Shown: piece by piece, positions 1 through 64,000 of the stretch
How the letters are laid out: every line of letters starts with the position of its first letter
How positions within the stretch are numbered: the stretch's first letter is position 1
Assembly (NCBI GenBank): GCA_022826865.1
Contig: JAJDUC010000106.1
Coordinates: 1 to 64,000, forward strand
Source: Anaerolineae bacterium
GTDB lineage: Bacteria; Chloroflexota; Anaerolineae; Aggregatilineales; Phototrophicaceae
Direction of reading: 5' to 3'
DNA: 64,000 bases
The notes under the pieces: generated by a model
What the model was told of the DNA's origin: nothing
Databases searched by the model: none
Seen by the model: the letters and a program-made list of their open reading frames with translations, nothing else
Program-made: the position numbers and the translations under genes

Positions 1-146
1 CGCCCGTTGAAAATGGCCTGCAAATTGCGGGCGTTTCAGCGGGTCGCGTAGACACTGACCGACAAACGCCCCTACGGATTACATAATTTGAGGGGAAAAT
101 GTCATTTATCGGCGCAATTTAAATTTGATGCGATTGCCCTGCCGGG
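1..146 (-). repeat. Dispersed intergenic repeat, truncated by window edge; inverted copy at 58063-58211
   Basis: Reverse complement of 1-146 aligns almost continuously with 58063-58211, including caaatTgcgggcgtttcagcgggtcgcgtagacactgaccgacaaacgcccctacg. Confidence 0.8.
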
Positions 147-243
147 TTCTCATGAAAATTATACAAAGAATGAAACTTTGGGTATAATTAGTCATATCGT
201 GTACTTCTCACGATACAGGTCAGAGATAAGGAGAAATCTTGCT

Positions 244-1521
244 ATGAAGCGACTGACTCTAGTACTCACTGTCTTCAGCCTACTCGTAGGCTTTGGCGCT
301 CCATCTTTGGCAAGCATGCACTGTATGGACGAGTTGGGTTGCGTCGAGGTCGGGCCGGATGACCCGATCGTCATCGGCGCAATGCTTTCGGTATCCGGCG
401 CGACTTCTTTCTATGGTGAAGATTCGCTGGGTGGAATTGAAATAGCGATTAGTAACCGCGACGGCATGCTGCTCGGACGCGAAATCACGCTGGTCGTTGA
501 AGACAGTCTCTGCACTGCTGAAGGCGGGCAGGCTGCCGCGCAACGCGTGGCCGCGGACGAAACGATTGTAGGCGTCATCGGCACGACCTGCTCCGGCGCG
601 GCGCAAGGCGCCATGCCGATAATCAGCGAAGCGGGCATGTTGATGATCTCGTCTTCAAATACTTCGCCCAGGCTGACCAACGACAACGCCGACGAAGGCG
701 GAACCTATCAACCCGGATACTTCCGTACCGCCCATAACGATCTGTTCCAGGGCGCCATGGGCGCGCAGTACGCGGTCGAGGTGCTCAAAGCCGGCGCGGT
801 CGCTACGATACACGATGGCGATCCCTATACTGAAGGTCTGGCGGTCGTCATGGCCAACACCTTTGCCGGTCTGAACGGCGATGTCGTCTTCCAGGGCGCG
901 GTCAGCAAGGGCGACACCGACATGAGCGCGATCTTGACAGAAATTGCCGCCAGCGGTCCGGACGTGGTCTACCTGCCGGTATTTGTGCCGGAATCAGAAT
1001 TCCTCGTTTCGCAGGCGAAGAACACGCCGGGGCTGGAAGACGCTGTGATGATGACAGCTGACGGCAGCTTCTCCGTCACCTTCGCGCAGAACACGGGTGA
1101 AGCCGCGGCTGGTGTCGTTATGACCGGTCCGCATGTCGCGGGAGATACCTACGATGCCTTCCTGGTCCAGTGGGACGAAGAGATCGGCGGCGCGCCGCCC
1201 AGCGGTTTCCACGCCCACGCTTACGATGCCGCCAATCTGCTCATGGATGCGGTTGAAGCGGTTGCGGAAGAGGGCGATGACGGTACGCTCATCATTGGTC
1301 GTCAGGCGCTGCGCGAAGCCATGCAGGCGGTTGAAAACTACGATGGCTTGACCGGATCGCTGACTTGCCAGGAGAATTCGCCATTCAATGGCGACTGCGC
1401 CACCGGTACGGCTCTCGCCGTATTCGAAATCACCGAGGCGCAGGTCAACGACGGCGTCTGGCCTCCGCCAATCGTTTGGGATCTGTCCATGTCGATGGCC
1501 TCAATGGCCGACGATGGCTAA
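244..1521 (+). CDS. Branched-chain amino-acid-type ABC transporter substrate-binding protein (periplasmic binding protein, LivK-like)
   Basis: Signal peptide MKRLTLVLTVFSLLVGFGAPSLAS; PIVIGAMLSVSGATSFYGEDSLGGIEIA and downstream livHMGF. Start re-set from 88 to the ATG before the signal peptide. Confidence 0.85.
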   Translation: MKRLTLVLTVFSLLVGFGAPSLASMHCMDELGCVEVGPDDPIVIGAMLSVSGATSFYGEDSLGGIEIAISNRDGMLLGREITLVVEDSLCTAEGGQAAAQRVAADETIVGVIGTTCSGAAQGAMPIISEAGMLMISSSNTSPRLTNDNADEGGTYQPGYFRTAHNDLFQGAMGAQYAVEVLKAGAVATIHDGDPYTEGLAVVMANTFAGLNGDVVFQGAVSKGDTDMSAILTEIAASGPDVVYLPVFVPESEFLVSQAKNTPGLEDAVMMTADGSFSVTFAQNTGEAAAGVVMTGPHVAGDTYDAFLVQWDEEIGGAPPSGFHAHAYDAANLLMDAVEAVAEEGDDGTLIIGRQALREAMQAVENYDGLTGSLTCQENSPFNGDCATGTALAVFEITEAQVNDGVWPPPIVWDLSMSMASMADDG

Positions 1522-1555
1522 ATCGCAGGATTAGATTCATCTAAAATTCCAAAGA

Positions 1556-1588
1556 GACAAGCCGGAGAGCGAGCGTTTCCGGCTTGTC
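1556..1588. terminator. Probable intrinsic terminator or hairpin after first substrate-binding gene
   Basis: 11-bp perfect inverted repeat GACAAGCCGGA...TCCGGCTTGTC; weak T-tract. Confidence 0.5.
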
Positions 1589-1704
1589 CTTGATTTGTCC
1601 ATAGGTCGCGGTCGGCTTGACCCGAAATTTGCGAAAAATCGATACAGTTTGGATGTCCTCCACCGCGTAAGATGTGTTTGGCGCCGGATCAGCGATTGAA
1701 TGCC

Positions 1705-2991
1705 ATGATAATCAGATATCGGCGAATTCTTTCTTTACTTTGCTTATTTTCACTGGTCTGCGCGCCCGGACTCTCGCTCAAGGCGGATAGCCGTTGCGAT
1801 GATCCCTTAGGCTGCGTCGAGGTGGCGCCTGATGAACCGATTGTGATCGGCGGCATGCTGGTGATTTCCGGCGCTGTGTCCTACCTCGGCGAGGATTCCC
1901 TCGGCGGTATTGAACTGGCGATTCTGCATCGAGACGGCCAATTGCTGGGCCGCGAAATCGAGTTCGTGCTGGAAGACAGCCTCTGTTCGGCGGAAGGCGG
2001 CCAAGCGGCGGCGCAGCGCCTGTCGGCGGATGAGTCAATCGTCGGCGTCATCGGAACAAACTGCTCCAGCGCCGCCCAAGGCGCCATGCCCATTATCAGC
2101 GATGCGGGCCTGGTGATGATCGCGCCGTCGAATACTTCGCCGAGCTTAACCGATGAAGATATCGCCGCCGGCGGTTCGCACCTGCCCGGTTATTTCCGCA
2201 CCAGTCACAACGGCTTGATGGAAGGCATGCGCAACGCGGAGTTCGCCACTGACGTTTTGGGAGCGACTTCAATTGCGACAGTTCACGATGGCGACCCCTA
2301 TACCGAAGGTCTGTCGCGCGTCGTGGCCGCTTCTTTTGCCGATTTGGGCGGCGCTGTCGTATTTGAAGGCGCGGTCAATAAAGGCGATACGGACATGGCG
2401 TCGATCCTGACCGAGATTGCCGTTGTGAATCCGGATGTCATCTACCTGCCGCTTTTTGAGCCGGAAATCAATTTCTTCGCGGCGCAAATGCAGCATATCG
2501 ACGGGCTTGAGGACACCGTTATCATTGGCGGCGGAGCGAGCTTCATGGCCGGCTTCCCGGAAAATACCGGCGAGGCCGCCGTCGGCATCTATGTTTCCGG
2601 TCCGCTGGTTACCGGCAACGCCTATAACACCTTCCTTGCCGCCTGGGACGACGAGGTCGGCGGAACACCGCCCAGCGGTTACCACGCCCATGCCTATGAC
2701 GCGACGAACATATTGCTGGAAGCGGTGGCGGCCGCCGCAGTCGAATTGGAGGGCGGCGGGCTCCTAATCGGCCGGGGCGCGATTCGCGAAGCTTTGGCGG
2801 CAACTGAGGATTATCCGGGCTTGACGGGCAATCTGACTTGTCTCGAAGAATCGCCTTTTGCGGGCGACTGCGCGACCGGCGCCGCCTTGGCGATGTTTGT
2901 CATCACCGAGGCGGAAGTATATGATGACAACTGGCCGCCACCGGTCGCCTGGAATTTTGCATCGGATTCGCCGGGCCAAGCCGAGCTTTGA
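1705..2991 (+). CDS. Second, paralogous branched-chain amino-acid-type ABC substrate-binding protein
   Basis: Strong colinear similarity to 244-1521 product (GCVEVAPDEPIVIGGMLVISGAVSYLGEDSLGGIELA...). Confidence 0.85.
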   Translation: MIIRYRRILSLLCLFSLVCAPGLSLKADSRCDDPLGCVEVAPDEPIVIGGMLVISGAVSYLGEDSLGGIELAILHRDGQLLGREIEFVLEDSLCSAEGGQAAAQRLSADESIVGVIGTNCSSAAQGAMPIISDAGLVMIAPSNTSPSLTDEDIAAGGSHLPGYFRTSHNGLMEGMRNAEFATDVLGATSIATVHDGDPYTEGLSRVVAASFADLGGAVVFEGAVNKGDTDMASILTEIAVVNPDVIYLPLFEPEINFFAAQMQHIDGLEDTVIIGGGASFMAGFPENTGEAAVGIYVSGPLVTGNAYNTFLAAWDDEVGGTPPSGYHAHAYDATNILLEAVAAAAVELEGGGLLIGRGAIREALAATEDYPGLTGNLTCLEESPFAGDCATGAALAMFVITEAEVYDDNWPPPVAWNFASDSPGQAEL

Positions 2992-3073
2992 TATCGCAGT
3001 TAGTCCGTTTAACATGGAAGCCTGAAACAACAGCGCGCCTTTCATCGACCGAATAAGCAAGACGGTTCTGCCT

Positions 3074-4138
3074 ATGTTCAAATGGAAGACGGACGAATTC
3101 TCCTGGGTTGATTTCACAATTGATGTGCTGCGCGTCCTCATTGTGCTTGCTGTCGTGGTTGGCGCCTGGAATACGCTGTCGTCGGGCCGCATCTCCCTTG
3201 CGCAGTGGGTCAACCTGTTTGCCGCCGGCCTCTCCCAAGGCAGCATATACGCGCTGATCGCCCTAGGTTACACCCTGGTTTACGGCATTCTGCTCATGAT
3301 CAATTTCGCCCATGGCGAAGTATTTATGGCCGGGGCATTCACAACCGTATTCTTTGCCGAAGCCCTGAACCGCACCGGCTTCCTAAACGAGCAGCCGCTT
3401 TTGGCGATTCTGCTAATGATTGTTTTCGCCGGTCTCGTGTCGATGACAGTGGCGATTCTGCTCGAAAGGATCGCCTATCGTCCCTTGCGCGGAAGCCCGC
3501 GGCTCGTGCCCCTTATTACAGCTATCGGCGCGTCCTTCTTTCTACAATATACCTTTCGCGGTCTATATGGTTCGGGCTTCAAAGCTTACCCGGGCGTGAA
3601 AGCGCTGCAAGGCGCGTTCAGCATCGGCGGCATCAACATTCCAGTCGCGCAGGTCTTTGTCTTTTGTTCGGCGCTGATCTTGATGCTCTGCCTGTATTGG
3701 CTTGTGGAACGCAGTCGTATCGGCAAAGCCATGCGCGCCGTTTCGGAAAACAAAGAAGTCGCCCGTCTGATGGGCATCGATATCGATTGGGTGATTATGT
3801 TCACCTTCGGCGTCGGCGGTTTCCTGGCTGGATCGGCCGGCGTGATCAACGGCTTGTTCCGCCCGCAAGGCGTCAACTTCTATATGGGTTTCATTCCCGG
3901 CATCAAAGCCTTCACAGCCGCAGTGCTTGGCGGCATCGGCAACATACCGGGCGCAATGCTGGGGGGGCTGTTTCTGGGTGTGATTGAAGCTATCGGCCCC
4001 AATCTGGTACTGGCCGGCCTCGGCATTCCGGGCGCCAATCAGTTGAAGGATGTCATCGCCTTCACAATGCTCGTCCTCGTGCTGATCTTCCGTCCGCAGG
4101 GAATCTTGGGCGAGCGCCTGTCCGAGCAGAAGGCATAA
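3074..4138 (+). CDS. livH: Branched-chain amino-acid ABC transporter permease LivH-like
   Basis: GLSQGSIYALIALGYTLVYGILLMINFAHGEVFMAGAF; multi-TM. Confidence 0.9.
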   Translation: MFKWKTDEFSWVDFTIDVLRVLIVLAVVVGAWNTLSSGRISLAQWVNLFAAGLSQGSIYALIALGYTLVYGILLMINFAHGEVFMAGAFTTVFFAEALNRTGFLNEQPLLAILLMIVFAGLVSMTVAILLERIAYRPLRGSPRLVPLITAIGASFFLQYTFRGLYGSGFKAYPGVKALQGAFSIGGINIPVAQVFVFCSALILMLCLYWLVERSRIGKAMRAVSENKEVARLMGIDIDWVIMFTFGVGGFLAGSAGVINGLFRPQGVNFYMGFIPGIKAFTAAVLGGIGNIPGAMLGGLFLGVIEAIGPNLVLAGLGIPGANQLKDVIAFTMLVLVLIFRPQGILGERLSEQKA

Positions 4139-4150
4139 CGGGACGGCCTC

Positions 4151-6025
4151 ATGGATATATTGCGATCGGAAAGATCCAGAATCGTCGTTTCATTGGGGTT
4201 GCTCTCCGGCGCTTTCATCTTGTTCGCCGGCGCCGTTGGAATGATCGAAGCCTTTCACGAACGCGAAGTCGTGGACAAATTCATCAGCCTGGGGCAGCTT
4301 CTCATGCTCTTGGCCCCGTTTGCAGTTGGCTTCGTCGCCGCGAGCCGCATGGCGCATACCGACGCGAGCGCATTGACCTTGCTCGTCTGCGGGGCCGGCG
4401 TTGGCATTCTCACCGCCATTCCTACCGTCATCCTCCTGCTTTTCAATTCAGAAGAATTCCGATTCTTGCTTGATCTCACGCTCAAGCTGCTGCCGCTGGC
4501 GGTGGCATCGTACTTCGCCTGGCAAAGATACCGCGCCGGCGCTGACCCGCGGTTAGTGGCCGGCGCCTGGCTCGCGATCGCTGTCTTGATTGGCATCGTG
4601 ACCTACTCCTTCGCGCTCGTATTCGAGATCAAAGGCGAATTGCGCACGGTTCTGGTCAATATCAATCGCGATTGGGTGGATGTGGTCACATTTGATCATC
4701 GCAAGGAACTCATGACCGGTATTTTGACCTTATGCCTGGCGACAGTGGCCAGTGGCTGCGTCGGCGCAATCTTTCATTTGATCCCGGACGCGCCGCGGCG
4801 CGCGCTGCTCTATGGGCTGGGCGTCACATTTCTGGTTGGCGCCTTCGGCGAGACCGTTCGCCTGATTCTGCAGGAGCATCTTGACCGCGATACCTTGAAA
4901 GAGATCTTCCGCCGCGATACCTTGCGGCAAAATGCCGCGCTGGCGCTCTTTGTTGTCAGCACAGTCACCGGGTTCCTTTGGGCGATGTTCGGTCAAAACC
5001 TGCGCCATGGCATATCGACCATGGAATACTCCCAGCGCCGCGTTTTGAACGGCATCGGCATGCTCCTCTTCGTCGCCATTCTTTTGTCTCTGCCTTGGCT
5101 GATCGGACGCACACTGAGCGATGTGGCTGTGACAATCGGCATCTTCGTCTTGATGGGATTGGGCTTGAATATCGCGATTGGCTTGGCCGGTCTGCTCGAT
5201 TTGGGCTACGTGACCAACTATGCGGTTGGCGCATATATTCTGGCCGTCCTCACATCCATCGGGCCCCTGGGTCTGCTAAAAGGAACTTTCAATTTTTGGA
5301 CGGTGATCCCGGTGGCGCTGCTGGCGGCAATGACCGCCGGATTCATATTTGCCATGCCCGTTCTGCGCATGCGCGGCGATTACCTGGCGATCGCGACGCT
5401 GGGCTTCGGAGAAATCATCGGCAAGCTGGCAATTTCCGACTGGCTGAAGCCGTTGATCGGCGGCGCTCAAGGCGTGCAAGCGATTCCCAAACCGGTCTTC
5501 CTGGGCGCCGAACTCAAGAACCCGGAACAGCTCTATTACATCGTCCTGGTGGCCTGCCTGGTCACCTTGTTCGTGTCAATCCGGCTGAACAATTCGCGCA
5601 CCGGCCGGCAATGGATGGCGATTCGCGAGGACGAAGATGTAGCTACTGCAATGGGCATCGACACGGCCCGCGCAAAACTGCTCGCCTTCACATTAAGCGC
5701 GGCGACCGGCGGTGTAGCGGGCGCGATCTTCGCCGCCAAGGTCGGCACAGTCTTCCCCAACAGTTTCACCGTTTTCATCTCCATCAACGTGCTGAGTTTG
5801 ATTATTGTCGGCGGCATCGCCAGCAATCCCGGCATCGTTGTCGGCGCGATTGTGCTGATCGGCATGCCGGAGCTCCTGCGCGAATTCTCCGACTTCCGCT
5901 TCATGATGTATGGCGCGCTGCTGATTCTGATGATGATCAAGCGTCCACAGGGATTCATCCCGTCCAAGATCGTGACGCATGAAGTCCGGCAGGGTGTCAA
6001 GCTAAAGCCGGCGGCGGCCGAATAA
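4151..6025 (+). CDS. livM: LivM-like permease with about 300-aa N-terminal membrane extension
   Basis: C-terminal half MGLGLNIAIGLAGLLDLGYVTNYAVGAY, MRGDYLAIATLGFGEI; long additional hydrophobic N-terminus. Confidence 0.88.
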   Translation: MDILRSERSRIVVSLGLLSGAFILFAGAVGMIEAFHEREVVDKFISLGQLLMLLAPFAVGFVAASRMAHTDASALTLLVCGAGVGILTAIPTVILLLFNSEEFRFLLDLTLKLLPLAVASYFAWQRYRAGADPRLVAGAWLAIAVLIGIVTYSFALVFEIKGELRTVLVNINRDWVDVVTFDHRKELMTGILTLCLATVASGCVGAIFHLIPDAPRRALLYGLGVTFLVGAFGETVRLILQEHLDRDTLKEIFRRDTLRQNAALALFVVSTVTGFLWAMFGQNLRHGISTMEYSQRRVLNGIGMLLFVAILLSLPWLIGRTLSDVAVTIGIFVLMGLGLNIAIGLAGLLDLGYVTNYAVGAYILAVLTSIGPLGLLKGTFNFWTVIPVALLAAMTAGFIFAMPVLRMRGDYLAIATLGFGEIIGKLAISDWLKPLIGGAQGVQAIPKPVFLGAELKNPEQLYYIVLVACLVTLFVSIRLNNSRTGRQWMAIREDEDVATAMGIDTARAKLLAFTLSAATGGVAGAIFAAKVGTVFPNSFTVFISINVLSLIIVGGIASNPGIVVGAIVLIGMPELLREFSDFRFMMYGALLILMMIKRPQGFIPSKIVTHEVRQGVKLKPAAAE

Positions 6026-6037
6026 CGCAGGGGCAAG

Positions 6038-6862
6038 TTGAGCATGGCCGAAACGGGCAGGAACGGGACGTCCAGGATTCTGGAAGCAAAGGGCATGACC
6101 AAGCGCTTCAGCGGTTTGGTCGCTGTCGATAATCTCGATTTTTACATTCCGGAAGGTGCCATAGCCAGCATTATCGGGCCAAACGGCGCTGGCAAGACCA
6201 CCTTCTTCAATTGCATCACCGGCTTTTATCAAATTGACGACGGCGAAATCTTGTTTGATGGCGCGCGCATCAATGGCCGGTCGCCCGATCAAATCACCCG
6301 CTCGGGCATTTCGCGCACGTTTCAGAATATCCGGCTGTTCAACAATATGTCCGCCATTGAAAATGTCATGGTTGGGCAGGAGCCGCATCTCAAGTCGACC
6401 TGGATCGGCGCGATTCTCGGCTTGCCATTCACGCGCGAAGAGGACGTGATGTCCGAAGATCGGGCCAGCGAATTGCTGCGCTTCGTGGGCTTGGCGGGCA
6501 AGGGCGACATGCTCTCCAAAAATCTTTCTTATGGCGACCAGAGGCGGCTGGAGATTGCGCGGGCGCTGGCCAACAAACCAAAGCTGGTCCTCCTGGACGA
6601 GCCGACCGCCGGGATGAATCCGCGGGAAACCATCGAAACGACAGATTTCATCCGCCGGCTGCGCGATGAACTGGGCATCACAGTCGTTTTGATCGAACAT
6701 GATATGCGCGTCGTCATGGAGATATCCGAGCACATTACTGTGCTGGATTATGGGCGCAAGATCGCGGAAGGTCTGCCCAGCGAGATCCAGACCAATCCCG
6801 ATGTCATTGAAGCCTACCTGGGCCGTGGCGCAGCCGCCAGCGCCACCGCCAGCGAAACTTAG
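6038..6862 (+). CDS. livG: Branched-chain amino-acid ABC ATPase LivG-like
   Basis: Walker A GPNGAGKT, LSYGDQRRLEIARALANKPKLVLLDEPTAGMN. Confidence 0.92.
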   Translation: MSMAETGRNGTSRILEAKGMTKRFSGLVAVDNLDFYIPEGAIASIIGPNGAGKTTFFNCITGFYQIDDGEILFDGARINGRSPDQITRSGISRTFQNIRLFNNMSAIENVMVGQEPHLKSTWIGAILGLPFTREEDVMSEDRASELLRFVGLAGKGDMLSKNLSYGDQRRLEIARALANKPKLVLLDEPTAGMNPRETIETTDFIRRLRDELGITVVLIEHDMRVVMEISEHITVLDYGRKIAEGLPSEIQTNPDVIEAYLGRGAAASATASET

Positions 6863-6881
6863 CCGAAGGCGGGCTCAGATC

Positions 6882-7592
6882 ATGGCGCTTCTGGAAGTCA
6901 ACGGCATTCACACTTATTACGGCAACATCCATGCGCTGAAGGGCGTTTCTTTTGAAGTCGATACGGGTGAAATCATCGCGCTTATCGGCTCCAACGGCGC
7001 TGGAAAGACGACAACGCTGCGTACAATCTCGGGCTTGATGACACCGCGCGAAGGCAGCGTGAACTACGACGGCGAGGTAATCTCCAATACACGCGCCGAC
7101 ATGCTCGTATCCAAAGGCATCTCCATGGTTCCCGAAGGTCGCGGGGTCTTCGCCAAGCTGACGGTTGAAGAAAACCTCGACATGGGCGCCTATATCAGGC
7201 GCGACGGCGCCATAAAGGAAGACCTCAAGGGCGCGTTCTCGCTCTTTCCCCGGCTTCAGGAACGCCGGAAGCAGGTCGCCGGAACCTTGAGCGGCGGTGA
7301 ACAGCAGATGCTGGCGATCGCGCGCGCATTGATGTCGAAACCACGACTTTTATTGCTGGATGAACCCTCAATGGGCTTGGCGCCGGTGCTGGTGGATGGC
7401 GTCTTCGAAACCGTGCAGCGCATCGCCAACGAAGGCGTCACTATCTTGCTGGTCGAGCAGAACGCGCATATGGCGCTGCAAATTGCCGATCGCGGATACG
7501 TGCTGCAGAGTGGCGAAGTCGCCATAAGCGATACCGCCGCCAATCTGCAAAAAAACGAAACCGTAAAAAAGACCTACCTCGGCATCGACTGA
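6882..7592 (+). CDS. livF: Branched-chain amino-acid ABC ATPase LivF-like
   Basis: GSNGAGKT, LSGGEQQMLAIARALMSKPRLLLLDEPSMGLAP; start reset from 6699 to ATG at 6882. Confidence 0.92.
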   Translation: MALLEVNGIHTYYGNIHALKGVSFEVDTGEIIALIGSNGAGKTTTLRTISGLMTPREGSVNYDGEVISNTRADMLVSKGISMVPEGRGVFAKLTVEENLDMGAYIRRDGAIKEDLKGAFSLFPRLQERRKQVAGTLSGGEQQMLAIARALMSKPRLLLLDEPSMGLAPVLVDGVFETVQRIANEGVTILLVEQNAHMALQIADRGYVLQSGEVAISDTAANLQKNETVKKTYLGID

Positions 7593-7597
7593 ACGCC

Positions 7598-8770
7598 ATG
7601 CCGCCAGGTTCTCGCCCAGCGGAAACTCAACAAGAGCTCGCATCTCTTTCCCCTCGCTATCTGCGTGAAATGGCCAGCGTCGCCGCCGACGGCCCTGCGC
7701 CAGCGATCAGCGACTTCAGTTTCGAAGCTGTAACCGGCGGCGTCGGCGGCGCAGTCGGCGGGACCGCCATCTACCGCTTCCGGTTAAGCAGCGCAGAAGG
7801 CCCGCTCCCTTCTCTTATCCTCAAGATCCTTTTCCGCCGCGCGACCGAAGATGAGGCTTCGCCCTACTACTGGAAACGCGAATACGAGTTGCATCGCTCG
7901 GACTTGTTGGCAAGCCCCCCGCCGCGGACTTTCGCCTTGCCAAGGGTCTACCGCTGCGAGGACCGCGGCGAAGCCTGCTGGATCTGGATGGAGGACATTC
8001 GCGATACAAAAGACGCCTGGTCGCTGGCGGATTATCAGGACATTGCCCTCCGCCTCGGGCGCTTCAACGGCGCCTGGCTGTCCGCCGCGCGCTTGCCGGA
8101 ATATGCCTGGCTATCGAAAAACTGGCACCGGGCTATCGTCCCGGCCCTATCCAACACGTTTACGGAGCTGGATCAACTGCTGATGCATCCATTGGCGCGA
8201 ATCACGCTGCCGCGGGAAGATCAGGCGGAGATCGAGGCTATCTGGCGCGATCGTGAGTTATTCTGCGGCGCGCTGCGGGCTTTGCCGCAGACCTTCTGCC
8301 ACAATGACGCCTTTCGCCGCAACGTCATGCATGGCCAGGACGAAGTTGTACTGCTGGACTGGGCATTAGCCGGGTCGGGCGCCCTCGGCTCCGATCTCGT
8401 GTCGCTGGTAGCCGTCAGTTTATATTACGATGGCTTCTCGCATGACTTTGCCGAGCAATTGGACCGTGGCGTATTCGCCGGATATATCGCCGGTCTGCGC
8501 CAAGCCGGCTGGACCGACGACGCCCGGCTGGCCCGAATCGGCTATATCTGCGCAATGACCTTGCGTGGGCTGGCGGGCGTCAAACAGGACATCGCGCTCT
8601 TGACTGACGAGTCCTGCCATGAACAGCTTCGCGAGAATCACCGCACGGACAATCTGCGGGAGATTGCCGAGTTCTTCGCCGCTGTTCGCCGCTTTCGCCT
8701 GCTGACTATGGCGCGCGAAGCTAGGCATTTACTGTCCGGCTCGGCTCTTTTGCGTTCGGGCTCCGGATGA
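7598..8770 (+). CDS. Aminoglycoside phosphotransferase/choline-kinase-like (APH fold) protein
   Basis: TFCHNDAFRRNVM ... VVLLDWALAGSGALGSDL (HxDxxxxN and D-W motifs of APH-type kinases). Confidence 0.7.
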   Translation: MPPGSRPAETQQELASLSPRYLREMASVAADGPAPAISDFSFEAVTGGVGGAVGGTAIYRFRLSSAEGPLPSLILKILFRRATEDEASPYYWKREYELHRSDLLASPPPRTFALPRVYRCEDRGEACWIWMEDIRDTKDAWSLADYQDIALRLGRFNGAWLSAARLPEYAWLSKNWHRAIVPALSNTFTELDQLLMHPLARITLPREDQAEIEAIWRDRELFCGALRALPQTFCHNDAFRRNVMHGQDEVVLLDWALAGSGALGSDLVSLVAVSLYYDGFSHDFAEQLDRGVFAGYIAGLRQAGWTDDARLARIGYICAMTLRGLAGVKQDIALLTDESCHEQLRENHRTDNLREIAEFFAAVRRFRLLTMAREARHLLSGSALLRSGSG

Positions 8771-9641
8771 GCGAGAACAACAGACCCAGGGCAATCAGGC
8801 CGCCGCCAATCCACAACGACGACGTCATCGCCTGCCCGAGGATTAACGCCGATAGCAGCACGCCGACCAGCGGCTGCGCGAAGAAGAAGAGCGAGGCGAC
8901 AGTCGCTGGCACGAGAGCAAATGCTCGATTCCACAAGAGCAGGGCCAGCGCTGTCGATACCAAGCCCAGATAGAGCACGCCCAGGACGATACCCGGATCC
9001 AGGCTAACGACGGGCCGCCGCGTCAATTCGATGAGGCTCGCCGGGATGGCGATCAGCAATCCACCAAACAGAGCGACGACGGTCACGGTTAGAGTTGGCA
9101 GTGGATGCCGCAGAGACAGACGGCGCACAAGCACCGAATACAAACCCCAGGTCAAGGCGGAAACCGCCAGGAAGACATCGCCGACGAAGGTTTCCGAGCT
9201 GAAATCCGCCCGGCCCGGATCAAGAATCGCCAGAACGCCGACAGACGCCAGGATGATCGCGCCCAGCCTCAGGATTGTCAGTCTTTCGCGCAAGATGATG
9301 AGGGCGAAGAGGACGACAAAAGCCGGAGACGCGCTCGTGACCAGCGCGCCGTTGACCGCCGTTGACAGGTCCGTACCGACGAACTGTGTGCCCAAGCTGA
9401 TACCGAGCCCGGCTATGCCGACCAACAGTAGATTTCGCAGGCCGGCGCCGCTTGGAAAGGCATGTCCGCGCCTCCGCTCGAGCGGGAGTAAAACCAACAG
9501 CGCCAGCAGAATGCGCAGCGTGAGCAAAGTAAAAGGCGGTATCGCTTCCAGCGTCAAGTCGGAGACCACATACATGCCGCCCCAGATACTCGCTGCCGCG
9601 ATGCCATAAATCGCGCCGCGCCACAGGCTAGAATTTGCCAT
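8721..9641 (-). CDS. EamA/DMT-superfamily permease
   Basis: Two hydrophobic repeats, AAASIWGGMYVVSDLTLEAIPP...; start reset to MANSSLWRG. Confidence 0.82.
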   Translation of the reverse strand: MANSSLWRGAIYGIAAASIWGGMYVVSDLTLEAIPPFTLLTLRILLALLVLLPLERRRGHAFPSGAGLRNLLLVGIAGLGISLGTQFVGTDLSTAVNGALVTSASPAFVVLFALIILRERLTILRLGAIILASVGVLAILDPGRADFSSETFVGDVFLAVSALTWGLYSVLVRRLSLRHPLPTLTVTVVALFGGLLIAIPASLIELTRRPVVSLDPGIVLGVLYLGLVSTALALLLWNRAFALVPATVASLFFFAQPLVGVLLSALILGQAMTSSLWIGGGLIALGLLFSLIRSPNAKEPSRTVNA

Positions 9642-9775
9642 ACCAAGAGCGCTCCCCGCTCGTTGCAGCGCAAGAATACTATCGCAGGCGCTCGTCTCCT
9701 GAAAGGCTGCCCCGCCGCGGAACTGATGAGAATTGAGCCCGCATCGCAGAACGCGCTGGACGCCCAAGAGTATAA

Positions 9776-12700
9776 TTGGAAAGTGAATATGCGCGTTTCG
9801 GCACGATAAGGGGTTCCGTCATCAACGAGAGCTTGGTTTTTGTTTCCTACCATAATATCGACCTTGATTATGCTTTCCGGCTTTCGACCCGCTTGATTAG
9901 CTACTATCGCAATATCTGGCTCGATCGCTTCGCAATCGCGCCTTTGGCCGACTGGGCGGCGGGGATTCGGGAAGCGCGCAACCGGGCGACAGCTGCGATT
10001 GCAATCATATCGGACAGCTACCTTGATTCGGCCTATTGCCGCGCGGAATTTGAGCATTTCCAGGCGAGCGGCATCCCGGTCACCGCGGTGATAGCGCGCG
10101 ATTTCTCCACCGAAATGATCGCCGACTTCGCCTTCAACGACTGGGTCGACTTTCGCCGCTGGTTTGACGATCCCAGTGACCGCAGCCTCGAGAATCTGCT
10201 GAGCCAGATGCCGCCGGTCGAAAGCGCGGCCGGGACAGGCGAACGCCAGGACGCTCTGCGCAGCTTCATTCAGGCGTCCGAGTTGGCCTTGGCAAAGATG
10301 CCCAGCTCCTGGGCCGCTCTTCGCAACAGCGACGGGCCGGGCGCGGCGGAAATACGCCCTCGCATGCTGCAAAGCAGTCTGATCACGGCCGGCGACTTCA
10401 CGGCGCAGAAAGCGGGCGCTTCGCTTGCGGTGGAGGATCTGCTGCAGTGGTCCGCCGACGAGCCCCAATTCGTCGTCAGAGGCGAAGCCGGCGGCGGCAA
10501 AACCTTTTACGCGCGGCTCCTGGCGCTGGCCCAGGCGCATCAGGCGCTCTCGGATACTGAAGAAGCTGTGCCATTTTGGATCGATCTGGCGGGATGGAAT
10601 GGGCAATACGATAGTTTTGAGGCCTTCATGGAAGCGCAATGGCCGCTACTGTCTTATTGGCAGCACTGGTTGGAGAGCAATCCGGCCTTAATCGTATTTG
10701 ACCATTGGAATGATCTCTGCGCGGCCAACCCGATATTCGCGGGCGAAGCCAGCCAATGGATTGATGGCAACCCGAATCAGCGCATTGTGCTGCTTTCAGA
10801 GCGGGCCGGGCCCGGCGATCCAAACCTGCCCTGCCTGCGGATCAACCGCCCAACAACCGCATTCGCGCAAAAGCTCGCCAGCGGCTGCCTCATGCTGGAT
10901 CAACAGAGCGCCTTTCGGCAATTGCTGCGCGAAAAGGCCACGTTCATCGAAGAAAGTCAATTGGCCCAAATTGCGATCGGTATGGAACTGTTCGCGACCG
11001 ACCGGGCGCTTGCCTTCAATCACTGGCAAGCGGACCCGATGCCTGCGCTGCTGACGAACCGCCTGCAGCAGCTCCCCGCGGTGGCCAATGGTCTGAACGC
11101 GGCGCAGATTCTTGGGGCGCTGCGCGGGCTCGCCTGGTCGATGATGCTGCAAGACAATCATCGTTTTATGGCGCGCGCCGCCGCAGAATATCAGTTGGGC
11201 GACAGCCGCATCATCGATGCCGCGCTGGATCTGGGCCTCTTGAGCGCTTGCGGCGACCGGCTTCGCTTCGAGTCAATCGTCATGCAGCGCTTTCTTGCCG
11301 TCGAGAATCTAAAGCAGGACGGACTAATCAAGTATTTGACCCGGCCCGAGTTCGCCGACAGCGGACGCGTCGAGCAGAAGTGGGACGGCCTGGTTCTGAT
11401 CGCGGTCGACTCCGTGCCGGAAGATAGCCGCCTCCGCATCATAGACCAGATTGCCGACATTGACCCCTTCCTCGCTGTTATGTGCCTGCGACGAATCATG
11501 CCGCTGTACAAGGAAAACGCGGAAGGGCTGATCGCCAAGCTTCTGCGCTTGTGCGCCCAAAATCCAAACGCGCAGGGCGCTCTGCGCGCAACGCTCGCCG
11601 GCTTGCCCGATCCCGACTTGACGACAGTGATGATGCTGGGGCAGATGAGTCGCTTCAGCAATTCACAGCAACTCTGGCTCTGGCGCGAGGTGAGCGCGCT
11701 GCAGCTGGAATTGCCGGTGGACTTTTTGAATATCGTAAGCGAGCTCGACCGCCAGTCGGCTATTTCCGTTGCGGACCAGGTCGCCGACTACAACTTGTCG
11801 CTGGCCGTGGCCTGGCTCGTGAAACTCGCCCAGGGGGCGGACAAGAATCTGCGCCAAAACGCGATCTGGATGCTCGGCGAGATCAAATATCTGCCGACGG
11901 CGATCCTGCTGCTGGATTATCTCGAAGATCCCTATCGCAGCGACCAAAGTGAAGTTCTACTCGCGCTGATGAAATTCGCCTATTCCGAAATCCTGGTTCG
12001 GGTCTTGCAGTGGTCGCAGGAAAATCCCGCCCAGCGTAAATCTGTTGTTGCGGCGCTGGCCGCCCGCGGTCGCCTGGTCACAAGCCGCCTTCTCTCATTT
12101 GCCGACGCCCGCAAATTGACGCTCAATCCTGAATTCTACGAGATTGCGGCAAATACAAATGAAACTGATATCGCGCTCGGTTTGGCCGGGGTCATCGGTC
12201 AACGTACGACGCTGCCGGAGTCGCTCGAACTGGCGATCATGCGCCAGAAAAATGCGAGTGAGCTGGAGCGGCGTATCGCCGGCGCCATTAAGCATCTGCC
12301 CAATCGCGAGGGGCTCCAGCAACTGCTCGAGAACATTGTATTGGTCCTGGAAAATCCGCCAGAGTCCACCGTGCTGGCCGGCAGCAACATTGAGGCGCTC
12401 CTCTATGGCAAGCCGCTCTTCGATGAATTCAGCGCGCAGACTGTAGGGACGCATTATGCCACGATCCCGGACGATTTGGCGCAGCAACTCCAACACGCCG
12501 ACTGGCAAAAACGGCAGCGCGCGCTCAGTAGCCTGGTCGACCAGCCGGCTGACCTCGCTCTGCCAATCCTCCTGGAGATGAAGGACGACGAAGACAAGCG
12601 CCTGCGGCTGGCCGTTTACGAAAGCCTGTCCCGCTTCGATGATGAAACCGCGGCGCAGACGGCGCTCATGGCGGCGCTGGAGGATGCAGACCCCGATATC

Positions 12701-13765
12701 ATCGAAGCGGCGACGGGCCTCCTCCAAACGATGAAAGGTATCGACTGCCAGGCCTTGATTGAGCTGCTAAGCAGCGCCCGCCCGGCGACTGTCGCCGCCG
12801 CCATTGAGCTTCTGGCGGAGGCAAAATATGTGGTGGCGGCGCCTGAATTGCGTCGATTGCTGGATGACAGCCGTCTCGCCGCCGAGGGCGAGGCGACGAT
12901 CGGCCAGCGCGCGCGCGCCGCCCTGAACGCTCTTGAAAAATCGCATAGCGCCGGGGCAATCCCGCGGACCGACAGCGCGACCAGCGGGCCCGAGCCGGCC
13001 AGTTACGGCGACGAAGAAAAGATAAGGCGTACACTCCAGGTCTTGCGCGATGACGACTGGGGGCGGGCCCAGAAGGCGGCGCGCTTTCTGCGTAAATTTG
13101 CCCGACACTTGCGAGGCAGCGGCAACCCCAAGATCTTGCCATTGCTGCTTGAAGCGCTTGAGGACAGCAACTGGAGCGTTCGTTGGGCCTCCGCCGAGGC
13201 GCTAGCGATGTTGCAGGATCGCGCCGCAATCCCCAAGTTGGCGCATTGCCTTTCCGACTCGCATTGGATTGTGCAGGCAACGGCGATCCGCGCCCTGGCG
13301 GAGTTAGGCGCCAGCGAAGAAGCCGCGCGCATCGCGCCTCTGCTGCGGAGTCCTCATAAAGCCCTGCGCGAAGCGGCGGCGGAAGCCCTTGGCCAATTGG
13401 GTGATACGCGGGTCATTCCGGCGCTCGGCGACGCCTTGAAAAACGATGCCGATGAATTCTTGCGCTTGGCCGCGCTGAAGTCGATTTATCAAATCAATGC
13501 CGCCGCCGCCCGCCCCTGGCTTGATCTCGCGCTCAGCGACGGCTGTTTGCACTTGCGCCTGTTTGCCATGAAAAGATTGGCGCCACAGATGAATGAGAGC
13601 GACCTGCCCATCCTCCAAGAATTGCTGATCGAAGATGAAACGCCCTCATGGGAAAGTGTATCGCTGCGCGATCTCGCCATTGAGACTTTGCAGCGAATCG
13701 ACAGCGCAGAAAGCCGGGCCCTGCTTCAATATGGCGCTGCGTTGGAAGGGCGAAACGGCGAATGA
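9776..13765 (+). CDS. TIR - P-loop (STAND/NACHT-like) - HEAT-repeat protein; real start possibly TTG 9833
   Basis: TIR: SLVFVSYHNIDLDYAFRLSTRL...IISDSYLDSAYCRAEFEHF; Walker A-like GEAGGGKT; ALIVFDHWNDL; C-terminal HEAT repeats (ALEDSNWSVRWASAEALAMLQDRAAIPKLAHCLSDSHWIVQATAIRALAELG). Confidence 0.82.
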   Translation: MESEYARFGTIRGSVINESLVFVSYHNIDLDYAFRLSTRLISYYRNIWLDRFAIAPLADWAAGIREARNRATAAIAIISDSYLDSAYCRAEFEHFQASGIPVTAVIARDFSTEMIADFAFNDWVDFRRWFDDPSDRSLENLLSQMPPVESAAGTGERQDALRSFIQASELALAKMPSSWAALRNSDGPGAAEIRPRMLQSSLITAGDFTAQKAGASLAVEDLLQWSADEPQFVVRGEAGGGKTFYARLLALAQAHQALSDTEEAVPFWIDLAGWNGQYDSFEAFMEAQWPLLSYWQHWLESNPALIVFDHWNDLCAANPIFAGEASQWIDGNPNQRIVLLSERAGPGDPNLPCLRINRPTTAFAQKLASGCLMLDQQSAFRQLLREKATFIEESQLAQIAIGMELFATDRALAFNHWQADPMPALLTNRLQQLPAVANGLNAAQILGALRGLAWSMMLQDNHRFMARAAAEYQLGDSRIIDAALDLGLLSACGDRLRFESIVMQRFLAVENLKQDGLIKYLTRPEFADSGRVEQKWDGLVLIAVDSVPEDSRLRIIDQIADIDPFLAVMCLRRIMPLYKENAEGLIAKLLRLCAQNPNAQGALRATLAGLPDPDLTTVMMLGQMSRFSNSQQLWLWREVSALQLELPVDFLNIVSELDRQSAISVADQVADYNLSLAVAWLVKLAQGADKNLRQNAIWMLGEIKYLPTAILLLDYLEDPYRSDQSEVLLALMKFAYSEILVRVLQWSQENPAQRKSVVAALAARGRLVTSRLLSFADARKLTLNPEFYEIAANTNETDIALGLAGVIGQRTTLPESLELAIMRQKNASELERRIAGAIKHLPNREGLQQLLENIVLVLENPPESTVLAGSNIEALLYGKPLFDEFSAQTVGTHYATIPDDLAQQLQHADWQKRQRALSSLVDQPADLALPILLEMKDDEDKRLRLAVYESLSRFDDETAAQTALMAALEDADPDIIEAATGLLQTMKGIDCQALIELLSSARPATVAAAIELLAEAKYVVAAPELRRLLDDSRLAAEGEATIGQRARAALNALEKSHSAGAIPRTDSATSGPEPASYGDEEKIRRTLQVLRDDDWGRAQKAARFLRKFARHLRGSGNPKILPLLLEALEDSNWSVRWASAEALAMLQDRAAIPKLAHCLSDSHWIVQATAIRALAELGASEEAARIAPLLRSPHKALREAAAEALGQLGDTRVIPALGDALKNDADEFLRLAALKSIYQINAAAARPWLDLALSDGCLHLRLFAMKRLAPQMNESDLPILQELLIEDETPSWESVSLRDLAIETLQRIDSAESRALLQYGAALEGRNGE

Positions 13766-15441
13766 AGATTTTTGTCAGCTACGCCCGTGTCGACAAGGCC
13801 TTTTGCATTCGCATCATCGAGACCTTGCATGCGCACGATGTCTGGTACGATCAGCGGCTCAACACCGGGCAAGACTGGTGGAAGGAGATTCTGCGCCGGC
13901 TCGATTGGTGCGATCTGTTTGTATACCTGCTTTCGCCGGATTCAGTGGCGTCGCGCTATTGCCGCCGGGAGTTGGAAGTCGCGCTGCAGCTGCGGCGTGA
14001 GATCGTGCCCGTACTGATCGACCGCAGCACGGTGCTGCCAGCGAAAATTAAGGACTGGCAATTTGTTGACCTGTCCGATAGCTTGACCGTGGAAAATGTC
14101 TCGCTGCTGCTGAACGCCATATTGATTGCGGAACGCCGGCGCAGCGCAGCCGCAGCCAACGGCGGCGAACCCGCTCCCGCGTCATCCGACAACCCGGTAG
14201 ATTTGGTCAGCGAAGGCGTTAAGGCGCTGGAAAAGGGCGATTACGACAAGGCCATCGTCCTGCTGAAGCAAGCGCAGGCCAGCGGCTACCGTTCGCGTTT
14301 TGTTCCCTTGGACAAATTGCTGCGGGTCGCGGAATCCGCCGTCGCCGGTCGGTCAAACTCCCGCGAATTAGAGCGAGAGTATCAACATATCGTCGCCCTG
14401 TTCGCCTTTGAAAGCACGCGGCAAATGGCCTGCGAAGCCTTGGCCGAGTTCCAAAAAGAGTTTGGCAATTACGACCCGCAGAACCTGAGGCGATTCTGCA
14501 AATCGGGCGACAGCGCGACAATGGGCATCTCCGATACGGTCAAAGCTTCCGGCATCTTGACCGCGCCGCGGCCGCAGACGCCTGTAAAAACGGCGCGGCA
14601 AGCGCTGGTAAAGGCCGAAGCGCTAACCGCGACGAGCCAGGCCTTGGCCGACGCGCCGCAGAATCAGGCTTTCCTGCGCGCCCGATCGGCCGCCCTCGCC
14701 TTCGATGAGCCGAGCGCGGTCAAAGAGATTTTGCCCATGCTACAATGGTGTGACATTGCGCATGGCAGCGTCACCATCTCCAGCCTTGTCGGCGCCGATG
14801 AAGACTTCGGCGAAATCACCGAGCAAGTTGACAACTTTGTCATGAGCAAGTATCCGGTGACTAATGCGCAATTCGACATCTTTGTCCAAGCGCAGGACGG
14901 TTACAAGAATCCGCGCTGGTGGAGCCATTCGGCGCATGCGCAGCGCTGGTTCAAGCTAGGCAAGGGCGCTGCCGGCTCGCGTTTTAGCGGTGACAGCCTG
15001 CCACGCGAAAATGTCAACTGGTATGAGGCGATGGCATTTGCCAATTGGCTGGGAGATATGCTGAAGATGAAGATCGCGCTGCCGACAATTGCGCAATGGC
15101 AGCGCGCCGCCAAAGGCGATGACGATCGTTATTTCCCCTGGGGCGACGAATACCATGAGGAGCATTGCAACACGCTGGAGACGGGTTTGAAGACTACTAC
15201 GCCGGTCGATCGCTATCACAAAGGCATCAGTCCTTACGGCGTTTTTGACCTGGCGGGCAACATCTGGGAATGGACGCTGAACACAGCGGCGGCCGCAGAA
15301 GACGGGCGCGACTACCGCCGGGCGGTCGCCGGCGGCAGCTTCGTCAGTCCTTGCGACCGCGCCCAGACCTCCTTTCGCTATTACCTCGACCCGCGTGTGC
15401 GGTATTCATCCATAGGCTTTCGCCTGGTCGGCTTGACATGA
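13762..15441 (+). CDS. TIR domain - helical linker - formylglycine-generating-enzyme (FGE/SUMF1) fold protein
   Basis: MKIFVSYARVDKAFCIRIIETLHAHDVWYD...LLSPDSVASRYCRRELEVAL; FGE-like YPVTNAQFDIFVQAQ, LPRENVNWYEAMAFANWLG, LPTIAQWQRAAKGDDDRYFPWGDEY, YGVFDLAGNIWEWTLN, GGSFVSP...SSIGFRLV; ATGA overlap with upstream gene. Confidence 0.88.
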   Translation: MKIFVSYARVDKAFCIRIIETLHAHDVWYDQRLNTGQDWWKEILRRLDWCDLFVYLLSPDSVASRYCRRELEVALQLRREIVPVLIDRSTVLPAKIKDWQFVDLSDSLTVENVSLLLNAILIAERRRSAAAANGGEPAPASSDNPVDLVSEGVKALEKGDYDKAIVLLKQAQASGYRSRFVPLDKLLRVAESAVAGRSNSRELEREYQHIVALFAFESTRQMACEALAEFQKEFGNYDPQNLRRFCKSGDSATMGISDTVKASGILTAPRPQTPVKTARQALVKAEALTATSQALADAPQNQAFLRARSAALAFDEPSAVKEILPMLQWCDIAHGSVTISSLVGADEDFGEITEQVDNFVMSKYPVTNAQFDIFVQAQDGYKNPRWWSHSAHAQRWFKLGKGAAGSRFSGDSLPRENVNWYEAMAFANWLGDMLKMKIALPTIAQWQRAAKGDDDRYFPWGDEYHEEHCNTLETGLKTTTPVDRYHKGISPYGVFDLAGNIWEWTLNTAAAAEDGRDYRRAVAGGSFVSPCDRAQTSFRYYLDPRVRYSSIGFRLVGLT

Positions 15442-15498
15442 ACGCGAGACGCAACTGAAATCGAACGCAGACGCAACAAGCGTGAAGGGAATGCAAAA

Positions 15499-16011
15499 GT
15501 GGATTCGAGCGAACGAAGTCTAAACAAGGCCGGGCCATTCCGTCCCGATATCAACATTGACATTGACCACCTGTCGGTGACGGGTCACGTCGTCTTCGCC
15601 GGGCGCGATGGCCAGGTCAAGGTGCAGACCGGCGGCGATGTCGCGCAGCATACGAATCAGACGGTGACAGTGGGCGGGGTCGAAACCACGCCGCAAGAAT
15701 TTGATATGATGTTGCAGTGCTTTCGCAACGTCGAGGACACGATAAAGAAGCAGGATATGCTGCCGGAATCGCGCGAAGCGGCTATGCACGATTTGCAGAC
15801 TGTGGAAGCGCAACTGACCACGCCCAAGAAACCCAATACACGGCTCCTGCTGCGCGCGGCGAAATCCCTGTTGCGCTTCTCCCCAGCTTTGACCGCCGCC
15901 GCCTTGACCCTGTTCGATCAACCGCTCGTGGGCGCAATTATGGCCAGCGCCGGCGAAGTCGCCATCAACTTTCACGAAGCAATCTCCCGCAATCGCGCCA
16001 AAAAAATCTGA
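15499..16011 (+). CDS. Small putative adaptor/effector: N-terminal beta-motif (SVTGHVVFAGRD...TGGDV), C-terminal helical hydrophobic segment
   Basis: GTG start; embedded in TIR/NACHT operon; shares a motif with the next gene; hydrophobic SPALTAAALTLFDQPLVGAIMASAGEVAINF. Confidence 0.65.
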   Translation: MDSSERSLNKAGPFRPDINIDIDHLSVTGHVVFAGRDGQVKVQTGGDVAQHTNQTVTVGGVETTPQEFDMMLQCFRNVEDTIKKQDMLPESREAAMHDLQTVEAQLTTPKKPNTRLLLRAAKSLLRFSPALTAAALTLFDQPLVGAIMASAGEVAINFHEAISRNRAKKI

Positions 16012-16086
16012 GCGCAGCCGCGTCCATCGTGCCATACTGAAAGGCGCAAAACCCGGTCTGGCGCAAGCCGGCGCGCCCGCCGCGTA

Positions 16087-18549
16087 ATGCCGGGAATTTC
16101 AACATCGCCGGGCAATCAAGAGCGAGACGCGCAAATGAACCAACCTGTGCGGCCGGGCGCCGCCAAGGCCATTGCCAAGCCGGCGCGCGCCGCGCCTGCA
16201 AGTCAGATGATGATCGCCTCGCCCGCCGCCTGGCGCAGTTTCGTCCAAAATAACTGGAGCCAGCTCAAGCGTCAGGCAGACCAGTCGACGCTCGATTCGC
16301 CTTACCAGAAGCTGGTCATGATGGTCTTCACGCCAGTCCTGCCGAATCCGACAACAAAACTGACCTTGCTGCGCCGCCTGCTGAAGCGCTATCGCTACTG
16401 CGGGCCATTGAGCAAGCGCCTGACAGAGATCTATCGCGACCGCAATTACAGGCGGACGGCGGAAGACCTGGCGCGGCAGGACCTCTTGCCGGAAAAACTG
16501 AACAGCGATGAATTGGTCGGGCTGGACTGGCTGATCGTGGCGACCGGCGGCTTGGACGGCTCGGCCAACCAAGGGGTGAAGGCAATGCAATTCGCGCGCA
16601 ATCTGCTTGAAACCATGCGCGAACATACCGATTATCCGTCGGCCGTGCGCGTACAGGCGGGCAGCATCTCCGCCGGCGGGCATGTCATCTTCGCCGGCCA
16701 GGATGTCAATATCGTGGCCGAGCATTACCAAGGCAACAAGTCTGCGCTGAAAGCTTATCTCGCCGCCGTGCGCAGCGAATGGAATATCCCGACGACCACC
16801 ATTCACCCGGCGTCGCAGCATCATACGCCGGCCATGCTGCATCAGCTTTACACGCCAGTTGACATCTGGACGGACCAGCGGCAGTTCCACGCGGTAAGCA
16901 TCGAAGAACTGAACGCGAGGCGCTATCAAGCTATCGAAAAAGACATGGGGTTCGTCCGCGAATCGGTCTTTGAGGTTGTCTCCGCGCAGCCCTTGATTGT
17001 CATCACGGGCGCCGCTGGCACGGGCAAGAGCTCCTTGTGCCGCTTCATCGTCACCGCCCTGGCTTATGCCTGCGACCCACGCGCCGAGCGACAGGACAAG
17101 GTAAAGGGTTTGGAGATGCTGGGCGCCTCCTGGATTCACGGTCCGATCTTGCCGATTTATGTCAGCCTGCGCGATTTCGCCAATTCGCCCAACCTGTTTC
17201 CCAAAGCGATGGGCGAAGCCTCGGCGGCGCGGCTGCTCGATTACATCAAACGGGCCACCGGCAACCTGGCGCCTCATCTGGAAGGCTATCTGACCCAAAG
17301 CGCTGTGCCGACTCACGGCAGTTTGCTTGTGCTTGACGGCCTCGACGAGGTCTATGAGGAGCATGACCGCATCCTTCTGCAGCGGATCATCGAGAACTGG
17401 GTCGATCGTTTTCCAAGCTGTCGCATCATCGTCACCAGCCGCACCTACGCCTACCGCCACGATTCGCGCTGGCGCCTGTCCGATCGCTTCGCCTCGGCGG
17501 AGTTGGCGCCCTTTACCTGGCAGCAAGTCCAGACTTATATTGAACGCTGGTATGACAATGTCGCTCAGAACCGCCCCGGCGTTCTGGGCGGGCGCGCAGT
17601 CGCGCCGAAGCAGGCCGCCCTGATGGCCGCTGATCTTAACAAGACCATCCGCGAAACGCGGGCGCTCTGGCCGCTGGCGCGTCAGCCATTGATGCTCGCC
17701 TTGCTCACCCTGATTCACGAAGACTACAAGCAACTGCCGGATAAACGCGCCGAGCTCTATGAACATACGGTTGAATTGCTGGACCGCTGGAATATTCCCT
17801 CGCCCGCCGACAAGCTGCATGAGAAGCTGGCCAATATCAATCTCGACCGCATGCGGGCCGCCTTAAAACTGATCGCCTTTGAGCTGCACTCCGAACAGCA
17901 AAGTTATCAGCGCTATCCCACGATCATTCAACGGGGGCGTTTGCTGGATAAGCTGGTCGAGCAGCAGGCGCTGGGCGGCGGTTTGGGGGCGGGCATTGAA
18001 GATGTCCTGGAATACCTGGCGACCCGCAACGGCATCCTGGTCTCGGACGCGCCCAATCTATATCGCTTTCCTCACTTGACGATTCAGGAATATCTGGCGG
18101 CCTGCGCGCTACTTGAATTCTACGATGAGTGCCAAATGCCGGCTGAACTGCGGCCACAGAGCGCCGAGGGCTGGATCTTTCCGGAGAATATCGTCGCTCT
18201 CCTTTGCCACGATTACGCTCGCTGGCGCAACGTGGCGCTCTTCGCCGGCGCGATCATCGCTGCCGGCAAGTGGCAGGATATGCGCTGGCATCTCATCGAC
18301 GAATTGCTGCCAACCAGATTTGAAGGGACCTTGTCCGAACAAGCGCTGCATTGCATCAGCGTTGCGGCGGAAATATGGGGCGAAAGCTGGCTCAAGTCGC
18401 GCACGCGCAGTCAATTCGGAATCGAGTCTCATCTGGTGACTTGCCTGCGGCATATTCACGGGGATGAACGCATCGACGCGCCCGAGCGCGCCAATAACTA
18501 CGCCATCCTGTCCCGGCTGGCGCGCAATCAACCGGCCCGAGCCCAATGA
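16087..18549 (+). CDS. NACHT-domain STAND NTPase
   Basis: Walker A GAAGTGKSS, Walker B SLLVLDGLDEV, CRIIVTSRTYAYR sensor-1-like, ELAPFTWQQVQTYIERWY, FPHLTIQEYLAACAL. Confidence 0.88.
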   Translation: MPGISTSPGNQERDAQMNQPVRPGAAKAIAKPARAAPASQMMIASPAAWRSFVQNNWSQLKRQADQSTLDSPYQKLVMMVFTPVLPNPTTKLTLLRRLLKRYRYCGPLSKRLTEIYRDRNYRRTAEDLARQDLLPEKLNSDELVGLDWLIVATGGLDGSANQGVKAMQFARNLLETMREHTDYPSAVRVQAGSISAGGHVIFAGQDVNIVAEHYQGNKSALKAYLAAVRSEWNIPTTTIHPASQHHTPAMLHQLYTPVDIWTDQRQFHAVSIEELNARRYQAIEKDMGFVRESVFEVVSAQPLIVITGAAGTGKSSLCRFIVTALAYACDPRAERQDKVKGLEMLGASWIHGPILPIYVSLRDFANSPNLFPKAMGEASAARLLDYIKRATGNLAPHLEGYLTQSAVPTHGSLLVLDGLDEVYEEHDRILLQRIIENWVDRFPSCRIIVTSRTYAYRHDSRWRLSDRFASAELAPFTWQQVQTYIERWYDNVAQNRPGVLGGRAVAPKQAALMAADLNKTIRETRALWPLARQPLMLALLTLIHEDYKQLPDKRAELYEHTVELLDRWNIPSPADKLHEKLANINLDRMRAALKLIAFELHSEQQSYQRYPTIIQRGRLLDKLVEQQALGGGLGAGIEDVLEYLATRNGILVSDAPNLYRFPHLTIQEYLAACALLEFYDECQMPAELRPQSAEGWIFPENIVALLCHDYARWRNVALFAGAIIAAGKWQDMRWHLIDELLPTRFEGTLSEQALHCISVAAEIWGESWLKSRTRSQFGIESHLVTCLRHIHGDERIDAPERANNYAILSRLARNQPARAQ

Positions 18550-18613
18550 ACGGACGGGCCTGCCTCTTCGGGCAATCGCTTCAAAACATTGTCGCCGATG
18601 GCCATGTAAAAAT

Positions 18614-18969
18614 GTAGGGGCGACTCTGTGAGTCGCCCGCCATCTGCCAACTGGATGTACGGGCGAGCCCGTGGCTCGCCCAAAAATATACCATGACCAA
18701 CAACAGAATTCTCGCAGGGCTAACTTGGCGCTACTGCTGTGTCCTCAGCAATCCCATGTAAGCAATTGAAACAATGCGCGTCGTCTTTCACTGCATACTT
18801 GCGGGCGACCCAAGGGTCGCCCCTACGGTATAAGAGGAGACTCGCTGTAAGGGCGAGCGGTCAGTGTCTACGCGACCTACGCGACCCTGTGAATCGCCCG
18901 CCGACACAAGCGCGAATTTTCGGGCGACACACAGCCGCGCGTAGACACTGCGGGTCAGTCGCCCCTACG
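18614..18969. repeat. Cluster of short hairpin intergenic repeats
   Basis: gggcgactctgtgagtcgccc, gggcgagcccgtggctcgccc, gggcgacccaagggtcgcccc, gggcgagcggtcagtgtctacgcgacctacgcgaccctgtgaatcgccc, gggcgacacacagccgcgcgtagacactgcgggtcagtcgcccctacg. Confidence 0.75.
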
Positions 18970-19152
18970 TATCGACCGTATGCCGACATTCGCATGAGTT
19001 ACTTGGGAATACTTCTGTGGTTAAAGAAAATCTGAAGCGGCTGCCTTGGCTTGATCCTGTAAAGTCTTGACATCAGCGTGAGCGGGCACTACGTTCTACT
19101 AACGGCTCGCTGGCTAGCTGTATCATCCAAGTTCTACCGCGGAGGAATCATC

Positions 19153-20343
19153 GTGCATGTCTTACGGCTTCTCATTGTTGCAACCGTCGCTTTGCTCGCC
19201 GGCGCAATCGCCGCCCAAGACTCCGATTCCGCGATTCTCGTCTCGCGCGAGAGCGCGCCCAGCGCTTCGAATGTCAAATTGACAACTATCGCCGCCGGGC
19301 TGACACGCCCGATTTATGTCGCCAATGCGGGCGATGGCTCCGGCCGTCTTTTCCTGGTCGAACAGACCGGGCTCATCTGGCCCTACAAAGACGGTCTGCG
19401 CCTGACGCCGGCCTTTCTCGATGTGTCGCGCTTAATCTCCCAAGTCGCATTGACCAGCCGATATACTGAGCAAGGCTTGCTCGGTTTGGCCTTCCATCCG
19501 GATTATGCCTCCAATGGCTATTTCTTCGTCAACTATACCGACCGCAACGGCAGCACCATCGTCGCCCGTTATCAAGTCTCAGCCGAAGATCCGAACATAG
19601 CCGACGCCAGCAGCGGCCAAATCATCTTTCAACTGGCGCAACCCTATACCAATCACAATGGCGGCCATATTGACTTTGGTCCCGATGGATACCTTTACAT
19701 TACGCTGGGCGATGGCGGCTCGGCAAACGACCCCTTGGGCGCCGGGCAGAATCGCCGGCTGCTCCTCGGTTCCATTCTGCGCATTGATGTCGACGGCGCG
19801 GCGCCTTATGCAATTCCGACGGACAATCCCTTCGTTGGCGACCCGGCTGCGCTGGACGAGATCTGGTCTTACGGCTTGCGCAACGTCTGGCGCTTCAGCT
19901 TCGACCGCCTGACCGGCGATATGTACCTGGCGGATGTCGGGCAGAACAAATGGGAAGAAGTCAACTTCCAGCCGGCCGTGAGCGCGGGCGGCGAGAATTA
20001 CGGTTGGAACGTCTGGGAAGGCAGCCAAATCTTCGCCGGCGGAACCGCCCAAAATCATGTTCCACCCTTCTTTGAGTACGACCATGCGCTGGGCTGCTCG
20101 GTGACAGGCGGTTATGTTTACCGCGGCGAAGCGATCGCGGATTTGCAAGCGGCGTATCTATTTGGCGACTACTGTACCGGCCGGATTTGGGCATCCTGGC
20201 GCGATCATAATCACACTTGGCATACGGCGGAGTTCATGCGGACGGATCTGCAGATCAGCAGCTTCGGGCAGGATGAGGCGGGCGAGTTGTATGTCATTGA
20301 TTATGGAGGCGCGATTTATCGATTCGATCCGGTGGGCGCTTAA
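19153..20343 (+). CDS. PQQ-dependent sugar (glucose/sorbosone) dehydrogenase-like secreted protein
   Basis: LTRPIYVANAGDGSGRLFLVEQTGLI, GLLGLAFHPDYASNGYFFVNYT, HNGGHIDFGPDGYLYITLGDGG; GTG start behind ggagg. Confidence 0.82.
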   Translation: MHVLRLLIVATVALLAGAIAAQDSDSAILVSRESAPSASNVKLTTIAAGLTRPIYVANAGDGSGRLFLVEQTGLIWPYKDGLRLTPAFLDVSRLISQVALTSRYTEQGLLGLAFHPDYASNGYFFVNYTDRNGSTIVARYQVSAEDPNIADASSGQIIFQLAQPYTNHNGGHIDFGPDGYLYITLGDGGSANDPLGAGQNRRLLLGSILRIDVDGAAPYAIPTDNPFVGDPAALDEIWSYGLRNVWRFSFDRLTGDMYLADVGQNKWEEVNFQPAVSAGGENYGWNVWEGSQIFAGGTAQNHVPPFFEYDHALGCSVTGGYVYRGEAIADLQAAYLFGDYCTGRIWASWRDHNHTWHTAEFMRTDLQISSFGQDEAGELYVIDYGGAIYRFDPVGA

Positions 20344-21710
20344 GCCAGCTCAGGCGCTTCCTCGACGACGATGCCTGCTCGCGTACGTTTATACTGCGCG
20401 ATAAGCGTCTTGATTTGCAATTCAATTGGATGATAGCGTTTCATCACTTGCCCCCCTTCCGTTTGCAACTGGCGCATGCGCGTTTCAATCTGCCGCAAAC
20501 GGGACAACAAACTCCCATCGCGCCTCTTCCAATTCATATAGGCCAGCGGCACAAGAAGAGCAAAAGCGCCGCCCAAGCCATACATGATATTGCCATAATT
20601 GGATTCGCCGATGGCATGCAAATAATAGCCGACCGCGCCGCTCGCCACGACAAGCATGATGTGCAAGATCAGTCGCCGCGATAGCGCGCCGCGCTTCTGA
20701 CGCATATCCAACCTGTTTTGCAGCTTCTCTTGCTGTGCGCGCAAGCCAGCCAATTCGCCGCGGATTTCGTTGACGCGTTCGCGCAGCGGCTGCCCTTCTT
20801 CAATGAATGTGTCGAGGCGATTCTTGATCAGCCGCGCCGACTCCCAGGTATCCATCATCCGGCTGTAATGCACTTCCAGCGCCTTGATCTGCAATTCAAG
20901 CGGTTGATAACTTTGACGATACTGCGTGCCTTCTTGCTTCAATTGCAGTATCTGCTCCTCCAGCTTGCGCTGTTTTCGCGCGGTGCGCGTTCTTGGGTCC
21001 TTCCAGTTGGCAATCACTATCGGAATGAGAACGACGCATATCGCGCACAAAGCCAAGGCGGCAAGGCTCAGATCGCGCGAGCTGTCCAGGTAGTGGAGGC
21101 CGGCCCAGCCGCTGACCACGATCAACACAATCAACAAGAAGACACGGCGGATTACAAATGAGCGCTTCCCGCGGTTGTCAATTTTCTGCTGACGTTTCTG
21201 ATGCGTCTCTGTTAAGGCTTCCAGATTGTTGCGTATGCTGTTCAGTTGTTCCCAGGCCGGCTGACCCTGCTGGCGCAATGCATCAAGACGGGCCTTGAAC
21301 TGCTTTATCCTCAGCCAGTCGTCGTATTGCTCTTGTCCGCCGATAAACCACTCGCCGGATGATTCGTCGCCAAATATGAAACGCCCAAAGTTAAAACTGT
21401 AAGGCAAAGGTTTGCCGTTGCTCAGACTGCGCTCGAGGTCGTTCACCTCGTCCACGAGCAATTCATGCAATAAAAGGAGCAAATTAAGCGGCACCGCCAG
21501 CCGTCTGGATTCATCGGCCGAAGTCTTTGCGTTGCCGCCAAGGCTATCGCGGTGCAGGGCAAGCCCAGTCCGCATCCTGCCCAGTTCCTGGCGGACGCGG
21601 CGAATGCCGGCGGCTCGGTCGCGCGTCTCCACGTGCGGCTGAAACAGCCGCGGGATTTCTATCGCGTGGAAATCATCCAGATAATCCTGTGGCGCTGGCT
21701 GTTCTATCAT
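20340..21710 (-). CDS. Coiled-coil/transmembrane protein with internal duplication, function unknown
   Basis: Two similar coiled-coil-TM-TM-coil units, each ending QLxxEGxQxxxxYxPxELQIKxLxxxY. Confidence 0.6.
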   Translation of the reverse strand: MIEQPAPQDYLDDFHAIEIPRLFQPHVETRDRAAGIRRVRQELGRMRTGLALHRDSLGGNAKTSADESRRLAVPLNLLLLLHELLVDEVNDLERSLSNGKPLPYSFNFGRFIFGDESSGEWFIGGQEQYDDWLRIKQFKARLDALRQQGQPAWEQLNSIRNNLEALTETHQKRQQKIDNRGKRSFVIRRVFLLIVLIVVSGWAGLHYLDSSRDLSLAALALCAICVVLIPIVIANWKDPRTRTARKQRKLEEQILQLKQEGTQYRQSYQPLELQIKALEVHYSRMMDTWESARLIKNRLDTFIEEGQPLRERVNEIRGELAGLRAQQEKLQNRLDMRQKRGALSRRLILHIMLVVASGAVGYYLHAIGESNYGNIMYGLGGAFALLVPLAYMNWKRRDGSLLSRLRQIETRMRQLQTEGGQVMKRYHPIELQIKTLIAQYKRTRAGIVVEEAPELA

Positions 21711-21863
21711 CGTACGGACTCGAAGCTATACACTGTCCAGCAACAGCAATACGACCGACCGTCAACCATTGTTGAGTCTAGGCTATTATAGCATAGCCAA
21801 CTTACAACATATGATAACTGCTGACAATTGCTACACTTGAATAGATCATTCTGGAGGGCGCTT

Positions 21864-22811
21864 ATGCGACCGCAGTCGCTGTATCCCCTAAAACTCCAGC
21901 CAGCCCTGCATGTGAAGGTTTGGGGCGGGCGCAGGCTGGCTTCACACCTGAACAAAAAGCTGCCCACGCGCGATCCCTATGGCGAAGCCTGGGAATTGCA
22001 TGACAGCGCCCTGATCGTCAACGGCGCGCTGCGGGGCATGAGCCTCGGAGAGCTGACGCGGCGAGACGGCGGGGAGCTGATTGGGGCCGGACCGGGCCAG
22101 ACCGAAAGCTTCCCGCTCTTGGCAAAATTCATCGACGCCAATGCCTGGCTTTCGATCCAGGTGCATCCTGATGATGCGCAAGCTCGTCTACTCGAAGGAG
22201 AACCGCGCGGCAAAACCGAAGCCTGGGTGGTACTGCATGCGGAACCGGGCGCGCGTTTGGTCACGGGTTTGCGGCGCGGCACGACGCCGGCGCAGTTGGC
22301 CGCAGCCATCCGGCGCCAGCAGTTGGACCCGCTCCTCGCCTACGCCGTGGTCGAGCGCGGCGATGTGCTCTATATCCCGGCCAACACCGTCCATGCCCTG
22401 GGCCCAGGCTTGCTGATTTACGAGATTCAACAATCCAGCGATACAACCTACCGGCTACACGATTGGGGCCGGTTGGGTTTGGACGGCGAGCCGCGGGAAC
22501 TCCACATTGAAAAGGGTTTACGGGTCGCGAATTTGGGCTCGCCACCGGAAGTCGCGCGGCCGGAAGGCGATCTGCTGGTCGACGGGCGCTATTTTCGCAC
22601 CTGGCGCCATCGCTTGCTCGATGAGCCGCTAGCCATTGATTGCAACGGGCGCTTTCAATCGTTGACCTGTATCGACGGAAGCATGAGAGTGGATGCGCGC
22701 GGACATGAGTCAATCGCGCTTGCGAAAGGTGAAACCTGCCTGATGCCCGCCTGTCTGGACCGGTTCACGCTTGTCGGAAGCGGCATTGTCCTGCGCTCCT
22801 GCCAAAGCTAG
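21864..22811 (+). CDS. manA: Mannose-6-phosphate isomerase, class I
   Basis: VWGGRRLASHLNK, LLAKFIDANAWLSIQVHPDD, GDVLYIPANTVHALGPGLLIYEIQQSSDTTYRLHDWGR. Confidence 0.88.
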   Translation: MRPQSLYPLKLQPALHVKVWGGRRLASHLNKKLPTRDPYGEAWELHDSALIVNGALRGMSLGELTRRDGGELIGAGPGQTESFPLLAKFIDANAWLSIQVHPDDAQARLLEGEPRGKTEAWVVLHAEPGARLVTGLRRGTTPAQLAAAIRRQQLDPLLAYAVVERGDVLYIPANTVHALGPGLLIYEIQQSSDTTYRLHDWGRLGLDGEPRELHIEKGLRVANLGSPPEVARPEGDLLVDGRYFRTWRHRLLDEPLAIDCNGRFQSLTCIDGSMRVDARGHESIALAKGETCLMPACLDRFTLVGSGIVLRSCQS

Positions 22812-22914
22812 ATGGGACTTTGCAACGCGATAATACAGAATTAACATTTCGCATACACCCTTCCAACGTCCACGGTTGATACTGGCCGCAGGACAAGAGA
22901 CAGCGGGAGGGGCC

Positions 22915-25515
22915 ATGGATTTCAGCCGATACACCAACAAAGCGCAAGCCGCCATCCTAAAAGCCCAAAGCATCGCGAGCGAATATCAGCACAGCGCCAT
23001 CGAGCCTGTTCATGTTTTTTTGGGATTGATGGAGCAGGAAGAGGGCCTGGCGCCCCGCATCATTCAAAAGATCGGCGCGCATCCGGCCGCCTTCCAAACC
23101 GAATTGCGGGGGGAACTGCAAAGTCTGCCACGGACCAGCCAACCCGCCGCCGGCATCGGGCTATCCCGCGAAAGCCTGGCCGTTTTTACGCAGGCGGAAA
23201 AAGAAGCGAAGCAGATGCGCGATGAATACACGAGCACGGAACATCTGCTCCTCGCGCTTGGCAAAGACAAGTCGATGAACGTCATCTTGGGACGGCATGG
23301 GGTTCAGGCCGACGATATCCTGCAGGCGCTGCAATCGATACGGGGACGCCAGCGCGTCACCAGCCAGGACCCGGAATCGACATACGAGAGCCTGAGCAAA
23401 TTCGGGCGTGATTTGACCGCCGACGCGAGGCAGGGTCGGCTTGACCCGGTCATCGGGCGCGACGAAGAAATCCGCCGCGTGATTCACGTCATCAGCCGCC
23501 GCACGAAAAACAATCCCGTGCTAATCGGCGAGGCCGGCGTCGGCAAGACCGCCATCGCCGAGGGCTTGGCGCAGCGCCTCGTCAAAGGCGATGTGCCGGA
23601 GGGTTTGAAGGACAAGACAATCATCGCCCTGGATATGGCGGCGCTGGTCGCCGGCAGCAAGTTTCGCGGCGAGTTTGAAGAACGCCTGCAAGCTGTGCTC
23701 AAGGAAATCGCCGATAGCGAAGGCGAGATCATCCTCTTCATCGACGAACTGCACAATATCGTCGGCGCCGGCAAGGCGGAAGGCGCCATGGACGCCGGCA
23801 ATATGCTCAAGCCGATGCTGGCGCGCGGCGAGCTGCGCATGATCGGCGCGACCACGCTGGACGAATACCGGCAGCACATTGAAAAAGATGCCGCTCTTGA
23901 ACGGCGCTTTCAACCGATCTACGTGCAGGAGCCGTCGGTCGAGGACACGGTCAGCATCCTGCGCGGACTGAAGGAGCGCTACGAAGTACATCACGGCGTG
24001 CGCATTCAAGACGGCGCGGTCATCGCCGCCGCCGCGCTGAGCCAGCGTTACGTTCCCGATCGCCAATTGCCGGACAAAGCCATTGATCTCATTGATGAAG
24101 CGGCGGCTCATCTCAAAATGGAGATCGACAGCAAGCCGGCCGAGTTGGACAAGGCCGAGCGGCAGATCATGCAACTGGAGATTGAACGCGCCGCGCTGAA
24201 CATGGAAAAGGACGAGGCCTCAAAGCGGCGCCTGGCCGACCTCGAAGTGGAACTGGCCGATGCGCAGGAAGACCTGAATAGCTTGCTTGCGGTCTGGCAG
24301 CATGAAAAAGATGTGATTCAACGCATTTCAAGCCGCAAAGCTGAAATTGACGACGCCCGCAATCAGCTGGAGCGCGCCGAGCGCCAGGGCAAGCTCGAAG
24401 AAGCTGCTCGTCTTCGTTACGGCGTCCTGCCGGAGCTGGACAAGGCGCTCAGCAAAAGCGAAGCCGGCATAGAAGCCTTGCGCCAAGATGGAACGCTGAT
24501 GCTGAAAGAAGAAGTGGATGCCGATGAAATCGCCGCCATCGTCAGCCGCTGGACCGGCATCCCGGTTGCGCGCATGCTGGAAGGCGAAGTCGAAAAGCTG
24601 CTGCGGATGGAGGACCGCCTGCATGAACGCATTGTCGGTCAGGACGACGCGGTCAAGGCGGTTTCCGCAGCCGTGCGCCGCAGCCGCGTCGGCCTGCAAG
24701 ATCCCAGTCGCCCGGTTGGCGCCTTTCTCTTTCTAGGTCCAACTGGAGTTGGCAAGACGGAAATGGCGCGTTCACTGGCGCAATTTCTCTTTGACGATGA
24801 AGACGCGATGGTACGCATCGATATGAGCGAATATGGGGAAAAGCACAGTATCGCCCGAATGCTTGGCGCGCCGCCCGGCTACGTCGGCTACGAAGAAGGC
24901 GGCCAGTTGACTGAAGCTCTACGCCGGCGCCCTTATTCGGTTGTGCTTTTCGACGAAATCGAAAAGGCGCACCCGGATATCTTCAACGCCTTTTTGCAAG
25001 TCCTGGACGATGGACGCCTGACCGACGGCCAGGGCCGCACGGTCAACTTCAGCAGCAGCGTGATCATCATGACGAGCAATGTGGGCAGCGCGCTCATCAA
25101 GCAGATGGGCGGCGCTGTGGAGCGCGGCGCCATCATGAAAGAACTGGACCGCTATTTTCGGCCCGAATTCCTGAACCGGCTGGACGAGATCATCGTCTTC
25201 CACAGCCTCGGGCGCGAGCATATCGCTCGAATTGTCGATCTGCAGCTTGACGGACTCAAGCATATGCTCGCGGACCGCCGCATCACGCTAGAACTGCGCG
25301 ATGCCGCCCGGCTCATGTTGGCGGACGAGGGCTGGGATCCGGTCTACGGCGCCCGGCCGCTGAAGCGCGCCATGCAGCGCGAATTGCAAGATCCGCTGGC
25401 TATGGCCATGCTTGAAGGGCGCATTGTCGATGGCAACCATGTGCTGGTCGATGTCAGCGTGGACGGATCCCAACTGACCTTGCAGGCGCTGGATCTGAAG
25501 CCGGCGCCGGCCTGA
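22915..25515 (+). CDS. clpB: ATP-dependent chaperone ClpB
   Basis: Clp_N repeats; GEAGVGKT and GPTGVGKT P-loops; middle coiled-coil domain; [38 protein letters not shown]. Confidence 0.95.
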
Positions 25516-25549
25516 GGCTTGCTGCGCGGAAAAAACTTGCCCCCGGCCC

Positions 25550-25789
25550 TTAGTCCGGGGGTGGCGGGACAGGCAAGTTATCTTCGGCGGTGTCCTTCCA
25601 CTTTTCGCCTTCATCCACCAACATCACGGGAATGCCGTCGCGAATCGGGTATTTGCAGCCACTGTCATCACAGACCAGCCAGCAATCCTTAACCAGACGC
25701 AGCCGGCCCGGATCGTCGCCTTTGTCCTTGTAATGCACCGCCACCGGGCAACGCAGGATTTGCATCAACTCGTCGGATACAGCCGTCAT
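25550..25789 (-). CDS. Trm112-family protein
   Basis: ELMQILRCPV...LVCDDSGCKYPIRDGIPVMLVDE. Confidence 0.8.
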   Translation of the reverse strand: MTAVSDELMQILRCPVAVHYKDKGDDPGRLRLVKDCWLVCDDSGCKYPIRDGIPVMLVDEGEKWKDTAEDNLPVPPPPD

Positions 25790-25870
25790 CGCATCACCTT
25801 TGCGCGCAATCTGCCGGAATGAGATCAAGTATAGCCTTGGCCCGCGGGCGCGTCAATTCAGGCGGCATTG

Positions 25871-26023
25871 GGTAGTGTATCAAAGTCGGTTGAAATAGTC
25901 TGGTAGGGGCGATCCGGTGGATCGCCCGATGGGTAAATCAGGATCGATATTGGGCGACTCACCGAGTCGCCCCTACCAAATCGTCGGTATTTGAAGAAAC
26001 TCAACCGACATTGATACAGTACC
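25871..26023. mobile_element. MITE copy 1 (153 bp) with TIRs; 8-bp TSD CGGCATTG at 25863-25870 and 26024-26031
   Basis: GGTAGTGTATCAAAGTCGGTTGA ... TCAACCGACATTGATACAGTACC; perfect 8-bp flanking direct repeat. Confidence 0.9.
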
Positions 26024-26064
26024 CGGCATTGGCGCTGTCCCATTTTACACCGGCAATTATAATC

Positions 26065-27756
26065 ATGGCGTTGCGCCAGCAACGCTTAATGACCTGCTCG
26101 CTCGAGGGCCGAGCCATGGCAATCCAGTTAAGCAATGGCAAAGCGCGCTCCGTCCATTCGCGACGGGGCGGCGCGATCCCTATCCTCGCCAGTCTCGGCT
26201 TGGTCCTTATTGCGCTGGCGAGTTTTCAGGCGCGGCACGCGGTGAAGGCTCAGGTCCCGCTTGCGCCGACATCGGCGCCCGGCGCGCTCGTCGGCGACGA
26301 CAGTTACCTCCGCTCGGACAGGCTGGGCATCACGTTTATCAGTTTCATCCACGATACCAGCGCCGAACGCTACCGCAACGCCTTGATTCTGGGCGCCGGC
26401 TGGAACCGTTGGCCGCTCTATTGGGATCGCATAGAAATCCAGCCGCATCAATATGACTGGTCAGCCTATGACAGTCTGCTCGCCGAGGACATCCGCCAGG
26501 GCCTGAAAACGAATGTGATTCTTTTGGGTCGGCCGGAATTCTGGCAAGATGGCGACAGCATCGCCAACCTGTTCGCGCCGATATTCGCCGACGGCAGCGA
26601 CAGCGCCGGCGGCGATGTGCCGATGCACCCGGACAATCACTGGGCGCATTTTGTGCACTACGCCGTTACGCGCTATAAACCGGGCGGCGTCCTGGCGCAG
26701 CACAATGCCTTCAATGACAGCGACGGCGTACGCGTCTGGGAAGTCTGGAATGAACCGGATGTGCCGCAATTCTGGCGGGGCGGCGCTGAAGCCTACGCCC
26801 GCCTGCTCAAAGTAGCGGCCATCGTCATAAAGACCGTTGATCCAAAAGCGCGCGTTGTCTTCGGCGGATTGTTGTTCGCCGATGGAGAGAGCCTGCTGAC
26901 AGAAGTGCTGCATCATATTCGCAACGACCCGCTGCGCGATCGCTACGACTGGTTCTTCGATATTATGGCGGTTCACAGTTATGACGATCCCTGGCGCAGC
27001 GGCTGGCTGACGAAAGTCGCGCAGGATAAGCTGGCCACGCTTGATTTGTCGCGGCCGATCTGGGTGAACGAGACCGGAGTCTCCGTTTGGAACGACTATC
27101 CCGGACCGGTCTGGGCGAATAATCCGGAACAACGGCAGCGCCTGGCGACCGTGGAGCAGCAGGCGCATTTTCTCATCATGAGCGCGGCATTCGCTTGGTC
27201 CAAGGGTGTCCAAGTGGTCATGTATCATCAACTGTACGATGATTGCGGCAATTATCCGGCGGGCACGGATTTCCCGCCGCATGGCGGCGAGCTCTGCGAG
27301 AGCGGCGCCTGCTTTGGCGACGCCTTCGGAATCTATCGTAACGCGCCTGGCTCACACTGCTTCAGCCAGCACCCGCTTGCCAATACGCCGCGCCCGGTGG
27401 CGCAGGCTTTTCAACTGCTCGCGGAAGTGTTTGGCAGCCAGCCCTTTGAAGCGCATAGCCTGACCGGCCTGAACGGCGAAGTCACGGTGATCACGTTCAA
27501 ACGAAGCAGCGGCTCGCGCATCATCGTCTTGTGGAACAACACCGATCAGCAGCTGACATATCCCTTTACGACATCAGGCGCGGCCTTGACGGCCTATGCC
27601 GCAAACGGCGAGATCCTGCCATTGCCGAGCCAGACCGGGACAATTGCCCTCGATCTCAAGCCGGCGGGCGACTACAGCTATCCCGATCTTGAAGGCTCCC
27701 GCAGCAGCGCAATCGGAGGCGAGCCCGTTATTCTGGTAGAATCAGCAAGAGCTTGA
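26065..27756 (+). CDS. Secreted glycoside-hydrolase-like (TIM-barrel, GH5/GH39-like) protein
   Basis: NRWPLYWDRIEIQPHQYDW, VRVWEVWNEPDVPQFWRGG, DIMAVHSYDDPW, RPIWVNETG; start reset downstream of MITE. Confidence 0.7.
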   Translation: MALRQQRLMTCSLEGRAMAIQLSNGKARSVHSRRGGAIPILASLGLVLIALASFQARHAVKAQVPLAPTSAPGALVGDDSYLRSDRLGITFISFIHDTSAERYRNALILGAGWNRWPLYWDRIEIQPHQYDWSAYDSLLAEDIRQGLKTNVILLGRPEFWQDGDSIANLFAPIFADGSDSAGGDVPMHPDNHWAHFVHYAVTRYKPGGVLAQHNAFNDSDGVRVWEVWNEPDVPQFWRGGAEAYARLLKVAAIVIKTVDPKARVVFGGLLFADGESLLTEVLHHIRNDPLRDRYDWFFDIMAVHSYDDPWRSGWLTKVAQDKLATLDLSRPIWVNETGVSVWNDYPGPVWANNPEQRQRLATVEQQAHFLIMSAAFAWSKGVQVVMYHQLYDDCGNYPAGTDFPPHGGELCESGACFGDAFGIYRNAPGSHCFSQHPLANTPRPVAQAFQLLAEVFGSQPFEAHSLTGLNGEVTVITFKRSSGSRIIVLWNNTDQQLTYPFTTSGAALTAYAANGEILPLPSQTGTIALDLKPAGDYSYPDLEGSRSSAIGGEPVILVESARA

Positions 27757-27781
27757 TCGCCGCGCTGCGCGCAAATTCGGC

Positions 27782-28815
27782 ATGACCAAAAGGCGGAATT
27801 CCCGTCGGTACAACGAAACAATGAGCCGAAGACAAATAATCCTGATTCTTGCCAGCGTCCTTGTAAGCATGGTATTGCTGGTCTTCATCCTGCGCGACAT
27901 ACCAATTGCTGATGTCATAGCGGTGATTCGCCGCGCCGACCCGGCATATCTGTTATTGGCGTTTCTTTGCGCGACTCTGTCGCTCTTCACGCGCGGCGTT
28001 CGCTGGTGGGATTTGCTCAGCCGCCGTCTGCCGCTTTCGCAAGCGGCTCACCTGGTGAACATCATGTTCCTGGGCAATCAATTGCCCCTGCGCCTGGGAG
28101 AAGTCGCGCGGAGCGTGCTGGCCAGGCGCGAAGGCATTCCGCTAGTGACATCGGCCACCAGCATCGTCGTGGAACGATTGATCGACACGCTTGTTGTCGC
28201 GCTTATGATCGCCGCCGTCATCGGCAATCTGCCCGACATGCCGCCGGAAGTCTCAAATCGGGCAGCGGTATTCGGCCTGCTCGCGCTGACCGGTTTCACG
28301 GCGCTGCTGTTGCTTGCCCGGGCGCCGCATATCGCCCGGCAATTGCTGGAAAAGCTCATGGCGTTAATCCCTTTCTTGCAGCGCCTGCCGCTCAAGTCGA
28401 TTCTCGACAATCTACTCGATGGTCTGCAGCCCCTCACGCAGTGGCGCAGTTTGGGCTTCACACTGGCCTGGACTGTCATCGCCTGGTTCTTTTCGCTGGC
28501 AGCCTTCTATTTCTTGCATCTCGCCCTGCGCATTGAAGTGGATTACATCTTGAGCGTGCCGCTCGGGATATCGCTGGCGGCCCTAAGTTTGGCTTTGCCG
28601 GTCAGCGTAGCCGGGCTGGGCCCATTTGAACTCGCAATCGTGGTGGCGGGTCAGGCGACAGGCATGGATCAACTGGAGGCGATCTCTCTGGGTTTCCTGC
28701 TGCACGGGGTCACCGTCGCCGGCAACGCCATCTGGGGCGCCGTCGGCCTGGTCGCTATGGGTGTCTCCCCCGTCTCGGCTTTTTCCCTGCGACAGTTTGA
28801 CCCCGCCGACGACGG

Positions 28816-28819
<4 letters not shown>
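27782..28819 (+). CDS. Lysylphosphatidylglycerol synthase TM-like/flippase-like membrane protein (UPF0104)
   Basis: VRWWDLLSRRLPLSQAAHLVNIMFLGNQLPLRLGEVAR; SLALPVSVAGLGPFELAIV. Confidence 0.82.
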
Positions 28820-29928
<1,109 letters not shown>

Positions 29929-30137
29929 GACTGTTGGTCCCTGTCAGGGATTAACTGCGCCCCCAGATTATAGGTAAATCCAAGCCGAAATTACAAAGAT
30001 TTTACGATTGAAATCTGAATCCAGCGCCGTATTTCGTATAATCGTAGTTGAGGAAATGCCGGGCGCCGCTTGCGTCGCATCAAGGCGGCAAGGCATACTG
30101 ATAGGCTATCAGTCATAGTCTACGGAGATCATAACCC

Positions 30138-31238
30138 GTGCAAAGGCAAAAGAAGGTCTTCTGGGGAACGCTGCTTCTGCTGAGCATAATCTGGATTGCC
30201 GCCGGTATATTCTTCACTTCAGACGCCTTCAATGGCGGAAGCCTTGGCGAGGATGTGACGAGCGGCGTCAAATCTTTGGCTGGCAGCGTCGATGTCGTTT
30301 TGCCCGCGGCCTATTCGCCCGCGCTGATATTCCTCGTCACCGGATTGCCGGTCGCGGCCTTGTCCCTATTCTTCTACAGTCGCAATCGACGCGCTATCAG
30401 CGTCACCAGGAGCAGCGCAAGCGACGGGAATATCCGTCGACAAACCATCGCCGTTACGCTGCTGGCCCTGATCGTCGCGCTTTTCATTTGGAATATGCGC
30501 GATGTGGAAAACGCGGTGCGAAGTACCAATTCCGCAGCAACCGGTTTCAATTTGTCGGTTGTGACCTATCCGGTCCGCCTCTTCGTGACCTATGTTCACG
30601 AAGCCGGTCATTCCCTGGCTGCGCTTCTAACTGGCGGGCAGGTGCAAGGATTTGAAGTTAATCCGGATGGATCCGGGGTGGCGGTGGTCAATGGCGGGAA
30701 CATCGCCCTGATCGCGCCGGCCGGTTATCTGGGCGCCGCTCTGTTCGGTTCGCTGCTCTTCTTCTTGACCAACCGCATACCAAAGTGGACGAGCGGCCTC
30801 GCCTTCTTGCTTGGCCTGTCGATCATCGCGCTCACGCTCAGCTATGCCCTGCCTAGCGCCGAACGCGGACCGACCGCGCTGATCGTCGGCATTGGATTTG
30901 GCGTTGGTCTAATCGCCCTGGGTTGGCAGGCGCCCAGACTGGTCAACGTGTTCTTGCTCAATACCTTGGCGATACTCACCGCCTTAAATGCGGTATTCGA
31001 TCTGCGGCTGCTGGTGCAAAACGCCGATGCGCTCAGCGCAGTCGGCAAGAACGACGCCGCTCAGTTTTCGGAGCAGGTTACGCCGCTGCTGCCGGCCTCT
31101 GTGGTCGCCGCGATTTGGGCTGCAGTCGCCTTTTGCATGCTCGGGGCGGCGGTCTATTTCGGTCTCATCAAACAAGTTGGCGGCGAGTTAAGCAGCGCCG
31201 TGAGCGAAAAAAGCAAGGCGCAGACATCAGAAGCTTAA
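30138..31238 (+). CDS. M50-type membrane zinc metallopeptidase
   Basis: HEAGHSLAALLTGGQVQGFEV in a multi-TM protein. Confidence 0.78.
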   Translation: MQRQKKVFWGTLLLLSIIWIAAGIFFTSDAFNGGSLGEDVTSGVKSLAGSVDVVLPAAYSPALIFLVTGLPVAALSLFFYSRNRRAISVTRSSASDGNIRRQTIAVTLLALIVALFIWNMRDVENAVRSTNSAATGFNLSVVTYPVRLFVTYVHEAGHSLAALLTGGQVQGFEVNPDGSGVAVVNGGNIALIAPAGYLGAALFGSLLFFLTNRIPKWTSGLAFLLGLSIIALTLSYALPSAERGPTALIVGIGFGVGLIALGWQAPRLVNVFLLNTLAILTALNAVFDLRLLVQNADALSAVGKNDAAQFSEQVTPLLPASVVAAIWAAVAFCMLGAAVYFGLIKQVGGELSSAVSEKSKAQTSEA

Positions 31239-31265
31239 GCGCCGGCGAGTTTCCATCCGGTCGCG

Positions 31266-32102
31266 ATGTCAAATGAAGCCATAGGCGAAAGGAGAGCAGA
31301 AATGTTAAGAGATTTCGTAGAACGCAAGGTTCGCCGCCAGATCGTGCAGCAGAGCCTGATTATTTCGGCCTTGGCCTTTGCCGCCATATTGTTGCTGTGG
31401 TACAGCGATTCCATGGCGAATGTGGTACATCCGCTGCGTATGTTCATCAATAACATTCATGGCGGCTTAAGCGCCTTTGCCATGCAAGTCACGGGCGGTT
31501 CCGTCGATAGTTTCACGTTGTCGCGCGCGGGCGCCTATGAAATCCGATATAATGGCGGCGCGGATGCCCTCATTATGTCCGCCGGTTATCTGGGCTCGGC
31601 GCTGCTGGGTTCAGTCGCCTTCTTCCTGGTCAACCGCGCGCCGCACCTCATTCGCCTGATGTCAATCGTCATCGGCGTCTTTACCGTCGGCTTTCTGGCG
31701 CTCTTCATCCGCCCGGACGCAACGGGCGACGCCGTTTCCATGCTTATTTGCATGGCATTCGGCTTATTCCTAATCGTCTTGGGCTGGAAGGGCCAGGGCG
31801 ATATCAATCAGTTGCGCTCGCGAAAGACGGTCGCCCGCATCGTCATGACCGTGGTCGCCCTGATGACCGGCTTGCATATCATCCTCGATCTGCCAACCGT
31901 CTTGTCGACGCCCATTTACAGCGGATTCGATCGTATTACCAACCCGGTCGCCTATTTTGCCGCTAATGTCATGTCCGGCGCGCCACTCCAGCTTGTCGCC
32001 TTCAGCTGGGCCGGGATCGCCGTCGCCTTGATGGCAGCCGCCCTTTACTTGAGCGTCCCGCGCCAATTGAAGAAGATCCCCAACAACGACGATATCGTCT
32101 AA
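31266..32102 (+). CDS. Degenerate paralog of the upstream M50-like protein, zinc motif lost
   Basis: MFINNIHGGLSAFAMQVTGGSVDSFTLSRAGAYEIRYNGGADALIMSAGYLGSALLGSVAFFLVNRAP aligns with the upstream HEAGH region. Confidence 0.7.
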   Translation: MSNEAIGERRAEMLRDFVERKVRRQIVQQSLIISALAFAAILLLWYSDSMANVVHPLRMFINNIHGGLSAFAMQVTGGSVDSFTLSRAGAYEIRYNGGADALIMSAGYLGSALLGSVAFFLVNRAPHLIRLMSIVIGVFTVGFLALFIRPDATGDAVSMLICMAFGLFLIVLGWKGQGDINQLRSRKTVARIVMTVVALMTGLHIILDLPTVLSTPIYSGFDRITNPVAYFAANVMSGAPLQLVAFSWAGIAVALMAAALYLSVPRQLKKIPNNDDIV

Positions 32103-32128
32103 GCAGCCGTTGCATAATCAGTTGGCCG

Positions 32129-32155
32129 AAGGGCATGCGCTGCTTGCATGCCCTT
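32129..32155 (+). terminator. Intrinsic terminator
   Basis: AAGGGCATGC-gctgctt-GCATGCCCTT followed by TTCTCTC. Confidence 0.7.
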
Positions 32156-32244
32156 TTCTCTCCCCTGCCACAGCAAATAGCTCACATGTCAATTTGATTT
32201 TTGTTATTGTGCAAACTTCTAATCTTCGCCGTTTGCAAAATGAA

Positions 32245-32281
32245 TTAACCTATGTTAAAATTTTGTTGACTCATAGGTAAA
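32245..32281. promoter_or_regulatory. Putative operator/promoter of P-type ATPase: inverted repeat TTAACCTATG-N17-CATAGGTAAA
   Basis: Near-palindromic AT-rich element directly 5' of the gene; first half also reads TTAAC-CTAT-GTTAA. Confidence 0.5.
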
Positions 32282-32295
32282 CGAAGTGAGCGAAG

Positions 32296-34269
32296 ATGGC
32301 GCAAAATATCGCCCGGCTTGCCACTGCTGAGAATACACGTGAAGGCACAGCCCATCGTTTCAGCCAAGAATGGCTCGCGCCAAAGCTGGTCGTCGTCACT
32401 CTGGCGGCAATCGTCGCCAGCCTGGTCGGCGAGCGCCTGGGCGCATCGCAGGCCGTCTTGCTCTCTTTGGGCATCGTCGCCTACCTGGCCGGCGGATTTT
32501 ATGGCGCAAAATCAGCCCTGGAAAGCTTGCGCGCCGGCGCGCTGGATGTCGATCTGCTGATGGTTCTGGCGGCGCTGGGCGCGGCCTTCATTGGCCAGTG
32601 GCGGGAGGGCGCCATACTGCTCTTCCTCTTTTCGCTGAGCAATGTGCTGCAGGACTACGCGATCGACCGCAGTCGGCGCGCCATTCGCGATCTTTTCCAA
32701 CTCTACCCGAAGACGGCGAAGGTGAAACGCGGCGACAGCATAGAAGAATTGTCCATCGGCGAGATCAAAAGCGGAGACATCGTGTTGATCGAACCGGGCG
32801 AGCGCATACCGGTGGACGGCCTGGTCATCGCCGGCAACTCCACAGTTGATGAAAGCCCAATCACCGGCGAATCCATGCCCGTGGACAAATTGATCGGAGA
32901 CGAAGTGTTCGCCGGCGCCCTGAACAAGCAAGGCATCCTTGATGTGCGATCGCTGCGTTCCACCGAGCAGACGACATTGTCTCGCATCATCAAACTCGTC
33001 GAGGAAGCGCAAGGCAGCAAGGCGCCGACGGAGAGATTCCTTTATCGATTCGAGCAGGTTTACGCCAAGCTAATCATCTTCGGAGTTTTGCTCTTCATCG
33101 TCCTGCCGCCGGCCTTGGGTCTAAGCGATTTTCATAGCAACTTTTATCGCGCCATGGTCTTAATGACGGTAGCATCGCCCTGCGCCCTTGTAATCAGCGT
33201 GCCATCGGCCTTCATCTCCGCCATTGCCGCGGCCGCGAGACGCGGCTTGCTATTCAAGGGCGGCGCCAGCCTCGAAAAGCTGGCCGCGGTCAAGGTATTC
33301 GCCTTCGACAAAACCGGCACGCTCACGCTGGGCCAGCCAGCGGTAACTGATGTCGTTCTCGCTCAAGGTGTAACGGAAGAAGAACTGCTTCGGGCGGCCG
33401 CCTCGATTGAAGCGCGTTCCGAACATCCGCTGGCGCGGGCGATCGTCGAATATGCCGCCGCGCGCGACCTGCGGCCCGCGCCCATCCAGGACTTTGCCGC
33501 CCGGCCCGGGCAGGGCGTGCGCGCGCTGCTTGATGGCCAGGAAGTGCAAGTCGGCCGTGTATCGCAATTGCGACCGCGCCGCCCGCTGCCCGGGCGTTTG
33601 GACAAGGCGCAACGGCGGCTGGAAGGCGAAGGCAAAACTGTTGCCGCAGTCGCCCGCGCAGACAAGTGGCTGGGTTTGATTGCGCTCGCCGACGAAGCGC
33701 GCGGGTCTGCGCCCGGTTTGGTTGCCGACCTCAAGCGCCTGGGAATACAGGTTGTGATGTTGACCGGCGACAATCGCCGTGTGGCGGAGTCAATAGCGGC
33801 GCGTGTCGGCATCGACCAGGTATACGCCGAATTGCTCCCGCAGGAAAAAGCGCAGGCGCTGCGCCGGTTTCAGGAAGAAATCGGCCCGGTTGTCATGGTT
33901 GGCGATGGCATTAACGATGCGCCCGCCCTGGCTGTCGCCGATGTCGGAATCGCCATGGGCGGCGCCGGCGCGGATGTGGCCCTGGAAACTTCAGATGTGG
34001 CGCTGATGGGCGACCGGCTCCAACGCTTAATGGACGCCGTCCAGCTGAGCAGGCGCGCCCGGCGCGTCGTCTGGCAGAATATCGGCTTTTCGCTGATGGT
34101 TATTGTTTTGCTCGTCCTGGGCGTTATTTTCGCCCAGTTGTCTCTGCCGCTTGGCGTGCTCGGTCACGAGGGCAGCACGGTCATTGTTGTTCTCAACGGT
34201 TTGCTCAGTTTGCTCGTCCTGCCGGAACTGCTTCGGCGCCGGATGCGCGGCATCGGCGGCAATACCTAA
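32296..34269 (+). CDS. Heavy-metal-transporting P1B-type ATPase (SPC-motif, P1B-4/CoaT-CtpD-like)
   Basis: SPCALVIS, DKTGTLT, MVGDGINDAPALA, LGHEGSTVIVVLNGLL. Confidence 0.88.
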   Translation: MAQNIARLATAENTREGTAHRFSQEWLAPKLVVVTLAAIVASLVGERLGASQAVLLSLGIVAYLAGGFYGAKSALESLRAGALDVDLLMVLAALGAAFIGQWREGAILLFLFSLSNVLQDYAIDRSRRAIRDLFQLYPKTAKVKRGDSIEELSIGEIKSGDIVLIEPGERIPVDGLVIAGNSTVDESPITGESMPVDKLIGDEVFAGALNKQGILDVRSLRSTEQTTLSRIIKLVEEAQGSKAPTERFLYRFEQVYAKLIIFGVLLFIVLPPALGLSDFHSNFYRAMVLMTVASPCALVISVPSAFISAIAAAARRGLLFKGGASLEKLAAVKVFAFDKTGTLTLGQPAVTDVVLAQGVTEEELLRAAASIEARSEHPLARAIVEYAAARDLRPAPIQDFAARPGQGVRALLDGQEVQVGRVSQLRPRRPLPGRLDKAQRRLEGEGKTVAAVARADKWLGLIALADEARGSAPGLVADLKRLGIQVVMLTGDNRRVAESIAARVGIDQVYAELLPQEKAQALRRFQEEIGPVVMVGDGINDAPALAVADVGIAMGGAGADVALETSDVALMGDRLQRLMDAVQLSRRARRVVWQNIGFSLMVIVLLVLGVIFAQLSLPLGVLGHEGSTVIVVLNGLLSLLVLPELLRRRMRGIGGNT

Positions 34270-36089
34270 GGTCTGAACTGCGTCCGCTCCCATTCGGCAA
34301 AGAGATCTTGCAGCTTCAAGCGCTGATATTTGCCGGTTGAGGTCACCGGTATTTCACTTCCGAAGACGACTGCTTTGGGTGATTTCTCGAAGGGCATTTG
34401 TTGGCGGCAGCGCGCGATGATCGCCTCATCGTCGATTTGCTCGCCCTCCTCCAAGACCACATAAGCGCCGACCTCCTCGCCGTAATAGACATTCTGGAAG
34501 CCGATGGCCAAGCCCGCTTTCACCCCGTCTATGCCGATCAGGACCTCCTCAATGTCGAAGGGGCTGAACTTAACCCCGCCGCGATTGATTAATTCCTTGA
34601 TCCGCCCGGTGATGAAGAAGAACTGCCGCCCGCTTTCATCAAGAAGGAAGAAGCCTTCATCGCCACTGCGAAACCACTGAAACTTGAAGGTCTCGGCATT
34701 GGCGTCCGGACGCTTGTAATAGCCCTGCATGACGTTGTGCCCGCGGATGCAGATTTCGCCCCGCTCGCCCTCGCCCAGCTGCTCGCCGCTGCCGTCGGCG
34801 GTGAAGATCGCCATCTCATTCGGCTCGATAGGACAGCCTATGCTTGGGTAGCCATGATCGAGCAGCCAATGCTGATTCGTTTCCCAGGAAAGGCCGATCG
34901 GCAAAAAGCATGAATAACAGGTGCTCTCGCTCAAGCCGTAACCATGCAATATGGTCAGGCCAAAGAATTCGCTGAAGCTCTTGGCCAAAGCCACGGACAA
35001 GGTACCGGCGCCGCAAATGAAATGGCGAAAATGCGTCAGATCGCGGCGACTGATCCCGCCGCCGAAGATCGTCTTGCCGGCTTCCCGCTCGCGTTCGCCA
35101 TATTCGATCAAGAATTGCAGCAGGGTCGGAACGACGCTGACGACATTCACCCGCTCGCGCGCCACCCGCTCCCAGAAGTGCGACACGCTAAAGCGGCGGT
35201 TGAGGACGGTTGAGCCGCCAACATACAAAGGAATCATGATCGTCACAACGATGCCGTTCACATGGTGTATCGGCAGCACGCACATTGCGCGCTGATTGCC
35301 GGTAATCGCCTGCCATTGGCTGATGCCATAGGCATCAACCAGCAGATTGTATTGTGACAGGATGACGCCTTTGGGCGTGCCAGTGGTGCCGCTTGTATAG
35401 ACCAGCAGGGCCTCATCGTCCAGCGCGGCGGTCTCCGCATTGCCTTCGCCCATGGGCATATCCGCCGCTTTGGCGCCGGATTCATCGCCAAGGAAGGTGG
35501 TTGGGCGGTCTTTCAGCGCTGCATGAAAGTTGAGGTAATTTTTACCGGGCCTCCCGCCCACCTGTACGACCCGCTTGATGTTTGGCGCGCCCGGGTCGCG
35601 CTCGTTGCCTCGAATAATGCGCTCGGCGCGCCCCAGGTATTCCGCGCGGACGAAGCAGACCTTGGCCTCGCAGTTGCGCAGGATAAAGGCGATCCGCAGG
35701 TCGTCTTCGCCGACATTCTGCGGCGCTACCGCCGCCCCAATGACCCAGCAGGCGAAATAAATGAGAACGGTATCAACATGATTGTAGGCAATTGTCGCGA
35801 CGCGGTCTCCCCGGCGCACGCCGAGATCGTCGTACAAGAAATTGGCCGCCTGGTGCGCACGGGCGGTGAATTCCGCGTAGCTCAGTTCAAGGCGCCTGTC
35901 ATCATCATCGTAATTGATCAGAAAGGTCTTGCCGCCTGAAGTCTTGGCATGCATCGCCAGCAAATCACGGATATTGCGAAATGGCACTTTGTGCGCTTCC
36001 GGCGGCGCGCCGTCCTTAAAATGCGCCCAGTACAAATTCGTCCGCGTCTGCGAATCCAGCGCCTTCGGCATCTCGCTTTTCCTCAACAT
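34266..36089 (-). CDS. AMP-dependent acyl-CoA synthetase/ligase
   Basis: LVYTSGTTGTPKGV, GYGLSESTC, GERGEICIRGHNVMQGYYKR; the 727-aa ORF start is unlikely. Confidence 0.88.
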   Translation of the reverse strand: MLRKSEMPKALDSQTRTNLYWAHFKDGAPPEAHKVPFRNIRDLLAMHAKTSGGKTFLINYDDDDRRLELSYAEFTARAHQAANFLYDDLGVRRGDRVATIAYNHVDTVLIYFACWVIGAAVAPQNVGEDDLRIAFILRNCEAKVCFVRAEYLGRAERIIRGNERDPGAPNIKRVVQVGGRPGKNYLNFHAALKDRPTTFLGDESGAKAADMPMGEGNAETAALDDEALLVYTSGTTGTPKGVILSQYNLLVDAYGISQWQAITGNQRAMCVLPIHHVNGIVVTIMIPLYVGGSTVLNRRFSVSHFWERVARERVNVVSVVPTLLQFLIEYGEREREAGKTIFGGGISRRDLTHFRHFICGAGTLSVALAKSFSEFFGLTILHGYGLSESTCYSCFLPIGLSWETNQHWLLDHGYPSIGCPIEPNEMAIFTADGSGEQLGEGERGEICIRGHNVMQGYYKRPDANAETFKFQWFRSGDEGFFLLDESGRQFFFITGRIKELINRGGVKFSPFDIEEVLIGIDGVKAGLAIGFQNVYYGEEVGAYVVLEEGEQIDDEAIIARCRQQMPFEKSPKAVVFGSEIPVTSTGKYQRLKLQDLFAEWERTQFRP

Positions 36090-36309
36090 TCTTTGATGCG
36101 CGACATGCCAGTATAACAAGAGAAATAGCTTTTTGAACGCCAAAATCGGCTCTGCCGCAAGACGCCTGGGCGCTTCGGCGGTATCGAAACTGCAAGATAC
36201 GTGCCATACTTCGAATGTGCAAATCGTCGCAAAGGATAAGCGGGGCCGGACGTGTAAAAGTAGCTGGCCCGCATAGGGACAACCCGACGCAAAACTGGAT
36301 GATGTTGAC

Positions 36310-37644
36310 ATGAGGAAAATCTGTGTAATTGGCAGCGGATATGTCGGTCTGGTCACTGGCACCTGCTTTGCCGACTTGGGCAACGATGTGACGCTGGTTG
36401 ACATTGATGAACTCAAAATCGACATGCTGCTGGACGGCAAGATGCCCATTTATGAGCCCGGCCTGGCTGAGGTGGCGCAGCGCAATACCGAGGCCGGGCG
36501 CATGCATTTCACGACCTCTTACGCGGTTGGGCTCAAACAGGCGGAGTTTGTATTCATCTGCGTCGGCACGCCTTCCGGCGTCGATGGCGAGGCCGATTTG
36601 CAATACGTGCGGGCCGCGGCGCAATCCATCGCCAAAACGATGGATCATCCCATGATCATCGTCAACAAATCGACCGTGCCGGTGGGCACGGGCGACTGGA
36701 CCACAGAAATCATCAGCAGCAATCAACCGCAGCCGATCGGGTTTTCTGTTGTATCTTGTCCGGAATTCCTGCGCGAAGGCTCCGCCATTGCTGATTTTAT
36801 GCACCCCGACCGGACTGTTTTGGGATCAACCGATCCGGCAGCGGCCGAGACCGTAGCCGAGCTCTACGCGCCGCTCGACTCGCCAATTGTCGTCACTGAC
36901 CTGCGCACGGCCGAGATGATCAAATACGCCTCCAACGCCTTCCTGGCCACTCGCATCAGCTTTATCAACGAGATCAGCATAATCTGCGAACGGCTCGGCG
37001 CCGATGTGACCGAAGTCGCGCGCGGCATGGGTTTCGACAAACGGATCGGCCCCCATTTTTTGCAGGCCGGCGTCGGCTTCGGCGGTTCCTGTTTCCCCAA
37101 AGATGTCAAGGCGCTGGCGAATATGGCGCAAACGCATGGCATGCACCCCCAGCTGCTCAATGCGGTGATGGAGATCAACGCCTTTCAACGGCGTCAAATC
37201 ACCCTGAAGGCGCGGGAAATGCTTGGCGGCAGCCTAAATGGCAAGACCGTTGCCATTCTCGGCCTGGCCTTCAAAGAGAATACGGACGACACGCGCGAGT
37301 CGCCGGCGCTGACGGTGGCGCGTTCGCTCATCAATCAGGGCGCTACCGTCAAAGCCTATGACCCGGTCGCGATGGAGAATGCCAACCGCGAAGTGCCGAG
37401 CATCGTCCTCTGCGACAACTCCTACTGCGCCGCCGAAGATGCTGACGCCCTGCTCGTCTTGACACCTTGGAACGAATTCAAACACCTCGATATGCGCCGG
37501 GTGCGGCAAGCGATGAAACAGCCCATCTTGATCGACGGGCGCAACATGTACAGCCCGGAGGAATTGCGTCTGCTCGGCTTCGAATATCGCGGCGTCGGGC
37601 GCGGTTACAATGGCGAAGGGTCTACCAGCAACGGCCAGGAATGA
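36310..37644 (+). CDS. ugd: UDP-glucose 6-dehydrogenase
   Basis: [45 protein letters not shown]. Confidence 0.93.
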
Positions 37645-37647
37645 GGA

Positions 37648-38625
37648 CTAGGATTCCGCCAGGCTGACCTGGACCGGCGTCGGCTGCAGCGCGGGAATGC
37701 CCGCGCGCAGGGGCTGGCCGGCCAATCCGCCGCTGGCGCCGGCCACCGCCCGCCCGCAAAAACAGCCAATCGCAAGACATTCTTCGATGGAAAGGCCGTC
37801 GAGCCAACCCGCCAGAAAGCCCGCGCCAAAGCTGTCGCCAGCGCCGATCCCGTCCCCGCCATCGGCTGCCGGCTGGACGGACTGGCTGAATTCAGACCCA
37901 TCCCGCCAAGCCAGCGCGCCGTCGACATCGCACTTCACAACCAACAACGGCACGCGCCCCCGCAAGGCCGCGACCGCGCTTGCGAAGTCCCGCTCGCCAC
38001 TCAGATACAGCGCCTCTTGAGCGTTGGGCAGGAGCACATCCAAAAGCGGAAAAGCGCGTTGCAAGTCATAATCCCAACGCTCTTCCGGGTCCCAATTCGT
38101 ATCGAGTGAGATGGTCAAACCCTGCCGCTTCGCGCGATTTAATATGTCTATCCAATGCGGCAGCAATCCCGTGTGCAGGTACAGGCTGCCATAGTGCAAA
38201 TGCCGCGCGGACGACAGGATCTCGTCGCTGACATCAGCGGGTCTCAAGGTATTCAGCGCGCCAAAATGTGTCAGCATGGCGCGATCATCGCCTTGCACAA
38301 GATGCACAGTCACGCCTGTGCGCAATTCTCGGTCCACTGCAATGTAGCGCGTATCGACGCCGGCCGCGTACAAGGTGTCGATGATGAGTTGCCCAAAGGC
38401 GTCATCGCCAACCCGCCCCAAAATCGCGACCTTCAAGCCGAGTTTGGCTGCTTGCGCGGCGAAAATGCAGCCGGAGCCGCCCATCTCCAGGTCATAGCCT
38501 GCGACAATTTTTTCGGCCTGGCCGAATTGCGGCGCAACATCATTATCGCGCAAAATCAAGTCGACACAGGTATCGCCAAAGGTGACGATGTCATAAGTTT
38601 TTGGCAATTGCGCGCTTTTTATCAT
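37648..38625 (-). CDS. PfkB-family carbohydrate kinase
   Basis: EMGGSGCIFAAQAAKLG; GAGDSFGAGFLAGWLDG. Confidence 0.88.
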   Translation of the reverse strand: MIKSAQLPKTYDIVTFGDTCVDLILRDNDVAPQFGQAEKIVAGYDLEMGGSGCIFAAQAAKLGLKVAILGRVGDDAFGQLIIDTLYAAGVDTRYIAVDRELRTGVTVHLVQGDDRAMLTHFGALNTLRPADVSDEILSSARHLHYGSLYLHTGLLPHWIDILNRAKRQGLTISLDTNWDPEERWDYDLQRAFPLLDVLLPNAQEALYLSGERDFASAVAALRGRVPLLVVKCDVDGALAWRDGSEFSQSVQPAADGGDGIGAGDSFGAGFLAGWLDGLSIEECLAIGCFCGRAVAGASGGLAGQPLRAGIPALQPTPVQVSLAES

Positions 38626-38638
38626 CGTCGCTCCAAAC

Positions 38639-40546
38639 TTACCAATAATAGCGTTGGCCCTGGCGGCCTTCTTCACGCTCGGCAACGAGCTGCCTGGTCG
38701 TCTCGTCGTCAGTCACTTCAGCGCCAAAGACATCCCACCAGATGCCCGAGCGGGGCAAGCGGCTGTAACGCTCAATCTGCGCGACGATCATGCAGGAACC
38801 GTCTTCAGTTCGCGCCGCCGCCAAAGCCGCTTTAAGTTCGTCCTCGTCGCTGACGTTCCAGGCGCTCAGACCGATGCTTTCGGCGTTCTTGGCGTAGTCA
38901 ATCTGAACAAAATCACCGTCATCCAGCTTACCCGTCTCTTGATCGCGAAGGCGAAACTCGTTGCCAAGGCTATGCCCGACTAGCGCTTTTTGATGGCCGT
39001 GGATGGATTGGAAGCCGTCGTTCTGAAGGAGAATCACTGTCAGCTTCAGTCCTTCCTGAACGGCCGTTTTTAATTCCATCGGGTGCAGCAAATAATTGCC
39101 GTCTCCCAGGAAAACGTATACTTCGCCGGCGTCATCCGGCCGCGCCAGGCCTACGCCAATGGCGCCGGGGATGTCGTAGCCCATGCAAGAATTGCCGAAC
39201 TCCAGATGCAAGCCGCGCCCGGCGGTCGCCTCAAACAGTTGGTGCAAGTCGCCCGGCGCTGTGCCCGCCGCGCAAACCAGGGTATCGCCCGCATTCATGA
39301 AGTCGTTAAGGACGCCTATAACCTGCGCCTGGCTCATGCGCTCGTTGGGATATTGCACATAGATTGAATCCCGCTTCTGCTGCAGCCAGGCTTGCCGGTC
39401 AACCGCGACAGCTTCGACATAGCCGGCGTTGGGTTTAATTCCCGCCTCGCGGCCGGCGGCGATCAGCCGGCGCAGCGTCTCGCGGGCGTCGGCGACAATC
39501 GGCAATGCGCCAAGTTTATGGGCATGCGCGCCGCTGACGTTGATGCTGACGAAGCGGACATCCGGGTTTTGCCAGGCCGAATAAGAACCAGTCGCGAAAT
39601 CCGCCAGACGTGTGCCGACCAGGAAAACCAAATCGGCATCAGCCGCGTATTTGCCGGACAGAGGCGTGCCGGTGTGTCCGCTGCCGCCAATCAAAAGCGG
39701 CGATTCCTGCTGCAATGCGCCGCGGCCGGAGTGCGTTTCACCAACTGGAATGCCGAATGCGTCTGAAAATGCTCTCAATTCCGCCCAGGCTTTGGCGTAG
39801 TGGACGCCGCCGCCCGCCAGAATATAGGGCCGTTCGGCCGTCTTCAGCAGTTCGATCGCTTCCGCGAGGCGACGTTCATCCGGGCTGCGCCGCTCGATGC
39901 GCCAAACTTTTTTGCGGAAGAAATTCACCGGATAATCAAAGGCAACGCTCTGAATATCCTGCGGCAATGCAATTGTCGCCGGGCCGGCGTCGACCGGGTC
40001 TGTCATCACGCGCATCGCTTCGGGAGCGGCATAGAGAAGCTGCTCCGGACGACTGATGCGATCGAAGAATTGGCTCACCACGCGAAAACAATCAGTCACG
40101 CTCATATCAAGCGAAACGGGATGTTCGATGTCCTGCAGCACCTGGCCCTGGAAACGGGTCGCATAATAATCCGAAGGCAGCAGCAGCACCGGCAAACGGT
40201 TGATATGGGCGGTCGCGGCGCCCGTGACCATATTGGTGGCGCCGGGCCCAATTGAGGTCGTGCAGGCGAATGTCTGCGTACGCAAGCGCGCGCGGGCGAA
40301 GCCGGAGGCGGCATGGACCATCGATTGTTCGTTCGTCGGCTGATAATAAGGCAAATCAGCGCCATATTCCCAAAGCGCCTGGCTCAAGCCACTGACATTG
40401 CCATGCCCGAAAATGCCCCAAATCGCCGGGATAAAGCGCTGCTGCTCGCCGTCGTATTCCGTGTATTGCGCCTGCAGGAACTTGACAAGAGCCTGCCCCA
40501 TCGTCAGCCGCTGCGTCGCCTGCCCGGCAAATGGTTGAAACATCAT
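38639..40546 (-). CDS. iolD: TPP-dependent 3D-(3,5/4)-trihydroxycyclohexane-1,2-dione acylhydrolase-like (IolD)
   Basis: AIWGIFGHGNVSGLSQAL, QSMVHAASGFARAR, EFGNSCMGYDIPGAIGVGLA, VYVFLGDGNYLLHPMEL. Confidence 0.83.
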   Translation of the reverse strand: MMFQPFAGQATQRLTMGQALVKFLQAQYTEYDGEQQRFIPAIWGIFGHGNVSGLSQALWEYGADLPYYQPTNEQSMVHAASGFARARLRTQTFACTTSIGPGATNMVTGAATAHINRLPVLLLPSDYYATRFQGQVLQDIEHPVSLDMSVTDCFRVVSQFFDRISRPEQLLYAAPEAMRVMTDPVDAGPATIALPQDIQSVAFDYPVNFFRKKVWRIERRSPDERRLAEAIELLKTAERPYILAGGGVHYAKAWAELRAFSDAFGIPVGETHSGRGALQQESPLLIGGSGHTGTPLSGKYAADADLVFLVGTRLADFATGSYSAWQNPDVRFVSINVSGAHAHKLGALPIVADARETLRRLIAAGREAGIKPNAGYVEAVAVDRQAWLQQKRDSIYVQYPNERMSQAQVIGVLNDFMNAGDTLVCAAGTAPGDLHQLFEATAGRGLHLEFGNSCMGYDIPGAIGVGLARPDDAGEVYVFLGDGNYLLHPMELKTAVQEGLKLTVILLQNDGFQSIHGHQKALVGHSLGNEFRLRDQETGKLDDGDFVQIDYAKNAESIGLSAWNVSDEDELKAALAAARTEDGSCMIVAQIERYSRLPRSGIWWDVFGAEVTDDETTRQLVAEREEGRQGQRYYW

Positions 40547-41982
40547 TCTGCGCTCTCCATGATCTTTTCCGCGACCGTTTCGCTGTCGCCCGCTTCTGCC
40601 GTTGACGTCGGCGCCGGGTAACGTTCAGCCCGGGCCAGTTGCGCCGCGCATCCGATGTAGGACGCCGGCGTCAACTGCAGCAGACACCGCTTCTCTTCAT
40701 CCGGGATATCCTGATCGCGGATGAAACGATGCAAGCGCTCGCGCGTAACCGGTTTGCCGCGCGTCAAGGCGCTTAGCCGTTCATAGGCATCCGCGACATG
40801 ATGCTGGCGGAGAATCGTCTGCACCGCCTCCGCCAGCACTTCCCAAGCGTTATCCAGGTCGGCGGCTAGAGCCGCGCGATCGAGGTCGAACTTGCCCAAA
40901 CTCCGTCGCAAGGTAGATACGGCCAGATAGCTGTGCGCAATGCCGACGCCATAATTTCTTAAGGCCGATGAATCGCTGAGGTCGCGCTGCAAGCGGGATA
41001 CCGGCAGCTTCTCCGCCAAGTGCGCCAAAGTCGCGCTGCTGACGCCAAGGTTGGCTTCGGCATTTTCATAATCGATCGGGTTCACTTTATGCGGCATCGT
41101 GGAAGAGCCAACCTCCCCGGCAATGGCGCGCTGCCGAAAATAACCGAGCGAAATGTAAGCCCACATATCCCGGCAGAAGTCAAGCAGCACGGTATTGCAG
41201 CGTATGAGAGCATGCGCCAGCTCGGCCAGCCAATCGTGCGCTTCGATTTGAGTCGTCAGCGGATTATGCGCCAACCCGAGTCCAATCACAAACCGCCGCG
41301 ACAATTCTTGCCAGTCCACCTGCGGGTAAGCGAGCGCCTGCGCGTTATAGGCGCCGACAGCGCCATTAAACTTGCCAAGATATTCCTGGGTCTCGATCTG
41401 CGCCAGTTGCCGACGGAGGCGATGCGCGAATACAGCGACCTCCTTGCCGACGGTGGTGGGCGTGGCGGCCTGTCCATGCGTGCGCCCAAGCATCGCCGCA
41501 TCCGCCGTCGAGCGGGCCAGCTCGTCAAGCTTCATCAGCAAACCCTTGGCCGCCGGTTGCCAGATATCGCGCACAACATCGCGAAACATCAAGGCATAGG
41601 CCAGATTGTTGATATCGTCAGATGTGCAGGCGAAATGAACCGAAGCAATGATATCTTGCAGACTCGTGCCCAGCAAACGCTCTCGGATATAGTATTCAAC
41701 CGCCTTGGCATCGTGATTGGTTTCGGTCTCCAGCATTTTGACGCGCCTTGCCGCGTCCTCATCAAAATTGGATACCATAGACTCTAATAACGCGGTTTCC
41801 GCGTCGGTGAATCGTCTGACATGCGCGATATCGGCCTGCGCGGACATGAATAAAAGCCAGCGCAGCTCGACCTGGATGCGATATTTTATCAGCGCCCATT
41901 CCGAAAGATGGTCGCGCAGCAGCATCAGTCGTTCACTGTAGCGCCCATCCAATGGCGAAATCGCATATAGACCCGCGCTCAC
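40543..41982 (-). CDS. purB: Adenylosuccinate lyase
   Basis: SPLDGRYS; GEVGSSTMPHKVNPIDYENAE. Confidence 0.93.
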   Translation of the reverse strand: MSAGLYAISPLDGRYSERLMLLRDHLSEWALIKYRIQVELRWLLFMSAQADIAHVRRFTDAETALLESMVSNFDEDAARRVKMLETETNHDAKAVEYYIRERLLGTSLQDIIASVHFACTSDDINNLAYALMFRDVVRDIWQPAAKGLLMKLDELARSTADAAMLGRTHGQAATPTTVGKEVAVFAHRLRRQLAQIETQEYLGKFNGAVGAYNAQALAYPQVDWQELSRRFVIGLGLAHNPLTTQIEAHDWLAELAHALIRCNTVLLDFCRDMWAYISLGYFRQRAIAGEVGSSTMPHKVNPIDYENAEANLGVSSATLAHLAEKLPVSRLQRDLSDSSALRNYGVGIAHSYLAVSTLRRSLGKFDLDRAALAADLDNAWEVLAEAVQTILRQHHVADAYERLSALTRGKPVTRERLHRFIRDQDIPDEEKRCLLQLTPASYIGCAAQLARAERYPAPTSTAEAGDSETVAEKIMESAE

Positions 41983-42058
41983 GATCTGTCATCTCTCCTT
42001 TCTTTGGAGCAGATATTGTACTATGGTTGCGCCGATATTTCCCGTCGCCGGGAAACTC

Positions 42059-42234
42059 GGTAGTGTATCCATTTCGATTGAAACAGTCTGGTAGGGGCGA
42101 TCCGATGGATCGCTCGATGGGTACGAACAGGATCGATATTGGGCGGCTCACCGGGGCGCGTGGACACAGCCCGTCAGTCGCCCCTACCAAATCGTCGGTA
42201 TTTGAAGAAACCCAACCGACTTTGATACAGTAAC
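42059..42234. mobile_element. MITE copy 2 (176 bp); 8-bp TSD GGAAACTC at 42051-42058 and 42235-42242
   Basis: Same ends as copy 1 (GGTAGTGTATC...GATACAGTAAC) with perfect 8-bp TSD. Confidence 0.9.
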
Positions 42235-42311
42235 GGAAACTCGCTCTGCGAGTCCGCGCCGGCACTGGGCACAACATCGGTATTGTTCAAGCGCAGATCG
42301 GAGGAGGCAGG

Positions 42312-43424
42312 ATGCCGCAGCGAATTGACTCGACGCCGAGGGCGGATGGATATCGTATGCCAGCCGAGTGGGAAGAGCATGCGGGGTGCTGGATGCTTTG
42401 GCCGCAGCGGCGCGACACCTGGCGCAATGGCGGCAAGCCGGCGCAGTGCGCCTTCGTCGATGTGGCCGAGAAAATCGCGCGCTTTGAACCCGTGACGATG
42501 GGCGTCAATCGGGATCAGTACGAAAACGCCCGGGCCATGCTTCCGCCCCAAATCCGCGTCGTTGAACTGTCGAACAACGACGCCTGGATACGCGATATCG
42601 GCGCCACCTTCGTCGTCAGCGACCAGGGAAGCGCGCGCGGCGTAAACTGGAAATTCAATGCCTGGGGCGGCCTGCAAAAAATGATGTATTTTCCCTGGGA
42701 CCAAGATGATCTCCTGCCCATCAAAATGCTCGAGGTCGAAGGCCTGGACCGCTACGACGCGCCCCTGGTCATGGAAGGCGGCTCGATACACGTCGATGGC
42801 CAGGGCACTTTAATCACGACTGAACAGTGCCTGCTGCATACCAATCGCAATCCAGATCTTTCCCGCGGCGACATCGAAGACTATCTGGCGGACTACTTGA
42901 ACATTGAGCAAATCATCTGGCTGCCGCGCGGCGTCTATGAAGATGAGACGGACGGCCATGTCGATAATATCTGCTGTATCGTCCGTCCCGGCGTTGTCGC
43001 CCTGACCTGGACCGATGACCGAAGCGATCCGCAATACGAGCGTTCGGCGGAAGCCTATGACAAGCTGATGTCGGCGCGGGACGCGCGGGGCGCGTCGCTG
43101 GAAGTCCACAAGATTCATCAGCCGGACCCAATGACCATGACCCGGGAAGAGGCCGAGGGATTGGATGTGGTGGATACGGCTTTTTTGCGGCCACAGGGCG
43201 AACGCCTGGCGGGCTCGTATATCAACTTCTACATCGCCAATGGCGCGATCATCCTGCCGCAGTTTGGCGATCGGCGGGATGAGGACGCCTGTCGCAAACT
43301 GGCGGAGTTGTTCCCGGCGCGCCAGGTCGTCGGCGTCTATGCGCGCGAAATCCTCTTGGGCGGCGGCAACATCCACTGCATCACGCAGCAGCAGCCGGCG
43401 GGACACGCGTCGTCAAGCGCATAG
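42312..43424 (+). CDS. aguA: Agmatine deiminase (Porphyromonas-type peptidylarginine deiminase family)
   Basis: [38 protein letters not shown]-like [49 protein letters not shown]. Confidence 0.92.
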
Positions 43425-43442
43425 AACCCGAGGAGCGCCAGC

Positions 43443-43724
43443 ATGTCAGAATACGTGACCGTCGAAGTTGAGTTTGGCGACGCGCCCGACATCGCCGACT
43501 TGTTCGTGAATCAGACGCTGACCGAGAACGCCGAAGAGCGCTATGCCAATCCGGCGGAAGGCGACTTGGGCTCGCCAATCGCGCAGACCTTGTTTGCCGC
43601 GGTTGCAGGCCTTCGGGCTTTGACCATCAGCCCGGACTGCCTCACACTGGAGCGCGAGCCGGGTTATGAATGGGAGGCCATCATCGATGAAGTGCGCGAC
43701 GTTCTGCGAGATTGGTATCTTTAG
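43443..43724 (+). CDS. Small stand-alone Nfu/NifU N-terminal-like domain protein
   Basis: SPIAQTLFAAVAGLRALTISPDCLTLEREPGYEWEAIIDEV resembles Nfu_N; no CxxC. Confidence 0.5.
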   Translation: MSEYVTVEVEFGDAPDIADLFVNQTLTENAEERYANPAEGDLGSPIAQTLFAAVAGLRALTISPDCLTLEREPGYEWEAIIDEVRDVLRDWYL

Positions 43725-44023
43725 CTAGGCGTTTCGCTTGGCGCCGGACCGTCGTCGGCTTCGTCGCGGCCGCGCACCTGCTTGAACATATCGTCAACTT
43801 GCCGTCCGTCGCCCGATTCCAGAACGGACAGCATTTCGCCGGAGGACATCTTGGCGTAGTCGCGGCCGGAACGTGGAATCGCCACCGCCGTGATCAGACG
43901 AGCCAGGTCCGATGCTTCGCAGGCCGGACAACGCGGCGTCGCCGCATCGTAATGCGCATAGGACTTGTAACGTACACTGAAGCGTTGGCCGCAGGCTTTG
44001 CAGCGGAAGTCGTATTGGGGCAC
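43721..44023 (-). CDS. FmdB-type zinc-ribbon protein
   Basis: PQYDFRCKACGQRFSVRYKSYAHYDAATPRCPACEASDLARLI; probable GTG start. Confidence 0.75.
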   Translation of the reverse strand: MPQYDFRCKACGQRFSVRYKSYAHYDAATPRCPACEASDLARLITAVAIPRSGRDYAKMSSGEMLSVLESGDGRQVDDMFKQVRGRDEADDGPAPSETPS

Positions 44024-44042
44024 GTCTTGTCGCCGCCCGTCC

Positions 44043-44966
44043 CTAGTTTGCGTCACCGGCGATATCGGACGAAACGCGGCGCTCTATCGCCTCGGTATGG
44101 CCCATATCCGGATTCCACTCGTCAAGGAAGGCATTCTTGTGCCGGGTGGCGATCCAGCCGCCGAGATCGCGCGCGATGCGCTCCAGCATTTTGGGCTGCA
44201 CCCAAGTCGCCGTATCCACCTGCACGGCAACAGCGCCGGCATCGATATAGTCGCGCGCGTCCTGAGGCGAATGGACGCCGCCGCTGCCGATAATCGGAAC
44301 ATCCTCGTCAATTTGACGCCGCAGCCGGCCCACCATGCGCAGAATCATCGGCTTCATCAAGGGGCCATAAATGCGTCCGCTCACCAGACGGCCGGTATTT
44401 GGATCGCGCGCCGTTCCCCGGGGCGCGGCTGTCATAACCAGCGCATCGGCCCCGGCATCGGCAATCGGCTCGGCCAGTTGATAACACTCATAAAAGGGCA
44501 AGCGCGCCAGCAAGGGTTTCTCCATCCGCGCAGACTTCACAAGCCGGACCGCGTCGGCAACTTCCATGTCATCGGCCAAGCCCAATTCCACCGCAGCAAT
44601 TTCTTCAACCTCGTCCAAAATCGCGCACCCCCTCCGCAGCTGCCCGACACTTGTAGCGGCCAAATGCAAGATGACCGGCACGGGCATCTTCGCCCAGACC
44701 TTGCGCTGTTGTCTGATCAATTTGACAAGCCCGGGATTCGGCAAGCCGGTGTGCAGCAAGATTCCGGCATCCAGGGCAATCATCCTCGTGCCGGATGCCG
44801 GGCTCCGCGCTTCGACCGTGACCGGATTCGTCACAATCGCGCCCAGCTTGTCGTAGTCAACAAGCGCCTTGTAACTGTCGCCGAAGCCAACCGCGCCCGC
44901 GGCCGGCAAAACCGGCGTCGACAGGACCAGACTGTATTTTCCAGGACGCGTGATTTCTATCGCCAT
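44043..44966 (-). CDS. pyrD: Dihydroorotate dehydrogenase-like
   Basis: FGDSYKALVDYDKLGAIVTNPVT, GRLVSGRIYGPLMKPMILRMV, IGSGGVHSPQDARDYIDAGAVAVQVDT; adjacent PyrK. Confidence 0.85.
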   Translation of the reverse strand: MAIEITRPGKYSLVLSTPVLPAAGAVGFGDSYKALVDYDKLGAIVTNPVTVEARSPASGTRMIALDAGILLHTGLPNPGLVKLIRQQRKVWAKMPVPVILHLAATSVGQLRRGCAILDEVEEIAAVELGLADDMEVADAVRLVKSARMEKPLLARLPFYECYQLAEPIADAGADALVMTAAPRGTARDPNTGRLVSGRIYGPLMKPMILRMVGRLRRQIDEDVPIIGSGGVHSPQDARDYIDAGAVAVQVDTATWVQPKMLERIARDLGGWIATRHKNAFLDEWNPDMGHTEAIERRVSSDIAGDAN

Positions 44967-44979
44967 GGCAAATTGACCG

Positions 44980-45738
44980 CTAATTCAGGCGCAAAGTCGT
45001 TAAGTCGAAGGCGGGCCCATCCACGCATTGCAGCTTTTGCTCGCCGCGCAGCTTGAGAATGCAAGCGTGGCATGCGCCAACGCCGCAAGGCAGCGGACGC
45101 TGCATCACGCCGAAAATATAATTGGCCGGCACATCATTGCGCCGCTGCCGAATCAACTTCATGATTTCGCCAAAATAGTGGAGTTCGCTCCCCTGCCCGA
45201 CAATGGCGAAGACTTGATCGGCCCAGCCCAAGGTCATGACCATGTCCGGCCAGGTCATGTTGTCGTCCGCGCGCACGATTTCCAGCTCCTCCGGCAGGTG
45301 ATTTGTGTCGTATTGGCGCGCCGTTCCCATCAATATCATCGTGATGCTCACCTGCTTCGTCAGCAGGGACGGCAACATCATCAGCAGCGCCGCCGGTGTC
45401 GTCTGATAGGCGATGAGCAAGATATTGCGCAGCTTGCGGCGAAATCGGAAGGGACGCCCCACCGGACCAATAATGCTAAGCAGTTGTCCCGGCACAAACT
45501 GCGCCTTTGCCGGCTGCTCAACAACGACGATATTGCTCGTCTGAACCTCGACTGGAAACCATAGCTCGCGCAAATATGGGTCCCAATGTTCGGATTCATA
45601 ATCTTTTTCGATGCGGCGCACGAGCAGCGCCTGCCCCGCCAGAAGGGAAGACAGCGAGCGATCCACCGCCAATTCCAAGCGTTGCGAATCACGATTGACG
45701 CGCTTGACGCGCTCGATATAAGCCTGCGTCTCTTTCAT
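44980..45738 (-). CDS. pyrK: Dihydroorotate dehydrogenase electron-transfer subunit-like (FAD/NAD, 2Fe-2S)
   Basis: VQRPLPCGVGACHACILKLRGEQKLQCVDGPAFDL; IIGPVGRPF. Confidence 0.82.
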   Translation of the reverse strand: MKETQAYIERVKRVNRDSQRLELAVDRSLSSLLAGQALLVRRIEKDYESEHWDPYLRELWFPVEVQTSNIVVVEQPAKAQFVPGQLLSIIGPVGRPFRFRRKLRNILLIAYQTTPAALLMMLPSLLTKQVSITMILMGTARQYDTNHLPEELEIVRADDNMTWPDMVMTLGWADQVFAIVGQGSELHYFGEIMKLIRQRRNDVPANYIFGVMQRPLPCGVGACHACILKLRGEQKLQCVDGPAFDLTTLRLN

Positions 45739-45843
45739 AAGCCAGGACCCTTCCCGATCCATTATAGACGCGTAATTCAATAGGGACAAAACGCGGATCC
45801 CCGCAATTCCGGCTGTGACCTGACTTAAAGGCGCAGCGGACGA

Positions 45844-47412
45844 TTATTCGCCCGGGGCTAGGCGATACAATTCGAAGGGAATCGCGCCCGCATCCGCAAG
45901 ATGCGCCGCCAGTTGGAAGCGCGAATCGGTCTCCTTGCCGAGATAAAGTGGATCGAGCGCCGGCCGCGCCGACGGCATCTGCAGGTAGTCGATTTCAAAC
46001 TGGCGCGCCAGCGCCAGCGTATCCTCGCGGCTTGCCAGCGGAGTAACCACTGAAGAATAGCCGAAGACGCTCAATACGTAGGGATTCTGCGACATAAGAC
46101 GGATCTCGCCGTCGCCGGTCACATCGGGAAGTTCCGCCAGCGCATCGGCCAGCGTTTGCATGCTGCCGTAAAATGTATCCGCGGCCGCGGTTTCTCGCCG
46201 CGCCAGATCATAGCTGCTCGCGGCCAGCCAAACGAGAGATGCCAGCAGCAGCGCGACGCGCAAGGCCCGGCGCTGTATCAGCTTGTCCAGGGCAATCGCG
46301 CCCAAGGGAATCAGCAAGGGCAGCATTGATATGAATAATTTCTTGAAGCTGCCGCCTTGATTGTGAATGGGCATCAGGATGGGATAGACAATCAAGATTG
46401 CGGCAATCCAGACGAATATCGGCGCCAGACCCAACAACATCTTCTTGCAATTATTGACGTATAGCCAAGCTGCGCCGGCGGGTGCAAGAAAAACCAGCGG
46501 GACTTGCAGCGCGACCGCCATCTGTTTGAGCGCAGCGCCTAATTCAAAGATCCGCTTTTCCAGAAGTTGGGCCGGGCTCTGACGCTGCAGCAAGGACGCC
46601 AGGTCGATCGGGATACCGTATGCATAGAGGTCTGTCGGTTCCACCATGAAAGGCATCCGTACCGTCTGCGGGCTGCCAAGCATCCCGATTTCAAAAATAT
46701 TGCGCAGCAGCCAAGGCGCGATTGACAAGGCGAACGCGGCGAAAAAAAGCGCGAGGTCGCTACGGCGCGCAGACGCCCAGCCCTTCACGCCGGCCAGCAG
46801 CATATAAGCCAGCAGCACGGCGACAAGCGCAATCGCATCGTTGCGCGTCAAATATGCCAAGCCGAATAGCGCGCCGCTGAGCGCAATGCCCAAACGGCTC
46901 TTTCGCTCTATCGCATGGTTGAAGAGCAGCAATGCCGAAACTATCAGGACTTGATTAAGGATCGTCGTGTCTGTTCGCAAGGAGTTCCAGACGAATTCCG
47001 GCAGGAAAGCGGCAAGCGCCGCCGCCATCAGCGCGCAGGCGCTGGTTTGTCCAATCTGTCTGGTGGCGAGGTAAGCCAGCAGCGGCGTTAATGAGCCGGC
47101 CAGAACGAAGAGCGCGAGGGCGGCCTGGACATTCACGCCGCCGACCGCCATGCCAATAGCCGCGGCGACGCCCGTCACGGGCAGCCAATGATCGGTGGCG
47201 TGTACAATCTCGACCGGCATCCGGCTGTAGTGCCAGACATAGTCAATCGTGAAGCCCTGGCCCTGCGTCAGCCTGCGACCAAGGTTGAAGTAGTGGGCTG
47301 GATCATTGATGCCGGGATTCCGTACCAGCGGCAGCAATAGAAGCCGGAAGGCCAGCCCCCCGAGCATGATGGCGAACAGTATGATATGCGCTGCCTGGGC
47401 ACGGGTTTTCAA
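45844..47412 (-). CDS. GT39/ArnT-like multi-TM glycosyltransferase
   Basis: NPGINDPAHYFNLGRRLTQGQGF; multi-TM; YLTRNDA. Confidence 0.72.
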   Translation of the reverse strand: MKTRAQAAHIILFAIMLGGLAFRLLLLPLVRNPGINDPAHYFNLGRRLTQGQGFTIDYVWHYSRMPVEIVHATDHWLPVTGVAAAIGMAVGGVNVQAALALFVLAGSLTPLLAYLATRQIGQTSACALMAAALAAFLPEFVWNSLRTDTTILNQVLIVSALLLFNHAIERKSRLGIALSGALFGLAYLTRNDAIALVAVLLAYMLLAGVKGWASARRSDLALFFAAFALSIAPWLLRNIFEIGMLGSPQTVRMPFMVEPTDLYAYGIPIDLASLLQRQSPAQLLEKRIFELGAALKQMAVALQVPLVFLAPAGAAWLYVNNCKKMLLGLAPIFVWIAAILIVYPILMPIHNQGGSFKKLFISMLPLLIPLGAIALDKLIQRRALRVALLLASLVWLAASSYDLARRETAAADTFYGSMQTLADALAELPDVTGDGEIRLMSQNPYVLSVFGYSSVVTPLASREDTLALARQFEIDYLQMPSARPALDPLYLGKETDSRFQLAAHLADAGAIPFELYRLAPGE

Positions 47413-47492
47413 ATCACCAGTCGTCCTTGTGTTTTGCCCGCCTGAAGACTACTATTCACAGGAATTCGCTCCAATTGCCAGATGCGGTGCAA

Positions 47493-48884
47493 ATGCCCTC
47501 CACCGAGCATTATACACGTTGGCTTTGGCTCATCCTGTTCATTGGCCTGGCATTGCGCCTAGCCTATGCCTTGAACCAGCCGACATTGGATGCAAGCAAC
47601 CTCGAGGGCGCCGATAGCAATTGGTACCTCAGCGTCGGCGCGGGGTTTTTCAGCGGCCGGGAACACGGCACGATCGGCGGCGTAACCTACTACAATTCTG
47701 TCATTCCCACTCCGCCGCTGTACATACTTGTCGTCGGCTTCGTACAGCAATTGCTGTCCAAACAGGACAGCATTGTCGCGATCCGGCTCATCCAATGCCT
47801 GGCCGCGACCGGGACAGGTTACCTGGTCTTTCGCCTGGCGACGCTCATTTCAAGCGCCCCTCGCGCCGGTCTGTTCAGCGCGGCCTTTGTAGCATTTCAC
47901 CCGGCTCTAATCGCTGAGCCCGCCCGGATCGCCACTGAAACCTTTTACATATTCTTTCTGGCTATGGGCTTGTGGCTGTACGTAGAATACTTTTCGGCCG
48001 CATTCGGGCGGCTCGCTTCCGGCTGGCTGAGTCCGTCGCAGGCTCTGGCGCTGAGCGCCATGGCTTTTGGCCTGGCCACATTGACGCGGGCAGTTTCCCT
48101 GCTCTTCCCGCTTGGCATCCTCTTGCACTTATGGCTGCTGCGAAACCGCGCAAATTACCGCGTAGAGCGGCGCCACGGAGTGATTTTTCTCGTCACGTAC
48201 ATTGCGATCATTTCAACCTGGACAATTCATAATGCCGTACTTTGGAATCGCATCGTGATCGTCAGCGACCAATTTATGCCGGCGCTTTGGCGGGCGGCCG
48301 AAACGGAAGACGGCTCCCCAAAGCAGAACGATGCCCTGCTGCTGGATGGCGCCGACGCGACTGCGCGCGAAGACTGTGAAGTGGATTGCAAATATCAACA
48401 TGGCGCCGAGGTTTATGCGCAGAGGATCGGCGCGGCCTTCGGCGCAGATCCCGGCGGGTATTTCCTGCGTCAATTTGAGGAATTGTTTAGTTCGCTGGCC
48501 CAGCCCCATGGCACAACGACCTTCGGCGAATTTAGCGTGCGCGAAGCAGCCGAGGCTTGGGCCAGCAATAACCGTTCGCTTGAGGGACTGCTTGACGTGC
48601 TGCGGCTGGATGGCTTTGCTGTGAAGATGGCTATCTGGGTCTTCCACCTTGGCGGCATCGCGCTGGGTACGCTCGGCATGTTCTGGTCGCGCGATCGCTG
48701 GGCATTGTCCTTGCCCCTAATCGGCTTTGCGCTCTACACGCTATGCGCTCACTTCTTCCTTCTCGCCCTGCCCCGTTATCTCTTTCCGCTCGAGTTCATC
48801 TGGCTGACTTTCGCCGGCATTGCCGCGCTCGAGTTGAGTCGCCGATGGCAGGCGAGACAATTGCCGGGCGGCGCCGGGTCATGA
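47493..48884 (+). CDS. GT39/ArnT-like multi-TM glycosyltransferase
   Basis: ALNQPTLDASNLEGADSNWYLSVGAGFFSG; LATLTRAVSLLFPLGI; multi-TM. Confidence 0.7.
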   Translation: MPSTEHYTRWLWLILFIGLALRLAYALNQPTLDASNLEGADSNWYLSVGAGFFSGREHGTIGGVTYYNSVIPTPPLYILVVGFVQQLLSKQDSIVAIRLIQCLAATGTGYLVFRLATLISSAPRAGLFSAAFVAFHPALIAEPARIATETFYIFFLAMGLWLYVEYFSAAFGRLASGWLSPSQALALSAMAFGLATLTRAVSLLFPLGILLHLWLLRNRANYRVERRHGVIFLVTYIAIISTWTIHNAVLWNRIVIVSDQFMPALWRAAETEDGSPKQNDALLLDGADATAREDCEVDCKYQHGAEVYAQRIGAAFGADPGGYFLRQFEELFSSLAQPHGTTTFGEFSVREAAEAWASNNRSLEGLLDVLRLDGFAVKMAIWVFHLGGIALGTLGMFWSRDRWALSLPLIGFALYTLCAHFFLLALPRYLFPLEFIWLTFAGIAALELSRRWQARQLPGGAGS

Positions 48885-49005
48885 CTCTGCCCTTCAGCCG
48901 GCACAATACGATCCAGAACGCCGCGCGAGGCGGACAAGGCTGAATCTATGGGAAGCAAACACAATTGCTAGACTTACAGCCGCAGCAAGCGGGAGGCCAC
49001 AAACC

Positions 49006-49554
49006 TTGAAGATATATACCAAAACCGGCGACCGAGGCGAGACAGCCCTCTTCGGTGGAATGCGCGTTCCCAAGCAGGACTTGCGCGTCGACGCCTACGG
49101 AACAATAGATGAGCTTAATGCTTTTCTTGGTCTCGCCCGCGCCCTCGGCGCCAGCCCGACGACGGATGCCCTGCTCAACAAGGTTCAGAATCAGCTATTC
49201 CATTTGGGCGCTGATCTCGCCACGCCCCCGGCATCCAAGGCGAAATGGATCACGCGTATCAGCAAAGAGGATGTCGTCTGGCTGGAAGATTCAATCGATC
49301 AGCTAGAGGGTGAACTTGAACCTTTGAAGAATTTTATCTTGCCCGGCGGTTCGGGGGCGGCGGCGCAGCTGCAGGTGGCCCGAGCCGTCTGCCGCCGCGC
49401 CGAACGCCTTGTGGCAGGCTTGGCTGCGCGCGAAGACATCGGCGCCCAGGTCCTCGCCTATGTGAATCGACTTTCGGATTGGCTTTTCACCTTGGCGCGT
49501 TACGAGAATAAACAAGCGGGGGAATCGGAATCGAAGTGGGTCTTGCGACAATAA
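49006..49554 (+). CDS. ATP:cob(I)alamin adenosyltransferase, PduO type
   Basis: MKIYTKTGDRGETALFGGMRVPKQDLRVDAYGTIDELNAFLG; AVCRRAERLVAGL; YVNRLSDWLFTLAR. Confidence 0.93.
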   Translation: MKIYTKTGDRGETALFGGMRVPKQDLRVDAYGTIDELNAFLGLARALGASPTTDALLNKVQNQLFHLGADLATPPASKAKWITRISKEDVVWLEDSIDQLEGELEPLKNFILPGGSGAAAQLQVARAVCRRAERLVAGLAAREDIGAQVLAYVNRLSDWLFTLARYENKQAGESESKWVLRQ

Positions 49555-49582
49555 ATGTAGCCTGCGCCGGTGAAAATTGAGA

Positions 49583-49664
49583 TGCCGGAGGTGGGAGTCG
49601 AACCCACACACCCGAAGGTACACGAGTTTGAGTCGTGCGCGTCTGCCAATTCCGCCACTCCGGC
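49583..49664 (-). tRNA. tRNA-Leu(CAA)
   Basis: Cloverleaf from reverse complement GCCGGAGTGGCGGAATTGGCAGACGCGCACGACTCAAACTCGTG...GTGGGTTCGACTCCCACCTCCGGCA; long variable arm. Confidence 0.93.
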
Positions 49665-49733
49665 TCTGGCAAAGGCAGTCTACGTCGGGGAGGCGGCAAT
49701 GTCAATGCTGAAGCGCAATGAGGCAGCGGCGCC

Positions 49734-50237
49734 ATGAGTCGGATCGCGCGCTTCTGCTCGCTGTGCGGACGTCCGCTGATCAGCAAACACCTGTCCGGAC
49801 GCATGCGTCCATATTGCAGCGCTTGCGAGCAGCCGGTCTATTTTGATCCGAAAGTTGCCGTCGTTGTGTTCATTGGGCGCGATGACCGCGTTCTTCTGAT
49901 TAAGCGGGCGGTTGACCCCGGAAAAGGCAAGTGGGCCCTGCCCGCCGGCTTCGTGGATTATGATGAAGCGCCGGAAGCGGCCGCCCGACGCGAAGTGCTG
50001 GAAGAAACGGGCCTCAACGTGCGCATCACCAGGTTGCTGGATGTGTTTCCCAAGCGAGATGAAGGTTTGGCCGATATCGTAATCGCTTACAGCGCGCAAG
50101 TGATTGCGGGGGAGGCTTGCGCCGGCGACGACGCAGCAGATTTGGGGTGGTTCACGCGCGACAATCTACCGCCTTTGGTTTTCTACCCCTCGATCACGTT
50201 GACCGGGCGCTGGATCGGCGGCGCCTTGGAATTCTAG
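49734..50237 (+). CDS. NUDIX hydrolase with N-terminal zinc ribbon
   Basis: FCSLCGRPL...YCSACEQPVYF; GFVDYDEAPEAAARREVLEETGL. Confidence 0.9.
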   Translation: MSRIARFCSLCGRPLISKHLSGRMRPYCSACEQPVYFDPKVAVVVFIGRDDRVLLIKRAVDPGKGKWALPAGFVDYDEAPEAAARREVLEETGLNVRITRLLDVFPKRDEGLADIVIAYSAQVIAGEACAGDDAADLGWFTRDNLPPLVFYPSITLTGRWIGGALEF

Positions 50238-50253
50238 GCAGCCGGTATTGCAG

Positions 50254-51432
50254 TCAGTCGCCTTTGGGCTGCAATCCGAAGATACGCATGATGCGCGCCG
50301 TCAAAGCCAGCAAATAACTGTAAACAATCGTAGCGCTCACGCGCGTGGCATTTTTGCCGTCCTCAAGCGCGCTGTAGAGAGCGCGCGCCTGTCGATATTG
50401 CTGTCGCGCGCTGGCGAAGTCCCATTTGGATTGATAGACGGCGCCCATGGCATAAAGATAGCGCGCTTCGTAAGCCGGGTTGTTCACCGCTCGCGCCAAC
50501 TCCGCCGCCCGGCCATATTGCGAAATGGCGACATCCGCTTTGCCGCGTCTTTCCAGCCATTGAGCCAGCATGCCGAGCGCGTACATTTCGTAGGGTTGAT
50601 GGCCTATGTCTTGAGACAGCGCCAACATCTGATCAATATAATTGCGCGCCTCCTCCAGGTCATCGCCGGCGACCATCGTCAGCGCCAAATTGTACAGCCG
50701 CATGAATTCATGAAACACCGCTTCCGTGCCGCGCGCCACTTCCAGCGCCGTCAACTGCTGTTGCAGCCCGCGCTCGAAGGTATCGGAATCCTGGGCCAAA
50801 ACCACGCCTTGCTGCCCGATGATGACACTTTCCAGCAGTCGATCCTTGGCGTTCTGCGCCTTCTGCAACGCCACGAGCAAGCCGTCATTCGCTTTGCTGA
50901 ATTCGCCCTTGCGGATGAAGGCATTCGACAGCAGCAAAATCGCGCGCGCTTCCAGCTGCGCGTCTTTAACTTCTCGCGCCAGATCAATGACTCTCCAGCC
51001 ATGCTTATGCGAGTCACTTGGGTTGGAAGCGATTTCGCCCAATCCCAGAAGCGACTGCGCATAGCGGCGCATATCGCCCGCTTCAAAGGCATGGCCGACC
51101 GCCGCGCGATAATCTTCATAAGCCTCGCCGGTTTGGAAGAAGCCTTCGCGGGCAATGCGCGCCCGCGTGTTCAAAGCATCGGTCATCAGGCCTATCGAGG
51201 CAATGGCTTGAGCTTCATCGACCGCTTGATTGATGTAGTCGCGGGCGAAAGAGAAGTTGCCCAGCGAACATTGCGCCTGGGCCAAGCCCAACAGCGCGAT
51301 GACCTCAACCGTGTGCTGATTCTCGCGCCGCGCCAGCGTCAGCTCGACATGGCAGCGGTCGACAATTTCGTTGAAACCGCCGGACTTCATCAATTCGCGA
51401 ATATCATATCGGAGGCTGTCAGTCGTTGCAGG
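50254..51432 (-). CDS. TPR-repeat protein
   Basis: Repeated helical units (ALLGLAQAQCSLGNFSFARDYINQAVDEAQAI; YGRAAELARAVNNPAYEARYLYAMGAVYQSKWDFASARQQYRQARALY). Confidence 0.68.
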   Translation of the reverse strand, partial: PATTDSLRYDIRELMKSGGFNEIVDRCHVELTLARRENQHTVEVIALLGLAQAQCSLGNFSFARDYINQAVDEAQAIASIGLMTDALNTRARIAREGFFQTGEAYEDYRAAVGHAFEAGDMRRYAQSLLGLGEIASNPSDSHKHGWRVIDLAREVKDAQLEARAILLLSNAFIRKGEFSKANDGLLVALQKAQNAKDRLLESVIIGQQGVVLAQDSDTFERGLQQQLTALEVARGTEAVFHEFMRLYNLALTMVAGDDLEEARNYIDQMLALSQDIGHQPYEMYALGMLAQWLERRGKADVAISQYGRAAELARAVNNPAYEARYLYAMGAVYQSKWDFASARQQYRQARALYSALEDGKNATRVSATIVYSYLLALTARIMRIFGLQPKGD

Positions 51433-51557
51433 CATCACGCTCTTATCCCGTCCAGCGCTTATTCCCATCCATTATACGATAATCTATACGTTAATCGACG
51501 CGTTTCGGTTCATTCCTTCGGCGCGGCCGGCTGGCCCGTGTACAGGACGCGAGCATG

Positions 51558-52517
51558 TCAGCGCAGACTTAGTTTGCGCAAGCCCCGCGCCAGGGCGCTT
51601 GTCCATTCGATGGAAGCGGCCGGAAGGAAGCGCGTGTACAGCGCGTAGAGCTGCCTCTGCCGCGCTTCCGGCGCATGTATCGCGGCGGCGCGCATAAAGT
51701 GCCGCCGCGCCCCGGCCCGATCGCCCGCCCGCCACAGATAGACTGCGTAGACATGGTGCCGCGATGCTTCCTTGCGGTCAAATTCAGCCGGCGACATGCA
51801 CTTCTCCCAGCCGTAGTTGCGCGCATTCTGCACCGTTTTCAGCCGGCCCAAGGCGCCGCGCAGCCGATCATCAGACATCATATCGCCATGCATGCGGCGG
51901 TAGACCAGGCGCCGGTCAATCGCGTGGAATTTGTATTGGGCCGCCAGCCGAAGAAACAGATCCCAATCTTCGGCGCTGCGAAAATCCACATCGTGCGCGA
52001 ATCCGCCCACAGCGCGCAAGGCCGCGCTGCGGTGCATGCTGGAGCTCAGCAAAATATGACAGCCGGTAAGTTGGAGCATTTCGCAAAAGATATCATCCGT
52101 GAATACCTCAAATGGCGGCGTATCGATTCCAGTTTTGCCGTCGCTGGCAACAAACTGATAATGCGTATAGACCACGGCCACATCAGGATTTTTCTGGAAC
52201 ACAGCGAGACCGATCTCAACCTTCCGGGCGTGCAGTTGGTCGTCGGCGTCAAGGAACTGAATATACTCGCCGCGCGCCGCCTCAATGCCGCGATTGCGCG
52301 CGATTCCCGGTCCCTGGTTTTCTTGCGCGATATAGCGTATCTCCATGCCGTAACGGTCCCGCAAGAAGTCACCGGTGCCGTCAGCGCTGCCGTCGTCCAC
52401 CACGATAATCTCGCAATTGTCATGCGTCTGCGACAGGCAACTGTCAATCGCAGCGGCGATGTAATGCTTGCGATTGAATGTGGGTATGACGATGCTTACA
52501 AGAGGCCTGCCCTGCAT
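51558..52517 (-). CDS. Family 2 glycosyltransferase
   Basis: PLVSIVIPTFNRKHYIAAAIDSCLSQTHDNCEIIVVDDGSADGT; IQFLDADDQ. Confidence 0.92.
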   Translation of the reverse strand: MQGRPLVSIVIPTFNRKHYIAAAIDSCLSQTHDNCEIIVVDDGSADGTGDFLRDRYGMEIRYIAQENQGPGIARNRGIEAARGEYIQFLDADDQLHARKVEIGLAVFQKNPDVAVVYTHYQFVASDGKTGIDTPPFEVFTDDIFCEMLQLTGCHILLSSSMHRSAALRAVGGFAHDVDFRSAEDWDLFLRLAAQYKFHAIDRRLVYRRMHGDMMSDDRLRGALGRLKTVQNARNYGWEKCMSPAEFDRKEASRHHVYAVYLWRAGDRAGARRHFMRAAAIHAPEARQRQLYALYTRFLPAASIEWTSALARGLRKLSLR

Positions 52518-52590
52518 TTTCCTTCGCTATCCGCCGCCATCACGCTGCGAGATGGCGAATCAATCTAACTGAATCCACGTCTTGCAAAGC

Positions 52591-54639
52591 CTATGCCGGT
52601 CGCAGGGTTGGCGAGCCGCCGATCGTGCCGGCAATCCAACCGAAGATGTTGTTGGCCGTCTGCACACGCCACCAGCGGTAGCCCTCGTTTTCATGCGGGC
52701 CGGCGAAAATCGCCACATAATCCCCTTCGTATAAGCCGCCGATTGCTGCGCTGGTCGCAGTCGGTTCCCCGCGGACGTTCAAATACGGGACGCTGATCCG
52801 CAGTTGCTGCCCGGGATAATACTCTGAACCCGACAAGACGCCTGCGGGCAAAGGCAAAGGGTCCGCTTCGCCGGCGCCAAATTGTGGATTGCGCGCCAGT
52901 TCACTGACATCGGCGATGAGCCCGCTTTCCAGCGCGACATTATATTGCCGCCCCGCTGCCGTCACGACAACGGCGCTGCGGTCAGGATACCAGCGTACCG
53001 CATCCGGCGCCGCATCGCCGATGAATTCAGATATTCGATTGCCGTTCTGGTCATATAGCGCGACCGGTCCACTTCCTGGCCCGCCTGGTCTACCGAGGGC
53101 GACGAAGCGACCGTCCGCCAGACGAACGGCATCGCGCAGCCACAGGCCTAGCGCCGAACCATTGAAGATGATCCGCTCGCCCGACAGGTCGCTGTTGACG
53201 GCGCCGATGATGACCAGCCCGTCCGGACGACGCCCGCTGACGGTGATCCCATTCCCGTCCCGGTTCCAATGGCCGTAATCGTAACGTATCATTTCCGGCG
53301 CGTTGTTTGCGTAAGTCGAGTCGCGCCGGGCTTGCGCGATTGCCAGAGCGTTCCGCCCTTCCGCCGTCAAATACAGCGTGAGCAGAATGCTGTCGCTCCC
53401 CGGCCTTGGCGACCATTGCACGTCGATCGTCTTCCAATGCCAGGCGGTGCTGGGCTTGACCATCTCGCAAGGCCGGTAGCCCTCGCGCACGCAATCGCGG
53501 ATGATCTGAAAGGTCGCGTCCCGTTTTGCGTCTTCTTCTGGCTGCCAGAACCAGACGCCGGCCGCGCTGGGATCTTTGCCGGGTGGCGGGTCGATCCGGA
53601 AGCTGAACTGTCGTCCGTCAGCCGACCAATCCAACTCCACGATCCGATGTTTATTCTCTTCGAAACCAGCGAATCCGGCGGAATATCCCACTTGGAAGGG
53701 CGAGTAGGTCATCTCCACTTCTGTGGCCGCGCCCAAAGGTTGATAGCGCAAGACACCTTCGTGATCTGTGCGCAAGAAACTATTGGGATCAACCGGATTC
53801 GGCAAAAATAGCCGAACGCCGCCGCTCAAGCGAATGTCCTCAATATTGAACAGCTGTCCCAGGCCGACATCGAATTCCAGGGCGGCCGCGCCGCTGATGC
53901 TGAATGTCGTCTGCTGGGAAACCGGCTGCTGCACTGGCTGAAGCAGATCCCTGCGGACAGCGACTGTTGGCCGTGGTCGAGTCGGCGAAGGCGTCGGCGA
54001 GGGCGCGCCGATTTGCGAAATTGGCGTTGAGGCCAGAAGCGAATCGGTCAAAGCCGGATCGACATTTGGCGACGAGATTGCCGTTGGCGCAGTCGCGATG
54101 GCATCGGTAGGCGGCACGGTCGGCGCCGCTTTCTGGGTTGGCGGACGCGACTCCGGCGTCGCCAGCAACTTGGCGATGTCGGTCTGATTCAATGTTGGCA
54201 AGGGCGTAAATGTCCGCTGGGAAGGTATCGCATTCGAATCAGCGACCCGATCGGTGGCGTCGGGCAGGGACGTATCCGCAAGCTGTGGCTCGACTGTGGC
54301 GGGCAGGACGCTCGCTGAAGCCGCAGCCCCTGGCGTCGCCGTGGCTGGCAAGATCTGCGTCGGCGTTGGCGGCTCTGTCTTACTCGGCGTGGCGGTCGGC
54401 AGCGGACTGGCGCTTGGGCTCGGCTCAAGCGAAGGACTTGCCGGTTCGGTCTGGCCGGGCGTGGGCGAATTCAAAACCAAGGACGTGGGTGTCGGCATCG
54501 CTCTGACATGGGTCGCTGTCGGGGTTTCTGTGTCTACCGGCGCAAGCGTCAAGGTAACTTCCGGGCCGCTCAGATTGCATGCGCTTAAGACCGACGCCGC
54601 CAGCAGCATGGCCAGACCCCTGCAAACGCGCACAGCCAA
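52591..54639 (-). CDS. Lipoprotein with Thr/Pro-rich N-terminal region and C-terminal SH3-like domain
   Basis: Lipobox LSAC; long T/P/S-rich stretch; YLNVRGEPTATSAAIGGLYEGDYVAIFAGPHENEGYRWWRVQTANNIFGWI. Confidence 0.78.
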   Translation of the reverse strand: MAVRVCRGLAMLLAASVLSACNLSGPEVTLTLAPVDTETPTATHVRAMPTPTSLVLNSPTPGQTEPASPSLEPSPSASPLPTATPSKTEPPTPTQILPATATPGAAASASVLPATVEPQLADTSLPDATDRVADSNAIPSQRTFTPLPTLNQTDIAKLLATPESRPPTQKAAPTVPPTDAIATAPTAISSPNVDPALTDSLLASTPISQIGAPSPTPSPTRPRPTVAVRRDLLQPVQQPVSQQTTFSISGAAALEFDVGLGQLFNIEDIRLSGGVRLFLPNPVDPNSFLRTDHEGVLRYQPLGAATEVEMTYSPFQVGYSAGFAGFEENKHRIVELDWSADGRQFSFRIDPPPGKDPSAAGVWFWQPEEDAKRDATFQIIRDCVREGYRPCEMVKPSTAWHWKTIDVQWSPRPGSDSILLTLYLTAEGRNALAIAQARRDSTYANNAPEMIRYDYGHWNRDGNGITVSGRRPDGLVIIGAVNSDLSGERIIFNGSALGLWLRDAVRLADGRFVALGRPGGPGSGPVALYDQNGNRISEFIGDAAPDAVRWYPDRSAVVVTAAGRQYNVALESGLIADVSELARNPQFGAGEADPLPLPAGVLSGSEYYPGQQLRISVPYLNVRGEPTATSAAIGGLYEGDYVAIFAGPHENEGYRWWRVQTANNIFGWIAGTIGGSPTLRPA

Positions 54640-54891
54640 CTCCCGCGTTATGTTTCACGCTGGAAATTACATCGTTCTGATTATAGCAGGCTGAGAAAAG
54701 AGCGCCCGACTGCGGCAATACGACTGGCTGGCGGGCTGCGCGCCTGCTTGCCAGGCGGCGTCTGGAAGGCAGCCCAATTTTAGCATTGCCGCTGCATACT
54801 TCGCGAGGGCGAGGCAAACTAAACCAGACGCCGTCCAGCGGCCGCCAGCAAAGAAACGAATAGCGGGCAGAGGAAAGCCCCCGCCCCTTGA

Positions 54892-55308
54892 CTAACTCTG
54901 CAGCAGGTTATCCAGTTCGGATGCGACACGGCCTTCATCAATAATGCCAAACCAGCGCGCGACTATCTCGCCATCGGCATTTACGACAACGTACTGTGCC
55001 TGCGCTGTAATGCCCAGCTGCCGGCGAGTGTCGTTCAAGCTGGAGTCGTCAAAGTCGAGTTCAACAAATTCGATCCTGTCGCCAAATCGCTCTTGGAGCC
55101 CGCTCACGGCAGGCACATTTCGACGGCAGGTCGGTCACCAAGGTGCCCAGGAATCGTAAAATGTAAGATTCACGGCGGCGACCGCTTCTTCCTCCGCCGC
55201 GGCCTCCTTTTCCGACCCGCCCGACAATATCGCGCGGACCGCCGAACAGCCGCTCAATGCCAACAAACTGAGCATGAGCAGAACGATCAATTTGAAAGTG
55301 GTTTTCAT
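54892..55308 (-). CDS. Thioredoxin-like lipoprotein with one in-frame TGA at the catalytic Cys position (candidate selenoprotein or single-nonsense pseudogene)
   Basis: MKTTFKLIVLLMLSLLALSGCSAVRAILSGGSEKEAAAEEEAVAAVNLTFYDSWAPW[TGA]PTCRRNVPAVSGLQERFGDRIEFVELDFDDSS...; TGA is complement of tca 55135-55137; 91 aa downstream-consistent frame. Confidence 0.75.
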
Positions 55309-55451
55309 GCGCTCATCCTGTGTAGGTCGTTAACAGGTCAACCCTAATGCAAATTGCTAACGGAATTGTTAAGAAATCTTCGGTTTGGAAGCAAACCGAC
55401 ATTGCCGGGCATAAATCACAATCGATGAGTTTCTTCGCGCAGGCGCCGCAT

Positions 55452-56474
55452 TCAAGCATCCGCGCCGACTGCGAGCCTTTCCGCGAATTGCAGCTCCGCC
55501 CGACGGCGGCGGTAAGTCAGCGGCAGCGCTGCCGGATGCGTCTCATAATGCGCCACGAGCTCAGCCAGGTAATCCGCCAGCGGCGTATAGCTGATACCCA
55601 ACTCATTCTTGCTCAAGCTGTTATCCAGCGCGCTCATCCAGCGCTCGCTGAAGGGCGCGCAATCGGGCAAGAAACCGTTGGCGACCAAATCAGAGCGCTT
55701 GACGCTGATGCTGCGTGGCGCCAGGCCCATGATCGACGCCAGGATTGAAAGGAATTCATCGTGGCTCAGGTGTTCATTTTGGGCGATGTTGTAGGCTTTG
55801 CCTTTGCCCGCGCCGGATTGGATCAATTGCATGATCGCCGCGACCGCATCAAGCGCGTAGACGTGGTTCAGGGCGTAATTCGGCGTCGTCGGCACAAGAA
55901 TCGGCCCGCCGTCGCGCAGCCTCAAGTAATAGTTGTACAAGCGATGGTAGGGATCGCGCGCGCTGTTCACCATAGGCAGGCGCAGTATGGTATGCGGGAA
56001 GCGGGACGATTCCCAAGCCGCAGACAGTATATCTTCAGCTTCGCGCTTTTGCGCGCCGTAGCGCCATTCTTCATAGGCATAGGAGTTTTCGTCGGGCGCC
56101 GGCATCAGCGCCCCCTCGTAGTCGCTCTCGCTGAATGGACGCTGGACGCCTTCCAGCACGAGATAGACCTGCCCTGTGCTCAGCGCGATGTAATGTTCGA
56201 CATTGTCCGAAAACAGCTCGACAACCGTCCGCGCCTCCGCGCCCGTGTATAAAACAAAGTCGATCACGATATCAAAGGACTTGGCCAGCAGCGCCCGCCG
56301 CATCTGATTGTGATCGCTGCGATCAACGTGCAGCCGGTGGATGGAGGACGGCAAATCATCCATCGTAATCCCACGGTTCAGCAGAGTCAGATCGGCGCCC
56401 GACTCCGCCAGTTGCCGCGAAAGGTAATAACCCATGTTGCGGGTGCCGCCGATGATTAGAATGCGTTTTGACAT
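55452..56474 (-). CDS. NAD-dependent epimerase/dehydratase (extended SDR)
   Basis: MSKRILIIGGTRNMGYYLSRQLAESGADLTLLNRG; YEEWRYGAQKREAE. Confidence 0.85.
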   Translation of the reverse strand: MSKRILIIGGTRNMGYYLSRQLAESGADLTLLNRGITMDDLPSSIHRLHVDRSDHNQMRRALLAKSFDIVIDFVLYTGAEARTVVELFSDNVEHYIALSTGQVYLVLEGVQRPFSESDYEGALMPAPDENSYAYEEWRYGAQKREAEDILSAAWESSRFPHTILRLPMVNSARDPYHRLYNYYLRLRDGGPILVPTTPNYALNHVYALDAVAAIMQLIQSGAGKGKAYNIAQNEHLSHDEFLSILASIMGLAPRSISVKRSDLVANGFLPDCAPFSERWMSALDNSLSKNELGISYTPLADYLAELVAHYETHPAALPLTYRRRRAELQFAERLAVGADA

Positions 56475-56688
56475 AATATCTTTATCCTGTCCCGAACGAG
56501 GGGATGGCAGTTCGACGGCGGCGCTGCCAAGAGCTTAGCGTCTCCGGCGCGCAGTTCGAGCGGATTCGCCACGGTAAATTGGCTCAAGCGCAAGCCATCT
56601 CTTTATATTGTAACCGCCTTAACAGCCTACCTAAGCAAATCGAACCAGTTTTGTACATTTTATGCCGTCTGCGCCCGGCCATTTCCCC

Positions 56689-56718
56689 TTGCCTCGCCCG
56701 CTCGGGCAGCACTATAAT
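56689..56718 (+). promoter_or_regulatory. Likely sigma70-type promoter for tRNA-Lys (TTGCCT-N18-TATAAT)
   Basis: -35/-10-like hexamers 17 nt upstream of tRNA. Confidence 0.5.
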
Positions 56719-56735
56719 TGCCCGTCAGCATCAAG

Positions 56736-56809
56736 GGCCCTGTAGCTCAATTTGGCAGAGCAAGCGACTCTTAATCGTTAGGTTGAAGGTTCGAGTCCTT
56801 CCAGGGTCA
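56736..56809 (+). tRNA. tRNA-Lys(CUU)
   Basis: Cloverleaf GGCCCTG TA GCTC AATTTGGCA GAGC A AGCGA CTCTTAA TCGTT AGGTT GAAGG TTCGAGT CCTTC CAGGGTC A. Confidence 0.92.
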
Positions 56810-56861
56810 CAGAAGAAGTTCCGATAAAGTCAAGCGAAAAGACAGCAGTGCTTGCGCAGGC

Positions 56862-56930
56862 GGGCGACTCGCAGCCGCGCTTAGGTCGCCTAGACACTGA
56901 CCGCCGACACTGCGGATCAGTCACCCTTAC
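56862..56930. repeat. Hairpin intergenic repeat carrying the 22-bp module
   Basis: gggcgactcgcagccgcgcttaggtcgcctagacactgaccgccgacactgcggatcagtcaccc. Confidence 0.7.
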
Positions 56931-57028
56931 ATTTTAGCGAGATTCATTCCATCTCTTTGCATTACCGTATCATTTCATCACGGGCTTGGCATTGCCTAGT
57001 CCGTTCAGAGCGTCCAATTCGGCGCCCA

Positions 57029-57976
57029 TCAGCCAATGGCGCGCTTCAGCGATGTCAGATAACCTTGTCGCATCTGCTTGCTGGCTGCCGCTTCCGGCGC
57101 CGCCATTTCAGCGCCATGAAACATGCCTGCGTACACCAACAAGTCGGTCGGCACGCCGGCGATCATCAAGCGCTGGGCATAATCGATGTTTTCATCACGG
57201 AATAAATCCAGGGCGCCAACGATGACCAGCGCCGGCGGCAACCCGGTCAGGTCGGTTGCGCGCGCCGCCGCCGCATAGGGCGATACGTTTTCAGTGCCAT
57301 ATTCATCGCCCAGGTACATCTTCCAGGCTTTGAAGGACACCGTCCGATTCCAGATTGTTGGACAGGTGTCCGCATGCCCGGAGGGCGTGTCGTGGGTATC
57401 GTCGATCATGGGATATATCATCAATTGAAAGGCGAGCTCCGGCCCCTTGTTGTCGCGATTGTAATGCGCCAAGCCGGCGGTAAGACCGCCGCCGGCGCTG
57501 CCCCCGCCGATAGCGACTCGGCTACTGTCTATGCCGAGCTCAGAGGCGTTCTCAACCATCCAGTTCAGCGCGGCGAAACAATCGGCAATGCTCTCCTTGT
57601 AGGTCGCTTCTGGCGCGAGACGATAATCAACCGAGACCACCGTGCAGCCGACGACCTCAGCAAATTCAATGCAGCGGGCATCATCCCGCGCAACGCCTAC
57701 GATGTAACCGCCACCGTGCATCCAGAGCAACCCGCCCCGCGGCGCGGGACCCGGCGGTTGGTAAACGACGATGGGAATGTCGCAGTCCGGCCCGGGGATT
57801 GATAGTTCTTCGATAGCGACATCAGTGGGCGGCAGGTTGGCGCGCATCTCGCGGTTGATCGCTTCGGTCATCTCCCGCGCTGTGAGCGGGTCGTCGCCGA
57901 TGGCGATATAACGCTCAGCCGGGTAGGTGTCGAGGGCGAAGAGGACTTCGGGGTCGATTTGGTCGCTGTAGGACAT
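57029..57976 (-). CDS. Alpha/beta hydrolase (HSL/acetyl-esterase family)
   Basis: LLWMHGGGYIVG; VAIGGGSAGGGLTAGLAHY. Confidence 0.92.
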   Translation of the reverse strand: MSYSDQIDPEVLFALDTYPAERYIAIGDDPLTAREMTEAINREMRANLPPTDVAIEELSIPGPDCDIPIVVYQPPGPAPRGGLLWMHGGGYIVGVARDDARCIEFAEVVGCTVVSVDYRLAPEATYKESIADCFAALNWMVENASELGIDSSRVAIGGGSAGGGLTAGLAHYNRDNKGPELAFQLMIYPMIDDTHDTPSGHADTCPTIWNRTVSFKAWKMYLGDEYGTENVSPYAAAARATDLTGLPPALVIVGALDLFRDENIDYAQRLMIAGVPTDLLVYAGMFHGAEMAAPEAAASKQMRQGYLTSLKRAIG

Positions 57977-58062
57977 GGGGGTTGGCTCCACTTTGGGCAA
58001 TATAAGGCTGGTCTTCTCTTGACATAAGCTGGAGCTTATCGCACCGCCGTAAGTATAGCAAT

Positions 58063-58230
58063 CAGGGCTATCGCATCAAATTGAAATTGCGCTGATTAAT
58101 GATAATTTCTCCTCATATTTCGTAATCGTAGGGGCGTTTGTCGGTCAGTGTCTACGCGACCTACGCGACCCGCTGAAACGCCCGCAATTTGCAGGCCATT
58201 TACAACGGGCGTCTCACGAGACGCCCCCAC
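58063..58230 (+). repeat. Dispersed intergenic repeat; inverted copy of 1-146
   Basis: cagggctatcgcatcaaattgaaattgcgctgattaatgataattt...gtaggggcgtttgtcggtcagtgtctacgcgac...aaacgcccgcaatttgcaggccattt. Confidence 0.8.
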
Positions 58231-58286
58231 ATTTTCACAATTATCGTGGCGACTTGGAGACCAGATTGCTAGAATAAGCCCCCCGC

Positions 58287-59561
58287 GTGTTAAACGATGT
58301 GCAAGGAATAGTAATGTTGCCGCTTGAAGTTGTTTTTGACGTGCCGCCAGAAATCGAACATGGTCTTAAGACAAAGGCGTTGGAGAGATTGGGAGGCGTC
58401 ATACGCGAGAGCGGCAGCAAGCAGGTTGTCATGTGGCTGCGCGAAGGCGCGAAGATCGCCGACAATTCGAATTTGGCCGGCGGCGTCTTGAGATCTCTGT
58501 TGGATGCAGGTAGCGGAGGCTTGGCCGGTGTTGCCTTCGGCGCTTTGGATGCCGTAGTTGCCGCAAATCGGCATAACCAGATTATGCAGCAATTCAACTC
58601 TCTTACGAACCTCGTTGGACTCGTGGGCGGTATCGCTGTGGTCAACTTAGGTGTTTCTGTTGTTTCGTTAGCAGTGTTGGTAAAGCGCTTTAGAGATATA
58701 GAGAAGCAGTTAGAAGGGTTATATGAGGAACTGCAAAAGGATCGTGATGACTACCTCCAGGCAGGACTTGAAGCGGCGCAGGATGCAGCAACTGCAGCCA
58801 CAAAAGGGGATACAGAGAACAAACGTGAATATGCCCTTCAAGCCATCGGCAGGTTGAGACAAGCCCGTAGACCGATTCTGGACAAAGCCGAGAAAACCGC
58901 TTCCAGTGAAAATGTCAATCTACATTTAGCATACCTCTCGCAAGCTATGCAGGTCGATTCCGTCCTTATCCGGTGTTTTCTTGAGATTGACGACAGCGCG
59001 AATGCAAAGAGGCGTCTGAAGAAAGCACTTGTGGACTATCGCGAAAAGATTAAATTTGCTGTCAACAAATTGCTTGGTATTCATCGCGCAGTTTACTTTC
59101 ATCACACAGTACCTGATGAAGACTTGTGGCGATATGTTGGGATACGCCAGTGGCTAAGTGACAGAGATGTCGAACTCACGTTCCTGCTCCAAGAGGCCAT
59201 GTTCGCTGATCGTCACGACTTCTGGAATCCGGAGGTCGTAACCGAAATTGACGCATCCGTCAAAAGACTATCAATCAGGGAACGTTTGTCGCCGAAAGCC
59301 AAATCCAACCTTGAAATGCTTCCAACGCATTTGCTGGCCCTCGCTAAGTCCGACATGCTTATAGAGAATTACAAGCGCCTCGAAGGACTTCAGACGGAAA
59401 TCGAAGCCATTGAACGGCTTGGTATTTCGTCTTCAGACTGGGAGCAGCAACAGGAAGAAGCGCTGGCAAAGGCGGAGATTAACCTGGAAGAACACGACGA
59501 TTACGTGCTCCTCGTCGACAAAGAATGGCTTACCCAGCAGCCCGACTCATCCGCCGCCTAA
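58287..59561 (+). CDS. Hypothetical helical membrane/coiled-coil protein, atypical composition
   Basis: Long ORF; hydrophobic LVGLVGGIAVVNLGVSVVSLAVLV followed by coiled coil; no family recognised; start may be 58314. Confidence 0.6.
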   Translation: MLNDVQGIVMLPLEVVFDVPPEIEHGLKTKALERLGGVIRESGSKQVVMWLREGAKIADNSNLAGGVLRSLLDAGSGGLAGVAFGALDAVVAANRHNQIMQQFNSLTNLVGLVGGIAVVNLGVSVVSLAVLVKRFRDIEKQLEGLYEELQKDRDDYLQAGLEAAQDAATAATKGDTENKREYALQAIGRLRQARRPILDKAEKTASSENVNLHLAYLSQAMQVDSVLIRCFLEIDDSANAKRRLKKALVDYREKIKFAVNKLLGIHRAVYFHHTVPDEDLWRYVGIRQWLSDRDVELTFLLQEAMFADRHDFWNPEVVTEIDASVKRLSIRERLSPKAKSNLEMLPTHLLALAKSDMLIENYKRLEGLQTEIEAIERLGISSSDWEQQQEEALAKAEINLEEHDDYVLLVDKEWLTQQPDSSAA

Positions 59562-60394
59562 CGCCCGCCGAAGCCAGTCGCCATGACCGCGCGAGTGATT
59601 TGCCGCTGGAAGATGATGTAAACGATCAAGACCGGCGCCGAACTCACCACAGCCCCCGCCATGACAATGCCCTGATAACTCCAGTACTCGCCCAGAAAAA
59701 CCACCAAGCCGACGGGCAAGGTGCGCATCTCGTCGGAATTGAGCACGACCAGGGGCCAGGTGAAATCGTTCCAGATGAAGAGGAAGGTGAAGATACCCAG
59801 CGTGGCGACGGCCGGGCGCGAGAGCGGCAAAAAGACGCGCCAGTAGATGCCGAAGGCGCTGGCGCCGTCGATGACGGCCGCCTCCGCCAACTCGCTCGGT
59901 ATGGCGAGGAAGAATTGGCGCATGAAGAAGACGCCGAAGAAACCGGCGAGCGGCGGCCAAATGAGCGCATGATGCGTGTCGATCCAGCCCAGAGCGCGCA
60001 TCAGCATGAAACTGGGAATCAGCAGCATGACGCCCGGCACGAGGAAAGACGCGCCCAAGCCGAAGAATAGCAACTGCTTGCCCGGGAAGCGCAGGCGCGC
60101 GAATGCGTAACCCGCCATTGAAGTCACCAGCAAGACGCCGATGGCGCTTAATGTCGTCACGTAGAGGCTGTTGAATAGCCAACGGAACAAGGACAGTTCT
60201 TGCCGCGAAAGCTTGGTGGTGAAGATCTCGATGAAATTGTCGAGGGTCGGCTCGCGCGGAATGATCTGAACTGGCCACTTCAGAATCTGTTCCTCAGGCA
60301 TGAAGGCTTGGCCGACGACCCAGACCGTCGGGAAGAGCACAATCAGCAGCAATAGCGTCAAGAATGCGTAAGTGCCGACCTTGTTCAGTCGCTT
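59558..60394 (-). CDS. Carbohydrate ABC transporter permease (MalG-like)
   Basis: EAAVIDGASAFGIYWRVFLPLSRPAVATLGIFTFLFIWNDFTWPLVV. Confidence 0.92.
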   Translation of the reverse strand, partial: KRLNKVGTYAFLTLLLLIVLFPTVWVVGQAFMPEEQILKWPVQIIPREPTLDNFIEIFTTKLSRQELSLFRWLFNSLYVTTLSAIGVLLVTSMAGYAFARLRFPGKQLLFFGLGASFLVPGVMLLIPSFMLMRALGWIDTHHALIWPPLAGFFGVFFMRQFFLAIPSELAEAAVIDGASAFGIYWRVFLPLSRPAVATLGIFTFLFIWNDFTWPLVVLNSDEMRTLPVGLVVFLGEYWSYQGIVMAGAVVSSAPVLIVYIIFQRQITRAVMATGFGGR

Positions 60395-60433
60395 CATCAG
60401 GAGGGTACGGCGGTCACTATGCATGATAAAGAA

Positions 60434-61360
60434 CTAATACTCCGTGTAGCGGCCCAAGAGCCGAAACTGCGCAAGCGCGAAAACAAACATGACGACGCCG
60501 AGCGAAAGCGCCATCGCGCCAGCGTATCCCATATGATAATAACTGAATGCGTTGCGGTAGATATGCAGGACGATGGTATAAGACGAGTAGCCAGGACCGC
60601 CTCCGTTGGTCATGATATAGGGCTGGCCGAAGACTTGAATATGGGCGATGAATTGGGTGACGATGATGAAGAGAAGAGCCGGCCTGATGAGAGGAAGCGT
60701 CACCCGCCATAGAATCTGCCGGCGTCCCGCCCCGTCGATGCGCGCCGCTTCGTAAAGCGCTTCCGGCACGGCATAGAGCGCCGCCAGAAAGATGAGCATG
60801 GGGAAGCCGAAGCCCCACCAAATTGTCGTCAGCGAGAGCGATGGCAGCACCAGATTGGGATCAGCCAGGTAGTCGAAACCTTTATGCCCCAACAGTTCCA
60901 GGCCCGCGTTCAGCAAGCCGAAGGGCGCGAGCAAACGACTGAAGATGATCCCAATAACTGAAATGGAGAGTACAACCGGCGCGTACATGACCACGCGAAA
61001 GAGCGTGTGCCCCAGGCGGATGCTCTTCAAAGCCAGCGCGGCGCACAATGCCACCACAACATTGCCGGCGGTGGTCATCAGGGCAAAGTAGAGCGAATTG
61101 CCCATGGCGATCCAGAACAGGTCGTCTTCCATTATCAGCTGGAAATTCTCCAAGCCGATGAAACGGTAGGTGCCGCGAAGCAGCTCCCATTCGACGAAAG
61201 CGGTGACAAAAGCGGAGATGACCGGTCCGGCGAGGAAAACGAGGAAGAAGACAAGATAAGGCGCCAGGAAGAGATAACCGGCTAAGGCCTCGCGCCTCTT
61301 ATTGGTCAGCGCCCAATTGGAAGAGCGGCCGCTGTCGGTCGCTGCTGGTATTGACTTCAT
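60434..61360 (-). CDS. Carbohydrate ABC transporter permease (MalF-like)
   Basis: EALYEAARIDGAGRRQILWRVTLPLIRPALLFI. Confidence 0.92.
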   Translation of the reverse strand: MKSIPAATDSGRSSNWALTNKRREALAGYLFLAPYLVFFLVFLAGPVISAFVTAFVEWELLRGTYRFIGLENFQLIMEDDLFWIAMGNSLYFALMTTAGNVVVALCAALALKSIRLGHTLFRVVMYAPVVLSISVIGIIFSRLLAPFGLLNAGLELLGHKGFDYLADPNLVLPSLSLTTIWWGFGFPMLIFLAALYAVPEALYEAARIDGAGRRQILWRVTLPLIRPALLFIIVTQFIAHIQVFGQPYIMTNGGGPGYSSYTIVLHIYRNAFSYYHMGYAGAMALSLGVVMFVFALAQFRLLGRYTEY

Positions 61361-61490
61361 TCAAGGTCCCGAGAGCTGGTATCAAGCCGCCAAATATGCG
61401 GTCGAGCAACGCGCAGCCAGATTGTGGGAAACGAGCCTTACCCGGAGATAAGGCTCGATTTCCAGTACGACTGAACGATTCGACTACTGC

Positions 61491-62804
61491 TTATCGCAGC
61501 GCGCGGCGGATGCGCGCGGCGGCATCATCCAGTCCCTCTTCAACCGTTTGCTGCCCGGTGAAGATCGACGAGTAAGCGTGCGCCATGATATTCTCGACCT
61601 CGGTGAAGCGCTCGGACTGATATTCGGGAACGCCTTCTGAAGCCATCTGCGTTGTCAAGGCGCCGAAGGTCCAAATCTGATCGGCCAGATCTTCCGTGCG
61701 CAAGGAAAGGCGCGCGGAGGGCATGCCGGTCTTGATGCTGTGCTCCTTGGAGTTGTCGGACAGGAATTGAATCAGACGCATGGTCGCGTCAAGCGTATCC
61801 TGTTCGATATTGGATGAGACGGCAAGCGTATGCGACCACATGATGGTGGAGCCACGCTCGGGACCCAGGCGCGGGTAGGGCCAGAAGGCAATCTGACCAT
61901 CCTCCATGTTGGTGTTGTAGAAGTTGTAGGTCCAGGCGCCGTCAAGATACATTGACAAGCCATCGTTCAACATCAATTCGCCGCTCCAGTTGACGCCGGG
62001 CAGCACGTGATGCTGGAAGACCAGGTCATGGAAGTACTGCACCGCGGCTTTGGCTTCCTCGCTATCGATCAGCACCTCCGCGTCGGGAGCGGCTGTCACG
62101 ACGTCCGTCCCCCACTGATACAGCGCTGGCGTCACCGTGACGCGATTCCAGCCAATGGACAGCGGCCAGACGGCGATGTTTTCCCCGTCAAAGCCATCGT
62201 CGCCCGGGTTGTTGCCGTTCGCATCCCAAGTCAGGCGGCGTACGTACTCCAAGAACTCTTCGCCGTTCTCGGGCGGGTCATCAAAGGAGATGCCGGCGCG
62301 TTCCAGCAAGCGCGTGTTCACGTACAAGCCCGAGCCATAGTTGTCGAAGGGCACCGGATAGACCTCGCCATCGAAGGTGATCGAGTCGAGCAGCGCCGGG
62401 CTGAAGTCGTCTTTGTCCAGCATGCCAAGATTGAACATCTGCTCCGCCACCGGCATGATATGCCCGGTCAGAGCGTATTGCGGCACGACCGAATGCCAGA
62501 GGGTCATCAAATCGGGTCCGCCGCTGCCTGCGACAATCGCAGCCGAAAGCTTGTCGAAGAAGGTGCCCCATCCCAGGATCTGGTAGTTTATAGTCACGTC
62601 CGGGTTTTCCTCAGCGAAGCGCGTAATCAAATCGGTCATGGATTGGCCGTCCGGTCCGCCGAGGCCGCTCCAAAAGTTGATTTCAATTTCACCCGTGCCT
62701 AGCTCCTGGACTTCACCGTCATCCTGCGCCGCGAGCGGCAGCGCGCCAATCAAAAGCAAGACCATGAACGCGAGCGCAAGGCGACTAATTTGCTTCCTGT
62801 ACAT
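61491..62804 (-). CDS. Extracellular sugar-binding protein (ABC substrate-binding family 1)
   Basis: Signal peptide; IEINFWSGLGGPDGQSMTDLITRFAEENPDVTINYQ; adjacent permeases. Confidence 0.9.
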   Translation of the reverse strand: MYRKQISRLALAFMVLLLIGALPLAAQDDGEVQELGTGEIEINFWSGLGGPDGQSMTDLITRFAEENPDVTINYQILGWGTFFDKLSAAIVAGSGGPDLMTLWHSVVPQYALTGHIMPVAEQMFNLGMLDKDDFSPALLDSITFDGEVYPVPFDNYGSGLYVNTRLLERAGISFDDPPENGEEFLEYVRRLTWDANGNNPGDDGFDGENIAVWPLSIGWNRVTVTPALYQWGTDVVTAAPDAEVLIDSEEAKAAVQYFHDLVFQHHVLPGVNWSGELMLNDGLSMYLDGAWTYNFYNTNMEDGQIAFWPYPRLGPERGSTIMWSHTLAVSSNIEQDTLDATMRLIQFLSDNSKEHSIKTGMPSARLSLRTEDLADQIWTFGALTTQMASEGVPEYQSERFTEVENIMAHAYSSIFTGQQTVEEGLDDAAARIRRALR

Positions 62805-62911
62805 TTCAAACTCCTCAAGAATTGATAAGACAACAGAACATGGCTGAGCAACATTCCCAACACGGGGGATTCTATCTCAATCGCGCGAATCATTCAAAGC
62901 TGATTCGCTTC

Positions 62912-63109
62912 GGTAGTGTATCCATTTCGGTTGAAATAGTCTGGTAAGGGCGATCCGGCGGATCGCCCGATGGGTACGAACCGGATCGAAATTGGGCGAC
63001 TCACCGGGGCGCGTGGGTCGCGTAGACACTGACCGCCGACACAGCCCGTCAGTCGCCCCTACCAAATCGTCGGTATTTGAAGAAGTCCAACCGCCTTTGA
63101 TACACCACC
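62912..63109. mobile_element. MITE copy 3 (198 bp); 8-bp TSD TTCGCTTC at 62904-62911 and 63110-63117
   Basis: GGTAGTGTATCC...GATACACCACC ends and perfect 8-bp flanking direct repeat. Confidence 0.9.
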
Positions 63110-63201
63110 TTCGCTTCTTAAGACGACATTGTTGACAAAGGTCATGCGCCGATTTATCGTCATATCCACTGAGAAACCTGGTTCGATTGGCGGACAAACC
63201 A

Positions 63202-63978
63202 ATGGGAGACCGTCTGAATGGCAAGTCAGCATTCGTCACCGGCGCCGGCCAAGGCATCGGCCGCGGCATCGCCGAAGAATTGGCGGCGCACGGCGCCGCC
63301 GTGACCATCGCCGAAATCAACGAGAGGACTGGGCAGTCAACCGCTAACGCGCTTCGGCAGGCAGGCTATAAGGCGCAATTTGCGCGGGTCGATATTCGCT
63401 GCGAAGACGAAATCAGCGCCGGCGTCGCCGCTCACGTCGCGCAGTTCGGCGGGCTGGATATCGTGGTCAACAACGCGGGACAGAATCAGCATTTCGACGC
63501 CTCAAAGATGAGCGTGGACGAATGGGAGCGCTCGATGAGCCTGAATCTGCGCGGCGCCTGGCTATGCTGCAAACATGCCTTGCCCGTCATGTCCGCGCGC
63601 GGAGCCGGCGTCATCATCAACATCGCCAGCGTGCACGCCACCATGACCACCTACAACTTCTTTCCCTACAACGTCGCGAAATCGGGTTTGCTGGGCTTGA
63701 CGCGCAGCATCGCCCTCGATTGGGGGCATCAGAATATACGCTCTGTTGCCGTCAGCCCGGGGTATACGCGGACGCAGCCGCTCATTGAATTCTTCGAGCA
63801 AGCGGCTGATCCGGCGGCCGAGGAAGCGCGCGTCATCAACTTGCATCCGCTGAAACGCATTGGACAGCCCGAAGATATAGGCGCGCTGGTGGCTTTCCTG
63901 GCCAGCGACGCCGCCAGTTTCATCACCGGCACGGAAATCGTCATTGATGGCGGCATTTCCGCCCGATATGCCGACTAG
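63202..63978 (+). CDS. SDR-family oxidoreductase
   Basis: VTGAGQGIGRGIAEELAAHGA; NNAGQNQ; YNVAKSGLLGLTRSIAL. Confidence 0.93.
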   Translation: MGDRLNGKSAFVTGAGQGIGRGIAEELAAHGAAVTIAEINERTGQSTANALRQAGYKAQFARVDIRCEDEISAGVAAHVAQFGGLDIVVNNAGQNQHFDASKMSVDEWERSMSLNLRGAWLCCKHALPVMSARGAGVIINIASVHATMTTYNFFPYNVAKSGLLGLTRSIALDWGHQNIRSVAVSPGYTRTQPLIEFFEQAADPAAEEARVINLHPLKRIGQPEDIGALVAFLASDAASFITGTEIVIDGGISARYAD

Positions 63979-64000
63979 AAGGACGGAAATCCGCGCAAGG

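Follow-up and report, generated by a model that had tools for sequence, protein, structure and literature searches.

The window, a 64,000-nucleotide stretch of a contig from an Anaerolineae bacterium, contains a cassette of four open reading frames (ORFs), all on the forward strand. Gene 1 spans positions 9776-13765 (1329 aa, TTG start), gene 2 13762-15441 (559 aa), gene 3 15499-16011 (170 aa, GTG start) and gene 4 16087-18549 (820 aa). As called, genes 1 and 2 overlap by 4 bp (ATGA), and gaps of 57 and 75 bp follow. An earlier note on this DNA had described four tightly spaced ORFs on the same strand, and its coordinates, overlap and gaps were confirmed. The true start of gene 4 is most likely the ATG at 16135 (MNQPV...) and not 16087, since orthologues begin there and several of them carry stop codons upstream; the gap between genes 3 and 4 thus becomes 123 bp instead of 75. 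The apparent in-frame stops that made gene 4 look like a pseudogene in several relatives sit upstream of this real start, and that reading was rejected. Two fixed neighbours in the genus, both outside the module, border the cassette: an EamA transporter on the left (8721-9767, reverse strand) and a glucose/sorbosone dehydrogenase (GSDH) on the right (19078-20343, forward strand). Eighteen other genomes of the genus preserve all four ORFs together with their flanking genes, although gene 3 is split into two frames in one of these genomes. This conservation indicates that the ORFs are real and form one unit. Promoter and terminator scans gave no signal better than shuffled sequence.

Gene 1 encodes a TIR domain, a degenerate STAND-like P-loop NTPase and HEAT repeats, and is kept in 18 loci of the genus. 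Pfam detected TIR_2 (E 1e-12) and HEAT_2 (3.6e-43), in agreement with the domains first assigned to it, the NACHT match at the P-loop being sub-threshold (3.8e-4). The TIR domain (aa 21-141; 9836-10198, forward, like all features below) bears at the catalytic position a glutamate, E91, that is invariant in 19 of 19 sequences. The Walker A motif GEAGGGKT (aa 236-243; 10481-10504) keeps its lysine in 18 of 19 orthologues, and the Walker B motif is degenerate (hhhhDN, the second acid being absent). The C-terminal HEAT repeats cover approximately aa 1083-1312 (13022-13711). Gene 2 consists of a TIR domain, a helical linker and an FGE-sulfatase fold, again as previously proposed (Pfam TIR_2, 2.7e-22; FGE-sulfatase, 5.2e-40). 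Its TIR domain (aa 3-107; 13768-14082) also has an invariant glutamate (E70, 19/19). Each TIR domain retains the catalytic glutamate, in line with the earlier note, according to which TIR domains of this kind can be NAD-consuming effectors.

Active formylglycine-generating enzymes carry a catalytic cysteine pair in the pattern GGSxxC-x4-C. In the FGE-fold domain of gene 2 (aa 332-556; 14755-15429), the segment reads GGSFVSPCDRA; the cysteine pair is missing, and S529 and A534 are invariant in the 19 genus members. We take these two residues to occupy the catalytic cysteine positions from the established pattern of true FGEs, alignments with SUMF1 having stopped short of this region. The C-terminal 40 aa of the domain are 93% conserved, and no reverse transcriptase was found in the genome at E<=0.001. 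Since both the cysteine pair and a reverse transcriptase are missing, the domain is probably a fixed ligand-binding domain, dead as an enzyme. A DGR-diversified antigen receptor was ruled out by the lack of reverse transcriptase together with the conserved FGE C-terminus.

Gene 4 comprises a helical N-domain, a short beta motif, a NACHT ATPase and a helical C-terminus. The NACHT core (16993-17556; Pfam, 1.3e-12) contains Walker A GAAGTGKSS and Walker B LLVLDGLDE, both invariant among the 19 genus members, which supports the canonical NACHT ATPase, and the NLR-like hub, of the earlier note. The separate sensor function pictured in that note is not supported as written: gene 4 displays no recognisable repeat sensor, and no fused effector was recognised either.

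Gene 3, formerly viewed as an adaptor, is a remote TCAD2-like protein. It aligned with the TCAD2 set in hhalign with a probability of 96% and an E-value of 1.1e-9 over 77 columns, and AlphaFold 2 placed helices at aa 65-166 (15691-15996), the C-terminal TCAD2-like domain. A Pfam search gave no match at all, TCAD2 (PF19971) being absent at E<=1, and a gene-3-like protein beside a NACHT-FGE gene reached a TCAD2 score of 26.6 for a cut-off of 27. The fold search with gene 3 found no PDB match. The AlphaFold models of genes 3 and 4 were weak (pLDDT 64 and 63), with the motifs disordered. A membrane-spanning helix in gene 3 was rejected (peak hydropathy of 1.43, under the usual cut of 1.6), as was a TRADD-N identity (no Pfam match in that direction); the L003 match of gene 3 looks spurious.

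Gene 4 repeats the N-terminal beta motif of gene 3 (..LSVTGHVVFAGRDGQV) immediately ahead of its own NACHT domain (..SISAGGHVIFAGQDVNIV). In gene 3 it lies at aa 19-42 (15553-15624, NIDIDHLSVTGHVVFAGRDGQVKV), and in gene 4 at aa 188-211 (16648-16719, RVQAGSISAGGHVIFAGQDVNIVA), where GGHVIFAGQDVNIV is identical in 19 of 19 genus members. The motif occupies the same location in five divergent lineages. Cognate pairs scored 47 against 16 for non-cognate ones (ten loci, permutation p<5e-5), and when the motif was compared with every other ORF encoded nearby in the locus, the partner came out best in 16 of the 18 loci. This specificity holds for the class of system more than for the individual locus (within-cassette permutation p 0.08). 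Elsewhere, TCAD2-like domains occur in fusion with CHAT proteases and with an EAD7-kinase, or adjoin STAND ATPases. In other Anaerolineae, TCAD2-like proteins and their NB-ARC/NACHT or TPR partners carry a paired but different motif, and the same pairing rule was seen in CHAT/TPR gene pairs. The common motif suggests how the small protein and the receptor ATPase may recognise each other; by itself, it is no proof of contact between the two proteins. This motif, the kinship of gene 3 with TCAD2 and the likely loss of FGE activity had all been overlooked in the earlier note.

The motif might also serve the same system as a plain beta-strand element for docking or assembly and not as an amyloid signal, the TIR proteins being recruited by conventional contacts. 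Indeed, the pattern G-x-V/I-x-h-x-G fits short beta-strand or beta-turn repeats as well, the gene 4 motif is in mid-protein and not N-terminal, and AlphaFold 2 gives no structure at the motifs. On the other hand, the layout (short motif, unstructured context, adjacent genes) is that of NLR/effector amyloid motif pairs (PMC7889193), and by eye the family looks like published BASS3-type peptides (PMC8086366). We consider that such a docking role falls just short of an even chance.

The NACHT gene is present in all 28 other genomes sampled of the genus, which is made up mostly of sponge-associated Chloroflexota, and the whole cassette sits at the same chromosomal place in 18 of 18 other genus genomes checked. 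The earlier note had allowed that homologues might never co-occur elsewhere; all four families were found together in five of five orthologous loci outside the genus. Co-occurrence thus extends to 24 loci (19 in the genus and 5 outside) from at least six lineages, as expected from the single multi-gene module first proposed. A cluster of unrelated TIR/NACHT genes, loose or due to chance, has in its favour only that TIR, NACHT and HEAT domains are common in the phylum. It is refuted by this co-occurrence, with gene order kept in type I loci, and genes 1 and 3 do not accompany the next-nearest NACHT genes; we regard it as extremely improbable.

Where pairs could be scored, dN/dS of the four genes was 0.03-0.18. 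Purifying selection was strongest on genes 3 and 4 (0.03-0.07), gene 4 lying under most of its neighbours. Gene 1 evolves fastest (57% mean pairwise identity); positive selection on it was rejected, its dN/dS of 0.18 being below or near the neighbours' values. Gene distances follow those of the EamA and kinase-like flanking genes, with r of 0.88-0.94 in the case of genes 1 and 4. The cassette was absent from phage records, plasmids gave only generic NACHT matches (24-27% identity) and viral contigs a single generic match. PADLOC matched the cassette to no catalogued system; for gene 4 its matches covered the P-loop only (E>=6e-4), and NCBIfam EruA gave 24 bits for a cut-off of 1000, in line with the earlier note, which recognised no named system in the gene order. 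In the genus, the cassette is an ancient, vertically inherited core locus, stable on the chromosome. A mobile defence island was ruled out by the fixed locus, the neighbour-tracking distances and the searches of phage, plasmid and viral sequences, together with the lack of a PADLOC system. The phage-defence-island reading is likewise not sustained, as this slow-evolving genus-core locus is unlike a typical patchy island.

The same genus-wide fixation, neighbour-tracking distances, low gene 4 dN/dS and absence from phage records would suit a fixed non-immune regulatory module, in which a NACHT/TCAD2-like core and the TIR proteins run housekeeping stress, life-cycle or host-associated programmed death, with no phage role. 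In type II loci, where HEAT-only versions stand in for the whole of gene 1, an attached receiver domain points in the same direction. However, outside the genus the distribution is patchy with two gene arrangements (types I and II), as in conflict systems; TIR, NACHT and FGE are parts of known conflict systems; and there is no sponge restriction, L088 and L091-L094 not being labelled as sponge genomes. We therefore see this alternative as possible but rather unlikely.

STAND-FGE and TIR pairings have been proposed as counter-invader systems (PMC8195603). As in the STAND NTPase-FGS systems of Kaur et al. 2021 (PMC8195603), a NACHT STAND ATPase, FGE and TIR share one neighbourhood and an adaptor domain links the partners. 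In those systems, however, FGE is fused to the STAND NTPase (neighbouring Chloroflexota loci do contain this classical NACHT-FGE fusion), whereas here it is fused to the TIR of gene 2 and gene 4 lacks it. Moreover, the adaptor is TCAD2-like instead of bDLD3/EAD, a TIR-NTPase-HEAT protein is added, and the frequent FGE-DGR link has no counterpart, the cassette having no DGR. TCAD2 (Ternary complex associated domain 2, PF19971) itself offers a homologous helical domain, also preceded by G-rich beta repeats, but gene 3 is under the Pfam threshold. Unlike in MoxR-vWA ternary systems, no MoxR ATPase, vWA or VMAP/iSTAND lies nearby, the scanned neighbours being the genus-fixed EamA and GSDH genes. 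Avs and bNACHT anti-phage proteins share the NACHT/STAND ATPase core, but are largely single genes with a fused effector and a C-terminal sensor, neither of which is recognisable in gene 4. The gene 2 TIR is weakly similar to ThsB/ThcB4 of Thoeris, but is fused to FGE, and the cassette holds no ThsA-like gene.

The BASS/Bell NLR amyloid signalosomes (Dyrka 2020, as outlined in PMC7889193) also associate an NLR with an adjacent small helical partner through a common short glycine-rich beta motif. According to that outline, the Bell motif is C-terminal and the NLR motif N-terminal, whereas the cassette motif precedes the helical domain in gene 3 and follows one in gene 4. The effector domain here is TCAD2-like and amyloid formation is putative. 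In the literature consulted, these signalosomes are described from actinobacteria, cyanobacteria and archaea, Chloroflexota not being among the groups named.

Altogether, the most likely reading, to which we give an even chance, is that the cassette is a STAND/NLR-type module of four proteins for conflict, defence or cell death, STAND-controlled and with TIR outputs. This reading draws on the co-occurrence, purifying selection, invariant TIR glutamates and Walker A/B motifs, common motif, TCAD2-like contexts and STAND-FGE/TIR precedents. Genus-wide fixation and slow evolution weigh against it, being unusual for anti-phage receptors, as do the weak AlphaFold models, the missing PDB match of gene 3 and the limited locus specificity of a motif that does not by itself establish contact. 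In such a module, gene 4 would be an ATP-driven switch whose NACHT domain, once activated, would assemble and expose the beta motif just N-terminal to it. This motif might dock with, and possibly template, the N-terminal motif of gene 3, which would then recruit output proteins or act itself. The two TIR proteins would be the likely catalytic output, cleaving NAD+, as their conserved glutamates suggest, and the gene 1 HEAT array and the FGE/lectin-like fold of gene 2 (probably catalytically dead) may provide ligand-sensing surfaces. Ultimately, NAD+ would be lost and the cell, infected or damaged, would stop growing or die.

More tentatively, and with more doubt than confidence, the paired beta motifs could represent a new, unrecognised prokaryotic class of templating signals on TCAD2-like domains. 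They would join NLR ATPases, and in sister systems NLR-less TPR-containing partners, to small or CHAT-fused executors, and the sponge-lineage cassette would be the most elaborate of these systems, a core trait whose two TIR outputs are maintained by strong purifying selection. The motif pairing provides a rule, readable from sequence, as to which small protein goes with which bacterial NLR, beyond the described BASS/Bell pairs. PMC7889193 asks whether such signalling motifs also operate outside NLRs, a question on which the cassette bears through the CHAT/TPR gene pairs that follow the same rule. Finally, it is uncommon for a STAND-TIR module to belong to the core gene set of a mostly sponge-associated genus, and this opens a non-phage or holobiont role to testing.

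The cassette comprises gene 1 (9776-13765, + strand; TIR-NTPase-HEAT), gene 2 (13762-15441, +; TIR-FGE), gene 3 (15499-16011, +; 170 aa, TCAD2-like) and gene 4 (16087-18549, +; a NACHT ATPase, the hub). The ORFs, spacing and domain content given in the earlier note were confirmed; two points needed amendment, the start of gene 4 and the state of the gene 1 NTPase. Since gene 4 orthologues open with MN.P and several have stop codons upstream, the probable start is 16135; in the NTPase, Walker A is conserved and Walker B degenerate. PADLOC and NCBIfam searches with genes 1, 2 and 4 revealed nothing beyond domain-level TIR, HEAT or P-loop similarity, and for gene 3 NCBIfam had no match and PADLOC a single weak one (PDC-M14B, E 5e-4).

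Gene 4 orthologues (82-87% identity) were detected in all 28 other sampled genomes of the genus, recorded as Anaerolineae/Chloroflexi MAGs. Judging from names, several isolate prefixes (COS, RHO and CAR) would match the sponges Coscinoderma, Rhopaloeides and Carteriospongia, which were sampled in PMC8163846. The order of genes 1-4 and their flanks was unchanged in all 18 genus loci examined. The left flank is made up of an ABC transporter ATPase, a kinase-like gene of 390 aa (absent in one locus) and EamA, and the right flank of GSDH and a coiled-coil protein that contains hydrophobic segments. The latter (20340-21710, -; 456 aa) has no clear Pfam family and is fixed in the genus (62-75% identity). 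GSDH is tandemly duplicated in two members (L043:619-3151 and L049:11479-13764), and gene 3 is split over two frames in another (L039:8508-8997, genome G412), by frameshift or assembly error.

The expectation that the four homologues co-occur elsewhere was borne out by the 18 genus loci and by all five distinct loci with gene 4 orthologues outside the genus (identity 52% in L088, 48% in L094, 45% in L092/L056, 42% in L091 and 37% in L093/L057). The NACHT genes ranking next in similarity (about 30% identity) are accompanied by neither gene 1 nor gene 3; they are NACHT-FGE fusions or have an FGE nearby. Thus, the co-occurrence is real and specific. Two layouts were observed. In type I (genus, L088, L091), TIR-NTPase-HEAT, TIR-FGE, gene 3 and NACHT lie on a single strand. 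In type II (L056, L093, L094), TIR-FGE is present, gene 1 is HEAT-only, and gene 3 forms a pair with a receiver-domain protein on the strand opposite to NACHT. This protein (L056:5827-6420, L057:2888-3334, L094:1259-1654) is 55-67% identical between loci. Several tandem NACHT and FGE units were also seen on one contig (L095:1571-10292), and a 113-aa fragment from another genus of the family (G240:C220:10026-10352), 50% identical to the gene 4 C-terminus, may be a cassette remnant or a contig artefact.

For genes 1, 2 and 4, distances between pairs of genus members correlate with those of the flanking EamA and kinase-like genes (0.86-0.94), which indicates vertical inheritance within the genus. 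No relative was found in the phage records searched, and plasmid records gave only generic NACHT matches. Mean pairwise identity was 57, 71, 79 and 85% for genes 1 to 4, respectively, and dN/dS in close pairs was 0.18, 0.11-0.14, 0.03-0.07 and 0.04-0.07. The hub is strongly constrained, and gene 1 is the least constrained part, yet without positive selection overall. Among 19 genus members, the TIR glutamates (E91 in gene 1, E70 in gene 2) and the gene 4 Walker A/B motifs are invariant, and the P-loop lysine of gene 1 is kept in 18.

Active FGEs have cysteines at two positions that are occupied by S529 and A534 in gene 2. Among solved structures, this domain is closest to ToxD, EgtB-type proteins and TvpA, a variable protein of Treponema; FGE enzymes rank among and below them. 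No reverse transcriptase was found in the genome. We read the domain as a probable fixed ligand-binding domain.

In the predicted structure of gene 3, the N-terminal aa 1-52 are of low confidence and six helices follow; a PDB fold search gave no match. Its profile matched proteins in 29 of 396 genomes of the class (18 genera). Some stand alone beside NB-ARC/NACHT genes, and others are fused to CHAT proteases or to a kinase that has an EAD7-like stretch. A stand-alone relative adjoining a NACHT-FGE gene falls just short of TCAD2. Profile alignment of the gene 3 family with TCAD2 proteins gathered from the class gave 96% probability (E 1e-9), and these proteins also carry glycine-rich beta stretches immediately before the helical domain.

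Residues 19-42 of gene 3 form an ungapped motif shared with residues 188-211 of gene 4 (blastp E 0.001). The score of this pair was reached by 0-1 of 500 shuffles in four of five lineages, and by 53 of 500 in the weaker L091. NB-ARC/NACHT loci of other families have a different motif common to both partners, ISGQVAxGxNIxQ. Across ten loci, cognate pairs scored 47 and non-cognate pairs 16 (permutation p<5e-5); most of this difference lies between classes, the within-class p values being 0.08 and 0.025. In a comparison of each 24-aa motif with the remaining ORFs of its locus, the partner ranked first in 16 of 18 loci. These are not 18 independent events, several being related and the windows having been chosen after some pairs were seen. 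In L155 the neighbour came second, after a different gene carrying the same motif; in L151 there was none. In seven of the 18, the partner is a TPR-type protein instead of an NLR (Pfam-confirmed in L147, L150 and L154). These two-gene sets from other Anaerolineae genera (L146, L147, L150, L153-L156) combine a CHAT-fused or stand-alone TCAD2-like protein with a TPR-type protein of 510-575 aa that has a hydrophobic segment after its N-terminus, and GDxIIAxVGxGxxxVxVGKNIxQ is common to both. In these sets the paired-motif rule takes a form that lacks an NLR.

The layout follows the logic of BASS/Bell amyloid signalling pairs (PMC7889193) and of effector-associated domains (EADs; PMC8195603). However, the motif position differs from the placement that defines BASS/Bell, and the FGE is not on the STAND protein, where STAND-FGE systems (PMC8195603) by definition have it; therefore the cassette was filed under neither class. 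HEAT and FGE regions would sense, gene 4 would switch, its motif would engage gene 3, and both TIRs would deplete or convert NAD+. The four-gene arrangement is real and, with BASS taken as described in PMC7889193, apparently undescribed; it is provisionally a new, unusually fixed variant of STAND-TIR-FGE conflict systems. Beyond the cassette, the paired motif appears to be a more general rule for TCAD2-like proteins.
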